Below, one piece after another: positions 1 to 64,000 of a stretch of 64,000 bases of DNA (positions are counted from its first letter, which is position 1; every line of letters begins with the position of its first letter). The translations under genes and the position numbers were made by a program. The stretch is from Thalassomonas haliotis (GTDB taxonomy: Bacteria; Pseudomonadota; Gammaproteobacteria; Enterobacterales; Alteromonadaceae), in NCBI RefSeq assembly GCF_028657945.1, contig NZ_CP059693.1, forward strand, positions 2,418,001-2,482,000, read 5' to 3'. The notes under the pieces were generated by a model. That model worked only from the letters and a program-made list of their open reading frames with translations. It searched no databases and was not told the origin of the DNA.

Positions 1-39
1 GCTGAACCCTCTACTCAAATAAAAATAGGAGGTCGCCCT

Positions 40-318
40 ATGACTATTGAAGGTCCATATAAAGCCCCCAATGGATTAGTTGATAAATTGGGGTATGTAG
101 CCGTTAGCAAATTAGTTGTCGAAAAGTATTCATTGAAGATCCTAAAGGTTAACCCTGTAACTGGTGCTTTAACTGCAAACCCTATAGGGTTATTCATATT
201 TGCTATGACAGGTGGACCGGGACTAGCTAAATGCCAAGGGCTGTATTGTGATAACAATAGTGATGGCTTTGCTGATTATTTCTTTGAAAATGGAGAGCAA
301 TGTGTAAATGCAAACTAG
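40..318 (+). CDS. Small protein of unknown function with a DxNxDG-type loop
   Basis: 92 residues, not recognised. An AGGAGG ribosome-binding site at 27-32 lies 7 bases before the ATG, so the start is well supported. The middle (about residues 45-62) is hydrophobic and glycine-rich. The C-terminal third has three cysteines around an acidic loop, DNNSDGFADY, which resembles the calcium loops of EF-hand or dockerin-type repeats; calcium binding is only inferred. There is no clear N-terminal signal peptide. The stop overlaps the start of the next gene by 11 bases, which suggests a two-gene transcript ending at the terminators at 610-635 and 733-755. Confidence 0.55.
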   Translation: MTIEGPYKAPNGLVDKLGYVAVSKLVVEKYSLKILKVNPVTGALTANPIGLFIFAMTGGPGLAKCQGLYCDNNSDGFADYFFENGEQCVNAN

Positions 319-574
319 CACATCAATTTTTTTTAATAAATACATGAAAGGGATTGCATTAATCCCCATTCATTTAATGCTTGCTCTTTTGATTGCAAAG
401 CTTCCTATTGTCATTTGGTTGGTGGCAATAATTGCCATATTGGTGATTACCGATAAGCTCTACAACCTCGCTTTTTCTAGGGAGGATTCATCCCATAAGG
501 AAAAATCATTGATATATGTGGGAATTATTGCTTCTCAATTTGGATTAATAATTTTGATATTTAGTATCCAATAA
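308..574 (+). CDS. Small integral membrane protein, unknown function
   Basis: 88 residues with three hydrophobic stretches, at about residues 13-30, 33-50 and 67-87. A charged loop near residues 56-66 (SREDSSHKEK) separates the second and third. The ATG lies inside the end of the preceding gene, so the pair is probably translationally coupled. Base composition here is AT-richer than in most of the window. No family recognised. It may be a partner of the preceding small protein. Confidence 0.5.
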   Translation: MQTSTSIFFNKYMKGIALIPIHLMLALLIAKLPIVIWLVAIIAILVITDKLYNLAFSREDSSHKEKSLIYVGIIASQFGLIILIFSIQ

Positions 575-609
575 TTATTCAGCGCACCTTGTGAGCATTT
601 CTTAATCTA

Positions 610-635
610 AGGGTCCAGGATTTGGGCCCTTTCTC
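610..635 (+). terminator. Hairpin after the small membrane gene
   Basis: Arms AGGGTCC (610-616) and GGGCCCT (624-630) pair over 7 bp with one G-T pair, followed by a short TTTCTC tract. It lies 36 bases after the stop of the membrane protein gene. Confidence 0.45.
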
Positions 636-732
636 AATGCTTTGGGGTGGCAATGGTATATCATTTGGTGGGTGAATAAATTCATATAGAAGAATAGTGA
701 TTAACTTCAATCAAACTTTTTTTGAATCCAAT

Positions 733-755
733 GCCTCGCTAACCGGGGCTTTTTT
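733..755 (+). terminator. Rho-independent terminator
   Basis: Arms GCCTCG (733-738) and CGGGGC (744-749) form a 6-bp stem with one G-T pair, followed directly by six T residues (750-755). It is the stronger of two terminators after the 40-574 gene pair. Apart from these two hairpins I see nothing in 575-909. Confidence 0.65.
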
Positions 756-909
756 AGTCTAGCTTAGTTTCTTATTTTGTGAATTTTAAAACAGGCAATA
801 AAATGGCAATTTTTAACTGGTAGTCGTGGCAAATTTACATTGGTGCAGGTGGCAAGGTTAGAGCGGAATTTACACTCGTTGTAGCGACGATAAAAACCAG
901 GAATATTAT

Positions 910-1311
910 GTGCATGTTCTGGTGCCCGGGGCGCCCGTGATTGACTGGCAGGCCAATGTTGAGCCGCCTGGTGAATTTATCCATAACAGTCACTCCTATG
1001 GTTATCACAGTGCCTATCATATCAGCAGTTTGTTAAGCGTGAATAACCAAAATAATGCCGGTTTTTGTTATACCGAGGCCAATCGGGGAGTTGAGTTGGG
1101 GTTATTCCATGGCCTGCCGGGTAAAGGCCAATTCCATAGCGATGTCTTTGTTGTGAATGACGAGATCGACAATTCAGGCAGGCCTCAACCTATGATTTAC
1201 CAGGTGATAGAATGTGAAAATGCCTCAGGTAAAACCCGGGCGGTGAAAGTTTGGGAGTTGGTGAATGAAGAGGGTATTAACCTTATTCGTGATGAAATCA
1301 TTGTCAAGTAG
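910..1311 (+). CDS. Hypothetical protein, start uncertain
   Basis: 133 residues read from a GTG at 910, which has an AGGA about 8 bases upstream. The same frame stays open back to a stop at 859-861, and its extra residues (YTRCSDDKNQEYYVH) look protein-like. In another frame, just upstream, lies the plausible stretch GGKVRAEFTL. The gene may therefore be a 5'-frameshifted remnant of something longer. The protein is soluble, rich in His, Gly and acidic residues, with no signal peptide or membrane segment. Not recognised. Confidence 0.4.
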   Translation: MHVLVPGAPVIDWQANVEPPGEFIHNSHSYGYHSAYHISSLLSVNNQNNAGFCYTEANRGVELGLFHGLPGKGQFHSDVFVVNDEIDNSGRPQPMIYQVIECENASGKTRAVKVWELVNEEGINLIRDEIIVK

Positions 1312-1506
1312 GCTTGCCTTGGTTACAGCGTATAAGTACTAATATTTTTTATCGGCAAGCATTGTGCTGTGGCTTGTCTGGCTAGTATATGTTCAATGCA
1401 TATAACTTCCCCGGTAAAATCGATGCATTCCTCCTTTATTTAATCGCTGTTTAGCTGGAATTTTCCAGGTATTAATAACGGCAGCAGAGAGTTTTTTTTC
1501 ACCCAA

Positions 1507-1537
1507 ATAAAAAAACGCCCTGCCATTGGCAGAGCGG
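1507..1537 (-). terminator. Orphan minus-strand terminator
   Basis: Read on the minus strand, CGCTCTGCC pairs with GGCAGGGCG across a 3-base loop and is followed by seven T residues (plus-strand A-run 1509-1515). No minus-strand protein gene precedes it, so it may end a non-coding transcript from the repeat-rich spacer at 1540-2000. Confidence 0.5.
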
Positions 1538-1578
1538 GTATCGATATGTCCATTTCGACAAATAGCGTCCAAATGGCA

Positions 1579-1645
1579 GCGACTTAAGGGTGCACTAAAA
1601 ATATTAAAAAAGGACCTGTTTAATATTTTTACCTTAAGTCACCGC
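1579..1645. repeat. Long imperfect inverted repeat
   Basis: GCGACTTAAGG (1579-1589) and AAAAATATTAAA (about 1597-1608) face TTTAATATTTTT (1619-1630) and CCTTAAGTCACCGC (1632-1645). The arms pair in the same order with a small interior bulge, giving a 67-base hairpin with a 10-base loop. The function is unknown. It could be RNA structure in a small transcript or the edge of a decayed mobile element. Confidence 0.5.
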
Positions 1646-1738
1646 AATCCAGGGATAGAAACAATGAAGTAAATTTCAAAGCAAGGACAGGATAAGCCAA
1701 AAGTGTGAAGAAAATATGACATATCAATAATTTTATAT

Positions 1739-1891
1739 ACAGGAAGTATGGTATGCCGCGGCAGCACGGACGCTTATGAGCGGTGAGATACAGGAAGTAT
1801 GGTATGCCGCGGCAGCACGGACGCTTATGAGCGGTGAGATACAGGAAGTATGGTATGCCGCGGCAGCACGGATGCTTATGAGCGGCGAGAT
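1739..1891. repeat. Three tandem copies of a 51-bp unit
   Basis: Copies run 1739-1789, 1790-1840 and 1841-1891. The first two are identical and the third has two substitutions. Each unit contains the 8-bp palindrome GCCGCGGC. Because 51 is a multiple of three, the plus strand could read a 17-residue repeat (SGEIQEVWYAAAARTLM), but there is no ribosome-binding site and the frame opens only at about 1731, so coding is unlikely. The array lies 169 bases before the kinase gene. Confidence 0.8.
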
Positions 1892-2059
1892 ACATAGCAG
1901 TATTTCATCGTCGCGTTGGCCTTACTTAAAATTTTCCTGGTTCTGCCCTTGTTGTTGTCGTGATAAATGTGTAATTTGCTTTGATATCTGCAGGATGAAA
2001 TACCTTTTACAATGCAGCCGTTTATATTTAAACAGCTGTTTCCCGGATACAGGAAAAGC

Positions 2060-3895
2060 ATGACAGCGAAAAAACTCCAACATTTTTACATTGCCGAAGA
2101 GCAGTCGATTTATCTGTTAAGCCACAAGGATGCGGAAAAACTAAAGCAATGGGTTGAGCTGTGTCAGCAGCAACTCAAACAACTGGGTTATGAGAATATT
2201 TCTTTGCTGGGCAAGGGCGCTTATGGTTTTGTCTTTAACGGTGAAAACAGCGAAGGCAAGCCGTTTGTCTTTAAATTTTCCCGCATTACCTTACCCCAGC
2301 ATGTCCAGGATCGCCTGGCGGATGAAGCCGATATCCAGGGGGAACTAAACCACCCGAGAATACCGCATGTCATTGATTTTCACAAAATAAAACGGCAGTC
2401 AGTTTTACAGATGACCCGGGCGCCGGGATTGGATCTGGAGCGCTTGTCCCATAAACTGGGGCCGCTCAGTCCCGAGTTGGTGGTTAATATTGCCATTCAG
2501 CTGGCGGACATTTTACTGTATTTACGTACCAGTAAAAGCCATGACGGCGGTAAACCTTATGTGCACGGGGATATCAAACCCTCAAACGTGGTTTATGATG
2601 AAAGCGAGGGTAAAGTCTATCTGGTGGACTGGGGTTCTTCGGTCACCGCGCAGATGGATATTTTCGGGCAAAGCACCGCCAATAATGTCATGGATTTGAT
2701 GAGTAGCGATTTGCAAAACTCCAATGCCCGTCTCGGTGATGTTTATTTTATCGGCCCTGAGCAGCTTGAAGGTGGCCTGTCTTCGCCGCGTTTTGACGAG
2801 CAGGGCCTGGCTGCCACCTTATATGCGCTGGCTTCCGGCCAGTCGTGCCGTTATGGCAGCAAGGTTATTCCCGCCAGCTCGCTTGGTTTGCCCAAGGCAT
2901 TGGCTAAAGTGATTGACGGTATGCTCAGCGATTGCGGTAAAATGCGCCGGCAGGCGGGGGATTATTTTTTCTCTCATTTAAATTATTTTAAGCAGCTGGT
3001 GCTGGCAAATGAGCCGACGGTTTACAGCGAAGAGCCGCTGGTGCCGGTTTGGGTCAAACACACCGATGAAGACATAGATACCGTGGTTTATGGCTCGCGT
3101 AAGTCGTTTTTACGGGCGTCATCGGAAGAAGAGGGCTTAAGTGATATTGATGATGTCCAGCTGGAAAAATATTATAAAAATTTTTTAATGGGCATGGGGG
3201 ATACCGAAAAAGCCTTTATTGCCGCGGTCAGCCGGTTAGGAAACTTCCCCGTGGTCGGCGGCCTGGCGATCCGCTGGGAAAAAGACGGTGTTTATATCGA
3301 CTCTAACCTGACCCTGTTTGATCAGGCCCTTAAAGCCTCTTTTCAAAGCGCAGTGAACAACATGGTACACTTGGCCCAGGGCATATTCCATATCGGTATG
3401 TTCAAGAGCTGCTTGTTTAATGCCCGCTATACTTTGCACGTTGAGCGCGAGCATGAAACCGATATGTTTATAGCCTCCGAGGAGCAAAAAATTCCCTTTG
3501 ATGTCAGCCCGGTACCGGAAATGGATGATGTAACCCGTTTGCACTCTTATTTTGAAGACGGTAAAGATCCGGATGAATACCTGCATCTGCCGGATGATAT
3601 CATGGCGGTGCTGGCACGGCTGAACCTTATTCACCACACAGGTTGTATTATTTTCGAGGTTTTGCCCACCCATCTGAAAATCCACAGCTACCTGATGCTG
3701 CTCAATCACGATAAGGTCGAGGAATTTACCCTATGCCTGGCGGAATTACTGCAGTTATTACCCACCATCACCGGCATAGGGATCTCGGGTTTTATGAAAC
3801 TGCCCTATAAAGATACCCGCTTTTTTGAACATATTAATGTCTTACCCGATAAGTTTTATCCGAAAAATCCTAAATTGGCAGTGGCTAAAAGTTAA
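2060..3895 (+). CDS. Serine/threonine protein kinase-like protein
   Basis: 611 residues from the ATG at 2060, chosen because AGGAAA sits just upstream; an in-frame ATG at 2012 would add 16 residues but has a poor site. The kinase signatures, numbered from 2012, are a glycine loop LGKGAYGFVF (66-75), the ATP-contacting Lys88 in FVFKFS, the catalytic loop HGDIKPSN (185-192) and DWG (206-208) in place of the usual DFG. These match the Hanks-type fold, with HGD for HRD. The last ~270 residues match nothing I recognise and may be a sensor or effector part. There is no membrane helix, so it is probably cytoplasmic. Substrates are unknown; no phosphatase gene lies nearby. Confidence 0.8.
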   Translation: MTAKKLQHFYIAEEQSIYLLSHKDAEKLKQWVELCQQQLKQLGYENISLLGKGAYGFVFNGENSEGKPFVFKFSRITLPQHVQDRLADEADIQGELNHPRIPHVIDFHKIKRQSVLQMTRAPGLDLERLSHKLGPLSPELVVNIAIQLADILLYLRTSKSHDGGKPYVHGDIKPSNVVYDESEGKVYLVDWGSSVTAQMDIFGQSTANNVMDLMSSDLQNSNARLGDVYFIGPEQLEGGLSSPRFDEQGLAATLYALASGQSCRYGSKVIPASSLGLPKALAKVIDGMLSDCGKMRRQAGDYFFSHLNYFKQLVLANEPTVYSEEPLVPVWVKHTDEDIDTVVYGSRKSFLRASSEEEGLSDIDDVQLEKYYKNFLMGMGDTEKAFIAAVSRLGNFPVVGGLAIRWEKDGVYIDSNLTLFDQALKASFQSAVNNMVHLAQGIFHIGMFKSCLFNARYTLHVEREHETDMFIASEEQKIPFDVSPVPEMDDVTRLHSYFEDGKDPDEYLHLPDDIMAVLARLNLIHHTGCIIFEVLPTHLKIHSYLMLLNHDKVEEFTLCLAELLQLLPTITGIGISGFMKLPYKDTRFFEHINVLPDKFYPKNPKLAVAKS

Positions 3896-3949
3896 CCGTC
3901 GTTATATGTTAAAGCCTAAGATCAAACCATTGATTAACGGGAGTAAGAC

Positions 3950-4336
3950 ATGAAAAAGCAGCAAGCCGGTGAACTGGCATGGATAGATTTAACCGTGGGC
4001 AATGCCGTTGAAGTCAAAGACTTTTATCAGCAGGTAATCGGCTGGCAGGCTGAAGCGGTAGATATGGGGGAATATAACGATTATTCCATGAACCATGTAC
4101 AAACGAATGAGCCTGTGACCGGTATCTGTCATGCCCGGGGGGTAAATGCCAATTTACCTGCCAGCTGGTTACCTTATTTCCTGGTGGCAGACATAGAGCA
4201 AGCGGCAAAGCAGGTGGTGGCACAGGGGGGCGAGCTGTTGACTGAAATAAAATCTATGGGCGGAGAAGACCGCTATGTTGTGATCAAGGATCCTGCCGGG
4301 GCTGCCTGCGCCCTTTACTATAAAAAAATAGTATAA
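3950..4336 (+). CDS. VOC-family (glyoxalase-fold) protein
   Basis: 128 residues, a full single VOC module. It has the first beta strand plus helix (LAWIDLTVGNAVEVKDFYQQ), the central YFLVADIEQAAKQV stretch, and the terminal DPAGAACALYYKK strand typical of the glyoxalase/bleomycin-resistance fold. GGGAG precedes the ATG by 7 bases. The substrate cannot be predicted. It follows the kinase gene by 54 bases on the same strand, so co-transcription is possible. Confidence 0.75.
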   Translation: MKKQQAGELAWIDLTVGNAVEVKDFYQQVIGWQAEAVDMGEYNDYSMNHVQTNEPVTGICHARGVNANLPASWLPYFLVADIEQAAKQVVAQGGELLTEIKSMGGEDRYVVIKDPAGAACALYYKKIV

Positions 4337-4491
4337 GAAACAACAGAGAAGTGGTACCGGCAATAACACAATAAGTGTGCCAGTAATGCCAAAAAACAGG
4401 ATATAACAATGCGTTACAATTTATCCATTGTTGTCTCTCACTAACTTGTGTTTAATTTATGCACCTTTATCGGCAGGATAAAATAACAATA

Positions 4492-6600
4492 ATGACAAGT
4501 AATAATAAAACAAAACTCATTACTTCGCTGCAAGGGCTGGCTCTGGCGATGATGACCTTCACGGCGACCGGTACCATGGCTGAGCAGCAAACGGCAGCTG
4601 ACAAGGCGCAGGTGCTGGATTACCGGGATATTTTTGAACTTGAATATGCCGCCTCGCCAAGGCTGAGCCCGGACGGACAAACCCTGGTTTATGAGCGCAG
4701 GTCAATGGATATCATGTCCGACGGCACCCGCACCAACCTGTGGCAGGTAGACATCAAAGGCAATAACCACCAGCCGCTACTCTCAGGTAAAGCAAGTTAC
4801 CGTATGCCGAGGTTTTCTCCCGACGGTAAGCGCCTGGCCTATATTTCTTCGGTGGAAGGCAAAAGCCAGTTATACGTGCGTTGGCTCGACAGCGGGCAAA
4901 CGGCGCGGGTCACCAACTTATTGCAAGCCCCGGGGGATATTTCCTGGTCGCCGGACGGAAAGTGGCTGGCTTTTTCCATGTTTAAAAAAGGTAAGGGCAG
5001 CACTTTATTTAAAGACATGCCGGAAAAACCTAAAGGGGCCAAATGGGCGGGCAAGGCCAAATATATCGACAGCACTATCTATCGCAATGACGGCAGCGGT
5101 TATGCCAAAACCGGCTATAGCCACTTGTATATAGTACCGGCAAACGGCGGTACCGCCAGGGAGATCACCGGGGGCAATTATCACCATAACGGCAATATTA
5201 GCTGGTCGGCAGACGGTGAGCAGCTGATTTTCTCTGCTGATCGTAATGACGACTGGGAATACCGCCCGCTGGAGTCGGATATTTATCAAGTATCGGTAAC
5301 AGACGGCAGCATCAAAGCCCTGACCAGCCGCTCGGGTCCGGATACCCGGCCGGTGATCAGTCCCAAAGGCGATAAAATTGCCTATCTGAGCTTTGAAGAC
5401 ACGAAAATGTCCAGCCAGAATTTAGATCTGTACGTGATGGACAAAGACGGCAGCAAGGCGGTAAACCTGACGGAAAAACTTGACCGGAATATTCAGGATC
5501 TCCAGTGGGCAACGGACGGCAAAGGCATATATATTTCCTATGACGACCATGGCCAGCGCAAGCTCAGTTATGTCAGCATGTCTGGCAAGCGGCGCGAGCT
5601 GGATATTAAACTCGGCGGTTTATTCCTTGGCCGCCCTTATACTTCAGGTAATTTCCGCGCCGGGAAAAACGGCTCTATAGTGTATACCAAAGGGGATACC
5701 AGTCGGCCGTCGGATCTGGTGTTTAGAAAACGCCAGGGACATGAAACGGTATTAACCCGTTTAAATGAAGACCTGCTGGGGCACAAATCCCTGGCCGAGG
5801 TGAAAGCCTTGACGGTAAAGTCTTCCGTCGACGGCCGTGATATCGAATCCTGGATTGCTTTGCCGCCGGGCTTTGATGCCAAGAAAAAATATCCGCTGAT
5901 CCTGGAAATCCACGGCGGTCCCCATGCTGCCTATGGTCCTAATTTTGCCGCTGAGCTGCAATTGATGGCGGCTAAAGGTTATGTCGTGGTTTGGGCCAAC
6001 CCCAGGGGCAGTACCTCTTATGGCAAAGATTTTGCCAATTTGATCCACCACGATTATCCTTCCAAGGATTATAACGATTTAATGGATGTGGTTGATGGCG
6101 TAATTGCTCAGGGTTATGTCGATGAACAGGCACTGTTTGTTACCGGCGGCTCCGGCGGCGGCGTACTGACTGCCTGGATTGTCGGTAAAACCGACCGTTT
6201 CCGTGCCGCCGTGGTGGTAAAACCTGTGATCAACTGGCTCAGCTTTAGCCTGACCGCAGACTATTACCCCTACTTTAGCCAGTACTGGATGCCTGGCAAA
6301 CCCTGGGAGCAGGTGGAGCATTTATGGCAGCATTCACCGTTATCCCTGGTGGGCAATGTTAAAACCCCGACCATGCTGATGACGGGGGAGCAAGACTACC
6401 GCACACCTATGAGTGAAACCGAGCAATATTATCAGGCATTAAAATTACAAAAAGTCGATACCGCCATGGTGCGTATCCCTAAAGCCAGTCACGGTATTTA
6501 TGCCCGGCCCAGTAATTTTATCCAGAAAGTCGGCCATATCCTTGCCTGGTTTGAAAAGTACCGCGCTGCTGATAGCGAGCAGGCGAACAAAGAAGGTTAA
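4492..6600 (+). CDS. Secreted S9-family prolyl oligopeptidase-like serine peptidase
   Basis: About 702 residues from the ATG at 4492; an in-frame ATG at 4459 adds 11 residues ahead of the signal peptide (LITSLQGLALAMMTFTATG, cleavage after TMA). The N-terminal ~400 residues carry beta-propeller blades with SPDGK motifs (LSPDGQTLVYERR, FSPDGKRLAYISS, WSPDGKWLAFS). The C-terminal alpha/beta hydrolase domain has the nucleophile in GGSGG (Ser565, numbered from 4459), Asp646 in GEQDYRTP and His678 in KASHG. This is the order seen in dipeptidyl/acylaminoacyl peptidases of family S9. It probably degrades peptides in the periplasm or outside the cell. A strong terminator follows, so it appears monocistronic. 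Confidence 0.9.
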   Translation: MTSNNKTKLITSLQGLALAMMTFTATGTMAEQQTAADKAQVLDYRDIFELEYAASPRLSPDGQTLVYERRSMDIMSDGTRTNLWQVDIKGNNHQPLLSGKASYRMPRFSPDGKRLAYISSVEGKSQLYVRWLDSGQTARVTNLLQAPGDISWSPDGKWLAFSMFKKGKGSTLFKDMPEKPKGAKWAGKAKYIDSTIYRNDGSGYAKTGYSHLYIVPANGGTAREITGGNYHHNGNISWSADGEQLIFSADRNDDWEYRPLESDIYQVSVTDGSIKALTSRSGPDTRPVISPKGDKIAYLSFEDTKMSSQNLDLYVMDKDGSKAVNLTEKLDRNIQDLQWATDGKGIYISYDDHGQRKLSYVSMSGKRRELDIKLGGLFLGRPYTSGNFRAGKNGSIVYTKGDTSRPSDLVFRKRQGHETVLTRLNEDLLGHKSLAEVKALTVKSSVDGRDIESWIALPPGFDAKKKYPLILEIHGGPHAAYGPNFAAELQLMAAKGYVVVWANPRGSTSYGKDFANLIHHDYPSKDYNDLMDVVDGVIAQGYVDEQALFVTGGSGGGVLTAWIVGKTDRFRAAVVVKPVINWLSFSLTADYYPYFSQYWMPGKPWEQVEHLWQHSPLSLVGNVKTPTMLMTGEQDYRTPMSETEQYYQALKLQKVDTAMVRIPKASHGIYARPSNFIQKVGHILAWFEKYRAADSEQANKEG

Positions 6601-6661
6601 GCAAGAGAAAGCTCGCCGGGCAGTTGCTATCAGCTCGATTGCCAGTAAGTAAATTGTTTGC

Positions 6662-6698
6662 AAAATGCCGGTAAGCCAAGCTTGCCGGCATTTTATGC
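6662..6698 (+). terminator. Terminator after the S9 peptidase
   Basis: AAAATGCCGG (6662-6671) pairs perfectly with CCGGCATTTT (6685-6694), with a further AAG/CTT pairing inside the loop, and the right arm ends in TTTTAT. Confidence 0.75.
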
Positions 6699-6846
6699 TC
6701 AGGAAGAAGGGGATTTTGCGGTGACAGGAAGTTAAAAAGCAAAGATATACAGGCAGTATGATGTGGCCGCTGGGAAGCGAAAAAAAACGGCGAGCTTTAC
6801 CGCAAAACCGGCAACAAGTAAAAATGATGATAACAAGGAAACTGGC

Positions 6847-7389
6847 ATGTCAGCCGATGACCAAGTGATGAAAATAGCCTTACTCGGAGAAGAAGTATTA
6901 ACAGAGCCGGCACAAGCGGTTCAAGATTTTTCCGATCCCGGTTTGGCCGATTTTATCCAACAGTTAAAACAGACCATGCTGGCAGCGGGTGGCATAGGTA
7001 TTGCCGCCCCCCAGGTATTTGATCCAAGAGCGATTATGATCATCGCCTCAAAAGCCAACGAGCGTTATCCGGATGCGCCGGATATGGCGCCTGTGGTAAT
7101 GATCAACCCGAAAATTATTGCTCATTCAAATGAGACGGAAAAAGACTGGGAAGGTTGCCTTAGCGTGCCTAAATTACGCGGTTTAGTGCCCAGGTATAAA
7201 GCTATCACCTTCAGTTACCTCGACCAGCAAGGGGCAGAGCACCGCCTGAGCTGGCAGGGGTTTTTAGCACGTATTTTTCAACACGAATATGATCACCTGA
7301 CGGGAAAAGTCTGGCTTGACCGGGTAACCTCTATGGCGGATGTGGTGGCCGAAGAGGTGTATTTTTCCCGGTTGAAGGCAGATAACTAA
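6847..7389 (+). CDS. def: Peptide deformylase
   Basis: 180 residues from the ATG at 6847, which has AAGGAAA 8 bases before it; the frame extends upstream to a GTG at 6763 that lacks support. All three deformylase motifs are present: GIGIAAPQV, EGCLSVP and QHEYDHL, providing the Cys and two His metal ligands plus the catalytic Glu. The enzyme removes the N-formyl group from new proteins in the cytoplasm. It is not next to fmt, so it is probably a second, stand-alone deformylase rather than the def-fmt housekeeping copy (inference). Confidence 0.9.
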   Translation: MSADDQVMKIALLGEEVLTEPAQAVQDFSDPGLADFIQQLKQTMLAAGGIGIAAPQVFDPRAIMIIASKANERYPDAPDMAPVVMINPKIIAHSNETEKDWEGCLSVPKLRGLVPRYKAITFSYLDQQGAEHRLSWQGFLARIFQHEYDHLTGKVWLDRVTSMADVVAEEVYFSRLKADN

Positions 7390-7493
7390 TTCGTTTTTCC
7401 CGGCACAGGTAAAAAGGTGCCGGTTGTAAAATGGTACTATTGGTATTACCTTGCTATATAAAGGTTAACCTCTTTTTATCTTACCGGGCAATC

Positions 7494-8378
7494 ATGGATA
7501 AAATAAATCAGCAAATGCCGACTGTCCTGGGTCTGCTGATTTTATTGTTTATTGTCTCTGGCCCGGCCCCGGCGGCTAGCCAAACGCTGATAGCGCAAAT
7601 ATCACAGGCAGCAAAACCGCCGGAAGTACTGGTGTTGTCGCACCCCTTTCCCCCCTGGCAGTTTTATAACGAGCAAACCGGTCAGGTGGACGGCATTAAT
7701 GTCGATGTCGTCAAATATATCTTTGCTAAAATGAAAATTCCGGTGAAGTTTGTCGAACAGCCCTGGTCCAGCGCCTGGAATACCATTAAAAAGGGTCAGG
7801 CGGAAGCCATAATGTCGGCTTCACGTAAAAGCTTGAGAAAACCCTATTTGTGGTATCCCGAGCAGGATTTATGGGTCGGCGAATATGTGTTTTTTGTCAA
7901 AAAATCTAAAAAGCGGCCACTTGCCGGCAGTTACGCCGACATGCAAAAGCTTGGTGCAAAAATCGGTATTGTCAACGGCTATTCCTACCATAAAAGTTTC
8001 TGGTTTGCTTTTCCCTACCAAAGCGGCGAAGCCAGTTATGTGCCCGACAACCGGAATTATCATCAACAGCTATATGGTGCCCGGACACCTGAATTGCTGT
8101 TTAAGATGCTCGAATTTGGCCGCATGGATGTGGTGATCAATGACAAATCCATAGGCATGTCTCTGGTGAATAGTCTCGGCCTGCAGGACAGCATAGGTTA
8201 TTACGACAAGGTTTTATTTTCTAAAGGTTATCCCATGCCTTTTGCCAAAATGTCGAACTACCCGGGATTAAAGGCGATTGCCGAACGTTTCGAACAACTG
8301 CTGGCCCAAAGCAAACAAGACGGCAGCTATCAAAAGCTGGTGGACAACTGGCTGCGGCGCCATGGCCTGATGTTATAA
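7494..8378 (+). CDS. Periplasmic substrate-binding protein, family 3 type
   Basis: About 294 residues from the ATG at 7494 (an upstream in-frame ATG at 7431 gives an implausibly long leader). The signal peptide is LGLLILLFIVSGPAPAASQ. The mature part begins with the typical opening strand (VLVLSHPFPPWQFYNEQTGQ) followed by VDGINVDVVKYIFAKM, as in amino-acid-type solute-binding proteins (SBP_bac_3). No permease or ATPase gene adjoins, so it may be an orphan receptor or sensor partner. The ligand is unknown. Confidence 0.8.
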   Translation: MDKINQQMPTVLGLLILLFIVSGPAPAASQTLIAQISQAAKPPEVLVLSHPFPPWQFYNEQTGQVDGINVDVVKYIFAKMKIPVKFVEQPWSSAWNTIKKGQAEAIMSASRKSLRKPYLWYPEQDLWVGEYVFFVKKSKKRPLAGSYADMQKLGAKIGIVNGYSYHKSFWFAFPYQSGEASYVPDNRNYHQQLYGARTPELLFKMLEFGRMDVVINDKSIGMSLVNSLGLQDSIGYYDKVLFSKGYPMPFAKMSNYPGLKAIAERFEQLLAQSKQDGSYQKLVDNWLRRHGLML

Positions 8379-8399
8379 CCTTTGCTTGTGGTTAAGTTT

Positions 8400-8428
8400 G
8401 CCTGCGGCGGGTCGAGATTGCCGCAGGC
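8400..8428. terminator. Hairpin between convergent genes
   Basis: GCCTGCGGC (8400-8408) and GCCGCAGGC (8420-8428) are perfect 9-bp arms with an 11-base loop, placed between the convergent binding-protein and fadL genes. There is no T-run on either side. Confidence 0.45.
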
Positions 8429-8448
8429 AGGGTTAGGCGAAATGCCAG

Positions 8449-9987
8449 TTACAGAAAGTAATTAAACTGCATAGAAAGCACATAGGCCTTGATGGAATAA
8501 TCTGCCTGATAACTTGAGTTGTAAAGGCGCGTATCCTGGGCATTATACTCATGATCCAATACGGAAGAGTCATCCATAAACATCATACCGGCGGCAAAGT
8601 CGGCACTCCATTTTTTCTGTGATTGGTAATGTAACCCTAAAGTGAGCCAGCTTCTGTCGTCGGACGGAATACGGGCGCTGCGGTACTTGCTGTCAACCGG
8701 TGAAAAGTCACGGGCGAAACCGGCTTTTAAGGTGTATTCATCCGAATATTGGTAGGTCGCTCCCAGGGCATAAGCCCAGGTGTTATGCCAGTATTCGGGA
8801 ATATAGCCGATATAACCTTTATTGTTTAAGTTCTCCGGCATCTGGGTGCTGGTGCTGATGGTTTTCTCACTTGCCTCATCGACATCCGACATTATGGTGA
8901 TATCGGTGAACTGGCTCCACTCGGTCCAGGTGGCGCTGAACTGGAAGGATAAAGCGTTATTGAACTGGTGATCCAAGCTGATCACTACGCTCTGTGGGGT
9001 ATGCAATTTAAGCTTGGACGCTTCTGTTTTAGGTACGTTGATTGCCTGTTTTCCGGTAGCTAAATCTATCGCCGGTAACTTTTGTCCGTTGACCACGCCG
9101 GTTATGGTCGGCACTGTCCAGTACTGCTCCGGGTTTTGGCTATAGGGTACATACTCGCCGCTGAGCGGGGTATTAGCAATTGTTGAGTCCCCTTTTAGGG
9201 TATAGTCAACTTCAGAGTGATAACTCAGGGCAAATTTAAGTTTTTCTGTGATGGCGTAATGTAAACCTAAGCTATAACCCGGTTGGATATCATCACCTTT
9301 TACCTGGTAAACACTGTCGCAATAGGCGTCTTGGGCAACATCAGTAAAAGCGCCGCCACTGAGTTGAGCGTAGGTGTTATTGATGTTTGCGCCCAACTCA
9401 CATAAACCGCCATGATCTTTATATTTGCTTAAAGTCCCTTTGGCATAATTAACGGCCAAAGCACCGCCGACGGATAATTTGTCCGTTAATTGATAACTGA
9501 GCGCTCCTTGCAGGGCTACGACGTCTAGTTCGGTTTTCTGGGCAAAATAACGGCCGACAAAATCATCGTCATAATCGCTTTTAGTGCCAAAAGGCACTGC
9601 CAGGGATAAGCCAAAGCCGAGTGTTTCAGTTAACGGCTGGTAGTAATGAAAGTGGGGGATAGCACTGATGCCGCCGATATCATCACTTTGCGGGCCGCTT
9701 ACCGGCATACCGGATGCACTGGCGGCCTGGGCATTGCGGTATTTGCCGTCGACATCTATCAGGTTGAGGCCAAAAGCATATTGCGCCTTTTTTAAATGGA
9801 TTAAGGCGGCGGGGTTGGTAAAACCGACACTGGCATCGGTAATTTGTGCGCCGCGCCCGGCATAGGCATTGCCCATGGCACTGGTGGACTGTTCATATAA
9901 TTTATAACCGGCGGCATTTACTCCGGCGGTTAAGGTGCTGGAAATTGCCGCTGCGATTAAAGCAAGGCTTATCTTATTATTGGTCAT
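8449..9987 (-). CDS. fadL: FadL/OmpP1-family long-chain fatty acid outer-membrane transporter
   Basis: 512 residues with a signal peptide (ISLALIAAAISSTLTAGVNA). The mature N terminus, AGYKLYEQSTSAMGNAYAGR, followed by TNPAAL, is the hallmark of the FadL hatch region. The rest is amphipathic beta strands, and the protein ends NYFL with an aromatic residue near the C terminus, as outer-membrane barrels do. It carries long-chain fatty acids or other hydrophobic compounds across the outer membrane. A FadR-like operator lies about 50 bp upstream (10037-10053), which fits fatty-acid control. Confidence 0.9.
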   Translation of the reverse strand: MTNNKISLALIAAAISSTLTAGVNAAGYKLYEQSTSAMGNAYAGRGAQITDASVGFTNPAALIHLKKAQYAFGLNLIDVDGKYRNAQAASASGMPVSGPQSDDIGGISAIPHFHYYQPLTETLGFGLSLAVPFGTKSDYDDDFVGRYFAQKTELDVVALQGALSYQLTDKLSVGGALAVNYAKGTLSKYKDHGGLCELGANINNTYAQLSGGAFTDVAQDAYCDSVYQVKGDDIQPGYSLGLHYAITEKLKFALSYHSEVDYTLKGDSTIANTPLSGEYVPYSQNPEQYWTVPTITGVVNGQKLPAIDLATGKQAINVPKTEASKLKLHTPQSVVISLDHQFNNALSFQFSATWTEWSQFTDITIMSDVDEASEKTISTSTQMPENLNNKGYIGYIPEYWHNTWAYALGATYQYSDEYTLKAGFARDFSPVDSKYRSARIPSDDRSWLTLGLHYQSQKKWSADFAAGMMFMDDSSVLDHEYNAQDTRLYNSSYQADYSIKAYVLSMQFNYFL

Positions 9988-10036
9988 TAAATCGTTATTT
10001 TTAGAGTAAATGCTTAAAGTGGCGGCAATATAGCTA

Positions 10037-10053
10037 AACTGGTCGGATTTGTA
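10037..10053 (-). promoter_or_regulatory. Candidate FadR operator upstream of fadL
   Basis: AACTGGTCGGATTTGTA agrees with the E. coli FadR consensus AGCTGGTCCGAYNTGTT at about 14 of 17 positions (from memory of the consensus). It ends 50 bp before the fadL start, a position where binding would affect transcription. The rest of 9988-10299 shows nothing else I can name. Confidence 0.5.
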
Positions 10054-10299
10054 AAAAGAAGATAGCGGCAGGGCAGGTGAGCGCTGCTATTTTGCCCTGA
10101 AAGGTTTTAAATAATGAGCAAGTGTTTAAAATAAAATCAGCAGCTTAACTTTGGCTGGTTATGAAGGTTTTTTGCAGGTGACAGCAGTTTAAGGGAAGGG
10201 GAGCAAAAACACCTGGTTTTTTCCATTATCTTAGTGCAAATGCCTTTAAACTCTTACCTACTGGTCTAGACTTTTCTAAACAAGAAAAAGGAAGCGATT

Positions 10300-10869
10300 A
10301 TGCCCTTAATACGAAAATCTACCGCTATTATCTTAACCTTAACTTATGCCTTGGCCGGTTGCGCTTCTATGGGCGACGGCACTAAGGCGGAAAAACAGCA
10401 GCAAATCCTTAAAATGAAAGAGACGGTGTTAACGCAACTGTTTGCGAAAAAGCCGGATACCCGGGCGCAAATTAATGCCGCCCCCGGATATGCGGTTTTT
10501 AGCAATGCCAGTGTTAATTTATTATTGGTGTCGGCAGGCACAGGTTATGGCGTGGTAAAAAACCGTGGTAGCGGCCACTACACCTATATGAATATGGCCG
10601 AAGGTGGTGTTGGTTTAGGTTTGGGGGCGAAAGATTATCGCCTGGTTATGGTTTTTCACCATAGCGAGGCGATAAATGACTTTATAAACAGCGGCTGGAG
10701 TTTTGGCGGTCATGCCGATGCTGCCGCCAAAGCCGCTGGTAAAGGGGCATCGGTGGAAGGTGAAGCCCATTATGGTGATGTAACTGTATATTCTTTTACC
10801 GAAAGCGGATTAGCCTTACAAGCGACGGTGAAAGGCATTAAGTTCTGGCAGGATAAAGCCCTCAATTAA
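10300..10869 (+). CDS. SYLF/YSC84-domain lipoprotein
   Basis: 189 residues. A lipoprotein signal peptide ends in the lipobox LAGC (Cys near residue 21). The remainder fits the SYLF (YSC84) lipid-binding family: AAPGYAVFSNASVNLLLVSAG, a Gly-rich GEGGVGLG-like stretch (AEGGVGLGLGAKDYRLVMVF) and a C-terminal SFTESGLALQATVKG segment. It is probably anchored to the periplasmic face of a membrane and may bind phosphoinositide-like or other lipids. AAGGAAG precedes the ATG. It is convergent with the universal stress gene. Confidence 0.85.
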   Translation: MPLIRKSTAIILTLTYALAGCASMGDGTKAEKQQQILKMKETVLTQLFAKKPDTRAQINAAPGYAVFSNASVNLLLVSAGTGYGVVKNRGSGHYTYMNMAEGGVGLGLGAKDYRLVMVFHHSEAINDFINSGWSFGGHADAAAKAAGKGASVEGEAHYGDVTVYSFTESGLALQATVKGIKFWQDKALN

Positions 10870-10913
10870 CCCTTTAAGTGATCAAGAAGGCTCTGCTGTT
10901 GGTTTATAAACCC

Positions 10914-11789
10914 TTACAAGCCAAGCACCAAAACGTCTTTTTTGCTGATATGCAGTACCTGCTCACAGGTATTGCCGATCACTTTGCCGCTCATGGCACT
11001 TTTCCCCATGCTACCGATGATGATCACTCCGGCATTGATTTTTTGCGCCAAACCTGTGATCACTTTATCGGAGGAGCCAATTTTTATGTGCTGGTGCTGC
11101 TCGGTAATCTGGTATGGTTCAAGCAAAACTCCCGCGGTTTCTTTGGCCAGCGCCGTGGATTTTTGGGCATACTCTTCAGGGTCGATAAAGCCGGTATCGG
11201 ATAATACTTTAGGCGGGGAAATCGCAAAGCAGCAATGAAGTTCCATGGCCATTTTGTCGGCGAAATCGCGGGAAAATTCCAGCAGCTTTTTATTCAGTTG
11301 CTGTTTCTCTGTACTGCTGGCGAGAAAATCCAGTGCCAGTAAAATAGCACCGGCGCCTTTACGTTCTTTTTCCACGACAATATAAGAAGGGATTTGGCTT
11401 TTGCGCAGTAATAACCAGTCGGAGGGGGTATAAAAAAGGGTTTCACTGCGATGGCCCCGTTTGACATAAAAATTATATTCGTGTGTTTGGCAATGCTCCA
11501 AAATGGAGTCAACGAAATATTTGCTCCAGATGATTTCGTGGCTGATTAACACTGTATTGATGTAGGGCTTGGCATAGTCTTGCCACCAGAGTTCTTTTTG
11601 CTCAATAATTTTCTCTTTGATATGGATATTTTCCATCATGCCGAAAACATTGTTGAGCCAGCTTAACTCCTGATAGCAACAAATTAAGACATGAACTCTT
11701 GCCCTGAGTTTTTCAGCCATCAAAACCGCTCTTTCTAAGGCGTATTGGTCCTCTTGATCCTGCTCCAGAATAACAAGAATTTTTTTCAT
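10914..11789 (-). CDS. Tandem universal stress protein (UspA-type)
   Basis: 291 residues made of two Usp modules, as in UspE. The first begins MKKILVILEQDQEDQYALERA and has lost its nucleotide-binding glycines. The second (about 148-291) ends IIIGSMGKSAMSGKVIGNTC, which matches the ATP-binding pattern G-x2-G-x9-G-(S/T/N) before a final VLVLGL strand. The likely role is cytoplasmic stress or starvation survival. There is no operon partner. The 250-bp upstream gap is AT-rich. Confidence 0.85.
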   Translation of the reverse strand: MKKILVILEQDQEDQYALERAVLMAEKLRARVHVLICCYQELSWLNNVFGMMENIHIKEKIIEQKELWWQDYAKPYINTVLISHEIIWSKYFVDSILEHCQTHEYNFYVKRGHRSETLFYTPSDWLLLRKSQIPSYIVVEKERKGAGAILLALDFLASSTEKQQLNKKLLEFSRDFADKMAMELHCCFAISPPKVLSDTGFIDPEEYAQKSTALAKETAGVLLEPYQITEQHQHIKIGSSDKVITGLAQKINAGVIIIGSMGKSAMSGKVIGNTCEQVLHISKKDVLVLGL

Positions 11790-11963
11790 TACCGGCTCTT
11801 TTCAGATGGTTTCATATGCTAGTAATTATAGTCACCGAGTTCAATATTCGCTTGCCCGAGTATGACTTTGCTTTGGCCGATAACTTGATCGACATCAAAC
11901 ATTCATTTTTTTTTCATTTAATGTCATGAATATATAGTATTTTAACCTTATATTAACACTGCT

Positions 11964-11984
11964 CATACAAAAAGAGTTTGTATG
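11964..11984. promoter_or_regulatory. Perfect inverted repeat upstream of the four-repeat secreted protein
   Basis: CATACAAA (11964-11971) and TTTGTATG (11977-11984) are perfect 8-bp arms with a 5-base centre, 57 bp before the ATG at 12041. The length and symmetry fit a dimeric repressor operator; the regulator is unknown. Confidence 0.4.
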
Positions 11985-12040
11985 AAGCGATATTGCTTTA
12001 ATGACGTAAAGCGAATTTAATAAATTTTTAAGGATATAAA

Positions 12041-12775
12041 ATGAGAAGTTATTTATCAGCATTGAGTTTGGCGCTTATGGTTTCTACCACCAGTTATGCA
12101 CAAGGCCTTTCCTATGAAACCTTTGCTGTAGATGCCAGTGAAATTTTAGAGACGGCAAGGGAAATACAGGCACAAACAGGTCCTGCCTATCTGGTTAATG
12201 GTGCGATCAGCTGTAGTGAATTTGCTAAAGAATTTCCTCCTTACGGCGCCGACACGGATTGCCAACTGACCCTGGGCAGTGAAACAAGGGCAATTGAAAG
12301 CCCGGAGAAACTATTATCTGCATTAAAACAGATCAAACCTATGACCGGACCAGCCTATTCTTTTGATGCAAATTTTAGCGCCTCTTCCGTCAGTCAGGAA
12401 GTACCGCCTTACCAGGTGAATGACAAAGCCGAAATTATCGTGGCGGCTTATATTCCCTCACAAGAAATCCTGGCGGCATCGCGCAAAATACAAGCGCAAA
12501 GCGGCACGGCTTATCTGGTTCAGGGACGTTTGAATTGTACCGAGATAGTTCAGGAGGTGCCGCCATATGAAAGCGAGCAAAGCTGTCAGGTGACGCTGGA
12601 AAATTATTCTGTCCAGGTTCAGGATCCATCAGAGATCCTAAAAGCCCTACAGCAGATTAAAGCGCCGAGCGGACCTTATTATTCGTTTGAAGCGGACTTT
12701 ACCGCAAGCTCAGTTATGCCTATGTTTCCTCCGTACCAAGCGCTTGAAACCGTTAAGTTAGCACTGTTTAAATAA
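12041..12775 (+). CDS. Secreted protein of four ~50-residue repeats (A-B-A-B), unknown function
   Basis: 244 residues with a signal peptide (YLSALSLALMVSTTSYAQG). The mature part is four related units sharing the pattern (E/K)(I/L)LxAxxxI, then a G with Y three residues later, and ending PPY. Units 1 and 3 (AREIQAQTGPAYLVNG, SRKIQAQSGTAYLVQG) each hold two cysteines (SCSEF..DCQLTL; NCTEI..SCQVTL). Units 2 and 4 (KQIKPMTGPAYSF, QQIKAPSGPYYSF) have none but share a SASSV-type strand. The gene looks like two rounds of duplication. AAGGA precedes the ATG. It stands alone between a palindromic upstream element and its own terminator. Not a family I recognise; the periplasm or outside is the likely location. 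Confidence 0.75.
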   Translation: MRSYLSALSLALMVSTTSYAQGLSYETFAVDASEILETAREIQAQTGPAYLVNGAISCSEFAKEFPPYGADTDCQLTLGSETRAIESPEKLLSALKQIKPMTGPAYSFDANFSASSVSQEVPPYQVNDKAEIIVAAYIPSQEILAASRKIQAQSGTAYLVQGRLNCTEIVQEVPPYESEQSCQVTLENYSVQVQDPSEILKALQQIKAPSGPYYSFEADFTASSVMPMFPPYQALETVKLALFK

Positions 12776-12804
12776 CGGCAAGCGATTTTATTTGCTGTTT
12801 GATA

Positions 12805-12849
12805 CCTGGCATTAAGCCGCGTTTCATAGGCGGCTGATGCCGGGGTTTT
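12805..12849 (+). terminator. Terminator after the four-repeat protein
   Basis: CCTGGCAT (12805-12812) faces ATGCCGGG (12837-12844) with an inner GCCGC/GGCGGC stem, followed by TTTTAATT. Confidence 0.6.
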
Positions 12850-12936
12850 AATTATATTTCACATCTGCTTGATTGATGGCTGATCTGTCATGGACATTTA
12901 ATTAAAGTAAGAAAAACTTTTACGGAAAAGAGCAAT

Positions 12937-13596
12937 ATGATGCAACTGGTGATCGGCAATAAAAATTACTCCTCCTGGTCATTACGGCCCTGGTTATTAC
13001 TGCAACATTTCAAGTTGTCCTTTGCAGAGCTGCATATCAGTTTAGGTGCGGCCGATATGCATGCACAAATGGCCCCTTTTTGTCCCAATTATAAAGTTCC
13101 GGTTTTACTTGATGGCCCTGTCAAAGTGTGGGACTCACTGGCGATCTGTGAGTATATTAACGAGCAATATTTAAACGGCGCAGCCTGGCCAGAAGACGTT
13201 CGGCAACGTGCCCTGGCGCGGTCGGTTTGCGCCGAAATGCATTCGGGCTTTACCCACCTGAGGGCAAGCCTGCCGATGAACTGTCGGCGCACACCGGCTG
13301 CAGTTGATATGTGCGATGGGGTAAAGGCAGATATAAAGCGTATTATTGAAATATGGCAGCAATGTTTATCGTTATGTGGCAATCACACCGGTGAGCAGGC
13401 TAACTTTCTGTTCGGCCAGTTCAGTATTGCCGATGCCGTGTTTATGCCTGTGGTTTCACGTTTTCACCGTTATCAGATTTCGGTGCCGGAAGATGTCAGG
13501 CAATACATGGAGCTTATGCTGAATTTGCCGGCATATCAGCACTGGTTGCAAGCTGCGGTTCATGAAAGTGAAACCATTGCCGGGGCAGAAGTTTAA
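12937..13596 (+). CDS. Glutathione S-transferase family protein
   Basis: 219 residues. The N-terminal thioredoxin-like domain starts LVIGNKNYSSWSLRPWLLLQ, continues to the cis-proline YKVPVLLDG, and the DSLAICEYINEQY glutathione-binding motif follows. The all-helical C-terminal domain includes the FSIADAVFMPVVSRF segment with the conserved capping Asp. The Ser-Ser-Trp-Ser active-site region suggests a serine-type GST. It is probably cytoplasmic; the substrate is unknown. Convergent with the TetR gene. Confidence 0.85.
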   Translation: MMQLVIGNKNYSSWSLRPWLLLQHFKLSFAELHISLGAADMHAQMAPFCPNYKVPVLLDGPVKVWDSLAICEYINEQYLNGAAWPEDVRQRALARSVCAEMHSGFTHLRASLPMNCRRTPAAVDMCDGVKADIKRIIEIWQQCLSLCGNHTGEQANFLFGQFSIADAVFMPVVSRFHRYQISVPEDVRQYMELMLNLPAYQHWLQAAVHESETIAGAEV

Positions 13597-13626
13597 TCTC
13601 AGTTACTGCCTGAGCATATGTCCTGA

Positions 13627-13647
13627 GCACTTACCCGGAATAAGTGC
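13627..13647. terminator. Hairpin between convergent GST and TetR genes
   Basis: GCACTTA (13627-13633) and TAAGTGC (13641-13647) with a 7-base loop. There is no T-run, so termination is only a possibility. Confidence 0.3.
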
Positions 13648-13700
13648 CTGGAGAAATAGCCGGTGTTGCTGCTCAACATAAAGCGGCTCCGGCGGCTGTT

Positions 13701-14282
13701 TTAAACGCAAACATCTTGAAAGAGCTGATCTGCCAGTTGCTGTAATATCGCCGTTTCAGGCGTGGTTTGGGCAAAGGTGCGCAGGCCGTAAATGCCCAGG
13801 ACAAAATAGCGTCCCAGGTGTGCGCAATCCCTTTGCTTGCCAAGTTCGCCGTTGGCCTGGGCCTGACTGAATTTTTCTGTGATGGCTTGTTGCCAGCCGC
13901 CGAGGTTGGCGGTGATCATGGCTTGTATCTCTTCATCCTGGGAGGCGATTTCGTTGAGGGCCCGGGTCAACAAACAGGCCTGGGGTACGCCTGTGTTTAA
14001 ACATTCGCTCACTATGCTGTCGAGGTAGTTTTTTAGCTGGGATAAAACCGTGCCTTTATCGGAAAAAAAACCTTGCAGTTCGGCTGTTCTGTCTTGCTGG
14101 TATTGGTCTAGTGCCGCCAGCAATAAGCCGCGTTTATTATCAAAAGCGCAATAAATGGAGCCAGGATGCAACCCCGTGGCTTTGGTCAAATCCTGCATAC
14201 TGGTTTTAGCGTAACCTTTCTGCATAAAAGCATGCATGGCCGCTCTTAGTACTTGTTCGCGATCAAACTCGGCGTTTCTCAT
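13701..14282 (-). CDS. TetR/AcrR-family transcriptional repressor
   Basis: 193 residues. The N-terminal helix-turn-helix reads AMHAFMQKGYAKTSMQDLTKATGLHPGSIYCAFDNK, the usual TetR recognition unit, and the ligand domain follows. It is divergent from nemA with a 141-bp gap that holds three near-identical palindromes. By analogy with NemR/NemA it probably represses both itself and nemA until an electrophile or other ligand releases it (inference). Cys97 and Cys105 lie close together (ECLNTGVPQACLL) and might serve as a redox switch. Confidence 0.85.
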   Translation of the reverse strand: MRNAEFDREQVLRAAMHAFMQKGYAKTSMQDLTKATGLHPGSIYCAFDNKRGLLLAALDQYQQDRTAELQGFFSDKGTVLSQLKNYLDSIVSECLNTGVPQACLLTRALNEIASQDEEIQAMITANLGGWQQAITEKFSQAQANGELGKQRDCAHLGRYFVLGIYGLRTFAQTTPETAILQQLADQLFQDVCV

Positions 14283-14345
14283 TGGTCATTTTATCCGTAG
14301 TGCCCGGCAATATTGCCACCCTTGTTCCCGGTTATTGTACTTAAA

Positions 14346-14415
14346 TTTGAACAGGCATTCAAAAATAATACTTGAATAGTCATTCAAGAAAGCGTATCTT
14401 GAACGCATATTCAAG
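14346..14415. promoter_or_regulatory. Three 18-bp palindromic operators between the TetR gene and nemA
   Basis: TTTGAACAGGCATTCAAA (14346-14363), CTTGAATAGTCATTCAAG (14371-14388) and CTTGAACGCATATTCAAG (14398-14415) share TTGAA-N8-TTCAA with identical arm spacing. They repeat every 25 and 27 bp. The middle copy has perfect 7-bp arms. The symmetry, number and position point to binding by the adjacent TetR protein. Confidence 0.75.
14372..14400 (+). promoter_or_regulatory. Candidate nemA promoter within the operators
   Basis: TTGAAT (14372-14377) and TATCTT (14395-14400) are spaced by exactly 17 bp and lie about 25-30 bp before nemA. The second and third palindromes overlap the -35 and -10 elements, so bound repressor would block polymerase. 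Confidence 0.45.
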
Positions 14416-14423
14416 AAAGAGAG

Positions 14424-15473
14424 ATGGTTATGACAGACAATTTATTTCAACCTTATGCGTTAAATAACACCCTTGAGCTCAACAACCGTATTTTGATGGC
14501 ACCACTGACCCGTTGTATGGCGGATGACGATCTGGTGCCGACTCAAGCCATGGCGGATTATTATGGCCGCCGTACCGATGCCGGACTGATCATTTCCGAA
14601 GCGGTTATTATCCGCCCCGATGCCCAGGGTTACCCCAATACCCCGGGGTTATTCACGCCCGAACAAATTCAGGGCTGGTTAAAGGTGACCGATGCAGTCC
14701 ATAAAAATGGCGGTAAAATTTTCGCCCAGCTATGGCATACCGGCCGGGTGGCGCATCCTCACTTTTTTGGCGGCGGTGAGGTGCTGGCACCTTCTGCTAT
14801 TGGTGTCGAAGGCTCGGTGCCAAGAATGCGTGAACTGACTTACCAGACGCCTAAAGCCGTTAGCCACCAGGAAATAGCCCAGTTGGTGAAAGATTATGCC
14901 CAGGCGGCGGCCAATGCCATAGATGCCGGCTTTGACGGCGTAGAAATTCATGGCGCGAACGGTTATTTAATCGATCAGTTTTTACATTATGACAGTAATG
15001 TGCGCAGCGATGAGTATGGCGCCAGCCCTGAAAACATGATCCGCTTTGCCCTGCAAGTGGTTGATGCGATCACCGGCCGTATCGGCAATGACAGAACCGC
15101 ACTGCGCATCAGCCCGGGGGCTTATTTTAACATGGCCGGGGACAGCCGGGACCGCGACGTATTTGATCTGCTGCTGGCAGAGCTTGAGCAAAGGGAGTTG
15201 GCCTTTTTACATATAGGCATTTTCGATGACAGCATGGAGTTTGATTACCTTGGCGGCCGGGCCTCAAGTTATGTGCGTGCCAATTACCGCAATACTCTAG
15301 TCGGGGTGGGCAGCTATAGTGCAGAAAGCGCCAGTGCCGCTATCGGCGAGGACAAGTTTGACTTAATCGCCATCGGTAGACCTTTTATTGCCAATCCTGA
15401 CTATGTCGCTAAAGTACGTACCGGTGAAGCGTTAACCGCTTATTCAGATGATATGCTTGCCAGCCTGGTTTAG
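14424..15473 (+). CDS. nemA: Old yellow enzyme-type alkene reductase
   Basis: 349 residues, full length. FMN- and substrate-site motifs are visible: MAPLTRCMA near the N terminus, ISEAVIIRPDAQGYPNTPGL, QLWHTGRVAHP, EIHGANGYLIDQFLH with the ligand-binding His-Gly-Ala-Asn, and DLIAIGRPFIANPDYVAK at the C-terminal phosphate site. The family (NemA) reduces activated C=C bonds and nitro compounds with NADPH in the cytoplasm. Two starts are possible, 14424 and 14430; the GAGAG before them fits the second slightly better. Control by the divergent TetR gene is likely. Confidence 0.92.
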   Translation: MVMTDNLFQPYALNNTLELNNRILMAPLTRCMADDDLVPTQAMADYYGRRTDAGLIISEAVIIRPDAQGYPNTPGLFTPEQIQGWLKVTDAVHKNGGKIFAQLWHTGRVAHPHFFGGGEVLAPSAIGVEGSVPRMRELTYQTPKAVSHQEIAQLVKDYAQAAANAIDAGFDGVEIHGANGYLIDQFLHYDSNVRSDEYGASPENMIRFALQVVDAITGRIGNDRTALRISPGAYFNMAGDSRDRDVFDLLLAELEQRELAFLHIGIFDDSMEFDYLGGRASSYVRANYRNTLVGVGSYSAESASAAIGEDKFDLIAIGRPFIANPDYVAKVRTGEALTAYSDDMLASLV

Positions 15474-15556
15474 TAAAGGGCAGAGCACTAGCTGACAGGG
15501 CCTTGAGTCCTGGAACAACAAGTTTTCAGATTATCCCGTCCAATCACTCATTAAAG

Positions 15557-15589
15557 CCGGCAATTCATCCTGGATGAATTGCCGGTTTT
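15557..15589 (+). terminator. Strong terminator after nemA
   Basis: CCGGCAATTCATC (15557-15569) pairs over 13 bp with GATGAATTGCCGG (15573-15585), with a 3-base loop and then TTTTATT. Confidence 0.85.
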
Positions 15590-15665
15590 ATTCATTAATT
15601 GTGCAATCTTTTCTTATCCTGAGATAAGCGGACACTTTTACATAAAAAGGAGGATCGCTTAACGA

Positions 15666-15732
15666 CTACTCCCTTTGAGGGCGGCGACGGGATAATACTA
15701 ATCCGGTTAAGGTTAATATTAATAAAGCACTA
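15666..15732 (-). pseudogene. Severed 3' end of a PEP-CTERM gene (membrane anchor and Arg tail)
   Basis: Read on the minus strand and joined to the codons on the other side of the IS, this segment gives SALLILTLTGLVLSRRRPQRE and a TAG stop at 15666-15668. It is a textbook PEP-CTERM hydrophobic helix plus basic tail. Removing the IS and one TA copy restores one frame with the gene at 16602-17084, ending VPEPGASALLILTLTGLV and so on (about 178 residues in all). Confidence 0.85.
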
Positions 15733-16612
15733 GGGCGTGTTGATCTTTTGAGAAGGAATTTTGAACAGCATGGTGAAACGTTATAATTCATTTCGCCAAA
15801 AACCAATTACAACATAATCACCATGCTAAGAACTATGTTAACAGATGCCATATGGCAGAAGCTATCCCAATTAATGCGACACAGCGGCAGGGTTTACAAT
15901 AAACCTGAGCATAGAATGACATTTGAAGGCATTCTTTATCGGATGAGGACGGGCTTACCCTGGCGTGATTTACCTTCGGACTTTGGTCATTGGAATACGG
16001 TATTTCGTCGCTTTAACTTATGGTCGAAGAAAGGGATTATAGACTTGTTATTCAAGTGTTTATCTAAAAACTCCGATGTGGAGTGGTTGTTTCTTGATGG
16101 GACTATTGTTCGTGCTCATCAACATAGCAGCGGTGCAGCTTCAAAAGATAACCAAGCCATTGGAAAAAGCCGAGGCGGTAATTCTACTAAAATTCACCTT
16201 GCTGTAGATAGTTGTGGATTACCCGTATATTTTGAGTTGTCCGGAGGGCAAATTAATGACGTCAGTCATGCAAATTCCTTGATAACTCATTCGCCACAAT
16301 CTGAATATGTGGTTGCAGATAAAGGCTATGATAGCGAAGCTGTTAGAAAATGCAGCGAAAATAACGGTGCAATCTCAGTCATACCGCGCAGGAAAAATAG
16401 CAAAAAAGGTAATGAAGAGATGGACTGGTGCCTATATAAGTATCGGCATCTCGTTGAAAATGCTTTTGCCAGAATAAAACATTTTCGAGCAATAGCAACA
16501 AGATACGATAAATTAGAGCAGAACTATGCCAGCATGGTTAATCTGGCATTTGCTATGATGTGGTTACCAATGTGGATTGACTAAGTTGTGAACACGAAAG
16601 ATCAACACACCC
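15733..16612 (+). mobile_element. IS5-family insertion sequence (IS427-like), complete
   Basis: 880 bp bounded by inverted repeats GGGCGTGTTGATCTTT (left) and, read inward from the right end, GGGTGTGTTGATCTTT, which differ at one position. A TA dinucleotide flanks both sides (15731-15732 and 16613-16614), the duplication expected for this IS5 subgroup. It holds one intact transposase gene. It lies inside a PEP-CTERM gene on the opposite strand. The intact ends and frame suggest a recent insertion. Confidence 0.9.
15823..16584 (+). CDS. IS5-family DDE transposase
   Basis: 253 residues in one open frame. The N-terminal domain has MTFEGILYRMRTGLPWRDLP and GHWNTVFRRFNLW, typical of IS5-type transposases. 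The catalytic triad lies in FLDGTIVRAHQ (first Asp), VVADKGYDSEAVR (second Asp) and RHLVENAFARIKHFRAIATR (Glu with the K/R box). No frameshift is needed, so the element may still be active. Confidence 0.92.
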   Translation: MLRTMLTDAIWQKLSQLMRHSGRVYNKPEHRMTFEGILYRMRTGLPWRDLPSDFGHWNTVFRRFNLWSKKGIIDLLFKCLSKNSDVEWLFLDGTIVRAHQHSSGAASKDNQAIGKSRGGNSTKIHLAVDSCGLPVYFELSGGQINDVSHANSLITHSPQSEYVVADKGYDSEAVRKCSENNGAISVIPRRKNSKKGNEEMDWCLYKYRHLVENAFARIKHFRAIATRYDKLEQNYASMVNLAFAMMWLPMWID

Positions 16613-17084
16613 TAGCGCCTGGCTCCGGCACTTGTGCCATTACTTGTGCAGAAGCCGTAGCGTTAAGATTGACCCCGGATAACGGTGACGAAGTGCCCGG
16701 CGCATAGAAATTTCCACTTTGCCCGAAAGAGAAGCTTGAACTACCCGGGGTCAGGGCTGTTAAGTTAAAAGCGGCCAGCAGAAAGTCACCGCTGTTTGCT
16801 GAAAAGTCAATAAAGCTGATGGCCAGCCCGGTAGCGGTTGGTGAGCTGATAAAACCAAACGGGTTCAGGTCGGTCACAATCGAAGTCAAATCCAGTGCGA
16901 AAATTGAATCATCGAAAGAAAAATCAATATCAAAATAATCAAATTCAGTGAAGTCGCGGGCGTTTAGGCGTATCTCCAGGCTTTCCCCCTCAAGCAGTTG
17001 CTTGGTGCTTAAATTGATATCGATTAGGCCGGCATGGGCGTTAAATCCCGTTAAAAAGGCGAATAAAATAAAGAGTTTTTTCAT
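16602..17084 (-). pseudogene. PEP-CTERM surface protein gene truncated by an IS
   Basis: The remaining frame is 160 residues: a signal peptide (LFILFAFLTGFNAHA) and a beta-rich region (about 20-148) with a cohesin-like look (LEIRLNARDFTEFDYFDIDF). It then reaches the sorting motif VPEPGA followed by RVC and a stop contributed by the IS end. The true membrane anchor lies beyond the IS at 15666-15730. Without the anchor helix and Arg tail the product should escape exosortase processing and probably be released. The TA duplication and frame joining make the disruption clear. Confidence 0.88.
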
Positions 17085-17175
17085 GATGTTTCCTGTTATT
17101 TATTGTTGTTTGTGAAAGAGATCAGTAAGTGTTAATTGTTTGTGCTGTCCTGTTGTCAGAGATGAATGGCCAGAG

Positions 17176-17205
17176 GCAAGGGCTTGCCGATGGGCAGGCC
17201 CTTGC
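17176..17205. terminator. Inverted repeat after the M43 protease gene
   Basis: GCAAGGGCTTGCC (17176-17188) faces GGCAGGCCCTTGC (17193-17205) in a near-perfect 13-bp stem with a 4-base loop, 48 bases past the protease stop. No T-run on the minus strand. Confidence 0.45.
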
Positions 17206-17252
17206 TGAGTGTTTTTGCCATAGTATTTCTATGCAGGCCAAGCCGTGCCGGT

Positions 17253-19622
17253 TTAGAGAGCCGGTGCCTGCAGCGCACATCTGTCATGGCTGCACCGGGC
17301 CTGCAGTGCCCGGACGTCGGTGACATCGAACTCCCCGTCCTGGTTAGCATCAAACTGGGCAGGAATTTCCTGTCCCTGCTGTATCGCCACCATAAAACTG
17401 CGGATGTCGAGCATATCGATATCGCCGTCAAGATCCCAGTCGCCGGATAAGTGGATATCCAGGGTGAGGGACTCAGTGGCGATATTGCCCCGGTTATCGG
17501 TCACCATCAGGGATACGGTATAAGTGCCGGTTTCGGTATAGCTATGCTGCGGTGATGCCTGCTCACTCACTTCGCCGTCGCCGAATTGCCAGAAATATTC
17601 GCTGATATCACCGTCGGTATCGTATGAACTTTCACCGTTAAAACGAATGGGACTGTCTGCCAGTTCCGCGCCCTGATGTTTTATTTTGGCATAGGGCAAT
17701 AAATCGGTGGAGCCGGATGTTTGATAATACACCTGCAGGGTATTCTGGCTGTAGCTGCTGGCGGTATCTATCTGCACATAAAAACTGCCGCCGCTGGCAA
17801 ACTCGCAATATTCAACGCCGTATTTTGCCGCCTGGGGTTTGCAGTGGGCATCTTCCCGGTTAATTGCTTCAAGGTTAACAGTGCCGTCTAACCCGGTAGT
17901 TGTTGAAGTAAAAGGAATATTCTGGCTGACATAGAGATCCGGGTTGCCCCTTAATACGTCATTGACCACTATCACGACCTGCTTGGCATCTTCGGGCACA
18001 TTAAAGCGGTAGTTTTTCACCGGGTCTCCCGCTTGGGCCGCCAGTTCATTTTCGTTGTGCAAAAATACCCGGCTGCAGCCGTCACATAAGGTGGTATCGT
18101 CAAGGCTGAATACTCTCAGCTGCGCCGCAGAATAACTGCTGTAGGCATGGATTGCACCATGGTAGTCGGGGGCGTTTACCTGTGTGGTGGTCAGGGCGAT
18201 TTCCGGGTTGCCGCCGGCGTTAAATGAAATGTAGTCCGCATCCCAGTTGCCATTTTCATCCGGGGCAGGGGCGACTCCCTTTGAAAGGTAAAGATCCGGA
18301 TCCTGGCTGTAGCCGTCAAGGTAAAAAGCCAGCGCCTGGGTGCCCTCGGGTACCGCCAGCTCAAAGCGGCTGATGTCGTCTTGTTCGCCGCTCAAGCCTG
18401 TTTGCTGGAAAATAACGGTTTTACCTTGCGGGTCGAATGCCAGGTTTGCTCCTGTGCCATCCCACACCGGTTGTTCGCTGCTGGTATATTGCTCTAGTCC
18501 GGTGGCAATCAAGTTGCGGTTTGACCAGATAGTGCTGCGTGCATTGCCGTGTAAAGCCGCTTTCATCCGGGATACCTGCCCGGCGGTGAACATGGCATAG
18601 TTGTCGGAATAATGCATAAAGTTTTCGGTGTTGGTGGCCTGGCCGATACAGTTGGCTTCATTATTGCGCAAATATGAGTTTTCCATTTGCGGGGTATCGC
18701 AATTGCGATCGCCGCTTAAGCGACAAAAGGCTTCGCCGTCTATTGAGCAGGCATTGCCGCTGAAGGTATGGATCAGGTTGAGCCAGTGGCCAAATTCATG
18801 GGTGAGTACCGAGCGAAAGTTTTCATTGGTATTTATCCCAAGATAATCGCCGTTATATACCACGCGGGCGATACCGGCATCAGACATAGCAACATCCGGG
18901 TACCAGGCGACGCCGGAATTGTTGAGGGTGCCGTTACCGTAGAGATCCTGCATGATATAGAGGTTGAGGTATTTATAGTTGTCCCAGGCATCATCCGCCA
19001 CTTGCCCATTGACCCGGGTGCCGCCATAACCTGTTTGCTCGTGCTCATAACGGACAATGCCGTTACTGGGCTCGCCGTTTGGCGTTTTTGCCGCGAGGAC
19101 AAATGCTATGTTGAGGTTGTCGCGAATGGACTGAAAATGCTCATGGACAGGCCCGTCCTGGGTGTTTAACCCCTGAAAGTCGGCATTGGTCTGATTTAAG
19201 GCATTTATGATTTTTTCATCGGTTAAACAGTAACCTTCGGCATCGTCGCAGTTGTATCTTTGGCCATAAACATGTACGACCACGGGAATATAATAGCGAT
19301 CACTTAGGCCTTCACCACGGGCAATCATATCATTTTCCACTGCCTGGCTAAGGGCTTGTGTGGCGGTGAGCGGGCTTTTTATACGCTCGGCGAGTTTGCT
19401 TGCCTTTAATTCCCGCTCTAAAGTTTCAAGCAGCTCAGGCCAGTTCTGGCCATTGTCATCGGCACCGCAAATATGCTTGCCGGGCTGGTCGTCAGCCTGC
19501 CTGAGGAAATCCGGGCTTGATGATAATGACAAAGCGCTGAAGCTATCTTCTGCCGCTGATACGGATAATGACGGTATTATCAGCATCAGCAGGGATCCCG
19601 ATAGCCATTTTTTGTTTTTCAT
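17253..19622 (-). CDS. Secreted M43-family zinc metalloprotease with PKD and dockerin-like C terminus
   Basis: 789 residues. The signal peptide (LSGSLLMLIIPSLSVSAAE) is followed by a propeptide. The catalytic domain has HEFGHWLNLIH (His275, Glu276, His279, His285) and the Met-turn NFMHYSDN. Two regions resembling PPC domains follow (about 385-500 and 510-640), then a PKD domain (about 645-727, WQFGDGEVSEQ and TGTYTVSLMVTDNRG). Last come two acidic loops, DLDGDIDMLD and DANQDGEFDV, like dockerin type I repeats, and a CSHDRC tail. The layout is that of an exported protein-degrading enzyme. It is probably transcribed alone. The dockerin-like end may bind calcium; no cohesin partner is visible here. 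Confidence 0.9.
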   Translation of the reverse strand: MKNKKWLSGSLLMLIIPSLSVSAAEDSFSALSLSSSPDFLRQADDQPGKHICGADDNGQNWPELLETLERELKASKLAERIKSPLTATQALSQAVENDMIARGEGLSDRYYIPVVVHVYGQRYNCDDAEGYCLTDEKIINALNQTNADFQGLNTQDGPVHEHFQSIRDNLNIAFVLAAKTPNGEPSNGIVRYEHEQTGYGGTRVNGQVADDAWDNYKYLNLYIMQDLYGNGTLNNSGVAWYPDVAMSDAGIARVVYNGDYLGINTNENFRSVLTHEFGHWLNLIHTFSGNACSIDGEAFCRLSGDRNCDTPQMENSYLRNNEANCIGQATNTENFMHYSDNYAMFTAGQVSRMKAALHGNARSTIWSNRNLIATGLEQYTSSEQPVWDGTGANLAFDPQGKTVIFQQTGLSGEQDDISRFELAVPEGTQALAFYLDGYSQDPDLYLSKGVAPAPDENGNWDADYISFNAGGNPEIALTTTQVNAPDYHGAIHAYSSYSAAQLRVFSLDDTTLCDGCSRVFLHNENELAAQAGDPVKNYRFNVPEDAKQVVIVVNDVLRGNPDLYVSQNIPFTSTTTGLDGTVNLEAINREDAHCKPQAAKYGVEYCEFASGGSFYVQIDTASSYSQNTLQVYYQTSGSTDLLPYAKIKHQGAELADSPIRFNGESSYDTDGDISEYFWQFGDGEVSEQASPQHSYTETGTYTVSLMVTDNRGNIATESLTLDIHLSGDWDLDGDIDMLDIRSFMVAIQQGQEIPAQFDANQDGEFDVTDVRALQARCSHDRCALQAPAL

Positions 19623-19803
19623 TTTTTAATCGTCCTTCTTTTTTATTGCTGTTGTAAGGTGTTTTAAAAAAGCTCTATCGCTATTGCAGCGAGTTGTCAT
19701 TTATTGGCTAAATTTTCCGGCTTTTCTTGGCGAAGATAATCAGCAAGATGTAAAAGTAAGTCAAATCATGAGGTTATATTGTAAGCTTTCATCAGTAAGG
19801 CTT

Positions 19804-19837
19804 AGCTGATATCGGTTAATATCAGCTTATATCAGCT
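19804..19837. promoter_or_regulatory. Operator-like repeats upstream of the M43 protease
   Basis: AGCTGATAT (19804-19812) and ATATCAGCT (19819-19827) form a perfect inverted repeat, and ATATCAGCT recurs at 19829-19837, exactly 10 bp on. Helical-phase spacing of a repeated half-site suggests a protein-binding region. It is about 180 bp before the protease start. Confidence 0.35.
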
Positions 19838-20041
19838 TTCATCATTAGTTTGGCTGTGATGAACCGGGTTATCTTAGCCGGGTGCATTAATTTGGTTTGT
19901 GTGGACTTTGCCCCTGGATGCAAAGTGCTTATATCAAGGCAAACCGGGCTAATGTACAAAATGTGTTTAGCTAAAAAATGTTTTTTAGCATCTCTTTTCC
20001 TACTTTGGTTAGTTGGTTTTTTGAGTCTTCTGCTCATTTTG

Positions 20042-20066
20042 GCCGCTCTTTTGAGCGGCTTTTTTT
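20042..20066 (+). terminator. Orphan plus-strand terminator
   Basis: GCCGCTC (20042-20048), TTTT loop, GAGCGGC (20053-20059), then seven T residues. No convincing plus-strand gene precedes it in 19623-20041. That stretch also holds the 20-bp palindrome GCTAAAAAATGTTTTTTAGC (19970-19989). A short non-coding RNA ending here is possible. The reading frame at 19850-20128 runs through both hairpins and is not convincing. Confidence 0.6.
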
Positions 20067-20143
20067 ATGGGCAACTTGCGCTGAAATTTTATACGGTATA
20101 CAGTATGCAATATCGAAGTGGTAAATAATAACGATTAAAAAAT

Positions 20144-21022
20144 ATGGACGCTGCTTTACCCGATTTATTTTTATTTGATGACTGGCGCATTGATTGTGTG
20201 CAGAACCTGGCATGGCGGGGAAAACGTCGGGTCCATGTCGAACCCAAGGCAATGATGGTGCTGCAATACCTTGCCGCCCGCCCGGGGACCGTGGTGACCC
20301 GGGAAGAATTATTCAACCAGTTTTGGCCTAACCAGGTGGTGACCCAGGATGCCCTTAACCGGGTGATGTCGACCCTGCGCCGCGCCTTTAACGATAATGC
20401 CTGTCATCCTAAATATATCGCTACCGTCAGAAAAGTCGGTTATAAACTGGTGGCGCCGGTGATCACTTTGGAAAACCCTCGAACTAAGGCGCTGCTTGAA
20501 CTCCACGGCGGGCAGGAACCGGTACCCGGGCAGGTGCTTTTCGGCCGCGATGCCTGCAGCCCAAAAGGCGGGGAATATAAGACGGTTAAATCGTTTCCGG
20601 CCCGCTACTTCTATCTGGCTTGTTTTTTTGTGTTATCCCTGGTGATATTTCTGGGGGGGTATACATTGGCAAGTTATTCCCGGGAGACAAGTGTTCCGGT
20701 AACGGCTTTTAGCATTGAGGGGGGTCGCTCTGAACTGGCCGGATATGTTTCTGGTGGCAAATATTTACGTTATTTTGAAAAAAATCTGGCACCGGTTGAA
20801 ACTCGGCAGCCGGGGTCACGCAGGCAAAGGGGGCCGGGTAATATCGGGGAAGATGAAACAGGCCCAGGTTATCCTGCCTTTTTAAACGGGCGTAAAGTTT
20901 TAGCAATTAGCCTGAAAGGCAGGATAAGCGTTCAACTTGTCTCCGGCCTTTTGCCCGGAAAAGGTGGCATTTATCATCACCTTTTTGCATACCGCTCCCG
21001 CCCCCCGGGGGAGGCGGCATAG
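20144..21022 (+). CDS. CadC/ToxR-like membrane-bound winged-helix regulator, short sensor domain
   Basis: 292 residues. The N-terminal OmpR-type winged helix (about 8-108) has VEPKAMMVLQYLAARPGTVVTR and the recognition segment ALNRVMSTLRRAF..IATVRKVGYKL. One membrane helix follows (about 150-172, FYLACFFVLSLVIFLGGYTL). The periplasmic part is only ~115 residues and low in recognisable structure, although GGKYLRYFEKN resembles a TolB-like propeller blade. Relatives with full propellers are over twice this length, so the sensor may be truncated. The target is unknown; the stop lies 2 bases from the end of the opposing lipoprotein gene. Confidence 0.75.
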   Translation: MDAALPDLFLFDDWRIDCVQNLAWRGKRRVHVEPKAMMVLQYLAARPGTVVTREELFNQFWPNQVVTQDALNRVMSTLRRAFNDNACHPKYIATVRKVGYKLVAPVITLENPRTKALLELHGGQEPVPGQVLFGRDACSPKGGEYKTVKSFPARYFYLACFFVLSLVIFLGGYTLASYSRETSVPVTAFSIEGGRSELAGYVSGGKYLRYFEKNLAPVETRQPGSRRQRGPGNIGEDETGPGYPAFLNGRKVLAISLKGRISVQLVSGLLPGKGGIYHHLFAYRSRPPGEAA

Positions 21023-21023
21023 A

Positions 21024-21596
21024 TCAGGCATGAGGCTTAAGGTTTTGTAACAGCCGGGCGACTGCGCCGTTAATACGCTCCAGGCGCAGTGCTTTGGGCA
21101 GGCTGGGATCGACAAGCATTTGCACCGAACCGCGCCAGGCGGCTTTTTTGCGGTTAACATCAACTATGGCCACCAGCAGGGTGCCTTGCTGATAACTCTC
21201 TTTTTCTGCCAGGCCCGGAAATAATTTAAACAATTCTAAAATTTTCTGGTTGGCGGTATTATTCCCCACCATGGCAACCGCCACTAACTGGTATTGGGAG
21301 TCCGACGCTTGCTCGATGACATTAAAACCTTTGTTAAGCAAGGTATTTGAAATGAGTCCCTGGATATAAGTGATGATTTCACCGGCTTCATCGCCGGGGT
21401 TGGTAGCGCTATGTAGCGCCAGTTTGGAATACCAGGTTAACGGTGTACTGCGCTTTATTATTAACTGGGGATTGGTCATGGTCAGCACTTGGCGCTTGGA
21501 TAAATCCGTGTCACCGTAGCGGCTGCTGCAGGCGGTATTTAAGAGTGTAAACAGGCCTAGCAGCAGAATAATGATGGTTTTTTTTGTGTTATACAT
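21024..21596 (-). CDS. Lipoprotein, DUF4136-like
   Basis: 190 residues from the ATG at 21596 (GGAAG just before it); the frame also extends 10 codons further upstream. The signal peptide IIILLLGLFTLLNTAC gives a lipobox LNTAC. The tail, AAWRGSVQMLVDPSLPKALRLERINGAVARLLQNL, resembles the C terminus of DUF4136 lipoproteins (W-x-G, then a helix ending in LL). Assignment to that family is tentative. It lies 55 bases after the rhombosortase gene on the same strand and may share its transcript. Confidence 0.65.
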   Translation of the reverse strand: MYNTKKTIIILLLGLFTLLNTACSSRYGDTDLSKRQVLTMTNPQLIIKRSTPLTWYSKLALHSATNPGDEAGEIITYIQGLISNTLLNKGFNVIEQASDSQYQLVAVAMVGNNTANQKILELFKLFPGLAEKESYQQGTLLVAIVDVNRKKAAWRGSVQMLVDPSLPKALRLERINGAVARLLQNLKPHA

Positions 21597-21650
21597 TGTA
21601 CTTCCATAGTCGCAGGCTTTTACCAAGTGACTATAAGAATAGACAGAAAA

Positions 21651-22298
21651 TCAATTATTTCCTTTAATTTGCCCCTGGATTTTTGCCTTGTTATTTTGGC
21701 TGAACCAAGAATAAAGGCCAAAAATTAAACCTGAGATTGCCCCCCATAAGTGGGCATCGATGGCGACATTGGCATCGATTAAATTGATAACCTCTTCACT
21801 GGCGCCATAGAGCTGTTCATGGGCAACTTTTAAACAAATGCCCAAAAGTAACAGATACCCGGTTTTATCCTGATGTTTAATGTCCATCAGGGCGCCCCAG
21901 ATAAAAACACCGTGCAGCACCCCGGATAAACCGACATATTGCTTTAATTCTGGAGCAAAGTAATAAATGCCGATGCTGGTGCCTAAAGCTGACAGGAGAA
22001 ATAACATCAGATAAGCGCCAAAACGGTAATAGCGACCATGTAAGCCAAATAACAGGGTCATGGCCCCGAGATTAAGCAATAAATGATAACCATTGGTATG
22101 GAAAAAATGGCCGCTGATCAGGCGCCAGAGTTCGCCTTGACCGATGGCGCTGCTATGGTAAACCAGCAGATCACTTAAGGCGCCGTTAACAAAATTATCG
22201 AGAAAATAGCCAACAACGGCTAACAGGGCCACCGCCAGCGGCAGTAATAAGGTTTGTTTAAAATCGGCAAATAAAGCGCGTTTCAACATGGAAAACAT
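21651..22298 (-). CDS. rrtA: Rhombosortase (rhomboid-type intramembrane serine protease)
   Basis: 215 residues with six hydrophobic helices. WRLISGHFFHTNGYHLLLNL is the conserved loop and His-Asn region of rhomboids. The catalytic dyad is Ser125 in GLSGVLHG and His183 in DAHLWGA. The short length and HFFHTN..LHG pattern match rhombosortase (RrtA), which cleaves proteins carrying a GlyGly-CTERM tail so they can be displayed on the surface. No GlyGly-CTERM protein was seen in this window, so its substrates lie elsewhere. Confidence 0.85.
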   Translation of the reverse strand: MFSMLKRALFADFKQTLLLPLAVALLAVVGYFLDNFVNGALSDLLVYHSSAIGQGELWRLISGHFFHTNGYHLLLNLGAMTLLFGLHGRYYRFGAYLMLFLLSALGTSIGIYYFAPELKQYVGLSGVLHGVFIWGALMDIKHQDKTGYLLLLGICLKVAHEQLYGASEEVINLIDANVAIDAHLWGAISGLIFGLYSWFSQNNKAKIQGQIKGNN

Positions 22299-22466
22299 CG
22301 GGAAAAATTCATGATTTTAGGATGATAACAAATGTCTGCACAAATGTCTGAATCTCGCTCATCACTTGTCTGGTCAATGAAATGCTCAAGCCTACTTACC
22401 AAGGCGGCAATTAAGGCGTAAAATACCCGGCTTTATCATCTGTAAATTTTATTAGCGCTAACAATT

Positions 22467-23102
22467 ATGTCCCGTCAATATTGCTGCCAGTGTCAGCGTC
22501 CCGAAAAAGCCTGTATTTGTCACCTGATGACAGACGTGGATAATATCCCCCATGTGGTGGTGCTCCAGCACCCCAGTGAAGTTGGCCAGACCAAGGGCAC
22601 CTTACCTTTGCTGGCTGGCTCACTTAAATCTGCTACCGTACTGGTGGGGGAAGACTTTTGTGAGCATGAAGAACTAAAGCAGCTGCTCGAACATTACCGG
22701 GATAATATCTATTTGCTTTATCCCAGTGAAGATGCGTTAACACTGGGAAGCGGGCAATATGTTGCAGGTCAGGCAATCTCGGGTAAAAGCTGTATTATCT
22801 TACTCGACGGTACCTGGAAAAAAGCTTATCGCATCTATATGTTGTCGAAAGTGTTACATCAAATTCCCCATCTTTGCCTGCCCGCTGATCTGACCGGCCG
22901 CTACCAGATCCGCAAGACGGCGAAAAAAAACGCCTTATCGACCCTGGAAGCCTGCTGTTATGCTTTAGGGATCATCGAAAATAATCCACAAAAATACCGG
23001 AATCTACTCGAACAGTTTGTGAAGTTTAACCAGTTTCAGTTATCCTTCCATCCCGGCAGGAGTGGATCGGGTATATCTGCCAAAGAACAAGCACATAAAT
23101 AG
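22467..23102 (+). CDS. tapT: tRNA-uridine aminocarboxypropyltransferase (DTW domain)
   Basis: 211 residues. An N-terminal zinc-binding set of cysteines (CCQCQRPEKACICH) is followed by VVVLQHPSE. The DTW signature appears as LLDGTWKKAYR, with the downstream RYQIRKTAKKNALSTLEA segment of the family. TapT (YfiP) transfers the 3-amino-3-carboxypropyl group of SAM to U47 of some tRNAs, giving acp3U. The ggt gene follows with a 25-base gap, so the two may be transcribed together though unrelated in function. Confidence 0.88.
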   Translation: MSRQYCCQCQRPEKACICHLMTDVDNIPHVVVLQHPSEVGQTKGTLPLLAGSLKSATVLVGEDFCEHEELKQLLEHYRDNIYLLYPSEDALTLGSGQYVAGQAISGKSCIILLDGTWKKAYRIYMLSKVLHQIPHLCLPADLTGRYQIRKTAKKNALSTLEACCYALGIIENNPQKYRNLLEQFVKFNQFQLSFHPGRSGSGISAKEQAHK

Positions 23103-23127
23103 CCCCGGCTATAAATTAAGGAAAACT

Positions 23128-24885
23128 ATGTCCAGAACAATTACCGGCCTTTGCCTGAGCACCTTATTATTTGCCGGCGGCGCATTAGCCAAAGAAAGTG
23201 CGCCTTTAAAGGTTGAAGACCGGGAGCCGGAAGCGGCCACCGGGTTAATTGCCAAACAGGCGGTCAGTGCCAAAGACTTTATGGTGGCTGCCGCTAACCC
23301 TTATGCCAGCGAAGCGGGCTTTAATATTTTAAAGCAGGGGGGCAGTGCGGTTGATGCCGCCATCGCGGTCCAGCTGGTTTTAACCTTAGTCGAACCCCAA
23401 TCCTCGGGTATCGGCGGTGGCGCTTTTATTTTACATTGGGATAAAAGCAAGCAATTGCTCACCACTTTTGATGGCCGGGAAACCGCCCCGGAAAAAGCCA
23501 GCCAGGATATGTTTTTAGACAGTTCCGGCAAACCCGTGCGCTGGATAAATGCCGTGGTCGGCGGCCGCTCTGTCGGGGTACCCGGTGTATTAAAAGCCTT
23601 TAAAAAGGCCCATCAGCAATACGGAAAATTGCCCTGGGAACGGCTCTTTAGCGACGCCATCAAGCTGGCAGAAGAAGGTTTTGTTGTTTCTTCGCGGCTG
23701 GAAAAACTGGTGACCATGCAATATAACCCGGGGATCAGTAAACTGCCCGAGATCAGCGGTTATTTTTTCCCGGGTAACCAGCCGGTAAAAGCGGGCACGG
23801 TATTAAAAAACCCCAAACTGGCGGCGGTATACCGCAGCCTGGCCAAAGAGGGCATCACACCTTTCTATCAGGGCTGGATAGCCGAAAAAATTGTCGATGC
23901 GGTACAAAAGTCTCCTATCGCCCCGGGCAGACTTAGCCTTTCAGATATGAAAAACTATCAGGCAAAACAGTTGCCTGCGGTATGCGGCCCTTATCATAGC
24001 TATAAAGTTTGCGGCATGGGGCCGCCAAGCTCCGGCGGTATCAGCGTCGTGCAGATCCTGGGACAACTTGAATCTTTTAATCTCAGCCAGTATCAGCCGG
24101 GAGATGTCCAGGCGGTGCACTTGTTTACCCAAAGCTCGCGCCTGGCTTTTGCCGACCGCGACCGTTTCCTTGCCGATGATGAGTTTGTTGATGTACCGGT
24201 AAAAGGTTTGATCGACAGCCGATACCTGGCGAACCGGGCCAAGCTGATCAAAACCAATCAGGACATGGGTAAGGCCTTGCCGGGCGATCCACTCGGCGCT
24301 TTGGCACTGGCGGATGACCAGGCGATAGAACGTCCTTCGACCAGCCATGTCTCTATTGTCGATAAAGACGGCAACAGTATTTCCATGACTACCAGTGTTG
24401 AAATGGCCTTCGGCTCGGCGGTGATGGTGGAAGGTTTTATCTTAAACAACCAGCTCACCGACTTCTCGCTGGCGCCGAAAGTGAATGGTCAGTGGGTGGC
24501 AAACCGCCTTGAACCGTTTAAGCGTCCGCGCAGTTCTATGGCGCCTATGATGGTGTTTAACAAGGATGGCTCGCTAAAACTTGTGGTGGGCTCCCCCGGC
24601 GGCAGCCGTATCATCAATTATGTCGCCCAAACCATACTCGGGGTGTTGGACTGGCAGCTCAATCCGCAACAGGCCATTAACCTGCCCCATGTCACTAACC
24701 GCAACAAGGTTACCACGCTGGAAAAGGGCACATCGCTTGCTAAGTTGAAGCCACAGCTGGAAGCCAAAGGACACCAGGTGAGTATCCGTGATCTTAATAG
24801 CGGTATTCATGCGATAGAAGTGAAAAAAGGCGGCTTACTCGGCGGAGCAGATCCGCGCAGGGAAGGTAAAGTGCTCGGGTTGTAG
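23128..24885 (+). CDS. ggt: Gamma-glutamyltransferase
   Basis: 585 residues from the ATG at 23128, chosen for TAAGGAAA just before it and the signal peptide TGLCLSTLLFAGGALAK. Conserved regions include NPYASEAGFNILKQGGSAVDAA, the acceptor-binding GGRSVGVPG segment, and the self-cleavage site RPSTSHVS, where Thr405 becomes the nucleophile of the small subunit. GSPGGSRIINYV near the end belongs to the small-subunit oxyanion region. It cleaves or transfers the gamma-glutamyl group of glutathione in the periplasm. A convergent terminator follows. Confidence 0.93.
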   Translation: MSRTITGLCLSTLLFAGGALAKESAPLKVEDREPEAATGLIAKQAVSAKDFMVAAANPYASEAGFNILKQGGSAVDAAIAVQLVLTLVEPQSSGIGGGAFILHWDKSKQLLTTFDGRETAPEKASQDMFLDSSGKPVRWINAVVGGRSVGVPGVLKAFKKAHQQYGKLPWERLFSDAIKLAEEGFVVSSRLEKLVTMQYNPGISKLPEISGYFFPGNQPVKAGTVLKNPKLAAVYRSLAKEGITPFYQGWIAEKIVDAVQKSPIAPGRLSLSDMKNYQAKQLPAVCGPYHSYKVCGMGPPSSGGISVVQILGQLESFNLSQYQPGDVQAVHLFTQSSRLAFADRDRFLADDEFVDVPVKGLIDSRYLANRAKLIKTNQDMGKALPGDPLGALALADDQAIERPSTSHVSIVDKDGNSISMTTSVEMAFGSAVMVEGFILNNQLTDFSLAPKVNGQWVANRLEPFKRPRSSMAPMMVFNKDGSLKLVVGSPGGSRIINYVAQTILGVLDWQLNPQQAINLPHVTNRNKVTTLEKGTSLAKLKPQLEAKGHQVSIRDLNSGIHAIEVKKGGLLGGADPRREGKVLGL

Positions 24886-24906
24886 TCTTTCGCCTCCACG
24901 ACTGCG

Positions 24907-24936
24907 CCGGGCTGAACAAAGCTTTATTCAGCCCGG
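24907..24936. terminator. Bidirectional hairpin between ggt and the MCP gene
   Basis: CCGGGCTGAA (24907-24916) pairs perfectly with TTCAGCCCGG (24927-24936), 10-base loop, between convergent genes. Confidence 0.6.
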
Positions 24937-24943
24937 TCAATGA

Positions 24944-26584
24944 TTAAAGTTTAAAGTAACTGACATTACTTTTTAGTTCTTCCGACAGGGCATTTAACGC
25001 ATCCATTGCCACCTTATTGTTATCTAAAGAGCCTATCGTTGACCCCGACATCTGAGAAATATCTTCCATCGCATGGTTGATGTCTGATATAGCAGATACC
25101 TGTTCGCTGGCTGCCTGGGCAACTTCCTGAACCCGGGATAAAGAGTCGGTTGCCTGCTGTTCGATATTCTCAAGAAATTCGGTGGTTTTTAAGGTCAGCG
25201 AGCGGCCATTTTCAACCTGAGGCTGGGTTTTTTCTATGGCTGCAACCGACGCCGCCGTTTCTCCCTGTACCTGCCTGATCATACCTTCGATTTCTGCGGT
25301 GGCTTCTCCGGTACGTTGTGCCAGCTGGCGTACTTCATCGGCTACCACGGCAAAGCCCCGGCCGCTCTCACCGGCTCTGGCCGCTTCAATGGCGGCATTG
25401 AGGGCCAGCAGGTTGGTTTGCTCCGAGATACCGCTGATCACACTGACAATGCCGCCGATTTTTTTGGTATGCTCCTCCAGCTGACGGATTTGCCCGACCA
25501 TAGCGCTGACGCTTTGTGAGACACGCTCCATTTCCCGGGCACTTTCACTGATGGCATTACGTCCTTGCTTGGCATAATTTACCGTTAAGCTGGAGTTTTC
25601 TTCCGTATGTTTGGCTATTTCGGAGACCTCATCTATGCTGTTGCGCATTGAATCAAGTTGAGTGGCGGTTTCCTGGGTCAGGCTTGCCTGCCTGTTGGCG
25701 GCATCAAGCACATCTATCGAACCGCTTGACACTTCCTGCACCTGCAAAGACAGCTGTTTAGAAGCTTTGACGATATTGGCGACCGTTGAGCTGAGCCGGC
25801 TTTTCATGGCTTCAAGTGAACTTAACATGCTGTGGCGGTAGCGGGTGTCAATGGCAATGGTCAAACTGCCGCCGGCAATGGCGCTCAGGGCCTGTTCTGC
25901 TTCATTAAGCTCGCCCCCTAATGACTGGCGTAAGCTACGTTCGATTAGCAGACCGACTAAAACACTGATCACAACCGCAATGGCGCTTAAGAGCAACATC
26001 AAACCTTCGAAGCTGCTGGCGACATCTCTGGCTTTAGGGGTCGCTTCCTGGTTGGCTTTTTCCTGGTAATCAATAAATTCATTGATGGCATCGAGCCAGC
26101 TGATAATGGCGGGCCTGGCCTGCTCCAGCACGAGTTCATTGACATTTTCATTTTGTTTTTTTGCCTGTATGATTTGCTCGATTAAAGGTAAGCTGCTTGC
26201 CTGGATGCTGTCAATCTTTGCCAGGATGCGCCTTTCCTCTGGGGTAAAGTCATAACCGGAAGATAACATCTGTTGCAGCTTTATTTCTGATTCGCGATAA
26301 AATGCAGCAAGCTGGTGTATTTCTTTTTCGAACGTCGCAACTTTTGCCGGACTGGCGGCAATGGCAACATCCCTGATGGCGATCCCCCGATCATGCACAC
26401 TACCGCGGTAATTTATGGCATATCTTTGTTTGACGGAATTGATATCGGTTATCTCGGCCAGGGTTTGATCGATAAAATTAACTTTTTGAATGCCCATCAC
26501 CGTGAGGATGATCATCAGCAGCAGAATAATGCCAAAACCTATGGCGAGCCTGCTTTTGATGGTAAGCCTTGTCAAAAAATTCAT
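24944..26584 (-). CDS. Methyl-accepting chemotaxis protein, transmembrane
   Basis: 546 residues. TM1 (about 14-30, [19 protein letters not shown]), a periplasmic four-helix bundle of the 4HB_MCP type (about 35-185), TM2 (about 192-215) and a HAMP region follow in order. The signalling hairpin has the tip sequence [20 protein letters not shown] and [18 protein letters not shown], the CheW/CheA contact. The ligand is unknown. The protein ends in YFKL with no CheR-tethering pentapeptide. Confidence 0.93.
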
Positions 26585-26726
26585 TAAATACCTCTTACAT
26601 TAAAGAACAACAGTTAACGCTATTAGAACATAAAAGTTAGAAAAATATTGCAAGCCGGTATTTATTTTCTTCACCTTGACGGGATGGGAAGTGTTTCGTC
26701 GGGATAAACTCGTCGCCGGGACGAAT

Positions 26727-26759
26727 AAAAAGGGGCGTGTAAATTTTTGCCCCTTTTTT
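26727..26759 (-). terminator. Terminator after the PAS-MCP gene
   Basis: AAAAAGGGGC (26727-26736) and GCCCCTTTTT (26749-26758) are perfect 10-bp arms. They carry a T-run on either strand and sit 25 bases past the minus-strand gene end. Confidence 0.75.
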
Positions 26760-26783
26760 AGCAGGTGAGTTGAACTGGGGGAG

Positions 26784-28085
26784 TTAACCGTTTGCTGATA
26801 ATTGCATGACGGTTTGCGAGACATTTTCAGCCCCGGTGTGGATTTCATCCATAACCGTGGAGACTTCAGATATTTTATTCATCCCTTCATCTGCAATATT
26901 GGCGACATCCTGCATGGCGCTGGTAACATCATCGGTGAGGTTTCGATTATCTGTGACCACATTGGCAATTTCGCTGGTAGACTCGTTGGTTCTTGAGGCC
27001 AGCTGGCGTACTTCATCGGCTACCACGGCAAACCCCCTGCCTTGCTCCCCCGCACGGGCCGCTTCAATGGCGGCATTGAGCGCCAGTAAATTGGTCTGGT
27101 CGGCGATATTTTTTATCGTTAACACGATTTCTTCTATGCTTTGCGATTGTGAATTAAGCATGTTCAGCTTGCCGGACGTTTCCTTGACTTTTTCTGATAT
27201 GCCCACGGAAACTTCTACCGAATCCGCCAGCAGCTCAGAGCCCTGGCGGGCTATTTTTGCGGTTTCCACCGAGGTGGTGTAAGCAATGTTGGCGGCTTCG
27301 GAAACGGCTTCGTTTTGGCTTATTTGCCTGGTGATATCGGTGGCAAATTTAATAACCCTGGCTATTTTCCCGTCATTGCCCGGGATGGGATTATAAGTGG
27401 CTTCGAGCCAGATGGTCTCTCCGTATTTGTTTTTCCGGGAAAATTGCCCGGACTTAAAACTGCCCCGGGCTAAGTCATCCCAGAAACCGGGGTTTTCCTG
27501 GTAAAAACTGTCATCGCAAAACATCCTGTGGTGCTTACCCTTAATTTCTTCCAGTGAATAGCCGACCGTAGTGAGGAAGTTTTGGTTGGCATTTAAGATG
27601 TTTCCCGCGGCGTCAAATTCTATCGTTGCCAGTGAACGGTCCAGGGCGGTTAACACGTTTTCCCTGCTCTGGTTTTGCTTTTTACTGTCGGTGACATCGG
27701 AAGCGATTTTCATCACCTTGACCGTGACACCGTCAAGCTTGACGGGAAAATAAGTGGCTTCGAGCCAAAGGGTTTGCCCCGCTTTGTTTTTCCGTTCAAA
27801 AGTGCCTTGGATCGGCTGGCCTTCATTTAAGGCACGCCAAAATTGCTTGTATTCATCCGAGTTGCTATAAGCGGGGCAGCACATGGTGGCATGGGGTTTA
27901 CCAATAATTTCCTTGAGGCTATAACCGCTGGCATCGAGAAAATGCTGGTTTGCCGTTAAAATTTCTCCCTGGGTATTAAATTCTATGGTGGCGACATGCT
28001 CATTGATTGAGGCGATTACCGCTTGCAGTGTCTCGACCTCTTGCTTTGCCTGACTAAGTTCTTCTTTTAATTTGCTGTTAAACAT
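26784..28085 (-). CDS. Soluble PAS-PAS methyl-accepting chemotaxis protein (Aer-like)
   Basis: 433 residues with no membrane helix. Two PAS domains (about 17-125 and 140-250) have the usual [21 protein letters not shown] and [21 protein letters not shown] openings, and [18 protein letters not shown] ends. A signalling domain follows with [20 protein letters not shown] and [20 protein letters not shown]. The two PAS domains are clearly an internal duplication. It probably senses redox state or a small cytoplasmic ligand. The methyl-helix region is short. Confidence 0.92.
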
Positions 28086-28250
28086 TAAAGAGCTCCAGAG
28101 AAGTAGTTGTTAGCAGAGTGTTAAATTAACCATAACTGGAAGCTAAAATATACCCTTAATCTCAGGAATTAAGGAAAATAATTTACTTTTATCGCGGTCC
28201 ATTTTCTGCCCGGCGGTTTGTTGAAACAGCAAATGTCGGTTTTTTAGCCG

Positions 28251-28271
28251 GTGCAGGTTTTGTCTGCACCA
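28251..28271. terminator. Hairpin after the lipoprotein gene
   Basis: GGTGCAG (28251-28257) and CTGCACC (28265-28271) with a 7-base loop, 40 bases beyond the stop of the minus-strand lipoprotein. No T-run, so only tentative. Confidence 0.3.
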
Positions 28272-28310
28272 CAGAGCTTTAAAGAGAAAAACAGGGGAGC
28301 GGCAGAGCCG

Positions 28311-28742
28311 TTAAAAGGGATCTTTGAGGATTTTGTCTATAAACCATTTATTGTCTTTTTGGATCAGGGACAGGCGTTTTACATCCTTGAAACGGTCTTC
28401 CTGGTAATAACCGTCAAAATAGACAGTGATCACCGCCTTATTTTTAAATTGTTCGCGCACCTTGACGCCGCTGTCATCGGGTTTTATTTCAACGGTATCA
28501 TAAGACATATTAAACATATGCCGGGCTACCGCTTGCGGTGAGCGGTAATGGCGGATAATACGGGCCAGGGGCGGGCTGCAGACTGAGGCGGCTTTTTCGA
28601 TATTTTTTTCGTTATACAGGGCTTCAAAAAAGGCAACGGTGACTTTTTCAGGGTGTTCAACCTTGATAACGTCGGCTTCATCGCTACAGCCGCCGAGTAA
28701 AAAAGTAAAGCCAAGGAGTAAAAAACTAAGATACTTCATCAT
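28311..28742 (-). CDS. Small lipoprotein, DUF4878-like
   Basis: 143 residues from the ATG at 28742 (a TTG at 28757 is also possible). The signal peptide YLSFLLLGFTFLLGGC gives the lipobox LLGGC. The mature part begins with KVTVAFFEALYNEKNIEKA and ends DNKWFIDKILKDPF, which resembles the NTF2-like fold of DUF4878 lipoproteins. The role is unknown. A 14-bp element 70-83 bp upstream is identical to one upstream of cysK. Confidence 0.7.
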   Translation of the reverse strand: MMKYLSFLLLGFTFLLGGCSDEADVIKVEHPEKVTVAFFEALYNEKNIEKAASVCSPPLARIIRHYRSPQAVARHMFNMSYDTVEIKPDDSGVKVREQFKNKAVITVYFDGYYQEDRFKDVKRLSLIQKDNKWFIDKILKDPF

Positions 28743-28811
28743 CTGTTTACTAAACAATATACCGGGATCTTGGTTCCATCATAGCGCAACTTCAGACGTA
28801 ATTGCTATGTT

Positions 28812-28825
28812 TTATATACGAAAAT
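28812..28825. promoter_or_regulatory. Shared 14-bp element, copy 1
   Basis: TTATATACGAAAAT lies 70-83 bp before the lipoprotein start. It is identical to 30080-30093, which is 83-96 bp before cysK. The similar distance suggests a common regulator (CysB is a candidate) or a shared promoter element. Confidence 0.3.
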
Positions 28826-28912
28826 ATACTTATAAACAGCCAAGATCACACAAGAGTAAGTGGATAGTTAATCGGTAAAAAACCTGCGATGCCTGCTTAG
28901 CTGTTTAAAAGA

Positions 28913-28969
28913 AAACCCCGCTTAAAAGCGGGGTTTGCTGCAAATAAAAAGGCGCAAAAAGCGCCTTTT
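28913..28969 (-). terminator. Two tandem terminators after cysK
   Basis: The first in the direction of cysK is AAAAGGCGC/GCGCCTTTT (28946-28969). The second is AAACCCCGC/GCGGGGTTT (28913-28936), followed on the minus strand by TTTTCTTTT. Both are symmetric and may also stop plus-strand transcripts. Confidence 0.8.
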
Positions 28970-29028
28970 GAATCTGGTATCCGGTTTTTATTTTCCAGAT
29001 AACGCTTTTTCAGATAACATTGCCGGTA

Positions 29029-29997
29029 TTACTGAACCAGTTCTTTATCGCTGAAGCTGTCGCTGAATAAGGGGCTGGACAGATAACGTTCGGCGGAGCT
29101 GGGTAAAATAACGACTATATTTTTGTCGGCGTTTTCCGGCAGTTCAGCTAAACGCTTGGCGGCAACTACGGCGGCGCCGGAAGAAATACCGGCGAGAATG
29201 CCTTCTTCCTTCATCAAACGGTGGGCCATTGCCATCGCTTCGTCATTGCCTACCTGTTCAACCTGGTCGATCATTTCCAGATCCAGGTTGCCCGGGATAA
29301 ATCCTGCGCCTATGCCCTGGATTTTATGTGGACCCGGTTTAACTTCCTGGCCGGCTAAGGTCTGGCTGATCACAGGAGAATCTGTGGGTTCAACGGCAAC
29401 AGAAATAATTTGCTTCCCTTGAGTCTGCTTGATATAGCGGCTGACACCGGTAATGGTGCCGCCGGTACCTACACCGGCAATGAAGATATCAACTTTGCCG
29501 TCGGTATCTTTCCAGATTTCCGGACCTGTGGTTTCTTCATGGATTTTAGGGTTGGCAGGGTTTTCAAACTGACCCAATAGAACGTATTTATCCGGGTTAG
29601 AATCTCTGATTTCCTGTGCTTTTTCAATAGCTCCTTTCATGCCTTTGGCGCCTTCGGTCAATTCAACCTTAGCACCCAGCGCGGTCAGTAATTTCCGGCG
29701 CTCCAAACTCATGGTATTGGGCATAGTCAAAGTAATACCGTAACCGCGGGCTGCAGCAACAAAGGCTAATGCGATCCCGGTATTACCACTGGTCGGCTCA
29801 ATGATTTCTTTGCCCGGGCCAAGTAAGCCTTTTTCTTCGGCGTCCCATACCATGCTGGCGCCGATACGGCATTTTACGCTGAAACTTGGGTTTCTTGCTT
29901 CAATTTTTGCGTATACATTGCCACCTGTCACCCGGTTCAGTTTAACCAGGGGAGTGTTACCTATAGAGGTAGAATTGTCTGTGAATATTGCTGACAT
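29029..29997 (-). CDS. cysK: Cysteine synthase A (O-acetylserine sulfhydrylase)
   Basis: 322 residues. The PLP lysine is Lys42 in [11 protein letters not shown]. The substrate loop is [11 protein letters not shown], and [16 protein letters not shown] is the PLP phosphate loop. [11 protein letters not shown] and the terminal [11 protein letters not shown] are standard for CysK. It makes cysteine from O-acetylserine and sulfide in the cytoplasm. The gene stands alone and is divergent from the MoxR gene, with a 140-bp gap that may be bound by CysB. Confidence 0.95.
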
Positions 29998-30079
29998 TAT
30001 TAAATCCTGTGGATTATTTTTATTTACTCGTTAAGATTAGCCATTTATAGCAGAAAAAGAAGTGACATTTAGTTATATC

Positions 30080-30093
30080 TTATATACGAAAAT
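30080..30093. promoter_or_regulatory. Shared 14-bp element, copy 2
   Basis: TTATATACGAAAAT, identical to 28812-28825. It lies in the cysK/MoxR divergent gap, 83-96 bp before cysK and 45-58 bp before the MoxR gene. Confidence 0.3.
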
Positions 30094-30137
30094 GGAATAA
30101 CTAAAGATTGTTATAGTACAAATCAATTGGAAACTTA

Positions 30138-30983
30138 ATGACTTCATTTAATGGTACAACGAATTATATCGCCTCAAAAGACTTAACCTTAGCGGTGAAT
30201 GCGGCAATTGCCCTGGAACGGCCGTTATTAATTAAAGGGGAGCCGGGCACAGGGAAAACTATGTTGGCAGAAGAATTGGCCGAGAGTTTAGGCACGCAAT
30301 TAATTCCCTGGCATATCAAATCAACCACCAAAGCCCAGCAGGGGCTGTATGAATATGATGCAGTCTCCAGGTTGCGTGACAGCCAGCTAGGTGATGAAAA
30401 AGTCAAGGATATTGCCAATTACATAGTTAAAGGCAAGTTATGGCATGCCTTTACCGCCGATCAGCGTCCGGTATTGCTGATTGATGAAATTGATAAGGCG
30501 GATATTGAATTCCCGAATGATTTGCTGTTAGAACTCGATAAAATGGAGTTCTTCGTTTACGAGACCCAGGAAAAAGTCGTTGCCAAGCAAAGACCTGTGA
30601 TTATCATCACTTCCAACAATGAAAAAGAGCTGCCGGATGCTTTCCTGCGCCGCTGTTTCTTCCACTATATACGTTTCCCGGAAGCACAGGAAATGAAGCA
30701 AATTGTTGATGTGCATTTCCCACAAATCAAGCAGAAGTTACTGGATGAAGCGCTGGCGCTGTTTTTTGACTTGCGGGAAATTCCGGGACTAAAGAAAAAG
30801 CCTTCGACCTCTGAGCTGATTGACTGGTTAAAACTGCTGTTGGCGGAAGATATCGAACCGGAAGTTTTACAGGAAAGCCGCACGAAAAAAGTGATCCCGC
30901 CGCTGCATGGCGCCTTGCTGAAAAATGAACAGGATGTGCACTTATTCGAAAAGCTGGCTTTTATGCAGCGCGGCGGCCGGTAG
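30138..30983 (+). CDS. MoxR-family AAA+ ATPase
   Basis: 281 residues. The Walker A motif is GEPGTGKT (34-41) and Walker B is VLLIDEIDKAD. Sensor 1 appears in PVIIITSNNEKELPDAFLRRC, and its arginine finger region follows. MoxR ATPases act as chaperones that load metals or mature partner complexes, usually with a VWA protein. The VWA gene lies 57 bases downstream, so the pair probably works together. The client is not evident from the window. Confidence 0.88.
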   Translation: MTSFNGTTNYIASKDLTLAVNAAIALERPLLIKGEPGTGKTMLAEELAESLGTQLIPWHIKSTTKAQQGLYEYDAVSRLRDSQLGDEKVKDIANYIVKGKLWHAFTADQRPVLLIDEIDKADIEFPNDLLLELDKMEFFVYETQEKVVAKQRPVIIITSNNEKELPDAFLRRCFFHYIRFPEAQEMKQIVDVHFPQIKQKLLDEALALFFDLREIPGLKKKPSTSELIDWLKLLLAEDIEPEVLQESRTKKVIPPLHGALLKNEQDVHLFEKLAFMQRGGR

Positions 30984-31040
30984 ATGCCGGTGGCGAAAAT
31001 AAGCAAGTGCGAAAACCCGTTTCTTTATGGGGAATAAAAG

Positions 31041-32213
31041 GTGCTGATTGATTTTTTTTGTAAGGTACGGGACTACAAGGTGCCTTGTACCATCCGGGAA
31101 CTGCTGGATTTGATCCGCGCCCTGGAGCAGCGGGTGGTTTTTGCCGACATGGAAGAATTTTACCTGCTCAGCCGCATGATTTTGGTCAAAGACGAAAGTT
31201 ATTTCGATAAGTTTGACCGGGCCTTTGCTGATTATTTCAACGGGGTCTCTTCACTGGAGCTGGACTTAAGCGGCGTACCCGAAGACTGGCTGAGAAAACA
31301 GCTGGAAAAGCAGCTGAGTGAAGAAGAAAAAGCAAAAATTGAGGCCCTCGGCGGCCTGGATAAAATCATGGAAACCCTGGCCGAGCGCCTCAAGGAGCAG
31401 GAAAAACGTCACCAGGGGGGGAATAAGTGGATAGGTACCGGCGGTACTTCCCCTTTTGGCGCCTATGGCTATAACCCGGAAGGGGTCAGGATAGGGCAGG
31501 AAGGCTCGCGCCATCGCCGCGCGGTGAAGGTCTGGGATAAACGTCAGTTCCGCAACCTGGATAACCAGGTGGAAATTGGCACCCGTAATATCAAGGTGGC
31601 GCTGAGAAAATTACGCCAGTTTGCCCGCACCGGCGCCGGAGAAGAACTCGCCCTGGATGATACCATTGCCGCCACCGCCAGAAATGCCGGTTATCTGGAT
31701 ATCAAGATGAAACCCGAGCGCCATAATGCGGTTAAGGTATTGATGTTTTTTGATGTCGGCGGCTCTATGGATGATCATATCAAGGTCTGTGAACAGCTGT
31801 TTTCAGCGGTGCATACCGAGTTTAAACACCTGGAGTTTTTCTATTTCCACAACTGTGTCTACGAGCAGGTGTGGAAAGATAATGCCAGGCGTTATAACGA
31901 AGGTATGGACTTGCACCAGCTACTGCATACCTATAGCCGGGATTACAAAGTGATTTTTGTCGGCGATGCCACTATGGGTCCTTATGAAATCACATACCCC
32001 GGCGGCAGTGTCGAGCACTGGAACCAGGAGGCGGGCAGTGTCTGGATGCAGCGGATATTGGCTCACTTTGACCACAGTATCTGGCTTAATCCCCAGCCGC
32101 AGGCGCACTGGCCTTATCATGCCTCGATACAGATCATGCAGGAAATCACCCAAGATAAAATGTTTCCCCTGACCCTGGAAGGGTTAACTCAAGGGATCAA
32201 AGAACTGCTTTAA
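31041..32213 (+). CDS. VWA-domain protein (CoxE-like), partner of MoxR
   Basis: 390 residues from a GTG at 31041 with GGGGA upstream. The N-terminal half is helical (DFFCKVRDYKVPCTIRELLDLIRAL). The C-terminal VWA domain has the MIDAS motif DVGGS (Asp238, Ser242) in LMFFDVGGSMDDH, and the later VIFVGDATMGPYE. This is the CoxE-like VWA protein that pairs with MoxR ATPases. A long perfect hairpin follows. Usually cytoplasmic. Confidence 0.85.
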   Translation: MLIDFFCKVRDYKVPCTIRELLDLIRALEQRVVFADMEEFYLLSRMILVKDESYFDKFDRAFADYFNGVSSLELDLSGVPEDWLRKQLEKQLSEEEKAKIEALGGLDKIMETLAERLKEQEKRHQGGNKWIGTGGTSPFGAYGYNPEGVRIGQEGSRHRRAVKVWDKRQFRNLDNQVEIGTRNIKVALRKLRQFARTGAGEELALDDTIAATARNAGYLDIKMKPERHNAVKVLMFFDVGGSMDDHIKVCEQLFSAVHTEFKHLEFFYFHNCVYEQVWKDNARRYNEGMDLHQLLHTYSRDYKVIFVGDATMGPYEITYPGGSVEHWNQEAGSVWMQRILAHFDHSIWLNPQPQAHWPYHASIQIMQEITQDKMFPLTLEGLTQGIKELL

Positions 32214-32231
32214 CAAATCTGACAATATCGC

Positions 32232-32260
32232 CAGGCCAGGGTTGTTACAACCCTGGCCTG
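32232..32260 (+). terminator. Strong hairpin after the MoxR/VWA pair
   Basis: CAGGCCAGGGTTG (32232-32244) and CAACCCTGGCCTG (32248-32260) are perfect 13-bp arms with a TTA loop. No T-run follows, so it may terminate weakly or protect the RNA end. Confidence 0.55.
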
Positions 32261-32314
32261 AGACACAGATTAGCTTAAACGCGCAACTTAAACTCAGTTA
32301 ATAAAACTTCACCT

Positions 32315-33505
32315 ATGACACAAGAACAAGATCAACCATCAAACGGGGAAGAAAACCTGCAGCTTGCCGGTACGCACGCCATGACGGACAATGAAACCCG
32401 GCAAATATTAACGCCTTTTGCCTTTAAAATGGATCATTCCTTATTTGGCTTGCCTTTAGCAACACCGAACAAACGTCTGCTGGCAATAGCCGTGGATTTT
32501 TTGCTGGTGGGTCTATTAAGTGTGATGCCGGGGGAAATACTGGCATTGGTGGTTTCTGTGATGCTCTACCGCTTGGGCAGTAAAAAACAGGCACAGGCAA
32601 GCGGGCAGATAAAATGGCGAAAAACCCGATCTCTGTGCCGTTTTATCGGGGTTTTTATGCTCTTTATTGTACTGGCGGACAGCTTGCCTAAATTGATAGG
32701 GCAGTTTGACCAACAGTCGGAGCAGTCAATCGACCATGCTGCCAGCAGCCGGGTTAACGGCAAAGAAACTCGTCTGGTAAATGTCGGCGGTGTGCCGGTA
32801 TCGAAAGAAAAATCGCTGGCCGTAAGTGCGGTTGTCCTTGCCGCCAGCGCAGACATTGCTTTAAGTGAATGTAAGACCCTTGATTGCTGGAATAAGGAAC
32901 TTAACGGCACGGCAGCCGCTTTACATAAACTGGCGGTACGGGACGAACTCTTTAAGCAGAGTTTAACCAGCCTGGCAGCCAATACCGATTTAGACGAAAC
33001 CCAGCAAAAACAGCTGCTTTTGAACTTACTCACCCCCTATCAAGATGAGTCGGCGGATAAACCAGCAAGCGCAAAAGGTGCCGACAAGGCCGGGAAAGAA
33101 CTCGCTTTAGAAGCATTAGTGGAGTCTGCTAAACCTGCGGAGCCGGAAGAGAATACTAAGGCAAAGCAAGCCGCTTATTCCATCATGGAGTTGGCGAAAG
33201 GCATTATTGACGACCTGGGGTTAGGTTTTGGCTGGGCGGCGTTTTATTTTACTTGCTTCACCGCCACGTGGAAAGGGCAAACCCCGGGGAAAAAACTCCT
33301 TGGCATCAAAGTGTTGCAACTTGACGGCACGCCTTTGTCATTGTGGGACAGCTTTGGCCGTTACGGCGGTTATGGCGCAGGAATTGCCACAGGTTTGTTG
33401 GGGTTTGTACAGATTTATTGGGATGCTAACCGCCAGGCGATACACGATAAAATATCGTCGACTGTGGTGATAGATGTGCATAAACAGCAAACCCGGCAAG
33501 AATAG
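32315..33505 (+). CDS. RDD-family membrane protein with long central insert
   Basis: 396 residues. RDD-type features are LLAIAVDFLLVGLLSVMPG (first helix with its Asp) and the C-terminal GKKLLGIKVLQLDGTPLSLWDSFGRYGG plus QAIHDKISSTVVID. Between the halves lies a ~170-residue charged soluble section (about 135-300). The family is membrane-bound and its transport role is poorly defined. No ribosome-binding site is obvious. A terminator follows. Confidence 0.8.
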   Translation: MTQEQDQPSNGEENLQLAGTHAMTDNETRQILTPFAFKMDHSLFGLPLATPNKRLLAIAVDFLLVGLLSVMPGEILALVVSVMLYRLGSKKQAQASGQIKWRKTRSLCRFIGVFMLFIVLADSLPKLIGQFDQQSEQSIDHAASSRVNGKETRLVNVGGVPVSKEKSLAVSAVVLAASADIALSECKTLDCWNKELNGTAAALHKLAVRDELFKQSLTSLAANTDLDETQQKQLLLNLLTPYQDESADKPASAKGADKAGKELALEALVESAKPAEPEENTKAKQAAYSIMELAKGIIDDLGLGFGWAAFYFTCFTATWKGQTPGKKLLGIKVLQLDGTPLSLWDSFGRYGGYGAGIATGLLGFVQIYWDANRQAIHDKISSTVVIDVHKQQTRQE

Positions 33506-33515
33506 CCTTTTAGAA

Positions 33516-33539
33516 AAACCGCTTAATTGCGGTTTTTTT
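33516..33539 (+). terminator. Terminator after the RDD gene
   Basis: AAACCGC (33516-33522) and GCGGTTT (33529-33535) with TTAATT loop and a run of seven T. Confidence 0.8.
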
Positions 33540-33786
33540 ATGTCGTTATTAAAGCCTATGACTGATTAATACCGGGACAAGTTAATGCCTTGGCGGTGAA
33601 AGCGCTTTCTTGAAATAGCTGTCCTTAAGACCTGACGCCCGCTGAATAAAATCCGTACAAATGAATACGTATGCAGCCTGCTATCTATTAAAAACCTCCT
33701 GTTTTACGCTCATTTTTATGCCCGCCAGTACAAAAAAACAGCGGGTGTAGCAAAAATAAATTTAAAAATAATAAGAGAATAAGCAT

Positions 33787-35235
33787 ATGCAAAAAAACAA
33801 CGAGCAAAAATCGGAGTCCCCGTCGGCCAGCCCGGAGAATAAACGTCAGCTTTGCCGGGCCGCTGTTATCCTGGCGGGTTTACTGACAACAGGCAATGCC
33901 TCGGCAGATGCGATATTACATGCCTTTAACTGGACCTATGACGATGTTGCCGCCAAGGCTTCTGAAATAGCCGCTTTAGGTTATAAAAAAGTGTTGGTTT
34001 CACCCGCCTACAAGTCGGAAGGAAATGAATGGTGGGCGCGTTATCAGCCCCAGGACTTACGGATCATCCATAGCCCTTTGGGGGACACCACAGATTTTAA
34101 GGAGATGATTGCAGCCCTGAAGAGCCGGGGGGTTGAAACCTATGCCGATATCGTATTGAACCATATGGCAAACGAGTCGTACAAACGCTCGGATTTGAAT
34201 TATCCGGGGGCGGCGGTGTTAAGTACTTATGCCGCCGGCAGTGCCTATTATAATAACATCAAGCTTTTTGGCGACCTCAGTGACAACCAGTTTGGGACAG
34301 GAGATTTTCATCCCGCCGGGTGTATCACCGACTGGGGCGATGCCGGGCATGTGCAATATTGGCGTTTATGCGGCGGCAATGGCGATACCGGCTTGCCGGA
34401 TCTCGACCCCAACAACTGGGTGGTGGCCCAGCAGCAAGCCTATCTGCAGGCCCTTAAAACCTTGGGAGTTTCGGGGTTTCGGGTCGATGCCGCCAAGCAT
34501 ATGAGCAGTTATCATATTAACCAGGTCTTTAACGCCGACATACGCAGCGGTATGCATGTCTTTGGTGAAATTATCACCTCAGGCGGGGCGGGTGACGGCA
34601 GTTATGATAACTTCCTGGCGCCTTATTTGCGTGATACCGAACATAGTGCCTATGATTTCCCCCTGTTTGCCAGTTTACGTAGCGCATTAGGTTTTGGCGG
34701 CTCCATGAATCAGCTGGTAGACCCCGGAGCATATGGCCAGGCGCTAGACGGCAGCAGGGCCATTACCTTTTCTATAACCCATGATATTCCCACCAATGAC
34801 GGCTTCCGTTATCAAATTATGGATCCCACCGATGAATATCTGGCTAATGCGTATATTATGGGGCGCGACGGTGGTTCACCCCTGGTTTATTCCGATCACA
34901 ATGAGAGTAATGACGGCAGTCGCTGGCAGGATTTGTACAAACGTTCGGATATTCAAGGCATGCTGAAATTTCACAATGCCGTGCAGGGACGCAGCATGCA
35001 GGTGATAAGTAATAATGATTGTATTTTGCTGTTCCAGAGGGAAGAACTTGGTATTGTCGGCATTAATAAATGCGGCAGCGGGCAGGATGTCTGGGTAAAT
35101 ACCGGCAACCACAATTTGTGGTGGCATGCCAACTACCGCGATGCTATCGGCGGCATAGATGTACAGAATATTTCCAGCACCTGGCATAAATTCTATTTAC
35201 CCGGCCGCCAGGCAAGGATGTGGTTAAAAGAGTAA
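33787..35235 (+). CDS. Secreted alpha-amylase, GH13
   Basis: 482 residues. A long charged N region (about 20 residues) precedes the signal hydrophobic core AAVILAGLLTTGNASADA. The catalytic residues are Asp234 in GFRVDAAKH, Glu261 in FGEIIT and Asp333 in THDIPTN, the usual order for GH13. Region I (ADIVLNHMAN) is also present. It hydrolyses starch or glycogen outside the cell or in the periplasm. There is no carbohydrate-binding module. Its length is normal for a compact bacterial amylase. The upstream gap 33540-33786 shows nothing definite. Confidence 0.9.
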   Translation: MQKNNEQKSESPSASPENKRQLCRAAVILAGLLTTGNASADAILHAFNWTYDDVAAKASEIAALGYKKVLVSPAYKSEGNEWWARYQPQDLRIIHSPLGDTTDFKEMIAALKSRGVETYADIVLNHMANESYKRSDLNYPGAAVLSTYAAGSAYYNNIKLFGDLSDNQFGTGDFHPAGCITDWGDAGHVQYWRLCGGNGDTGLPDLDPNNWVVAQQQAYLQALKTLGVSGFRVDAAKHMSSYHINQVFNADIRSGMHVFGEIITSGGAGDGSYDNFLAPYLRDTEHSAYDFPLFASLRSALGFGGSMNQLVDPGAYGQALDGSRAITFSITHDIPTNDGFRYQIMDPTDEYLANAYIMGRDGGSPLVYSDHNESNDGSRWQDLYKRSDIQGMLKFHNAVQGRSMQVISNNDCILLFQREELGIVGINKCGSGQDVWVNTGNHNLWWHANYRDAIGGIDVQNISSTWHKFYLPGRQARMWLKE

Positions 35236-35295
35236 GGCCAAGTGAAGGTGCGCTTTGATTTGCTATGATCAATTGCGTGCCTGCCGATAGAAGAT

Positions 35296-35333
35296 GGCGA
35301 TAATGCCGGTCAATTGGGAGCTGCATTATCGCC
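35296..35333 (+). terminator. Hairpin after the amylase gene
   Basis: GGCGATAATGC (35296-35306) and GCATTATCGCC (35323-35333), perfect 11-bp arms, 16-base loop, no T-run. Confidence 0.4.
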
Positions 35334-35533
35334 ACCTGCAACGGCAATGTTTATGCTGTGGTGTTTTTCCTGTCCAGCTAGCTTGCTGAATATCCCCTCT
35401 TTGCTTTTTACCGGAAAAATAGCGGGAACCTTTTTATGTGTAGTGACGTGATCACAAGGGATAATTTAATCGTTTCGTTATTGAACTTAACTGGTATGAT
35501 GCGTTGGCGATAAACTGGCATTCAGGAGGGAGT

Positions 35534-35956
35534 ATGGCAAACAAAGCAGAACTCAGGCATTTTTTCCAAAAGGAGTTTCCCCAGGCGGATTTTATTATCG
35601 ACAGCGTCGGTGAAAAGTCGGCGACGATCAGGAAAAAGATCAACCACGGGCATTTACGCCCTGGCGGCACGGTATCGGGACCGGTATTGATGGAGCTGGC
35701 AGATGCCGCTTTATATGTGACCATCCTGAGTGAAATTGGCCTGGTGGCCCATGCCGTCACCACCAATTTAAATATTAATTTTTTGCGCAAACCTTCGGCA
35801 GAAAAAGACATTATTGCTAAGTGCACCCTAATCAAACTGGGTAAGGTATTGGTGATAGGGGAGGTATCTCTTTATTCACAAGGTTTGCCTGAGCCTGTGG
35901 CCCATGCGGTCGGCACTTATTCCATCCCTGCGGTAAAGTCAATTGAGAAGGTTTAG
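35534..35956 (+). CDS. PaaI-family hotdog thioesterase
   Basis: 140 residues from the ATG at 35534, which follows AGGAGGGAGT closely (an in-frame ATG at 35504 is less likely). The hotdog fold is shown by RPGGTVSGPVLMELADAALY, with the catalytic acidic residue in ELAD, and by AVTTNLNINFLRKPS. It probably hydrolyses an acyl-CoA thioester; the substrate is not predictable. Confidence 0.82.
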   Translation: MANKAELRHFFQKEFPQADFIIDSVGEKSATIRKKINHGHLRPGGTVSGPVLMELADAALYVTILSEIGLVAHAVTTNLNINFLRKPSAEKDIIAKCTLIKLGKVLVIGEVSLYSQGLPEPVAHAVGTYSIPAVKSIEKV

Positions 35957-36040
35957 TCGGGCACCGGACTGCCGGTAACGGCAACCTGCTGGAGCCGTTA
36001 CTTCGCCGGTGTTGGCAACCCGGTCCCTAAAATGGGCGCT

Positions 36041-36883
36041 TTACAAGCCTATAGCCGTGCCGATTTGCTCGGCCCAGGCGCCGCCTTTATCGCTGGAAAA
36101 TTGCCAGTTCATCATGCCGCCTAAAGTGCCGTTTGCCTGCACCGGCCGGATCACATCCGAGCTTATCTTATCCACCGGCATATAGCCGCTGGCGGCATCA
36201 TGTTCGGTAACAGGCAAACCTATCAATAACTTTTCTGCACTTAACCCGGGTAATTGCGCATATTTTTCATAGGAGCTGACAATTTCCGGCGGCTTGGCAC
36301 TCCAGGGAGGGTTATTATAAAACTGGACATTGAGCCAATCTATATCCTCGCCGGCTTCTGCCATCACTTGCACATAACCCCCCATGGGGTTGCCGGACGC
36401 TAAATAGGGCGGTTGTGGCGCATGGGTGATCAGATATTGGGGGGCGGGTAATATTTCACGCAGCGCCCTGGTCAGCTTGACTAAAAAATCAACGCCGCTA
36501 TAGCCGGCACCGCCGGTAAAAGCGGCGGTATCTTCAAAATCTATATCCACGCCGTTTAATTGGTTGTCGGTGATAAAACAGGCTATATTTGCCGCCAGTT
36601 CCGTTTCGTTTCCTGCCAGCTGATGGTAAGTTTCAGAGGCTAGGGTACCGCCGCCAAATGATAATAAAACCTGCTTGCCGCTGGCCTGTAGCGCGGAGAC
36701 GGCCTGTTTAGTGGTTTGCGTCAGTGTGGTGGGAGTTGCCGCTATTGCCCCGGCCAGCTCAAGTTTGAGCGGATTGTCTGCATTGGCTAGCAAAAAGGCC
36801 AGGTTGATATCGGTATAAGGCAGGTTGACGGCGTTGCTTAGTTCAAGACTGCCGTTGTTAAAGTAAGTAACTAAACGTGACAT
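36041..36883 (-). CDS. GH18-family chitinase-like protein without signal peptide
   Basis: 280 residues. The GH18 beta-4 motif appears as NGVDIDFE (usual form DGxDxDxE, with Asn replacing the first Asp), so the acid/base Glu and preceding Asp are present. QVLLSFGGGT is the usual SxGG strand, DWLNVQFYNN matches the conserved MxYD-type strand, and MMNWQFSSDK resembles the final Trp-containing strand. The N terminus, MSRLVTYFNNGS, is not a signal peptide. This is odd for a chitinase: the enzyme may be intracellular or exported another way. Convergent with the thioesterase gene. Confidence 0.82.
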   Translation of the reverse strand: MSRLVTYFNNGSLELSNAVNLPYTDINLAFLLANADNPLKLELAGAIAATPTTLTQTTKQAVSALQASGKQVLLSFGGGTLASETYHQLAGNETELAANIACFITDNQLNGVDIDFEDTAAFTGGAGYSGVDFLVKLTRALREILPAPQYLITHAPQPPYLASGNPMGGYVQVMAEAGEDIDWLNVQFYNNPPWSAKPPEIVSSYEKYAQLPGLSAEKLLIGLPVTEHDAASGYMPVDKISSDVIRPVQANGTLGGMMNWQFSSDKGGAWAEQIGTAIGL

Positions 36884-37165
36884 AACAAATTCCTTTTAAC
36901 TGGTAGATGAAAGTAGCTTGGCTGGCATTTTCGCTGGAATAGGGATAAACCGGGCATGGCAAAATGTTGCTACAAGCTTAGCAGAGTTTATCCCCTTAAA
37001 CGGCGGCAGATTTCTGTCTTTAGCACTTAGTCAGCTCAGGGATGTTGCCAGCCGACATTTGCCGGATAAGCCCAATCATGACTGTTTTTAATGTTATATC
37101 TTTGATAAATTGGGCGAAAACTTTTCATATCGGCAAGACGGGTCAATTAAGGGCTGTAAGAAGAA

Positions 37166-37633
37166 ATGGCGGAGATTAACTGTAGAATTTTAACGGCGAA
37201 AGACAGTCTTGACTACCGCAGAGTACGGCTTGAAAGTTTGAAATTTCATCCTGAATGTTACGGCTCAGATCATGAACGGGAGCTGAAAATTCCCAAGCTC
37301 TATTTTGAGCAATTAATAGCAAACGCCAGCCCGAAAGGTTTAATGCTTGGCGCTTTTCATAAAAGTGAACTGGTGGGCTTGTGCGGCCTGATCGCTTCGT
37401 CCCCTGGAGCGGTAGAAGTCATCCAGATGTATGTTGCTGCGGATCACCGGCGCGCCGGGGTAGGATTAAAATTATTGTCACTGGCCAAGCAATGCCCGGG
37501 TGGCCTTAGCGCACGGTTTTTGCACCTGAGTGTTTTTGAGGATAATGCAAGTGCCTTAAAAACCTACCAAAGAGCGGGCTTTAACCTAAGCCATCGGGAA
37601 AATGGGCAGCTTTATATGACATTCAAGCTATAA
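37166..37633 (+). CDS. GNAT-family N-acetyltransferase
   Basis: 155 residues. The acetyl-CoA site is in VIQMYVAADHRRAGVGLKLL, the Q/R-x-x-G-x-G/A-like loop of GNAT proteins. The C-terminal LHLSVFEDNASALKTYQRAGF segment is also typical. The substrate is unknown. A short perfect inverted repeat, GGGATAAAC (36942-36950) and GTTTATCCC (36986-36994), lies in the gap upstream. Confidence 0.82.
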   Translation: MAEINCRILTAKDSLDYRRVRLESLKFHPECYGSDHERELKIPKLYFEQLIANASPKGLMLGAFHKSELVGLCGLIASSPGAVEVIQMYVAADHRRAGVGLKLLSLAKQCPGGLSARFLHLSVFEDNASALKTYQRAGFNLSHRENGQLYMTFKL

Positions 37634-37956
37634 ACGGGACAATTTTAACGGGAATGTTGCCTTGTTATTGCGGTGAGCCGGTTACGGTAACTTGGGAATA
37701 ATCTCCGGCTCAGTCTTTTCTCTCATTCCCTTTGGCTCATACCTGATAAACAGGCAGAGCAAGGTGTCGGCGTAAAGGGCCAGAGCCGGCAAGATGGCAA
37801 CTGCGGCCTTAACATCTACACTCTACATGAATCTTCACTCTATCAATAAAGTTAAAGCCAGTGAGCTTGCCTGGATTTGTCTTGAATAGTCGTTACTTTC
37901 AGTCGTCAAAGTCCTGATGTTGAGGCCCGGATATCCTGGCTGACGGGGAAAATAAT
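37634..37956. other. Gene-free stretch before the molybdenum hydroxylase genes
   Basis: A GAGCCGG...CCGGCTC pairing sits near the left end. The minus strand has about 45 open codons (37682-37816) with a protein-like sequence but no usable start. I see no promoter I would name. Confidence 0.3.
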
Positions 37957-38475
37957 ATGATGTCATTTAAGGTTAACGGTCAGTCGAAAACATTTTCCGG
38001 TGATGGGGATATGCCCATCCTTTGGTACCTCAGGGATGAATTAGGGTTATCAGGCACCAAGTTTGGCTGCGGCATGGCCCTTTGCGGCGCCTGTACCGTG
38101 CATCTCGACGGTAAAGCCATCCGCTCGTGCGTAACCACTATTGCCAGCGCCGCCGGTAAAGATATCACCACCATTGAAGGGCTGGACAGCAAAGGCAATC
38201 ATCCGGTGCAAAAAGCCTGGCGCGAGCACAATGTGCCCCAGTGCGGTTTTTGCCAGTCGGGGCAGATTATGCAGGCGGCCTCTTTGCTTGAGGATAATGC
38301 TTCCCCCTCAGATCAGGAGATTATTGATAGTATGCAGGGCAATATCTGCCGCTGCGGCACTTATCAGAGGATCCATGCTGCGGTGAAGACGGCTGCTGAA
38401 ATGGCCTCGAAAAACCTTACCGGTAACTCAGGTAAAGGCGGCGTCAATACTATTGTCAAAAACAGGGAGCTTTAA
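37957..38475 (+). CDS. iorA: [2Fe-2S] subunit of an isoquinoline-1-oxidoreductase-type hydroxylase
   Basis: 172 residues. The plant-type ferredoxin cluster motif is [19 protein letters not shown], and a second cluster is bound by [11 protein letters not shown] and [12 protein letters not shown]. This is the IorA/CoxS small subunit, which passes electrons from the molybdenum centre. The large subunit follows with a 1-base gap, so they are translated together. A GGGGA ribosome-binding site precedes the start. Confidence 0.9.
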
Positions 38476-38476
38476 T

Positions 38477-40756
38477 ATGTCCGATATCGTCAATGTCAGC
38501 CGCCGGAAATTCCTGAAAAGTACGGGTGCCGGTGCCGCCTTGGTGCTGGGTGTCCAGCTGATCCCCGCCAGGTTGTTGGCCGGGGGGCATGGCCACCATA
38601 AAGCTTTTTTAGCAAATGTTTTTATCAGTATTGATACCCAGGGCACTGTTACCCTGACCTGCAGCCGCTCTGAGATGGGGCAGGGGGTAAGAACCGGTGT
38701 GCCTATGTTGCTGGCAGAAGAGCTGGAAGCCGACTGGCAAAGGGTCAAAATTTGGCAGGCTCCGGGAGATGAAACTAAATATGATCCGCCGGGCAAAGAC
38801 GGACAAAACACCGACGGCTCGCGCAGCACCCGCCACGCCTTTGATGTTATGCGCGAGTTAGGGGCCAAAGCCCGCTTGATGCTGGAGCAGGCCGCAGCGA
38901 ACAAATGGCAGGTGCCGGCCCATGAGGTTTATGCCAAAAATCATCGCCTGTATCTGAAATCCTCTGATAAGTCGTTAGATTTCGGGGCCGTTGCCGAACT
39001 GGCAGCCGCCCTGCCCGTGCCTGAGGCAACCCCTAAGCTGAAAGAGCCGGGCCAGTGGAGCTATATAGGTAAAGATCTGCCGATAGTTGATGGTGTCGAT
39101 ATGACAACGGGTAAAGCGGTTTATGGCGCCGATATTGTTTTGCCTGAAATGAAAATTGCCGTGGTTGCCAGGCCGCCGGTTTTTCGGGGCAAGGTTAAAT
39201 CCTTCGATGCTACGCAAACCCTTAAAGTTAACGGTGTTGAGCAGGTGATTGAAATCCCGCCATTGGCCGATGATAAACCTGCCGCTTTCAGGGCGCTGGG
39301 GGGGATAGCGGTTATCGGCACCAATACCTGGGCGGTGAATGAAGGACGGAAAAAACTTAATATTATTTGGGATAACGGTCCTTTTGCCGACTTTTCATCC
39401 GACAGTTACGACCGGGAAATGAAAAAACGCGCCCGTAGCCAGGGCACTACCGTCAGAGATAAGGGCGATACCGAACTGGCTATGAAACAGGCAGGAAAAG
39501 TGATCGAAGCGGAATATTTTGTGCCTTTTTTGGCACATACCCCGATGGAGCCCCCGGCAGCCGTAGTGGATGCGAACTCCAGGCCGGTAAAAGTCTGGGC
39601 GCCAACCCAGGCTCCCAATGAAACCCGGCAGTTTGTCGCCGAAACACTGGGGTTGAAAAAGACTGAAGTAGCATGTCGGGTAACCTTGCTTGGCGGCAGT
39701 TTCGGACGAAAATCGAAAGTGGACTTTGTTTGTGAGGCCGCCCACCTTTCAAAGGTGTTAGGCAAACCGGTCAGGGTGCAATGGACCCGGGAAGATGATA
39801 TCCAGCACGGTTATTATCATGCCGCCAGTGCCCAGTTGTTGCGCGGAGCCTTAGACAGATACGGCAAAGTGACCGCCTGGTACCAAAATGTGGTATCTCC
39901 GTCATTAATGGCATTGTTTAATCCGGCGCAAAAGGGCATGTCGGATTTGGAAGCGGGGCTGGGGTTAACAGACTTACCCTTTAGCGGCGTACCTAACATC
40001 AAACTCCAGACCGGGGAGATAGAAACCAAAATCAGGGTCGGTTGGTACCGCTCGGTGAATAATATTCAACATGCCTTTGCCATCAACTCTTTTGTCGATG
40101 AACTCGCCCATGAAAGCAAAAGAGACCCCTTAGCGCTTTTCCTTGAGCTGATCGGCAACAGTACCAATATGGTGCTGGATGAAAAAGAAGGGATAAAAGA
40201 ACACTGGAATTATGGCGATGCGCCAGCAGACTGGCCGATAATGCCTAACCGTCTTGCCAATGTCTTGAAACAGGTGGCGGAAAAAGCCGGTTATGGCCAG
40301 CTATCGAAACAGGGAGTAAAACCGGGGGTTGGTATAGGTTTGGCCTGCCACAGATCTTTTCACAGTTATGTCGCCGTGGCGGTACAGGTTGAAGTCAATA
40401 AAGCGGGGCTAACCGTACCCAGGGTGGATATTGCTATTGATTGCGGCCGTTATGTCAATCCCGAAGGGGTGAAAAAGCAGATGGAAGGGGCTGTGATCTA
40501 CGGGCATACAATTGCCCGGCACGGCAAAGTGACCACGGCAAAGGGGGCGGTAGAACAGCATAATTTTTATGACTACAGCCTGGCCCGGATGAATGATGCG
40601 CCGCTTAATGTGTTTGTGCACCTGGTAGAGGACTTTGTGTATATGAAACCCTGCGGAGTAGGGGAGCCCGGGGTGCCTCCTTATGCACCGGCACTGGCAA
40701 ATGCGATATTTGCCGCAACCGGGGTAAGGCACAGGAGTTTGCCCATAAAAATTTAA
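38477..40756 (+). CDS. iorB: Molybdopterin-binding large subunit (IorB-type), Tat-exported
   Basis: 759 residues from the ATG at 38477, with GGGAG upstream. A Tat signal, SRRKFLKSTGAGAALVL, indicates folded export to the periplasm. Molybdenum-pocket segments include CSRSEMGQGVRTGVPMLLAEE, LLGGSFGRKSKVDF and the active-site GVGEPGVPPYAPALANAI with the catalytic Glu. The IorAB layout fits oxidation of an N-heterocycle or aldehyde; the true substrate is unknown. There is no FAD subunit, so electrons probably go to a membrane cytochrome. Molybdenum insertase genes are not in the window. Confidence 0.9.
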   Translation: MSDIVNVSRRKFLKSTGAGAALVLGVQLIPARLLAGGHGHHKAFLANVFISIDTQGTVTLTCSRSEMGQGVRTGVPMLLAEELEADWQRVKIWQAPGDETKYDPPGKDGQNTDGSRSTRHAFDVMRELGAKARLMLEQAAANKWQVPAHEVYAKNHRLYLKSSDKSLDFGAVAELAAALPVPEATPKLKEPGQWSYIGKDLPIVDGVDMTTGKAVYGADIVLPEMKIAVVARPPVFRGKVKSFDATQTLKVNGVEQVIEIPPLADDKPAAFRALGGIAVIGTNTWAVNEGRKKLNIIWDNGPFADFSSDSYDREMKKRARSQGTTVRDKGDTELAMKQAGKVIEAEYFVPFLAHTPMEPPAAVVDANSRPVKVWAPTQAPNETRQFVAETLGLKKTEVACRVTLLGGSFGRKSKVDFVCEAAHLSKVLGKPVRVQWTREDDIQHGYYHAASAQLLRGALDRYGKVTAWYQNVVSPSLMALFNPAQKGMSDLEAGLGLTDLPFSGVPNIKLQTGEIETKIRVGWYRSVNNIQHAFAINSFVDELAHESKRDPLALFLELIGNSTNMVLDEKEGIKEHWNYGDAPADWPIMPNRLANVLKQVAEKAGYGQLSKQGVKPGVGIGLACHRSFHSYVAVAVQVEVNKAGLTVPRVDIAIDCGRYVNPEGVKKQMEGAVIYGHTIARHGKVTTAKGAVEQHNFYDYSLARMNDAPLNVFVHLVEDFVYMKPCGVGEPGVPPYAPALANAIFAATGVRHRSLPIKI

Positions 40757-40811
40757 CTCAGCCGGCGGAATACTTAGCTTGGTTTGGCAGGGCTCAGTTG
40801 ACTGTGGGTTG

Positions 40812-42221
40812 TTAATTTAATTGGTATAAGTTCTTTAACAGGGCTCTGGCCTGGGTCCTGCCGTTAAATGACTCAGGCAGTTTCAGGGATAGCTGCAAAT
40901 ATTCTATGGCTTTATTCTTTTCGCCAAGTTTGTAGTGGATAACCCCTAAATGGTAGGCTATTTCCGGGACCTGTGGCGCATAGCTGATGCTGGGCTGAAT
41001 ATGTTTTAGAGCCTGCTGGTAATTGCCTTGTCGTACATGCAGCCAGGCCTGGGTATCGCTGAGGAAAACATTCTCTGGGGTTAATACTTTGGCTTTGTCT
41101 AACCAACTTTGTGCCTGAGCCAAATCTGTGCCTTCATCTGCCAGGGCCCAGGCTAAATAGGAGATAAAATAACTGTCTTCGGGGGCAAAAGCTAAGCCCT
41201 GTTTTACCAGGGGGATGGTTTCCGGCAACCTTTCCTGTTTGTCCAGCCAATGGATATAGGCTTTGCGTGCCGCGACATGCTCTGGTTTGAGTTTTAATGC
41301 CGCTTGAAAATAACCTGCAACCCTGGCGGTTTCTTTGGCGGCGATGGCGTGTTTTGCCTGTAAGAATTTGAACTGGCTGTGCTTTTCTTTATCCAGTTTG
41401 TTGAAGCTTTTGCCGCTGGCAAGCAGTAATGTGTGTGCCTGCCTTACTTGCCCTTGTTGATAATAAAGGGGTAAAAGTTTACTTAATATCACCAGGTTAT
41501 CCGGCTGTGCCTTGATGGTTTTGAGTAAATATTTTTTGGCCGGTTCGGGTTGGTTTAAGGCCAAATAAACCAGCCCCAGCAAGCCATGGCTACTGGCGGC
41601 ATTGCCATTTAACTGGAGATATTTTGCGATATCATTCATGGCCTTATTCAGGGCTTGCGGATCATTTTTTCTGTTGGCGTAAAGGAATTTGGCCCTTTGC
41701 AAATATGCGCCGGGGACTTTAGGGGTGAGGGCGATGACGAAGTTATATTGTTGCAGCGCCGCTTTGTTCCGGCCAAGGGCCGAGAGTACCAGGGCTCTTA
41801 AGCTGTATATTTGCGGCCATTTGTTATCTATTTCTATACATGCCCGGGTCACGGTATCGGCTTTTTGCCAATTTTCCTGACCGACATAAGATAATCCCAG
41901 CAGGTAGCAGAGGTTTTTATTGCCAGGGTTTTGTTGTTGCAGTGGCAGTAAAAGGGTTATTGCTTCCCGGTATTGTTTTTTGGTGATCATGTCGATAACA
42001 GGCCCGAGCTGTACCTGGTTGTCATGGCTCTGCATTATTTGCTGGTTTTCTATCATTTGCTCTAGTTTAGGCAATACTTCTATGACGCTTGCCGAGGCTT
42101 TGAAAAGCGCAAGCACCAATAAGGCAAATAGCGCAAGTAAAAGCAGCAGGCATTGCTTTAACACCGCTAACGGCAAGTGACTTTTATAATGGCTAAAATT
42201 ATATTTTTTTGTCATCATCAT
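40812..42221 (-). CDS. TPR-repeat protein, membrane-anchored
   Basis: 469 residues. An N-terminal membrane helix (about 24-44, LLLLLALFALLVLALFKAS) is followed by about ten tetratricopeptide repeats. They include REAITLLLPLQQQNPGNKNL and NKAIEYLQLSLKLPE. GAGGA precedes the triple ATG. It resembles the PrsT-type TPR proteins found with PEP-CTERM systems, and the next upstream gene does encode a PEP-CTERM protein. However, no other exosortase-system gene is here, so the link is weak. It is separated from that gene by a terminator at 42263-42290. Confidence 0.75.
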   Translation of the reverse strand: MMMTKKYNFSHYKSHLPLAVLKQCLLLLLALFALLVLALFKASASVIEVLPKLEQMIENQQIMQSHDNQVQLGPVIDMITKKQYREAITLLLPLQQQNPGNKNLCYLLGLSYVGQENWQKADTVTRACIEIDNKWPQIYSLRALVLSALGRNKAALQQYNFVIALTPKVPGAYLQRAKFLYANRKNDPQALNKAMNDIAKYLQLNGNAASSHGLLGLVYLALNQPEPAKKYLLKTIKAQPDNLVILSKLLPLYYQQGQVRQAHTLLLASGKSFNKLDKEKHSQFKFLQAKHAIAAKETARVAGYFQAALKLKPEHVAARKAYIHWLDKQERLPETIPLVKQGLAFAPEDSYFISYLAWALADEGTDLAQAQSWLDKAKVLTPENVFLSDTQAWLHVRQGNYQQALKHIQPSISYAPQVPEIAYHLGVIHYKLGEKNKAIEYLQLSLKLPESFNGRTQARALLKNLYQLN

Positions 42222-42262
42222 TCCTCTACCAAATGGGATATATAACGGCTGTCTTAGCGGTT

Positions 42263-42290
42263 AAAAAAGGCAACAAGGCTGCCTTTTTTA
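42263..42290. terminator. Terminator between PEP-CTERM and TPR genes
   Basis: AAAAAAGGCA (42263-42272) and TGCCTTTTTT (about 42280-42289) are symmetric 10-bp arms. They carry T-runs on both strands and lie 23 bases past the PEP-CTERM stop. Confidence 0.7.
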
Positions 42291-42312
42291 TTCGCTTTTT
42301 ATTAAGCCGGGG

Positions 42313-43017
42313 TTATGGAGCGAGACGTTTCCTCCGGCCTGAGGTAAATAGCACCAGTCCCAGGGTCAACAGCAGTGCCGAAGCAGGCTCAGGTACTTTT
42401 TTGGCGACAAATTGTTGAGGTTGATGCTGAGGATCATCAGGAGCGCCGCCTATACTAAAGCCAAGCATTTGTCCGGATGTGGCACCATGCAGGGCTTCAA
42501 TATCATCGGGGTGGACTTCCAGGTTAAACCAGAGTTTTAATACTTCGTTATCCTCCAATATGGGTTGGACAAAATTTTCGACTAAAGCCGAGAATCCATG
42601 CCATTGCTGGTCCGGTAGCAGGGCATTGGCTGCAGAATCACCGGCGATGGCTGAGTCGGGGGTAAAGTCGAAACCGTCTAGACGTTCGATATCGTGTGTT
42701 TCCATATTGGTTACTGCAAGCATAGCGCTGGTAACACTCAGGGAAGGAACAAAAGGCAGGTCTGCGCCGCCCAGACCTATGCCGCAGGTACATACGGTGG
42801 GCTCGGTAATGGGAAAGAGTTCCGGGTCAATCTCAACCCCAAACCACATATTGCTCATACCTGTGGCGGGGTCAATACCATGGTCTATCATCCAGACTTG
42901 AGGGGGCGGCGGATCCGGTACCGGCGGTGGCGGTGGCGGGTGGCCGCAGGCCCAGGCAAGATTGAGCCAAAGGTTAAAAGATAAAACCAAAACAATAAAT
43001 TTCATTATCTTTTTCAT
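42313..43017 (-). CDS. PEP-CTERM sorting-domain surface protein
   Basis: 234 residues. The signal peptide FIVLVLSFNLWLNLAWA is followed by a proline-rich tract (GHPPPPPPVPDPPPP). The mature part has a CTCG pair and a spondin/CHRD-like mix of beta strands that I cannot place. The C terminus is the classic VPEPASALLLTLGLVLFT helix and a basic GRRKRLAP tail. Exosortase should cut the signal and attach or release the protein. GGA precedes the ATG. Confidence 0.88.
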   Translation of the reverse strand: MKKIMKFIVLVLSFNLWLNLAWACGHPPPPPPVPDPPPPQVWMIDHGIDPATGMSNMWFGVEIDPELFPITEPTVCTCGIGLGGADLPFVPSLSVTSAMLAVTNMETHDIERLDGFDFTPDSAIAGDSAANALLPDQQWHGFSALVENFVQPILEDNEVLKLWFNLEVHPDDIEALHGATSGQMLGFSIGGAPDDPQHQPQQFVAKKVPEPASALLLTLGLVLFTSGRRKRLAP

Positions 43018-43619
43018 TCGTTTTTCCTACTACAAAAAATTGCTGAAAGGAAGCTGCATAGGTTGATGCAACCCCGTTTGATTCACTTTGTAATACCAAA
43101 CTGCGACAATGTGAAAATACGTTTTTAGTCCACTAAATACCGCTGAAAGTGGGCGCGGCTTGTTCAGCATTTTGTGTACCAAGGTTAAGTTTTTGAGTGA
43201 ACACTTTCAGGCAAATGCAAAGCGTGTATTGGTATGTTTAATGGCACATATGTTTTTCTAAAAAAGTCACCTTATTTTTTAACAGGCTACTTAAAGACTC
43301 TTTTTGAGGACACTTATTGCTCACTTTTGGTTAACAATGATTATTTTTGTCACTGGGATAAGTCACGAGCTTTATCTCGATTAAGACATGTTAGGTTTGT
43401 AAAAAATATCGACGTTATCTGTATCATGAAATAGTTTTTACCGGTATCAGGTGTCCTGTTAAATAGGCTTGAGGGTAAATTTACCTCAGAGCCGTTGAAT
43501 GTTTGTTAACGGGTTTATTTAATATTCATGAATGGACTCTGAAAATATTGATCTCTGGCGAATTAAATAGCAAAAAGAGAAAAGAGTAGATATCTGCAAT
43601 AACCAAGTAAACGGTAGCA

Positions 43620-43873
43620 CAAGCGAAGATTGGCTCCCCCCATTTTAGCTGCAACTCATCAAATGCCACCTTTGCTGCCGACTGAGTTGCAGCGCGCTAA
43701 ACAGGCCTTAAATTCTTCCAGAAGGTCTTTTGATTTTTGGATGCTGCATACTTCATCGGCTTGCGGGTTTGGTGAATTACGCAGAGCCGGATCCCGGTGT
43801 TCGCTTGAGGAAAGTCTGTAAGGCCATCAGCATTGGCAATAAGAATATCTTTCACGTCCCGGTTATGCAGGCC
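43620..43873 (-). pseudogene. Remnant of an IS256-family transposase
   Basis: The minus strand from 43873 reads GLHNRDVKDILIANADGLTD, then FPQANTG, then IRLCVIHQTRKPMKYAASKN. These match the family core (LHNRGVKDILIAC.DGL..FPEAI...QLCIVH.IRNS.KY). A TAG follows after NLRPV, where the family has Tyr, and the same frame continues AAKVAFDELQLKWGEP. About 84 codons survive, with a deletion at the FPEAI region and neither element end visible. The other parts of the 990-bp gap (43018-43619 and 43874-44007) show nothing I can name. Confidence 0.75.
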
Positions 43874-44007
43874 TGTTGCACGGATAACCCGTAATTAGCC
43901 CCCGTATTTTGCGAACTATAAAGCCCTTATAACTCTTTTTCCCTGCAATACTTAATCCAAGAACACCGCATACGAGCGTATTGTAGAAAGTTCGGTTTGC
44001 CTGACGC

Positions 44008-44715
44008 TTATCTGCTGTATGACCAGAGATAACTCTCCGCCGCTAAACCATCCGCGATGGCTTTATTTTTCAGCTGCAAGGCTTCTTTTTTAGAGACATT
44101 GCTGGCAATAGCCACGGCATAAGGTTTGATAAACCCTCTGGGGTTATAGACTTTGCCCTGATAGTTTTTCTTTGCCAGGCTTTTTGCCTGTGCTTTTGCC
44201 TGCTTAAAGGTATTGTGGGAGCCAACAATAACAAAATAACTGTTTTGCTGTGATGTTTGCAGCTTTTTACCGACAAATCCCCGTAAAAACCGGGACCAGC
44301 CACTGACCTTGGCATCTTTTAGCATGCCCTCATTTTGATATTGTACTCTTGGGGGGGGGTTAGGGAGATTGCCGGCAACAGCCCGGGGGAAAAGAGAGAT
44401 TGAATATTGATTTGCCAGCGCAGACACAGGTAAGTTTTCGCTGTTGGCTACACTGCCATTGATAAAGGTTGCCAGTAAAGCCGGCGCCGCCAGTCCCAGC
44501 TGGAAAACTTTAAAGGGTTCGTTTTCGGTTTTATGCAGGTAGGCGACTAAGGCTCCCAGGAAAATCAGCACGATACACCTGACAACAAGGCCGAGCCAGT
44601 CGAGAGCTTCATAGCTGACCACCGCCGTTTTAAAATCAACCGACAGTAAGGTCACCAGGTAGGGGGTAATGCCGCCTATTGCTCCTAAAGCAATACGTTT
44701 GTTTAGCTTCATCAT
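44008..44715 (-). CDS. Membrane protein with SPOR-like C-terminal domain
   Basis: 235 residues. Three hydrophobic segments in the first ~95 residues (about 10-26, 42-61 and 72-88) precede a soluble C-terminal half. The last ~80 residues (SYFVIVGSHNTFKQAKAQAK and YAVAIASNVSKKEALQLKNK) have the spacing of a SPOR peptidoglycan-binding domain. Binding to septal peptidoglycan is an inference. GGAGAG precedes the ATG. Confidence 0.65.
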   Translation of the reverse strand: MMKLNKRIALGAIGGITPYLVTLLSVDFKTAVVSYEALDWLGLVVRCIVLIFLGALVAYLHKTENEPFKVFQLGLAAPALLATFINGSVANSENLPVSALANQYSISLFPRAVAGNLPNPPPRVQYQNEGMLKDAKVSGWSRFLRGFVGKKLQTSQQNSYFVIVGSHNTFKQAKAQAKSLAKKNYQGKVYNPRGFIKPYAVAIASNVSKKEALQLKNKAIADGLAAESYLWSYSR

Positions 44716-44850
44716 GGCTCTCCACAGTGCTGATCAATTTTTATTGTGGCTGTTGCTATTATTGTGCTGCCAGTCCCGCTTTTATCTCACCAGCTTTGGT
44801 TTTTATCGCCCCGGCAAGCTCTGTTTACTAATAAAAAGAAGGAGGCATTA

Positions 44851-45095
44851 ATGAAACTCAGGTCAATTGTAATGCTTTGCGCTATATCTTTATTTTCTGC
44901 CGCAATGGCGGGAAGTTACCAGTAAGTGAGTTAATGACCGAAGGCGACAGGATGAGGTTTCAGCTGGACACGGCTAATGGTGCCGATATCAGGGATGAAA
45001 GTTGTAACGGCCAAACCCTGCACTTTGTTATTGATTTTAATGTTAATGCTGTCAGAGTAAAAAAGCCAAAGCAGGGGGGAGCAAAGATAGCATAG
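44851..45095 (+). pseudogene. Small secreted protein gene broken by a frameshift
   Basis: AGGAGG lies 6-7 bases before the ATG at 44851, which opens a good signal peptide (MKLRSIVMLCAISLFSAAMA) but stops at 44923-44925. The -1/+2 frame carries on sensibly from the cleavage site: GKLPVSELMTEGDRMRFQLD, then DESCNGQTLHFVIDFNVNAV, to a stop at 45093-45095. A one-base loss near 44908-44914 would join them (about 80 residues). It may be a real decay or a sequencing error. Family unknown. Confidence 0.6.
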
Positions 45096-45294
45096 GTTTT
45101 CAAACAGGAAATAAAAGATACGCTGGCCGGCATGTGATGAACAGCTAATTAAAGCATCAAGTGATTGATTTTTATCGTCAGTTATATAAGAGGTTGCGAA
45201 TACCGTTAATCAGGTGGCCGATGACATTATCCTGTCAAAACTGTTGCTATACTTTTCTTATCTGAGCAATACAAGCCAGAAAAGGAGAGATAAG

Positions 45295-45633
45295 ATGGAG
45301 AGAGTCGTTCGAGCCGTACCGATAAAAAGCAAACAGGCACTGCAAGCGTTTGCGGCCAAGTCCGCAGCCTGGCCGCTATCGGAAAAAAAGCAATTTTTAA
45401 GCTATTTTGGCGATGCCGTCGAATATTGGTATTTTCAGGAAATTGAAGGCAAACCTTACATCATAGCTATAGCCGAAGGCACAAAACTGAGCGAGGGTTA
45501 TGCAAAATATCCTGAACTGGACGATCCCTACTTTAACTGGTTCAGAGAACAAGTGCTGGAAATATGTGGCGTGGATTTGAGAGAAATACCACATGCAGCC
45601 GAGAGTGAGCTAATTTATACCCTGAGGGTTTAA
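45295..45633 (+). CDS. Small cytoplasmic protein of unknown function
   Basis: 112 residues from the ATG at 45295, placed by AGGAGA 7 bases before it (the frame opens earlier at 45214). It is rich in aromatic and acidic residues (EYWYFQEIEGKPYIIAIAEG, PYFNWFREQVLEICGVDLRE) with no signal or membrane segment. Not confidently recognised; the pattern is like small alpha/beta ferredoxin-like proteins. It is convergent with the GlxA-type regulator. Confidence 0.55.
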   Translation: MERVVRAVPIKSKQALQAFAAKSAAWPLSEKKQFLSYFGDAVEYWYFQEIEGKPYIIAIAEGTKLSEGYAKYPELDDPYFNWFREQVLEICGVDLREIPHAAESELIYTLRV

Positions 45634-45706
45634 TTAAAGCTTATCGGCAATCGCCCTATGAGCTTTTTTGATGCTTATATTCACCAGCAGCTGCGGGCTT
45701 TTGGGT

Positions 45707-46636
45707 TTAGGAGGCGAACCTTTCCTTAAATGCCGTCGGGGTTAACCCTATCACTTTGATGAATAGTTTACGAAAGCTGTTCACATCTTCGTAGCCTACT
45801 TGCGGCGAGATCTGTTCAAAGCTCAGGTTGCTTGATTCGAGTAATTCACAGGCCTTTTGTACCCTGAACCTTTGCACATATTCTAAGGGTTTAAATTTTG
45901 TCGCTTCGGTGAAGTGCCGCAGGAAGGTACGTTCACTCATACAGGCCTGGGCTGCCAGTTCAGCCATCTTTATTGGCTGGTTGTAGTTGCTCTGTATATG
46001 ATGCTGAACCTGCAATATCGGCTGGTTGCCATGGTTAAATGTCGGGGTAAAACTGCCGTAGTAACGCTGCTCTCTTTTACCTGTGTCGACAATCAGGAAT
46101 TTTCCCAGGCTGCGCATGATATGCGGCTTAGTGAACTGGGCAACAATTTCCAGGCCTAAATCAACCCAGGACATCAGGCCGCCCGCGCTGATAATGTCGC
46201 CATCATTGATAAGCAAACTCTCAATTTTCAGAGTGATATCCGGAAACTGCCGATGAAATTCATCGGCGAGTTGCCAGTGGGTGGTTACGGTGCGCCCGTC
46301 CAGCAAACTGGTTTGTGCAAGTATAAAGGCACCTGCGCAGGCTGAGCACATTATCGCACCTGCCTTATGGGCATCACAAAGTACATTCAACAGCCGGGGG
46401 CTGGGGGCAAGATAGTAGTTGCCGGCTAAATTGGGGGGTAAGATGATGATATCGGCCTGTTTGATTTCTGCCAGCTGTTTTTGCTCCGGGGGGACAATTT
46501 CAATGATAAATTGCTGTGCCAGTTTTTGCTCTTTAATGATCTGGTTGGCAAAAATAAAGAGCTCTTTTAACCCCTGTACCGCGCTTTGTAAGGCACTTGG
46601 GTAATCAATAATTACTATCTGGATCTTTTTTGTCAT
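45707..46636 (-). CDS. GlxA-type AraC transcriptional regulator with DJ-1/PfpI domain
   Basis: 309 residues from the ATG at 46636 (a start at 46666 is also possible). The N-terminal DJ-1/PfpI-like domain has ADIIILPPNLAGNYYLAP and the nucleophile-elbow-like GAIMCSACAGAFILAQTSLL. The C-terminal AraC pair of helix-turn-helices includes MAELAAQACMSERTFLRHFT and LSFEQISPQVGYEDVNSFRK. It is divergent from a cysteine hydrolase gene, a common pairing, and probably controls it. Confidence 0.9.
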   Translation of the reverse strand: MTKKIQIVIIDYPSALQSAVQGLKELFIFANQIIKEQKLAQQFIIEIVPPEQKQLAEIKQADIIILPPNLAGNYYLAPSPRLLNVLCDAHKAGAIMCSACAGAFILAQTSLLDGRTVTTHWQLADEFHRQFPDITLKIESLLINDGDIISAGGLMSWVDLGLEIVAQFTKPHIMRSLGKFLIVDTGKREQRYYGSFTPTFNHGNQPILQVQHHIQSNYNQPIKMAELAAQACMSERTFLRHFTEATKFKPLEYVQRFRVQKACELLESSNLSFEQISPQVGYEDVNSFRKLFIKVIGLTPTAFKERFAS

Positions 46637-46730
46637 TTTTCGACTGTTTAATGGCGATTTCGCCATGGGCCTGAATTGAAAATAGTTGAAATAATAGCCC
46701 TGTCAAACAAACTTCACAACAGTAAGAGAG

Positions 46731-47309
46731 ATGATGATGACTCACACGGCTTTATTATTAATTGATTTTCAAAATGACTACTTCCCAACTTACCCGGACG
46801 CGAAATGGCCTTTGTCCGGTACTGAAACTGCGGCAGCCAATGCCGGGGATTTGTTAACATTATTCAGGCAGCTTCAGCTTCCCGTGGTGCATGTGCGCCA
46901 TGAGTTTTTATCTGAGGACGCGCCTTTTTTCCTGCCGGACTCGCCAGGTGCCGCTATTCATAACAGTGTTGGTGCCATAGCCGGTGAAGCGGTTATTTTA
47001 AAACATCAAATTAACAGTTTCCGGGAAACCGAGTTACAGCAGACTTTGCAACAACTTGGCGTGGAAAAATTGATTATTGTCGGTGCCATGAGCCATATGT
47101 GTATTGATGCGGTTACCCGTGCCGCGGTTGATTTGGGTTATGAATGTCATGTGGCCCACGATGCCTGTGCAAGCTTAGATCTGGAATTTGACGGGGTAAC
47201 GGTTCCTGCTCATCATGTGCATCATGCCTTTATGGCGGCGCTAAGCTTTGGTTATGCCAACGTGACCACAGCCGAAGCATTAATGGCCTTAGTGAAAAAT
47301 AAGCTTTAG
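46731..47309 (+). CDS. Isochorismatase-like cysteine hydrolase
   Basis: 192 residues. The catalytic triad of the family is present: Asp in LLLIDFQNDYF, Lys in ILKHQINSF and Cys in GAMSHMCIDAVTRAA. Members hydrolyse amides such as nicotinamide, N-carbamoyl compounds or isochorismate; the substrate is unknown here. A start within ATGATGATG follows AGAGAG. Divergent from the GlxA-type regulator, which probably controls it. Confidence 0.88.
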   Translation: MMMTHTALLLIDFQNDYFPTYPDAKWPLSGTETAAANAGDLLTLFRQLQLPVVHVRHEFLSEDAPFFLPDSPGAAIHNSVGAIAGEAVILKHQINSFRETELQQTLQQLGVEKLIIVGAMSHMCIDAVTRAAVDLGYECHVAHDACASLDLEFDGVTVPAHHVHHAFMAALSFGYANVTTAEALMALVKNKL

Positions 47310-47374
47310 GCAAGCGGCCGTTTATTACTGTTTCTGCTGGAAATAGAGACTTCTGGCTTTATTGGAATAAGAGC

Positions 47375-47404
47375 AAAACCTGTTGTTTATTTGACAGGTT
47401 TTTG
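47375..47404 (+). terminator. Terminator after the cysteine hydrolase
   Basis: AAAACCTGT (47375-47383) and ACAGGTTTT (47394-47402), then more T. Confidence 0.65.
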
Positions 47405-47566
47405 GCTTTTTTATTCATGACTAGGACGGGGGTTATGGCGGGAGTTCAGCCTGCTAATCTTGGTGAGTTGGTATCGACTCCGGATAATAAATAACAAGCG
47501 GGTATTACCTCTTGCCGCGATATATGTTTTAATAACTGTAAATAAAAACAGTGTCAAAGTCTTGTT

Positions 47567-49033
47567 ATGGAAAATTCCTTACCGCCTGAGTCGTTTCTTC
47601 AAAACCCTGTATTCGTTTTTATGGCGATTTGCGCCGTTTTTTTCCTGGTTGCTTTTTTGTTTTTATGGCGAAAGCTGGCACAAATAGCGCTGTTACAGCA
47701 ATTAACCCAGCAAGAAAATGTTGCTGATCTGCTTAATAGCCAGCTTACCCTATGGGGCAGGGCACAAGAAAAAGCCTTTGATAGATTCCAGCAGCAACTG
47801 CAGTATTCGCACCAGCAACAGGCCAAGCAGCTGGGCGAAGTGAAAGTGTATTTTGAGCAACAGATTGCCGATTTACGCATTAAACTGCTGCGCCAGATCA
47901 GCGAGCAAAACAGCAAGCAGGAATACAGCAACCGGCAGTTTTTCCAGGAATTGTCCCAGGGCCTTAATGATCAAAAAGAGCAGTTTAACCATAACCAGCT
48001 AAAAGCCGTGGATCAGCTGATCGAGCATTTAACAAAAACCACCCGGGAAAACCGTGAAGAGCTGTCAAAAAACCTGGCTAGCAGCAGCGAACAAATGTCG
48101 GTAAAAATGAACGAGCTGACCGGTGCTACCGATAAACGCCTGGCTGACATCAGTGTCCAGGTGGAGAAACGCTTAAGCGACGGCTTTGATAAAACCACTA
48201 AGACCTTTAACGATATCCTGCAAAGGCTGGCATTAATCGACGATGCCCAGAAGAAAATCACCGAATTATCCTCCAACGTGGTCAGCCTGCAGGAAGTGCT
48301 GGCGGATAAACGCTCGCGCGGGGCTTTTGGCGAGGTACAGCTTAATGCCTTGATCAGGAATGTTCTGCCCGAGCAGCATTTCTCCCTGCAACATACCTTA
48401 TCCAACGGTAAAATTGCCGATTGTGTGTTGTTTTTACCGCCGCCGACCGGGGATGTGGTGATAGATTCCAAGTTCCCGCTGGAAAGCTATCGTAAAATGA
48501 TGGACAACGAACTGGGCGAGCTCGATCGTAAAGCGGCGGAGCGCCAGTTTAAAGCCGATATTAAAAAACACATCAATGATATCAGCGATAAATATTTGAT
48601 TGACCGGGAAACTTCCGACGGCGCCATTATGTTTATTCCGGCGGAAGCCATTTTTGCCGAAATCCATGCCCACCAAAGTGAACTGGTTGAATTTGCCAAT
48701 AAAAAACGGGTATGGCTGGCGTCCCCCACCACCTTGATGGCAATTTTAACCACAGTACGCTCGGTATTAAAAGATGAAGCCACCCGGCAGCAAATTCACC
48801 TGATCCAGCAGCATCTTTCCTTGCTGGCCCAGGATTTTGGCCGTTTTAAGGGCCGCTTTGCCAATTTGGCAAAGCATATCGACCAGGCGGCATCGGATGT
48901 TAAACAAATTCACACCTCTGCCGATAAGATCACTAACCGTTTTGAAAAAATAGAGCAGGTGGACTTGCAGGAAGGGCAGCATGAGTCATCCCTTGAGATA
49001 GCTCCGGGCCAGAGTCTGGGCCATAAGTCATAG
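47567..49033 (+). CDS. rmuC: DNA recombination protein RmuC
   Basis: 488 residues. An N-terminal membrane helix (about 17-37) is followed by a long coiled coil (about 50-215). The RmuC nuclease-like core follows: SRGAFGEVQLNALIRNVLPE, CVLFLPPPTGDVVIDSKFPL and AIMFIPAEAIFAEIHAHQSE. The protein limits inversions and rearrangements in E. coli. No strong ribosome-binding site; the promoter is probably in the 256-bp gap upstream. Confidence 0.93.
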   Translation: MENSLPPESFLQNPVFVFMAICAVFFLVAFLFLWRKLAQIALLQQLTQQENVADLLNSQLTLWGRAQEKAFDRFQQQLQYSHQQQAKQLGEVKVYFEQQIADLRIKLLRQISEQNSKQEYSNRQFFQELSQGLNDQKEQFNHNQLKAVDQLIEHLTKTTRENREELSKNLASSSEQMSVKMNELTGATDKRLADISVQVEKRLSDGFDKTTKTFNDILQRLALIDDAQKKITELSSNVVSLQEVLADKRSRGAFGEVQLNALIRNVLPEQHFSLQHTLSNGKIADCVLFLPPPTGDVVIDSKFPLESYRKMMDNELGELDRKAAERQFKADIKKHINDISDKYLIDRETSDGAIMFIPAEAIFAEIHAHQSELVEFANKKRVWLASPTTLMAILTTVRSVLKDEATRQQIHLIQQHLSLLAQDFGRFKGRFANLAKHIDQAASDVKQIHTSADKITNRFEKIEQVDLQEGQHESSLEIAPGQSLGHKS

Positions 49034-49071
49034 CCGAGCAAAAATAACGGTTGTTTTTACCGGGACAGGTT

Positions 49072-49270
49072 TTTTTATCAGGGAATTTTTATTTTCTCTG
49101 ATAAAAAGTAAATATAATTTAATGAAAACACATGAAATGGTCGCCTGCTAACTTGAGAGTCTGTTATTCTGTGTTTGATTTTATTAGCGCCCGGACAGCA
49201 GCCATAGCAGTATTCGTTGCCGGAGGGGGCTTAGGACGCCATCCGGATCAACCACTCTTGCTTTGAGTGG
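49072..49270. other. Hairpins between rmuC and the diguanylate cyclase
   Basis: TTTTTATCAG (49072-49081) pairs with CTGATAAAAA (49098-49107). CCACTC (49252-49257) pairs with GAGTGG (49265-49270) just ahead of the cyclase start. The first may help end rmuC; the second may be a leader structure. No c-di-GMP riboswitch consensus was found. Confidence 0.35.
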
Positions 49271-49298
49271 ATGCTTTAAAAAGAAGTAGGGTAGTGAG

Positions 49299-50486
49299 TT
49301 GTTTAAGTTAGAAGGTTTTAATGTTACCGCATTGAGTATTGCCGGTTCAGTGTTGGTTTTTGCCCTGATGATACATTATCAGGCGTTTTGGCAGCCGTGG
49401 CAGCATATAATGGTGAATGTGTTATATGCGCTGATCGGTATTACCATTATCTTTGCGGCCCAGTTCAGTCGTAGCCGTTTCTCCCTGTTGGCCGCGTTAT
49501 GGCTGGTTTTTTATCTGAGTTTAGAATATAGCTTGCCCTGGTCCGCCTGGCTTAAAAGCCATAAGGATTGGATGTTATTAACCGGGGTCGGGGTTTTTGC
49601 CTTATTTGCGGTGATCAAGGACCGCGGCCTGCTTAGCGTGCATGGTCCGGGGCGTTTGCTGATCATTGCCATGTGCGGCCTGATAGCCCATGTTTGGTTA
49701 TGGGCCAGTGAATTGATCATCAGCCAGGTGCTCGAAACCGATCCCATCTATGATTATGTCCAGTTGCTGTCCCTGGAAGTGCCTGTGGTGCTTGCCAGTA
49801 TGGTGTTGCTGTGGCAAAGCCTGGTTAAAGCAAACCTGTTGTTAAGCGCCTTGCTGGTGAGTTTTATTATCTGGTGCGTGCAGTATTACCAGTTAATTGC
49901 TTTGCCCTGGGAGGTCATTTTAACGGTATTGGTATGCCATTATCTGCTGGTGGTGATCATCGACTCCTATTTTCTCGCCTACCGGGATGAGCTGACTGCC
50001 TTGCCTTCACGCCGGGCGCTGAACCAGCTGGCCTTGTCTTTGGGGCGTAAATATACCGTGGCTATGCTCGATATCGATCACTTTAAAAAGTTCAATGATA
50101 CCTATGGCCACGATATCGGCGATCAGGTATTGAAGCTGGTGGCGTCAAAATTATCAAAAGTACGCGGCGGCGGTAAGGTTTACCGTTATGGCGGTGAAGA
50201 ATTTACTGTGGTTTTTCCCGGGAAATCTGCCGCTCATGCCGCAGCCGAGCTGGAAATATTACGCCAGGCTATTGCCGATTATAAAATGGTCATTCGCGAT
50301 CCCAACCGTCAAACCAAGCAGGCGCGTAACGGCAGTAAAAACAAGGGCATGAAGACCGTCAGCATTACTATCTCTATCGGGGTTGCCATGCGCGGCAGTA
50401 AACAAAACTTTGACCGGGTGCTGAAACGGGCCGATGAAGCCCTATACCGGGCCAAGAAAAACGGCCGCAATAATGTCAGCCAGTAA
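49299..50486 (+). CDS. Membrane-bound GGDEF diguanylate cyclase
   Basis: 395 residues from a TTG at 49299 with AGGGTAGTGAG nearby (start not certain). The N-terminal half has about seven hydrophobic helices (residues 10-220). The GGDEF domain begins YRDELTALPSRRALNQ and has the active-site GGEEF at 298-302 in YRYGGEEFTVVF. The second-messenger c-di-GMP is the expected product. No RxxD inhibitory site precedes the GGEEF, so product inhibition may be absent. Confidence 0.92.
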   Translation: MFKLEGFNVTALSIAGSVLVFALMIHYQAFWQPWQHIMVNVLYALIGITIIFAAQFSRSRFSLLAALWLVFYLSLEYSLPWSAWLKSHKDWMLLTGVGVFALFAVIKDRGLLSVHGPGRLLIIAMCGLIAHVWLWASELIISQVLETDPIYDYVQLLSLEVPVVLASMVLLWQSLVKANLLLSALLVSFIIWCVQYYQLIALPWEVILTVLVCHYLLVVIIDSYFLAYRDELTALPSRRALNQLALSLGRKYTVAMLDIDHFKKFNDTYGHDIGDQVLKLVASKLSKVRGGGKVYRYGGEEFTVVFPGKSAAHAAAELEILRQAIADYKMVIRDPNRQTKQARNGSKNKGMKTVSITISIGVAMRGSKQNFDRVLKRADEALYRAKKNGRNNVSQ

Positions 50487-50498
50487 TGTTTGATTTTT

Positions 50499-50527
50499 CA
50501 GCCCCAAGTTTTACTGGTTTGGGGCTG
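50499..50527. terminator. Hairpin between convergent genes
   Basis: CAGCCCCAA (50499-50507) pairs with TTGGGGCTG (50519-50527), 11-base loop, T-rich flank on the plus side. Confidence 0.55.
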
Positions 50528-50569
50528 TATTTATACCCGGTGAGCTGTTTCCTTGTTATCAAAAAAACC

Positions 50570-51211
50570 TTAATGGTTCATTGTCTTTCTGGCGGCAAAA
50601 CCCAGTAAAACCGAGCCGAGCAATATAGCAGTACCCGGTTCAGGTACTGGGGTTGGCTCCGGCGTTACCGTACCCGGGTTTTCTGAGAAATCTTTGACGC
50701 TGCCGTTACAGTTCGAATTGGTGCAGTTGCTGCCAACGGATTGGGCACGTATGCCAACCCGGGTAAACAGATTTTCATCTAAGGTGAAGGCGCCTTTTTC
50801 CAGGCCGAAAGAAAACTGGCTGACATAATCTGAACTTGAACCTTGCTGACCCACTTTAAAGATATAATCGAAGCCATTACTGACTGCGCCATTGAAATTA
50901 CAGCCGGAGCCGCACCTTAAAGAGTCGCTACCGAAAGAAGAAAATTCATAAGCCGAAAAGTTAACCAGGTCGGTATTGAGGTTAAAATCTGCTGAGCTGT
51001 CAAAAGCAAAACCTAAGATGTCGCCAGTAAGGTTTGCCGTACCTATGCTGATATTGAAAGTAAAATAACCGCTGTGGCTTTCATCGTCTATGCTGATCTG
51101 CCAGTCGATATGATCACCGCTGCTATATTGCCAATCAGAAAAAGTTATCACTGTGGCGTGACTTGATAAGGATAAAGAGAGAAGAGCTGCTGCAATAAGT
51201 GTTTTAATCAT
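50570..51211 (-). CDS. PEP-CTERM sorting-domain surface protein
   Basis: 213 residues. The signal peptide (LIAAALLSLSLSSHA) leads to a beta-rich body with cysteines in LRCGSGCNFNG and NCTNSNCNGSV. A threonine/proline stretch (PGTVTPEPTPV) precedes the sorting signal VPEPGTAILLGSVLLGFA and a basic ARKTMNH tail. It should be processed by an exosortase and displayed or released. Confidence 0.88.
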   Translation of the reverse strand: MIKTLIAAALLSLSLSSHATVITFSDWQYSSGDHIDWQISIDDESHSGYFTFNISIGTANLTGDILGFAFDSSADFNLNTDLVNFSAYEFSSFGSDSLRCGSGCNFNGAVSNGFDYIFKVGQQGSSSDYVSQFSFGLEKGAFTLDENLFTRVGIRAQSVGSNCTNSNCNGSVKDFSENPGTVTPEPTPVPEPGTAILLGSVLLGFAARKTMNH

Positions 51212-51649
51212 AGTGATTCCCTGCTCAAATTAACGATTGACCTGACGCTTGTCTGTATCCCCAATCTCACTGCCGGCCAGAATAAGGGGGGTCGCATTTG
51301 AATTATTGTTATAAATAATAAAGGCGGTTCGGTTACCTGTTTGGCTAAAGCCACGCCGCCTGCTTGTTACAAAATTACAGGGATAAAATAATGCATCTTC
51401 TGCTAAATTATTAACTCCTGCATGTCTCTTGTGCTATCAGCACAAAACATGCCTTTGCAATTTTCTTATTTTATTTCAATTGCTTGCTTTGGTTTTGGCC
51501 GGTGGTGTATTTTGTGATGTAAAGAATGTCGACAAGGAAAAACAAAACAGATATTGCAAAGCGAAAACATATGTAACTTGCTTAAATAGCACATGTTTTC
51601 GCTGTTATTTTAACCTTTGCCGCTACCGGTTAGCTAAGTTTGCTTTAAG
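51212..51649. other. Spacer with two strong inverted repeats
   Basis: GCGAAAACAT (51561-51570) and ATGTTTTCGC (51593-51602), extended by ATGT/ACAT inside with a 2-base bulge, probably terminate the minus-strand transporter transcript. TTGTGCT (51429-51435) and AGCACAA (51439-51445), flanked by GCATGT and ACATGC, form a second hairpin of unknown role. No convincing gene lies here. Confidence 0.5.
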
Positions 51650-52981
51650 CTAAAAGGCAACATTGATAAAGACGATGGTTAATAATACCGGGCAAACAAA
51701 TCTTAGGTAATTCCCCCAGAGTTTTAAGTAAACATTGTTATCCAGTACCGCTTTATCGGTGAGTTTATTACCCCGGTTCCAGATCCAGCCGACCACTAAA
51801 AAATAAAACAAACAGCTCAGCGGCTGGAAAATAGTGGTTAATACCCGGATCACCAGGGCGAATAAAACATCGAAAAAGGCCACCAACAGCATACTGCTGC
51901 ATAACACGATAAAGGAAACCAACCAGGTAGCCTTTTTACGGGATAAGGCTTTTTCTTCTACCAGGTAAGATACCGGCACCTCAGTGGAAGAGATGGTCGA
52001 GGTCAGGGCGGCAATGGAGAGCAGCGAGAAAAAACCGGCTGCGACAATTAAGCCGACCGTGCCCATGGAATTAAATAAGGCAGGCAGAATTTGGAAGATC
52101 AGCTGGCCTTCACCGATAAGCTGTTCGTTGTTAAATATCTCATGGCCTGCGTGCTGGGCGACAAATAATGCTGGAATGATCAGCAAACCGGCTAAAAAAG
52201 CGATCATGGTATCTAAAATACCGATGGAGAGTACCAGCTTGCCCAAGTCTTTATCCTTTTGCATATAGGAGCCGTAAACCATCATGCCGCCGACCCCGAT
52301 AGACAGGGAGAAAAATGCCTGGCCCATGGCGGAGATAACCAGTTTGGGATCTGTGACCTGGCTAAAGTCCGGGATCAGGTACACCGCCAGCCCTTCGCCT
52401 GCCCCTTCTTGTTGCAGGATGTAGACAATCAGGCCGATGAGCATCACCAGCAGCAGCGGCATTAACCTTGCGGACCACTTTTCAATACCGCCATGAACCC
52501 CCTGGTGAACAATTGCCGCTCCCAAAAGGATAAATACCGGGGTAAAGACAACATTGCGCACTGTACTGTCACTGGCAAGCCAGGAAGATAGTCCGATGAA
52601 ACCGGTTAACTCACTGATAGCCGACAGGGCATGGGCCAACATCCAGCCGGCAACGATAGTATAAAAACTTAACATCATGATCGCACCGCACAGGCCTATT
52701 TTCCCAACCGTGCGGCCAATACGCGGCATACGGTTGGCGCAGGCTTCTCCCAAAGCGCTGACCGGATTTTTTTGTGCCTGGTTACCGATATAAATTTCGG
52801 CAAACAGTGCCGGCAATGCCAGCAGCAAGGTGACAATGAGATAAACAAATAAGAAGGCGCCACCGCCGTTGTTGGCGGCATTGGTGGGAAACCCCCAGAT
52901 ATTGCCCAGGCCTATGGCTGAGCCGGCTGCTGACAGCACAAAGCCGATACGTGAATGAAAGGAATCTCTGCTTATGGACAT
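51650..52981 (-). CDS. Sodium-dependent NSS-family transporter
   Basis: 443 residues with about 11-12 membrane helices. TM1 carries the sodium/substrate region AAGSAIGLGNIWGFPTNAAN, and NGGGAFLFVYLIVTLLLALPA follows, as in LeuT/TnaT-type transporters. Substrate cannot be read from sequence, but its place divergent from a tryptophan-catabolic operon makes tryptophan or another aromatic amino acid plausible (TnaT and MhsT are precedents). A long hairpin past the stop probably ends it. Confidence 0.88.
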   Translation of the reverse strand: MSISRDSFHSRIGFVLSAAGSAIGLGNIWGFPTNAANNGGGAFLFVYLIVTLLLALPALFAEIYIGNQAQKNPVSALGEACANRMPRIGRTVGKIGLCGAIMMLSFYTIVAGWMLAHALSAISELTGFIGLSSWLASDSTVRNVVFTPVFILLGAAIVHQGVHGGIEKWSARLMPLLLVMLIGLIVYILQQEGAGEGLAVYLIPDFSQVTDPKLVISAMGQAFFSLSIGVGGMMVYGSYMQKDKDLGKLVLSIGILDTMIAFLAGLLIIPALFVAQHAGHEIFNNEQLIGEGQLIFQILPALFNSMGTVGLIVAAGFFSLLSIAALTSTISSTEVPVSYLVEEKALSRKKATWLVSFIVLCSSMLLVAFFDVLFALVIRVLTTIFQPLSCLFYFLVVGWIWNRGNKLTDKAVLDNNVYLKLWGNYLRFVCPVLLTIVFINVAF

Positions 52982-53383
52982 CTTGTAATGGTTTATTTTT
53001 TTATTTGCGACGAGCTTACCGAGTTAACGCGGGATAGGGAAGCAATTTTAACGGGTGATTGACTATCTGTTTAAGCTTTATGCCAAAAACCTAGCCTGAG
53101 TTTTTTGCCTGAGCAGCTGCTTTAAACGGCTTGGGTATATCGTTATTGTTAAGTACATTGTAAATACATTCATTTTTATTATTGAAAAGTAAAATTAATA
53201 AAATTATTGTTATCTAAATAATAGGGATAGAGTGAAATATCAGTGGCTGTTTTTGCGCCCGGTGAGCCAAGTCTCAGCTGATTTTATCTGACTTTTGCTT
53301 AGCTAGTGTTTAAGTGAGTTATTGGTCGGAATGATAATTAAGCTCATGATATTTAAGCCGATAACGGATAAGTACAGGCAATT
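52982..53383 (+). promoter_or_regulatory. Divergent control region of the transporter and the kynurenine operon
   Basis: 402 bp, AT-rich from about 53130. TTGAAA (53182-53187) and TATTGT (53205-53210) at 17-bp spacing are a candidate promoter for the plus-strand operon. The TACATT motif occurs twice nearby (TACATTGTAAATACATT, 53154-53170) and may be a binding site, perhaps for the LysR protein. All of this is tentative. Confidence 0.3.
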
Positions 53384-54841
53384 ATGGATATACTTAAATC
53401 ATATATTAACGGTGAATTTGTCGATAGCGGCGAATACTTTGACAATATTAACCCGGTTAACGGTGAGGTCATCGCCGGTATTGCTGAGGCCGACGAGGCC
53501 ATGATCAACCATGCCATCAGCAGTGCCCGTAAGGCACTTTACGGTCCCTGGAGCCAGTTAAGTGTTAATGAACGTAGTGCTCTGCTGCATAAAGTGGCGG
53601 ATCGCATGGCCGAACGTGAGCAGGAATTTATCGACGCGGAAATTGCCGATACCGGTAAATCGTTATTTCAGGTCAAGACCATAGATATTCCCCGCGGCAC
53701 CGCCAACTTTCGTTTTTTTGCCGACCAGGTGAAATACCAGGGGGGTGAAAGTTTTGTCACCGAAACCGCAAACGGGGAAAAAGCCCTTAATTACAGTGTG
53801 AATAAACCGCTGGGGGTGGTGGCGGTGATCTCTCCCTGGAACCTGCCCTTATTGCTGGCCACCTGGAAAATAGCCCCGGCACTGGCCTGCGGCAATTGTG
53901 TGATCTTAAAACCCTCGGAAGAAACCTCGTCAACCGCGGTATTGCTGGCGCAGGTGATGGACGAAGTGGGTATGCCTAAAGGCGTCTTTAACCTTATTTT
54001 AGGGCGCGGTAAAGCCGTTGGTGACAAACTTACCTCGGCGCCCGGTATCGATGCGGTAACCTTTACCGGGGCATCGGCAACCGGCAAGCAAATCATGAAA
54101 TCTGTGGCGGAAACGGTTAAACCTATTTCGTTTGAATTGGGAGGTAAAAATGCCGCCATTGTTTTTGCACATGCGGATATCGCTAAAGCCATTGCCGGCA
54201 TTACCCGGTCAAGCTTTACCAACTGCGGCCAGGTTTGCCTGTGCACCGAAAAAGTCTATGTGCACCGTTCGTTATTTACCCCATTTCTTGAAGGCCTGAA
54301 ACAGGCGGCAGAAAATATCAAGATCGGTTATCCGCTGGAGCAGGATGTCTTTATGGGTCCCTTGGTTTCCAGGCTGCACCAGCAAAAAGTCCTGGCCTAT
54401 TATCAGCTGGCCAGGGAGGAAGGGGCCGAGGTTGTCACCGGCGGCGGTGTACCTGTGTTTAACGATGAAAGAGACAATGGCTGCTTTATCCAGCCGACCA
54501 TACTCACCGGCTTGGAAGATGAAGCCAGGGTAAACCAGGAAGAAATATTTGGTCCCGTATGCCATGTGTCGATTTTTGATGATGAAGCAGAAGTGATTAA
54601 CCGGGTCAATAACACCCCTTATGGTTTGGCGGCTTCCATCTGGACCGAACATTTGACGCAGGCCCATAGGGTAGCGGCACAAATAGAGGTTGGCCTGGTC
54701 TGGGTAAATACCTGGTTTTTACGGGATCTTCGCGCGCCATTTGGCGGCGTTAAGTTATCCGGTATCGGCAGGGAAGGGGGGGAACATTCACTCGCCTTCT
54801 ACAGCGAGCCCAGCAATATTTGCATAAAAATTGATGAATAA
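53384..54841 (+). CDS. nbaE: 2-aminomuconic-6-semialdehyde dehydrogenase
   Basis: 485 residues, full-length aldehyde dehydrogenase. NAD-site ISPWNLPLLLATWKIAPALA is present, the catalytic Glu lies in SFELGGKNAAIVF, and the nucleophile is Cys285 in FTNCGQVC. PYGLAASIWTEH and the terminal RAPFGGVKLSGIGREGGEHS are typical of the 2-hydroxymuconic/2-aminomuconic semialdehyde group. It oxidises 2-aminomuconic semialdehyde to 2-aminomuconate. It is first in the kynurenine operon, followed 86 bases on by the deaminase. Confidence 0.88.
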   Translation: MDILKSYINGEFVDSGEYFDNINPVNGEVIAGIAEADEAMINHAISSARKALYGPWSQLSVNERSALLHKVADRMAEREQEFIDAEIADTGKSLFQVKTIDIPRGTANFRFFADQVKYQGGESFVTETANGEKALNYSVNKPLGVVAVISPWNLPLLLATWKIAPALACGNCVILKPSEETSSTAVLLAQVMDEVGMPKGVFNLILGRGKAVGDKLTSAPGIDAVTFTGASATGKQIMKSVAETVKPISFELGGKNAAIVFAHADIAKAIAGITRSSFTNCGQVCLCTEKVYVHRSLFTPFLEGLKQAAENIKIGYPLEQDVFMGPLVSRLHQQKVLAYYQLAREEGAEVVTGGGVPVFNDERDNGCFIQPTILTGLEDEARVNQEEIFGPVCHVSIFDDEAEVINRVNNTPYGLAASIWTEHLTQAHRVAAQIEVGLVWVNTWFLRDLRAPFGGVKLSGIGREGGEHSLAFYSEPSNICIKIDE

Positions 54842-54927
54842 CTTGCTGCTGCCAATAGTCAGCAGGGTCATTAACTCCTTATTGGCGCAAATATCACCAG
54901 CAAAAATTAACAGGATGAATAAACAAG

Positions 54928-55362
54928 ATGAGTACAACAGCTAAGTTGGTGGCGGGAAAAGCCAAACCCAGGGGAGCTTTTCCCCATGTGAAAGTCGCCG
55001 GTGATTTTATCTTTATTTCCGGCACCAGTTCACGTTTACCGGATAACAGTTTTGCCGGTGTTGAAGTAGATGAAATGGGTACCGCCAATCTGGATATTAA
55101 AGTTCAAACCCGGGCCGTGATTGAAAATATTGGCGACATCCTGAATTCGGTCGGCGCCCAGCTGAGCGACCTGGTTGAGATCAGCAGCTTTTTGGTAAAT
55201 ATGAATGATTTTGGCGGCTATAACCAGGTATATGGCGAGTATTTTGATGAAACCGGGCCGACACGTACTACTGTCGCCGTACATCAGCTGCCTCACCCGC
55301 ACTTATTGATTGAATGTAAAGCCGTGGCCTATAAGCCCGGCATAGGACAAAAAGGCAGCGAT

Positions 55363-55365
<3 letters not shown>
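54928..55365 (+). CDS. nbaF: RidA-family 2-aminomuconate deaminase
   Basis: 145 residues, longer than housekeeping RidA (about 128). RidA features are [15 protein letters not shown], the central [20 protein letters not shown] and the terminal [23 protein letters not shown] with the conserved Arg and Glu. Its place between the semialdehyde dehydrogenase and 3-hydroxyanthranilate dioxygenase supports 2-aminomuconate deaminase, giving 4-oxalocrotonate and ammonia. The TAA stop is the first three bases of an 11-copy tandem repeat. Confidence 0.85.
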
Positions 55366-56146
<781 letters not shown>

Positions 56147-56160
56147 AGGAAGTGTGCATA

Positions 56161-56254
56161 ATGAAAATTGTTGATATTCATTAACATTTTTCCAGTTTCT
56201 TCAGGCAAAAGCTGGGAGGAGCTACCCGTTAAATTTGGCGGCCTGTCGCACTGT
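56161..56254 (+). pseudogene. Decayed duplicate of the 5' end of the ACMS decarboxylase gene
   Basis: Preceded by AAAGGAAGTG, the sequence reads MKIVDIH, then TAA in place of the Ser codon, then CAT TTT. After a shift of frame it reads KSWEELPVKFGGLSH, against MKVVDIHSHF and KSWEDLSLKFGGLPH in the intact gene at 56330. Similarity ends at about 56254. Start, ribosome-binding site and order are kept, so this is a 5' duplicate with one nonsense change and one shift. What follows (56255-56329) is not similar. Confidence 0.85.
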
Positions 56255-56329
56255 GTTTGTCTGAATCAGGGCCCCGGTTCAGTTCAAACAGCGAAACGGT
56301 TTATTTGTAATGGTTAGTAAGGACAAGCG

Positions 56330-57334
56330 ATGAAAGTTGTCGATATACATTCACATTTTTTCCCTAAGTCCTGGGAAGATCTATCCCTTAAATTTGGCGG
56401 CTTGCCCCATGGCGGTGACTGGCCCTGGCTCAGGCATGGTGGTGACGGCAAGGCGATGCTGATGAAAGGAGAGCAGGAATTTCGACCTATATATTCCGCC
56501 TGCTGGGATCCCCAAGTTCGGCTTGAAGAAATGGCGCGCGACGGCGTAGACAAGCAGATCATTTCTGCGACCCCGATTTTATTTGCCTATGAAAAGCCCG
56601 TTGCCCAGGCACTTTATTGCGCGCAGCTATTTAATGATGCCGCATTGGAGATATGTGCCGGTGGCCAGGGGAAATTGTTTGCCCTGGCCCAGGTACCGCT
56701 CCAGGATGCTGACTCTGCCTGTGAGGAAGTGAGCCGGGCGAAGAAAAATGGCCATGTCGGGGTACAAATCGGCAATCATGTCGGTTTAAAAAACATGGAT
56801 GACAGCGCGGTGTTGATCTTTTTGCAGCACTGCGCCGAAGAAGATATTCCGGTCTTCGTTCACCCCTGGGACATGATGGCAAGCGAGCGCACCAAAGATT
56901 ATATGATGGGCTGGACCGTAGGTATGCCGGCTGAAACCCAGCTGTCGATTGTTTCCCTGATCCTCGGCGGCGGTTTCGACCGTTTAAGCGACAAGTTGAA
57001 AATTTGTTTTGCCCATGGCGGCGGCTCGTTTGCCTTTTTACTGGGGCGGCTGGAAAACGCCTGGTTGCACAGAGATATCGCCCGCGGAAAATCCGAGCAT
57101 CCCCCCAGCCATTACCTGGAGCGCTTTTATTTAGATACCGCGGTATTCGATAGCGATGCCCTGCAGTTTTTGATCAAAAAAATGGGCGAGGACAGGCTGA
57201 TGTTTGGCACCGATTATCCCTTCCCGTTAGGCGAGCAGCAAATGGGGCAGTTAATTAAAACCACGCCGGGATTAACCGACAATACCCGGCAAAAATTACT
57301 GGCAAGCAATGCCGAAGGCTTTTTTGGTTTGTAA
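56330..57334 (+). CDS. nbaD: 2-amino-3-carboxymuconate-6-semialdehyde decarboxylase
   Basis: 334 residues of the amidohydrolase-type ACMSD family. Zinc ligands are His7 and His9 in DIHSHF, the His in VFVHPWDMM and the Asp near the end in MFGTDYPFPLGE. LILGGGFDRLSDKLKICFAH is also conserved. It decarboxylates ACMS, diverting it from quinolinate (NAD) towards 2-aminomuconate. AAGGA precedes the ATG. A decayed copy of its 5' end lies upstream. Confidence 0.93.
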   Translation: MKVVDIHSHFFPKSWEDLSLKFGGLPHGGDWPWLRHGGDGKAMLMKGEQEFRPIYSACWDPQVRLEEMARDGVDKQIISATPILFAYEKPVAQALYCAQLFNDAALEICAGGQGKLFALAQVPLQDADSACEEVSRAKKNGHVGVQIGNHVGLKNMDDSAVLIFLQHCAEEDIPVFVHPWDMMASERTKDYMMGWTVGMPAETQLSIVSLILGGGFDRLSDKLKICFAHGGGSFAFLLGRLENAWLHRDIARGKSEHPPSHYLERFYLDTAVFDSDALQFLIKKMGEDRLMFGTDYPFPLGEQQMGQLIKTTPGLTDNTRQKLLASNAEGFFGL

Positions 57335-57453
57335 CTTTAGTGTGTAATTTCGGCGCCCAGCCTCAGCAAATACTAACCCGGGTGAAGGCAGTCGCCGCCT
57401 TAGGGTGAGAACAGATAAAAGCATCAGCGCTAATCAGAGTTAAAAGGATAACC

Positions 57454-58740
57454 ATGACATTTGAAAATTCCCTGGCATATGCCCAGGAGCAGGACAAACG
57501 TGATCCCCTGGCCCATTACCGGCAACAGTTTCACCATCCGGTCATTAACGGCCATCAAGTGCTGTATTTTACCGGCAACTCCCTGGGGTTACAGCCAAAA
57601 TCCGCCAGAGATTATATTAACAGCGAGCTTGATGAGTGGGCAAAATGGGGGGTTGAGGGCCATTTTCACGGCAAAAATCCCTGGGTCAGTTATCACGAAA
57701 TACTGACCCCGGCTTCTGCCGGGCTGGTAGGGGCGAATGAGTCGGAAGTGGTATGCATGAACTCCCTGACCACTAACCTGCATTTGCTGTTTGTGTCTTT
57801 TTATCAGCCCGACGGCAAACGTTTTAAAATTATCAGCGAAGCGAAAATGTTCCCCTCCGACCGTTACCTGCTGGAAACCCAGGTGCGCCATCACGGTTTT
57901 GATCCCGACGAAGCTATTATCGAAATCGCCCCGCGGGAAGGAGAATTTTTATTGCGCGAACAGGATATCCTCGCAGCCATCGAAGAGCACAGGGATGAAC
58001 TGGCATTGGTGTTTTTTGGCGGGGTCAATTATTTCACCGGCCAGCTGTTTGATATGAAAACCCTTACCGAAGCCGCCCACAAGGCCGGAGCGCTGGCGGG
58101 TTTTGACCTTGCCCACGCCGCAGGTAATGTGCCTTTACAGCTGCATGACTGGGAGGTCGATTTTGCCGCCTGGTGCAGCTACAAATACCTAAACGGCAGC
58201 GCCGGTAATGTTGCCGGTATCTTTGTCCATGACCGCCATGGTAACAATACCGATATCAAACGTTTTGGCGGCTGGTGGGGGCATGATAAAGAGCGCCGTT
58301 TCCTGATGGAAAATAATTTTCAGCCGATGACCGGGGCCGAGGGCTGGCAGCTCAGCAATGCCCCTGTGATGGGCATGGCGATATTAAAAGCCTCATTGGA
58401 TATTTTCGCCGAGGCGGGTATGCCGGCCCTGAGGGAAAAAAGCCTGAAACTTACCGCCTACCTGGAATATATCTTTAACCAGGTAGTGGCCATGTTTCCC
58501 GACTATCAATTGCAAATCATAACCCCGACAGCGCCGCAAAAGCGCGGCTGCCAGTTATCGATAAAGCTTATCGGCAGCGATAAAAAATTCTTTGAAGCCT
58601 TAACTCAGGCCGGGGTGATTGCCGATTTCCGTGAGCCGGATGTAATTCGTCTGTCGCCGACACCTTTGTATAACAGCTTTGAAGATGTCTACCGTTTCGG
58701 GGAAATATTAAGCAATCTGCTTTCACAAAGCCATCACTAG
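57454..58740 (+). CDS. kynU: Kynureninase
   Basis: 428 residues. PLP is held by Lys244 in [53 protein letters not shown] and [14 protein letters not shown] are family segments. It cleaves kynurenine or 3-hydroxykynurenine to (3-hydroxy)anthranilate and alanine. AAGGA precedes the ATG, and kmo follows 11 bases later. Confidence 0.96.
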
Positions 58741-58751
58741 GGGCGATTAAG

Positions 58752-60224
58752 ATGACAAACCAGGGAAAAGAAGATATTGCTATCGTCGGCGCCGGTCCTG
58801 TCGGGGCGCTGCTGGCGGTGATGTTGGCCAGAAAAGGCTATAAAGTCGATTTATTTGAATCCAGGCCCGACTCCCGCCCTGACGCCAGTGCCAGGGCGCT
58901 TTACCAGGGGAAATCCATTAACCTGGCATTGTCGGATCGCGGTTGGCTTGCCCTAAAAGCCATAGGTTTGGACGAGGAGATAAGGGCGCAGGCCATTCCG
59001 ATGACATGCCGCATGATACATGCCATAGACGGCAGCCTGGCCCGGCAGCCTTATGGCCGGGAGAATCAGGCCATCTGGTCGGTTTCCCGTGCCGGTATCA
59101 ATGAGCAGCTGATCACTTTAGCGGAGCAGCAAGCCGGGGTCGAGGTGCATTTCGAGCATAAGCTTACCGGGCTTGATTTTAACAGCGGTAGCTGTGCTTT
59201 TGATGCCCCGGGCAAGGGACAGGAGCGCGTAGACTGCCGGCGCGGGCTGATTTTTGGCGCCGACGGCACCTTTTCCAAGGTCAGGCGGCTGGCACAGGAG
59301 TTGCCCGGACAGCGGATCAGTTATAGCCTGGATTATATGCCGCAAAGCTATATCGAGTTGACGATTCCGGCAAGCAGCGACGGCAGTTTCCTGATGGAGA
59401 AAAATGCCCTGCATATCTGGCCGCGCAAAAACTTTATGCTGATCGCCTTGCCCAATCCCGACGGCTCTTTTACCTGTACCTTGTTTATGGATTTGCAGGG
59501 GGCATTATCCTTTGAATCTTTGGATGATGAGCACAAGGTGAGTGACTTTTTCCGGAAATATTTTCCCGATGCCATGCCGTTATTAACCGATCCTGTGGCG
59601 ACTTTTATGGCAAAAGCGCCGTCGCCGCTATGCCTGGTACATATAGATCCCTGGGTGATCCAGGAGAAAGTGGCGTTAATCGGCGATGCCGCCCATGCCA
59701 TGGTGCCTTTTTACGGCCAGGGCATGAATTGCGGTTTTGAGGATTGCCGGGTTTTATCTGAACTGGTGGAGCAGCACCAGCACCACTGGCCTGATATTCT
59801 GCCCGCCTACCAGCAGGCGCGAAAGGAAAACTGCGATGCCATTATCGAGCTGGCCAAGCGTAATTTTGTCGAGATGAGTGATTTAGCCGGTGATGCCAGG
59901 TTTTTGCTGAGGAAAAAAATAGAAGCAAAATTCAGTGAAATGCACCCCGAGCTTTGGATCCCGTTATATTCTATGGTAACTTTCTCCCCCGAGCTGCCTT
60001 ATGCCCAGGCGCTGGCCGTAGGGGAAGTTCAAAAAGAAATTATGGATGAGGTGATGAATTTACCGGATATCGAGCAGAACTGGCAGGCGGATTGTACTTA
60101 CCGGCTGTTATATCAATTGGCACAAGAAAAGTTAACACCGAACACTTTAGCTAAAACAGTATCTAATCCCTTATCACCTGGTCCATTAAATAGCCTATCG
60201 CAGCAAAAGGAAGTCAAAGCATGA
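58752..60224 (+). CDS. kmo: Kynurenine 3-monooxygenase
   Basis: 490 residues. The FAD-binding fold opens IAIVGAGPVGALLAVMLARK, and the second FAD motif is KVALIGDAAHAMVPFYGQGM. LALSDRGWLALKAIGL and GRENQAIWSVSRAGINEQL are typical of the enzyme. It hydroxylates kynurenine at C3 with NADPH and oxygen. The C-terminal ~60 residues have no clear anchor helix. Its stop overlaps the next gene's start by four bases (ATGA). Confidence 0.95.
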   Translation: MTNQGKEDIAIVGAGPVGALLAVMLARKGYKVDLFESRPDSRPDASARALYQGKSINLALSDRGWLALKAIGLDEEIRAQAIPMTCRMIHAIDGSLARQPYGRENQAIWSVSRAGINEQLITLAEQQAGVEVHFEHKLTGLDFNSGSCAFDAPGKGQERVDCRRGLIFGADGTFSKVRRLAQELPGQRISYSLDYMPQSYIELTIPASSDGSFLMEKNALHIWPRKNFMLIALPNPDGSFTCTLFMDLQGALSFESLDDEHKVSDFFRKYFPDAMPLLTDPVATFMAKAPSPLCLVHIDPWVIQEKVALIGDAAHAMVPFYGQGMNCGFEDCRVLSELVEQHQHHWPDILPAYQQARKENCDAIIELAKRNFVEMSDLAGDARFLLRKKIEAKFSEMHPELWIPLYSMVTFSPELPYAQALAVGEVQKEIMDEVMNLPDIEQNWQADCTYRLLYQLAQEKLTPNTLAKTVSNPLSPGPLNSLSQQKEVKA

Positions 60225-61066
60225 GTTGTCCCCATTACAACCAGAGGGAGTTTGAAGGCTCCATTCATACCGATTTTAATGATGATATGTCTTACGGGGA
60301 TTATCTTAATCTCGATCAGATCTTATCGGCGCAAGCCCCGCTCACCGATGAGCACGATGAAATGTTGTTTATTGTGATTCACCAGGCCAGTGAGTTATGG
60401 CTGAAACTGGCCGGGCATGAATTAACGGCGGCGATCAATAACCTCAAAGAGGCCAATTACAGCCATGCCTTTAAGGTGATTTCCCGGGTCAAACATATCT
60501 TAAACCAGCTGACCCAGTCATGGAATGTACTTTCCACCCTGACGCCGGTGGATTACCTGAAATTCCGTGATGCCCTGGGGCATTCTTCCGGGTTCCAGTC
60601 CTACGGGTACCGGAAAATGGAGTTTTTATTGGGCAATAAAAATGCCTCGTTTTTGCAGGTGCATGAGAGTAATGCGCCGGTCCATCAGGAATTGTCTGAT
60701 ATTTTACATAAACCCAGCTTATATGACGAGGTACTGATTTTACTGGACCGCAGCGGTATGGCAATTGACCCGGCGGTAACGGACAGGGATTTCAGCCAGC
60801 CTTACGGCCGCAATGAGTCGGTGTTAAAAGCCTGGATCAATGTCTATCAAAATGCCGAACAACATTTTGATTTGTATGAGCTGGCGGAAAAGCTGATCGA
60901 TATTGAAGATGCTTTCCAGCAGTGGCGCTTTAAACATATGTATACCGTACAGCGTATTATCGGCAACAAGATGGGGACCGGCGGTTCTTCCGGGGTGGAA
61001 TTTCTGAAAAAAGCCCTGGATATCAGCTTTTTCCCTGAGCTATTTGAATTGCGCACCCACCTCTAA
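60221..61066 (+). CDS. kynA: Tryptophan 2,3-dioxygenase
   Basis: 281 residues. Heme-enzyme signatures include DEMLFIVIHQASELWLKL with its active-site His, FRDALGHSSGFQSYGYRKME and the C-terminal KHMYTVQRIIGNKMGTGGSS. It opens the indole ring to N-formylkynurenine, the first and usually limiting step. AAGGAAG precedes the ATG within the end of kmo. Being last in the operon is unusual, since it acts first. A short inverted repeat follows. Confidence 0.96.
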   Translation: MSCPHYNQREFEGSIHTDFNDDMSYGDYLNLDQILSAQAPLTDEHDEMLFIVIHQASELWLKLAGHELTAAINNLKEANYSHAFKVISRVKHILNQLTQSWNVLSTLTPVDYLKFRDALGHSSGFQSYGYRKMEFLLGNKNASFLQVHESNAPVHQELSDILHKPSLYDEVLILLDRSGMAIDPAVTDRDFSQPYGRNESVLKAWINVYQNAEQHFDLYELAEKLIDIEDAFQQWRFKHMYTVQRIIGNKMGTGGSSGVEFLKKALDISFFPELFELRTHL

Positions 61067-61077
61067 GTTAACTGTGA

Positions 61078-61099
61078 TAGCTGGCTGTTATGCCAGCTA
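61078..61099. promoter_or_regulatory. Inverted repeat between kynA and the LysR gene
   Basis: TAGCTGGC (61078-61085) and GCCAGCTA (61092-61099) with a 6-base centre, no T-run. It may be a weak terminator or an operator for the regulator gene that starts 75 bp later. Confidence 0.4.
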
Positions 61100-61173
61100 A
61101 ACCTTGAAATGTTGTTGCAAGGCATGAGCAGCTTGATTATGGTAGCTTCTTTCATGCAGTTAACGGGTCTTTA

Positions 61174-62115
61174 ATGGATTTAAGTAAAAGCCAGCTCAAT
61201 ATCAGTCACCTGAAAATGATCTGCACCATAGCGCAGGCGGAAACGGTGAAAGAGGCGGCGGAGAGCCTGTTTATTACCCAACCTGCCTTATCTAACCGCA
61301 TCCGTGAAGCGGAGCGTCGGCTAAAAACCAAGTTATTTACCCGGCGCGGCCGCAAACTGATCATAACCACCGCCGGTGAGCGTTTGCTGCATTCGGCGAA
61401 AAAAATTCTTGAAGAGCTGGCGCGCGCCGAGCACGATATTGCCAGGCTCAGCAGCGGTATTGAGCTGGTATTACGGTTAGGTTTGCCCCATTATGCCTCG
61501 TTTCGCTGGCTGCCGGATGTCATGCGCCAGTTTAACGAACATTTGCCGGGCATCGAGCTGGAGATCACCGCCAATGCCGCTAAACAGCCGTTAACGGCGT
61601 TATTTCATGGTGAGGTTGAGATTGCCATCGTCTCCAGCGCCAATCAGCAGCTGAGTCTGGATAATAACCTGTATGGCAGCGAATTCCTGCTTGAAGATGA
61701 ATTACTTGCCTGTTTGTCGGCCAGGCATAATAAAGCGGAGCAAAGATTTTTAACGGCGCAGGACTTTGTCGATGAAACCTATATCACCAACTCTGTCGTG
61801 CCGGAAAAAGACCGTGAGTATGAGTTGTTTTTCCAGCCGGAAAACATTATGCCGCGTAAAGTGCTGCAGGTGGGTTTTAATGACGCGATAGTGGAGCTGG
61901 TCAAGGCCAATATCGGCGTGACCATAATGTCGAAAAACCTGATTGAACCCCACCTTGCCACTAAAACCGGCAGAGATGCAGCCGGCAGCAAAGGGGAAAT
62001 TCAAACCGTTCGCCTCGGCAAGTCGGGGGTAAAAATATACTGGCATCTGGTATATGTTAAACAGCCGCACGTGGACAATCCGGTAAAACTCCTGACAAAA
62101 ACCCTTAAACGTTAG
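61174..62115 (+). CDS. LysR-family transcriptional regulator, probable kynurenine operon regulator
   Basis: 313 residues. The N-terminal winged helix reads LKMICTIAQAETVKEAAESLFITQPALSNRIREAERRL, with the usual TQPALSNRI recognition helix. The C-terminal ~210 residues are the LysR ligand-binding fold (LRLGLPHYASFRWLPDVM, VELVKANIGVTIMSKNL). It lies directly after the catabolic genes on the same strand, so control of that operon by a pathway intermediate is a reasonable guess. The start is weakly supported. Confidence 0.85.
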   Translation: MDLSKSQLNISHLKMICTIAQAETVKEAAESLFITQPALSNRIREAERRLKTKLFTRRGRKLIITTAGERLLHSAKKILEELARAEHDIARLSSGIELVLRLGLPHYASFRWLPDVMRQFNEHLPGIELEITANAAKQPLTALFHGEVEIAIVSSANQQLSLDNNLYGSEFLLEDELLACLSARHNKAEQRFLTAQDFVDETYITNSVVPEKDREYELFFQPENIMPRKVLQVGFNDAIVELVKANIGVTIMSKNLIEPHLATKTGRDAAGSKGEIQTVRLGKSGVKIYWHLVYVKQPHVDNPVKLLTKTLKR

Positions 62116-62131
62116 TTTATTTGTTCGGGTT

Positions 62132-63058
62132 TTAGCCATAGCTTTTTAGGTTTGCTTTAAGCGGGGTTTTAAGTTGCATCTGGGCAAAAACCTGCCGGCA
62201 TAACCAAGTGTTGCTATCGGCTAAATCCAGGATCACATCGAAGTGATTGCGCTTGCTGATTTCCGCGAGGGTTACGGGGAAACCTGCTTGTGCGAGCTTT
62301 TGATACATCTCGTTGCTTTGTCTTTTAAATTCCGACGTTTCCTGCTCGCCATAGGCAAAGACCACCGGCGTTTTGGCCGCTGGCAGATGAAATAACGGAC
62401 TGTTTTGCTTTATTTCCGCCTCGGTTAATTGCAAGGGATCATTGATATAGGTTTCGGCGATAGGGGCCAGGTCATAAATGCCGCTGACGGCGCATATGCC
62501 CTTGATTGGATGTGTCGGCAAGCCCCCCGGCGGCCATTGGTTTTGGACAATAAAGTCCTGCCAGCGGGTATATAACATCATCATCGCCAGGTGGGCGCCG
62601 GCCGAGCTGCCGCACAGATAGATTTCATCAGGATCATAACCAAATTCGGCTGCCGACATTATCAGGTAGGCGATGGCTTTACGGTTTTGGTTAACGATTT
62701 CGCTGAGGCTGGCATCCGGGGCCAGGGTGTAGTTAACGGCGGCAAAGGTGCAGCCGTGTTGCTGGAAATTACCGGCGGCAAAAGAAGACTCCGCCTTGCT
62801 CAGCTCCTGCCAATAGCCGCCATGAATATAAACAAACAGTTTTTTTTGATTTTCCCGGGTGGGCAAATAGAGATCCAGGCGCTCATCCGGCAGCAGGCCA
62901 TAGGGGATATCGGCAATCAGTTTTTGCTGGTTTTGTGCTTTTGCTGTTGCCGTCCGGCTTAAATCGATGTATTGCCTGATATAAAGGTTAATATCATCAA
63001 TACAGCTGCTGGGGGAGTATTCCCGCGTTAAGGTGGCTAAATCAAAGTCTCGGTACAT
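62132..63058 (-). CDS. Alpha/beta hydrolase, probable kynurenine formamidase
   Basis: 308 residues. The oxyanion motif HGGYW in VYIHGGYWQELSK and the nucleophile in GSSAGAHLA are typical of the AFMID/kynurenine formamidase branch of the HSL-like esterases. The His in KRNHFDVI near the end completes the triad. Beside tryptophan dioxygenase it would convert N-formylkynurenine to kynurenine, the one step missing from the plus-strand operon. It is convergent with the LysR gene (gap of 16 bases). The metal-dependent KynB type is not seen. Confidence 0.85.
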   Translation of the reverse strand: MYRDFDLATLTREYSPSSCIDDINLYIRQYIDLSRTATAKAQNQQKLIADIPYGLLPDERLDLYLPTRENQKKLFVYIHGGYWQELSKAESSFAAGNFQQHGCTFAAVNYTLAPDASLSEIVNQNRKAIAYLIMSAAEFGYDPDEIYLCGSSAGAHLAMMMLYTRWQDFIVQNQWPPGGLPTHPIKGICAVSGIYDLAPIAETYINDPLQLTEAEIKQNSPLFHLPAAKTPVVFAYGEQETSEFKRQSNEMYQKLAQAGFPVTLAEISKRNHFDVILDLADSNTWLCRQVFAQMQLKTPLKANLKSYG

Positions 63059-63278
63059 GGTTATTTATTATCTTTATGTTTTGTATTGTCCCGATCACCA
63101 ATATAACGTTTACTACAGGAAAAAATTAATTCATTTTCTTGTGGTTTTTCATTCAAAAAAGTAATTAAAAATTTGCCTCAAGACTTTGTATAACACCTTG
63201 TACCATCGTTTTTATAACCAGAGTACACCCAGCCAGGGAGATACCTGACCGGGGGCTTGTTTCTATGGCGTTTAGCGT

Positions 63279-64000
63279 TTAAAAGCTGAAGTTTACCCGG
63301 GCATAATAGCTCATGCCGTCAAAGCCGTAGGGCAGGGCGCGTACCGGATATTTAAATGCCTGGTTGGTGATAAAGTCCAGGGCTTCATTTTCACCCAGTT
63401 CATCCGGGGTAACATCAAACAGGTTATTGATGCCTGCTGCCAGGGTGAAGTTATCATTGATCTGGTAATCGAAATTAACATCAATCAACACCGCAGATTC
63501 CACTACACTGGTATCCTTAAAGGTGTCGTTCACCAATATTGAGTCCGGCAGGCCGATATGGTCGTTACCGAAATAAATGACATCGGTTTCGCCATAATAG
63601 TTTGCCCGGACAATAGCGCCCCATTTATCTCTTGAATAATCAAACGTTAAGGTTGCACGCTCCTGCGGCTGGCCGTCGGTGAGGAAACTGCGCTGTAAAT
63701 CATCCAGCGCCACAGACTCGGGAATGCCATCGGGGGCATTCACGCCGTCAATTTCAGTTTCATTGATATTGCCGGCCAGGGTGATTGCCAGGTCGCCGTC
63801 GGCGAAGTCGGTATTGTAGGTGATGATCAAATCCAGTCCTTTGGTGGTGGAGTCCACCGAGTTGGCAAAATAGTTGGCCTGATCGGCACCGGTAGCCAGT
63901 AAGGCATCAACGGCGGCCTGGTTAAAGGCGACATCTTCAGGAGACAACATGCTGCCCAGGGTGATCCTGTCTTCTATTTCAATATGGTAACCGTCTAAGG
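63279..64000 (-). CDS. TonB-dependent receptor, C-terminal part (5' end outside window)
   Basis: About 240 residues of the barrel; the frame is open to the window edge, so the plug and start lie beyond it. Beta strands such as GLDLIITYNTDFADGDLAIT and LATL-like turns are followed by FTLAAGINNLFDVTPDELGE, the usual NLFD-type segment. The last strand, MSYYARVNFSF, ends in Phe as expected for outer-membrane insertion. The ligand is unknown. The 220-bp gap to the formamidase gene shows nothing definite. Confidence 0.85.
   Translation of the reverse strand, partial: LDGYHIEIEDRITLGSMLSPEDVAFNQAAVDALLATGADQANYFANSVDSTTKGLDLIITYNTDFADGDLAITLAGNINETEIDGVNAPDGIPESVALDDLQRSFLTDGQPQERATLTFDYSRDKWGAIVRANYYGETDVIYFGNDHIGLPDSILVNDTFKDTSVVESAVLIDVNFDYQINDNFTLAAGINNLFDVTPDELGENEALDFITNQAFKYPVRALPYGFDGMSYYARVNFSF

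Follow-up and report, generated by a model that had tools for sequence, protein, structure and literature searches.

An insertion sequence separates a predicted cohesin from its PEP-CTERM sorting tail next to the gene of a peptidase with a dockerin-like module in Thalassomonas haliotis

The window analysed here, a stretch of 64,000 nucleotides from the genome of Thalassomonas haliotis (6.45 Mb, one contig), contains a small gene on the minus strand, running from 17084 to 15666, that is interrupted by an insertion sequence (IS). This raises the question of what kind of protein has been cut, and of what the loss of its C-terminus would mean for the secreted enzyme encoded beside it. The initial annotation had described the locus as a PEP-CTERM gene split by an IS5-family element, with the lost anchor still legible on the far side. 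This description holds: the single transposase open reading frame of the element passes the NF033580 model with 275.9 bits against a cut-off of 110, the dinucleotide TA is duplicated at its borders (15731-15732 and 16613-16614), and an uninterrupted orthologue occupies the syntenic position in all three congeneric genomes examined. The insertion point lies two codons past the PEP motif, and the present product ends in ...VPEPGARVC. Removal in silico of 15733-16612 together with one TA copy restores a full tail, as had been proposed, giving a protein of 178 residues that ends VPEPGASALLILTLTGLVLSRRRPQRE. The features of the locus are collected in Table 1.

Table 1. Features of the interrupted gene, the inserted element and the upstream partner gene (positions in the window).
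Feature	Position	Strand	Basis
IS5-family (IS427-like) element, 880 bp, with TA target duplication	15733..16612	+	own-genome copies and end comparison
Left terminal inverted repeat of the IS	15733..15748	+	
Right terminal inverted repeat of the IS, 15/16 positions identical to the left	16597..16612	-	
IS transposase, 253 aa, DUF4096 and DDE_Tnp_1, NF033580 IS5 family	15823..16584	+	
Truncated present ORF, 160 aa: signal peptide, cohesin domain, PEP motif, then IS-derived RVC	16602..17084	-	
Predicted cohesin domain	16638..17030	-	profile, AlphaFold2 model, fold search
3' remainder of the interrupted cohesin/PEP-CTERM gene, coding for the transmembrane stretch and the basic end, with the stop codon (15666-15668) and the left TA copy (15731-15732)	15666..15732	-	tail make-up as in 3/3 congeners
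Same-strand upstream partner, 789 aa: M43 peptidase, PKD domain, C-terminal dockerin-like module	17253..19622	-	
Dockerin-like module, two complete calcium-loop motifs	17256..17453	-	

The orthologues of the three congeners are 176-177 residues long, against the roughly 178 that had been predicted for an uninterrupted gene, and share 71-79% identity with the present 160-residue product. Their tails resemble the orphaned 21 codons, being 1-2 residues shorter and carrying some substitutions; none of the three lacks the anchor and none ends at VPEPGARVC without an IS, the two outcomes named beforehand as contrary to an interrupted anchor. All three score 20.1-22.0 bits on the PEP-CTERM model TIGR02595 (cut-off 16) and 15.5-20.0 bits on PF07589 (cut-off 20.7). 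The present product matches neither TIGR02595 nor PF07589 and has no PEP-CTERM tail, which supports the loss of the sorting tail; it is a broken member of the PEP-CTERM proteins. Because the tripartite signal is missing, handling by the exosortase, of which the genome encodes one (G000:C1:421474-422211, 165 bits), would be lost as well, and release of the truncated product into the medium is plausible. For the 5' part of the gene, dN/dS against the congeners is 0.10-0.14 and between congeners 0.09-0.13, rough values given a dS of up to 2.0; since the former match the latter, relaxed selection is not seen. In two of the congeners (G002 and G003) an additional gene of about 263 codons, apparently encoding a periplasmic binding protein, lies between the cohesin gene and a flavin oxidoreductase gene (L063 4614-5405, L064 9421-10209); none was seen at this place in the window or in the third congener, G001.

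The insertion looks recent, in agreement with the initial annotation. The 16-nt ends of the element match at 15 of 16 positions with TA on both sides, the reading frame of the orphaned tail is still open, and six of the seven full copies in the genome are identical, the seventh carrying three mismatches; an eighth copy is 85% alike, and the closest full-length copy among the three congeners, in G001, is 89% alike. The assignment to the IS427 group is inferred from size and TA repeat. The IS427 rows seen of PMC3281130 give 832-865 bp, inverted repeats of 13-21 bp and mostly 2-bp target repeats, from which the 880 bp, 16-bp repeats and TA of our element do not differ in any notable way. All seven full copies are flanked by TA repeats, within CTAG (five) or TTAG (two), and these targets are all that the seven sites have in common; the window's site is the only one recognised as a PEP-CTERM gene, and a preference of the IS for such genes is unsupported. 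Another copy (L001, G000:C1:4667076-4670955) lies within a reading frame some 700 codons long.

The initial annotation was right to call the interrupted gene a PEP-CTERM gene, but left it generic and missed that it encodes a predicted cohesin paired with a dockerin-bearing peptidase. On its own, the window protein has no hit in Pfam, PF00963 (Cohesin) included. This model exceeds its cut-off in none of the four genomes of the genus (a single match of 17.9 bits occurs in G003) and does so in the relatives L015 and L066, while at E<=0.05 it is found in 22 of 37 aligned members. An AlphaFold2 model computed from the truncated protein and 36 relatives reached a pLDDT of 90.7 and a pTM of 0.80. When this model was compared with the PDB using Foldseek, 49 of the 50 matches listed were cohesins or scaffoldins by title, the remaining one (9ifr) being an adhesin domain, and the best matches were cohesin entries (E 1.1e-7, TM 0.5-0.7). 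A sequence profile of the protein and four relatives, searched against solved structures, gave eight matches up to an E-value of 1, all of them to cellulosomal scaffoldin or cohesin chains, with weak scores (best 0.0033). A cohesin fold is thus predicted for the 160-residue product, the mature form of which would be about 142 residues long. The genome of the window contains two cohesin matches in all; a multi-cohesin scaffoldin with a carbohydrate-binding module was not found, the cohesin proteins of the genus being single cohesins of 176-196 residues.

The dockerin-like module of the upstream partner is a borderline match to PF00404, with 18.5 bits by hmmscan (below the cut-off of 22.9), 22.4 bits in the genome search and 23.2 bits together with its neighbours in frame. 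Both calcium loops are complete in the window, as they are, by our own pattern, in 44 of 46 pairs, and a model of dockerin and cohesin fused in one chain places helices after both loops. A profile of the window's tail and eight like it finds as its top three PDB matches short chains of cellulosome entries (E 1.7e-9 to 1.1e-8), of which 2ccl and 1ohz have titles that name cohesin-dockerin complexes. Most of the further matches listed are calmodulins and other EF-hand proteins, so that the calcium loops by themselves are no proof of a dockerin. In the genus, PF00404 has ten matches in four genomes, two per genome at 22 bits or more and one weaker match each in G002 and G003, and a cohesin match lies next to every one of the eight stronger loci. 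Cohesin tails were inspected at six of these eight (one each in G001 and G002, two each in G003 and the window's genome): five end in a PEP-CTERM tail, and that of the window is lost. The second pair in the window's own genome is intact (L081 7767-12347, within G000:C1:814000-832000) and consists of a 1308-residue protein and a 194-residue cohesin with a tail; the homologue of the larger partner in G003 (L069) contains endonuclease I, lamin-tail, EEP nuclease and dockerin domains.

Taken together, these observations make it likely that the two genes form a split anchor, in which a dockerin-tagged enzyme is held by an exosortase-sorted cohesin, and that the window contains a version with a tail-less receptor. 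We infer binding, surface display and release from gene structure and order, the association with exosortase described below, and predicted folds. The secreted M43 peptidase would carry a C-terminal dockerin, and the gene following it would supply a small cohesin with a PEP-CTERM tail, through which in related bacteria the exosortase would sort the cohesin to the surface or matrix; once sorted, the cohesin would hold the enzyme through cohesin-dockerin binding. In the window's genome the IS would spare the cohesin and take away the membrane helix and basic end, leaving a protein that should still be exported but would neither be retained nor passed to the exosortase, and the complex of peptidase and cohesin would probably be soluble. 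With the sorting tail removed and the receptor kept, peptidase and cohesin are therefore probably unanchored. It is also possible, though we would put it below an even chance, that the truncated cohesin does not fold properly or is broken down; the allele would then be null and the peptidase soluble without any receptor. Degradation is common among truncated exported proteins; here, however, the entire cohesin domain is retained and is predicted with high confidence to fold without the tail.

In order to see how widely such pairs occur, we searched 395 genomes of the window's GTDB family with two profiles of nine rows each, one for the cohesin domain (A2) and one for the dockerin tail (A3). 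A cohesin match (E<=0.01) is present in 89 genomes and a dockerin match (E<=0.001) in 190. For at least 62 of the 122 cohesin matches, the list of dockerin matches includes one that lies on the same strand and less than 2 kb upstream, and this proportion follows the rank of the cohesin: all of the 30 best, at least 24 of the next 30 (hence at least 54 of the best 60), at least 6 of the following 30 and at least 2 of the last 32. Among the matches listed (122 for cohesin, 150 for dockerin), no dockerin lies on the opposite strand within 3 kb of a cohesin. Seven of the 30 best cohesin loci belong to the profile; for the matches outside it, at least 53 of 113 have an adjacent dockerin. The gap between the two matches is below 300 nt in 53 of the 62 adjacent cases and about 800 nt in nine, the larger gap being due to a dockerin placed inside the partner, as in the two that were scanned (L159 and L173), where PKD and PPC domains follow it. 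The other 60 cohesin matches, mostly weak, have no dockerin beside them among the matches listed; those ranked 61-122 are possibly cohesin-fold matrix proteins.

Seen from the dockerin side, 62 of the 150 listed matches have a cohesin match downstream and 88 do not. A cohesin lies beside 21 of 30 dockerin loci, and by their coordinates seven of the other nine are situated on the same strand as a cohesin-dockerin pair and 3.4-4.8 kb downstream of it. A dockerin gene, a cohesin gene and a second dockerin gene follow one another in this order on one strand at G241:C73:46403-52019, G156:C1:1231195-1236809, G278:C1:1103506-1109121, G072:C105:22260-27873 and G176:C31:28358-33966; in such clusters one cohesin may serve two enzymes. 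Dockerin-tailed genes at L119 (G226) and L134 (G085) occur in genomes with no A2 cohesin match, and a receptor may there be too divergent or absent. At L139 (G296:C1:937532-937708) the reverse kind of damage is seen, an in-frame TAA that breaks the dockerin stretch next to an uninterrupted cohesin.

Further searches extend this census. A separate scan of named genomes gave five loci, all five with a dockerin beside the cohesin; the genomes of at least three are already part of the count above. At the level of the class, 11 of 369 genomes match, two of which belong to the window's family; the ten loci from other families (L149-L158) include three with a dockerin within about 1.5 kb (upstream in L151 and L155, downstream in L149) and seven with no dockerin match within that distance. 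The sequences of L151 and L155, where the dockerin gene precedes a cohesin-like gene, are more distant and come from two other gammaproteobacterial families. At the level of the phylum, 6 of 378 genomes match, all in the window's own family. Across 46 pairs, from which loci lacking either match or with duplicate cohesins had been dropped, distances between dockerins correlate with those between cohesins (Mantel r 0.53, reached by 0 of 2000 permutations), which is weak evidence, as shared descent alone could give it.

What the partners have in common was assessed in 22 distinct proteins, a chosen rather than random sample (20 fetched pairs and three from the named scan, L146 being a repeat of L162). 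Ten are DNase-like (an EEP domain, an endonuclease I domain or both, in L174 with a score below the Pfam cut-off), six are porphyranase-like, two are M43 peptidases and four are other proteins. PF00404 is found at E<=0.01 in 14 of the 22, and the eight without it match the tail profile, as all 22 do. A docking system would be expected to show just this, unrelated enzymes that have a dockerin in common and a cohesin gene after them. On inspection, 29 of 30 cohesin loci have a hydrophobic stretch and basic residues at the end, the exception being that of the window; several tails carry SEP, SAP or IAP instead of PEP, and among 37 members TIGR02595 recognises 21 (E<=0.01) and PF07589 26 (E<=0.05). 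Exosortase (PF09721) is encoded in 261 of the 395 family genomes, in 83 of 89 with a cohesin match compared with 178 of 306 others (Fisher p 2.5e-11) and in 52 of 53 with a listed adjacent pair compared with 209 of 342 others (Fisher p 1.6e-9), both p-values ignoring the relatedness of the genomes. One genome with a pair, G406 (93% complete), has no exosortase match.

These data bear on a second reading, according to which cohesin and dockerin do not bind at all, the cohesin being a matrix protein that binds sugars or other ligands, the dockerin a calcium-stabilised segment, and their adjacency a matter of co-transcription. It would account for the 60 of 122 cohesin matches without a listed dockerin beside them and for the resemblance of the calcium loops to EF hands, and the single-chain fusion of dockerin and cohesin gives no confident arrangement or interface (pTM 0.58, linker below 50 pLDDT). 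We nevertheless consider it unlikely: dockerins are the known partners of cohesins, the gene order is kept with enzymes as different as DNases, porphyranase-like enzymes and peptidases, and all 62 cases counted have the dockerin gene on the same strand as the cohesin and upstream of it; L149 from the class search has it downstream.

Less probable still is that the IS simply struck one of many inconsequential PEP-CTERM genes next to an unrelated neighbour. The genome does contain 44 PEP-CTERM matches at E<=0.01, and six other places carry full copies of the IS, but the pair is retained in all three congeners with a dN/dS of about 0.1 for the cohesin and is present in other genera too. A reversible switch, in which clean excision would restore anchoring in part of the population, was rejected as highly improbable, for although the IS ends are intact, the TA repeat is present, the tail is open and the part of a review seen mentions precise excision of IS5 in E. 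coli (PMC8944449), the element is dispersed in the genome and not specific to this locus, and beyond its intact ends nothing at the site points to the reversal that the initial annotation had envisaged.

We return to the split anchor, which in the Colwellia/Thalassomonas/Alteromonas group would quite likely be a general device for DNases, porphyranase-like enzymes and M43 peptidases. The genome of the window would then represent a natural mutant in which one pair has lost its anchor while the other is intact. The arrangement resembles the type I and type II pairs of cellulosomes in its predicted cohesin fold, in the two calcium loops with helices of a dockerin on a secreted enzyme, and in a receptor that bears the surface anchor. 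It differs in having one cohesin per small protein, with no multi-cohesin scaffoldin seen, and in its Gram-negative marine hosts, its DNase-, peptidase- and porphyranase-like partners and its PEP-CTERM anchor. With the PEP-CTERM/exosortase system, as given in the portion seen of its description (Haft 2006, PMC1569441), it shares the signal peptide, the tail of PEP motif, transmembrane stretch and basic residues, and an exosortase in the genome; here, however, the sorted protein would be the receptor for another secreted protein, and the window's allele is tail-less. The GlyGly-CTERM/rhombosortase nucleases, according to the passages available of PMC3237569, likewise tie extracellular nuclease or protease cargo to a C-terminal sorting tail, but their enzymes carry the tail themselves, and here a separate cohesin carries it. 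Cohesins and dockerins have also been found outside cellulosomes (Peer 2009, cited in PMC5244752), and the part of PMC5244752 at hand states that their function there is not known, whereas the paired operon described here suggests one.

A full-text literature search, in which subscription papers were mostly outside and a prior description is therefore possible, never returned dockerin together with PEP-CTERM, nor, within the same limits, any paper joining cohesin, dockerin and an extracellular nuclease; the portion seen of an archaeal review names cohesin/dockerin and exosortase and draws no link between them. While the cut by the IS is in itself ordinary, the gene pair of receptor and enzyme may be an undescribed way of keeping secreted enzymes at hand. 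Most of the numerous PEP-CTERM proteins have no known function; if the split anchor is true, the exosortase system would gain a concrete cargo, and noncellulosomal cohesin-dockerin pairs would gain a job, namely the retention of DNases, polysaccharidases and peptidases on the surface or within the matrix. Many compact candidate pairs of cohesin and dockerin emerge from the census, and the window provides a natural tail-less allele for comparison with the intact congeners.
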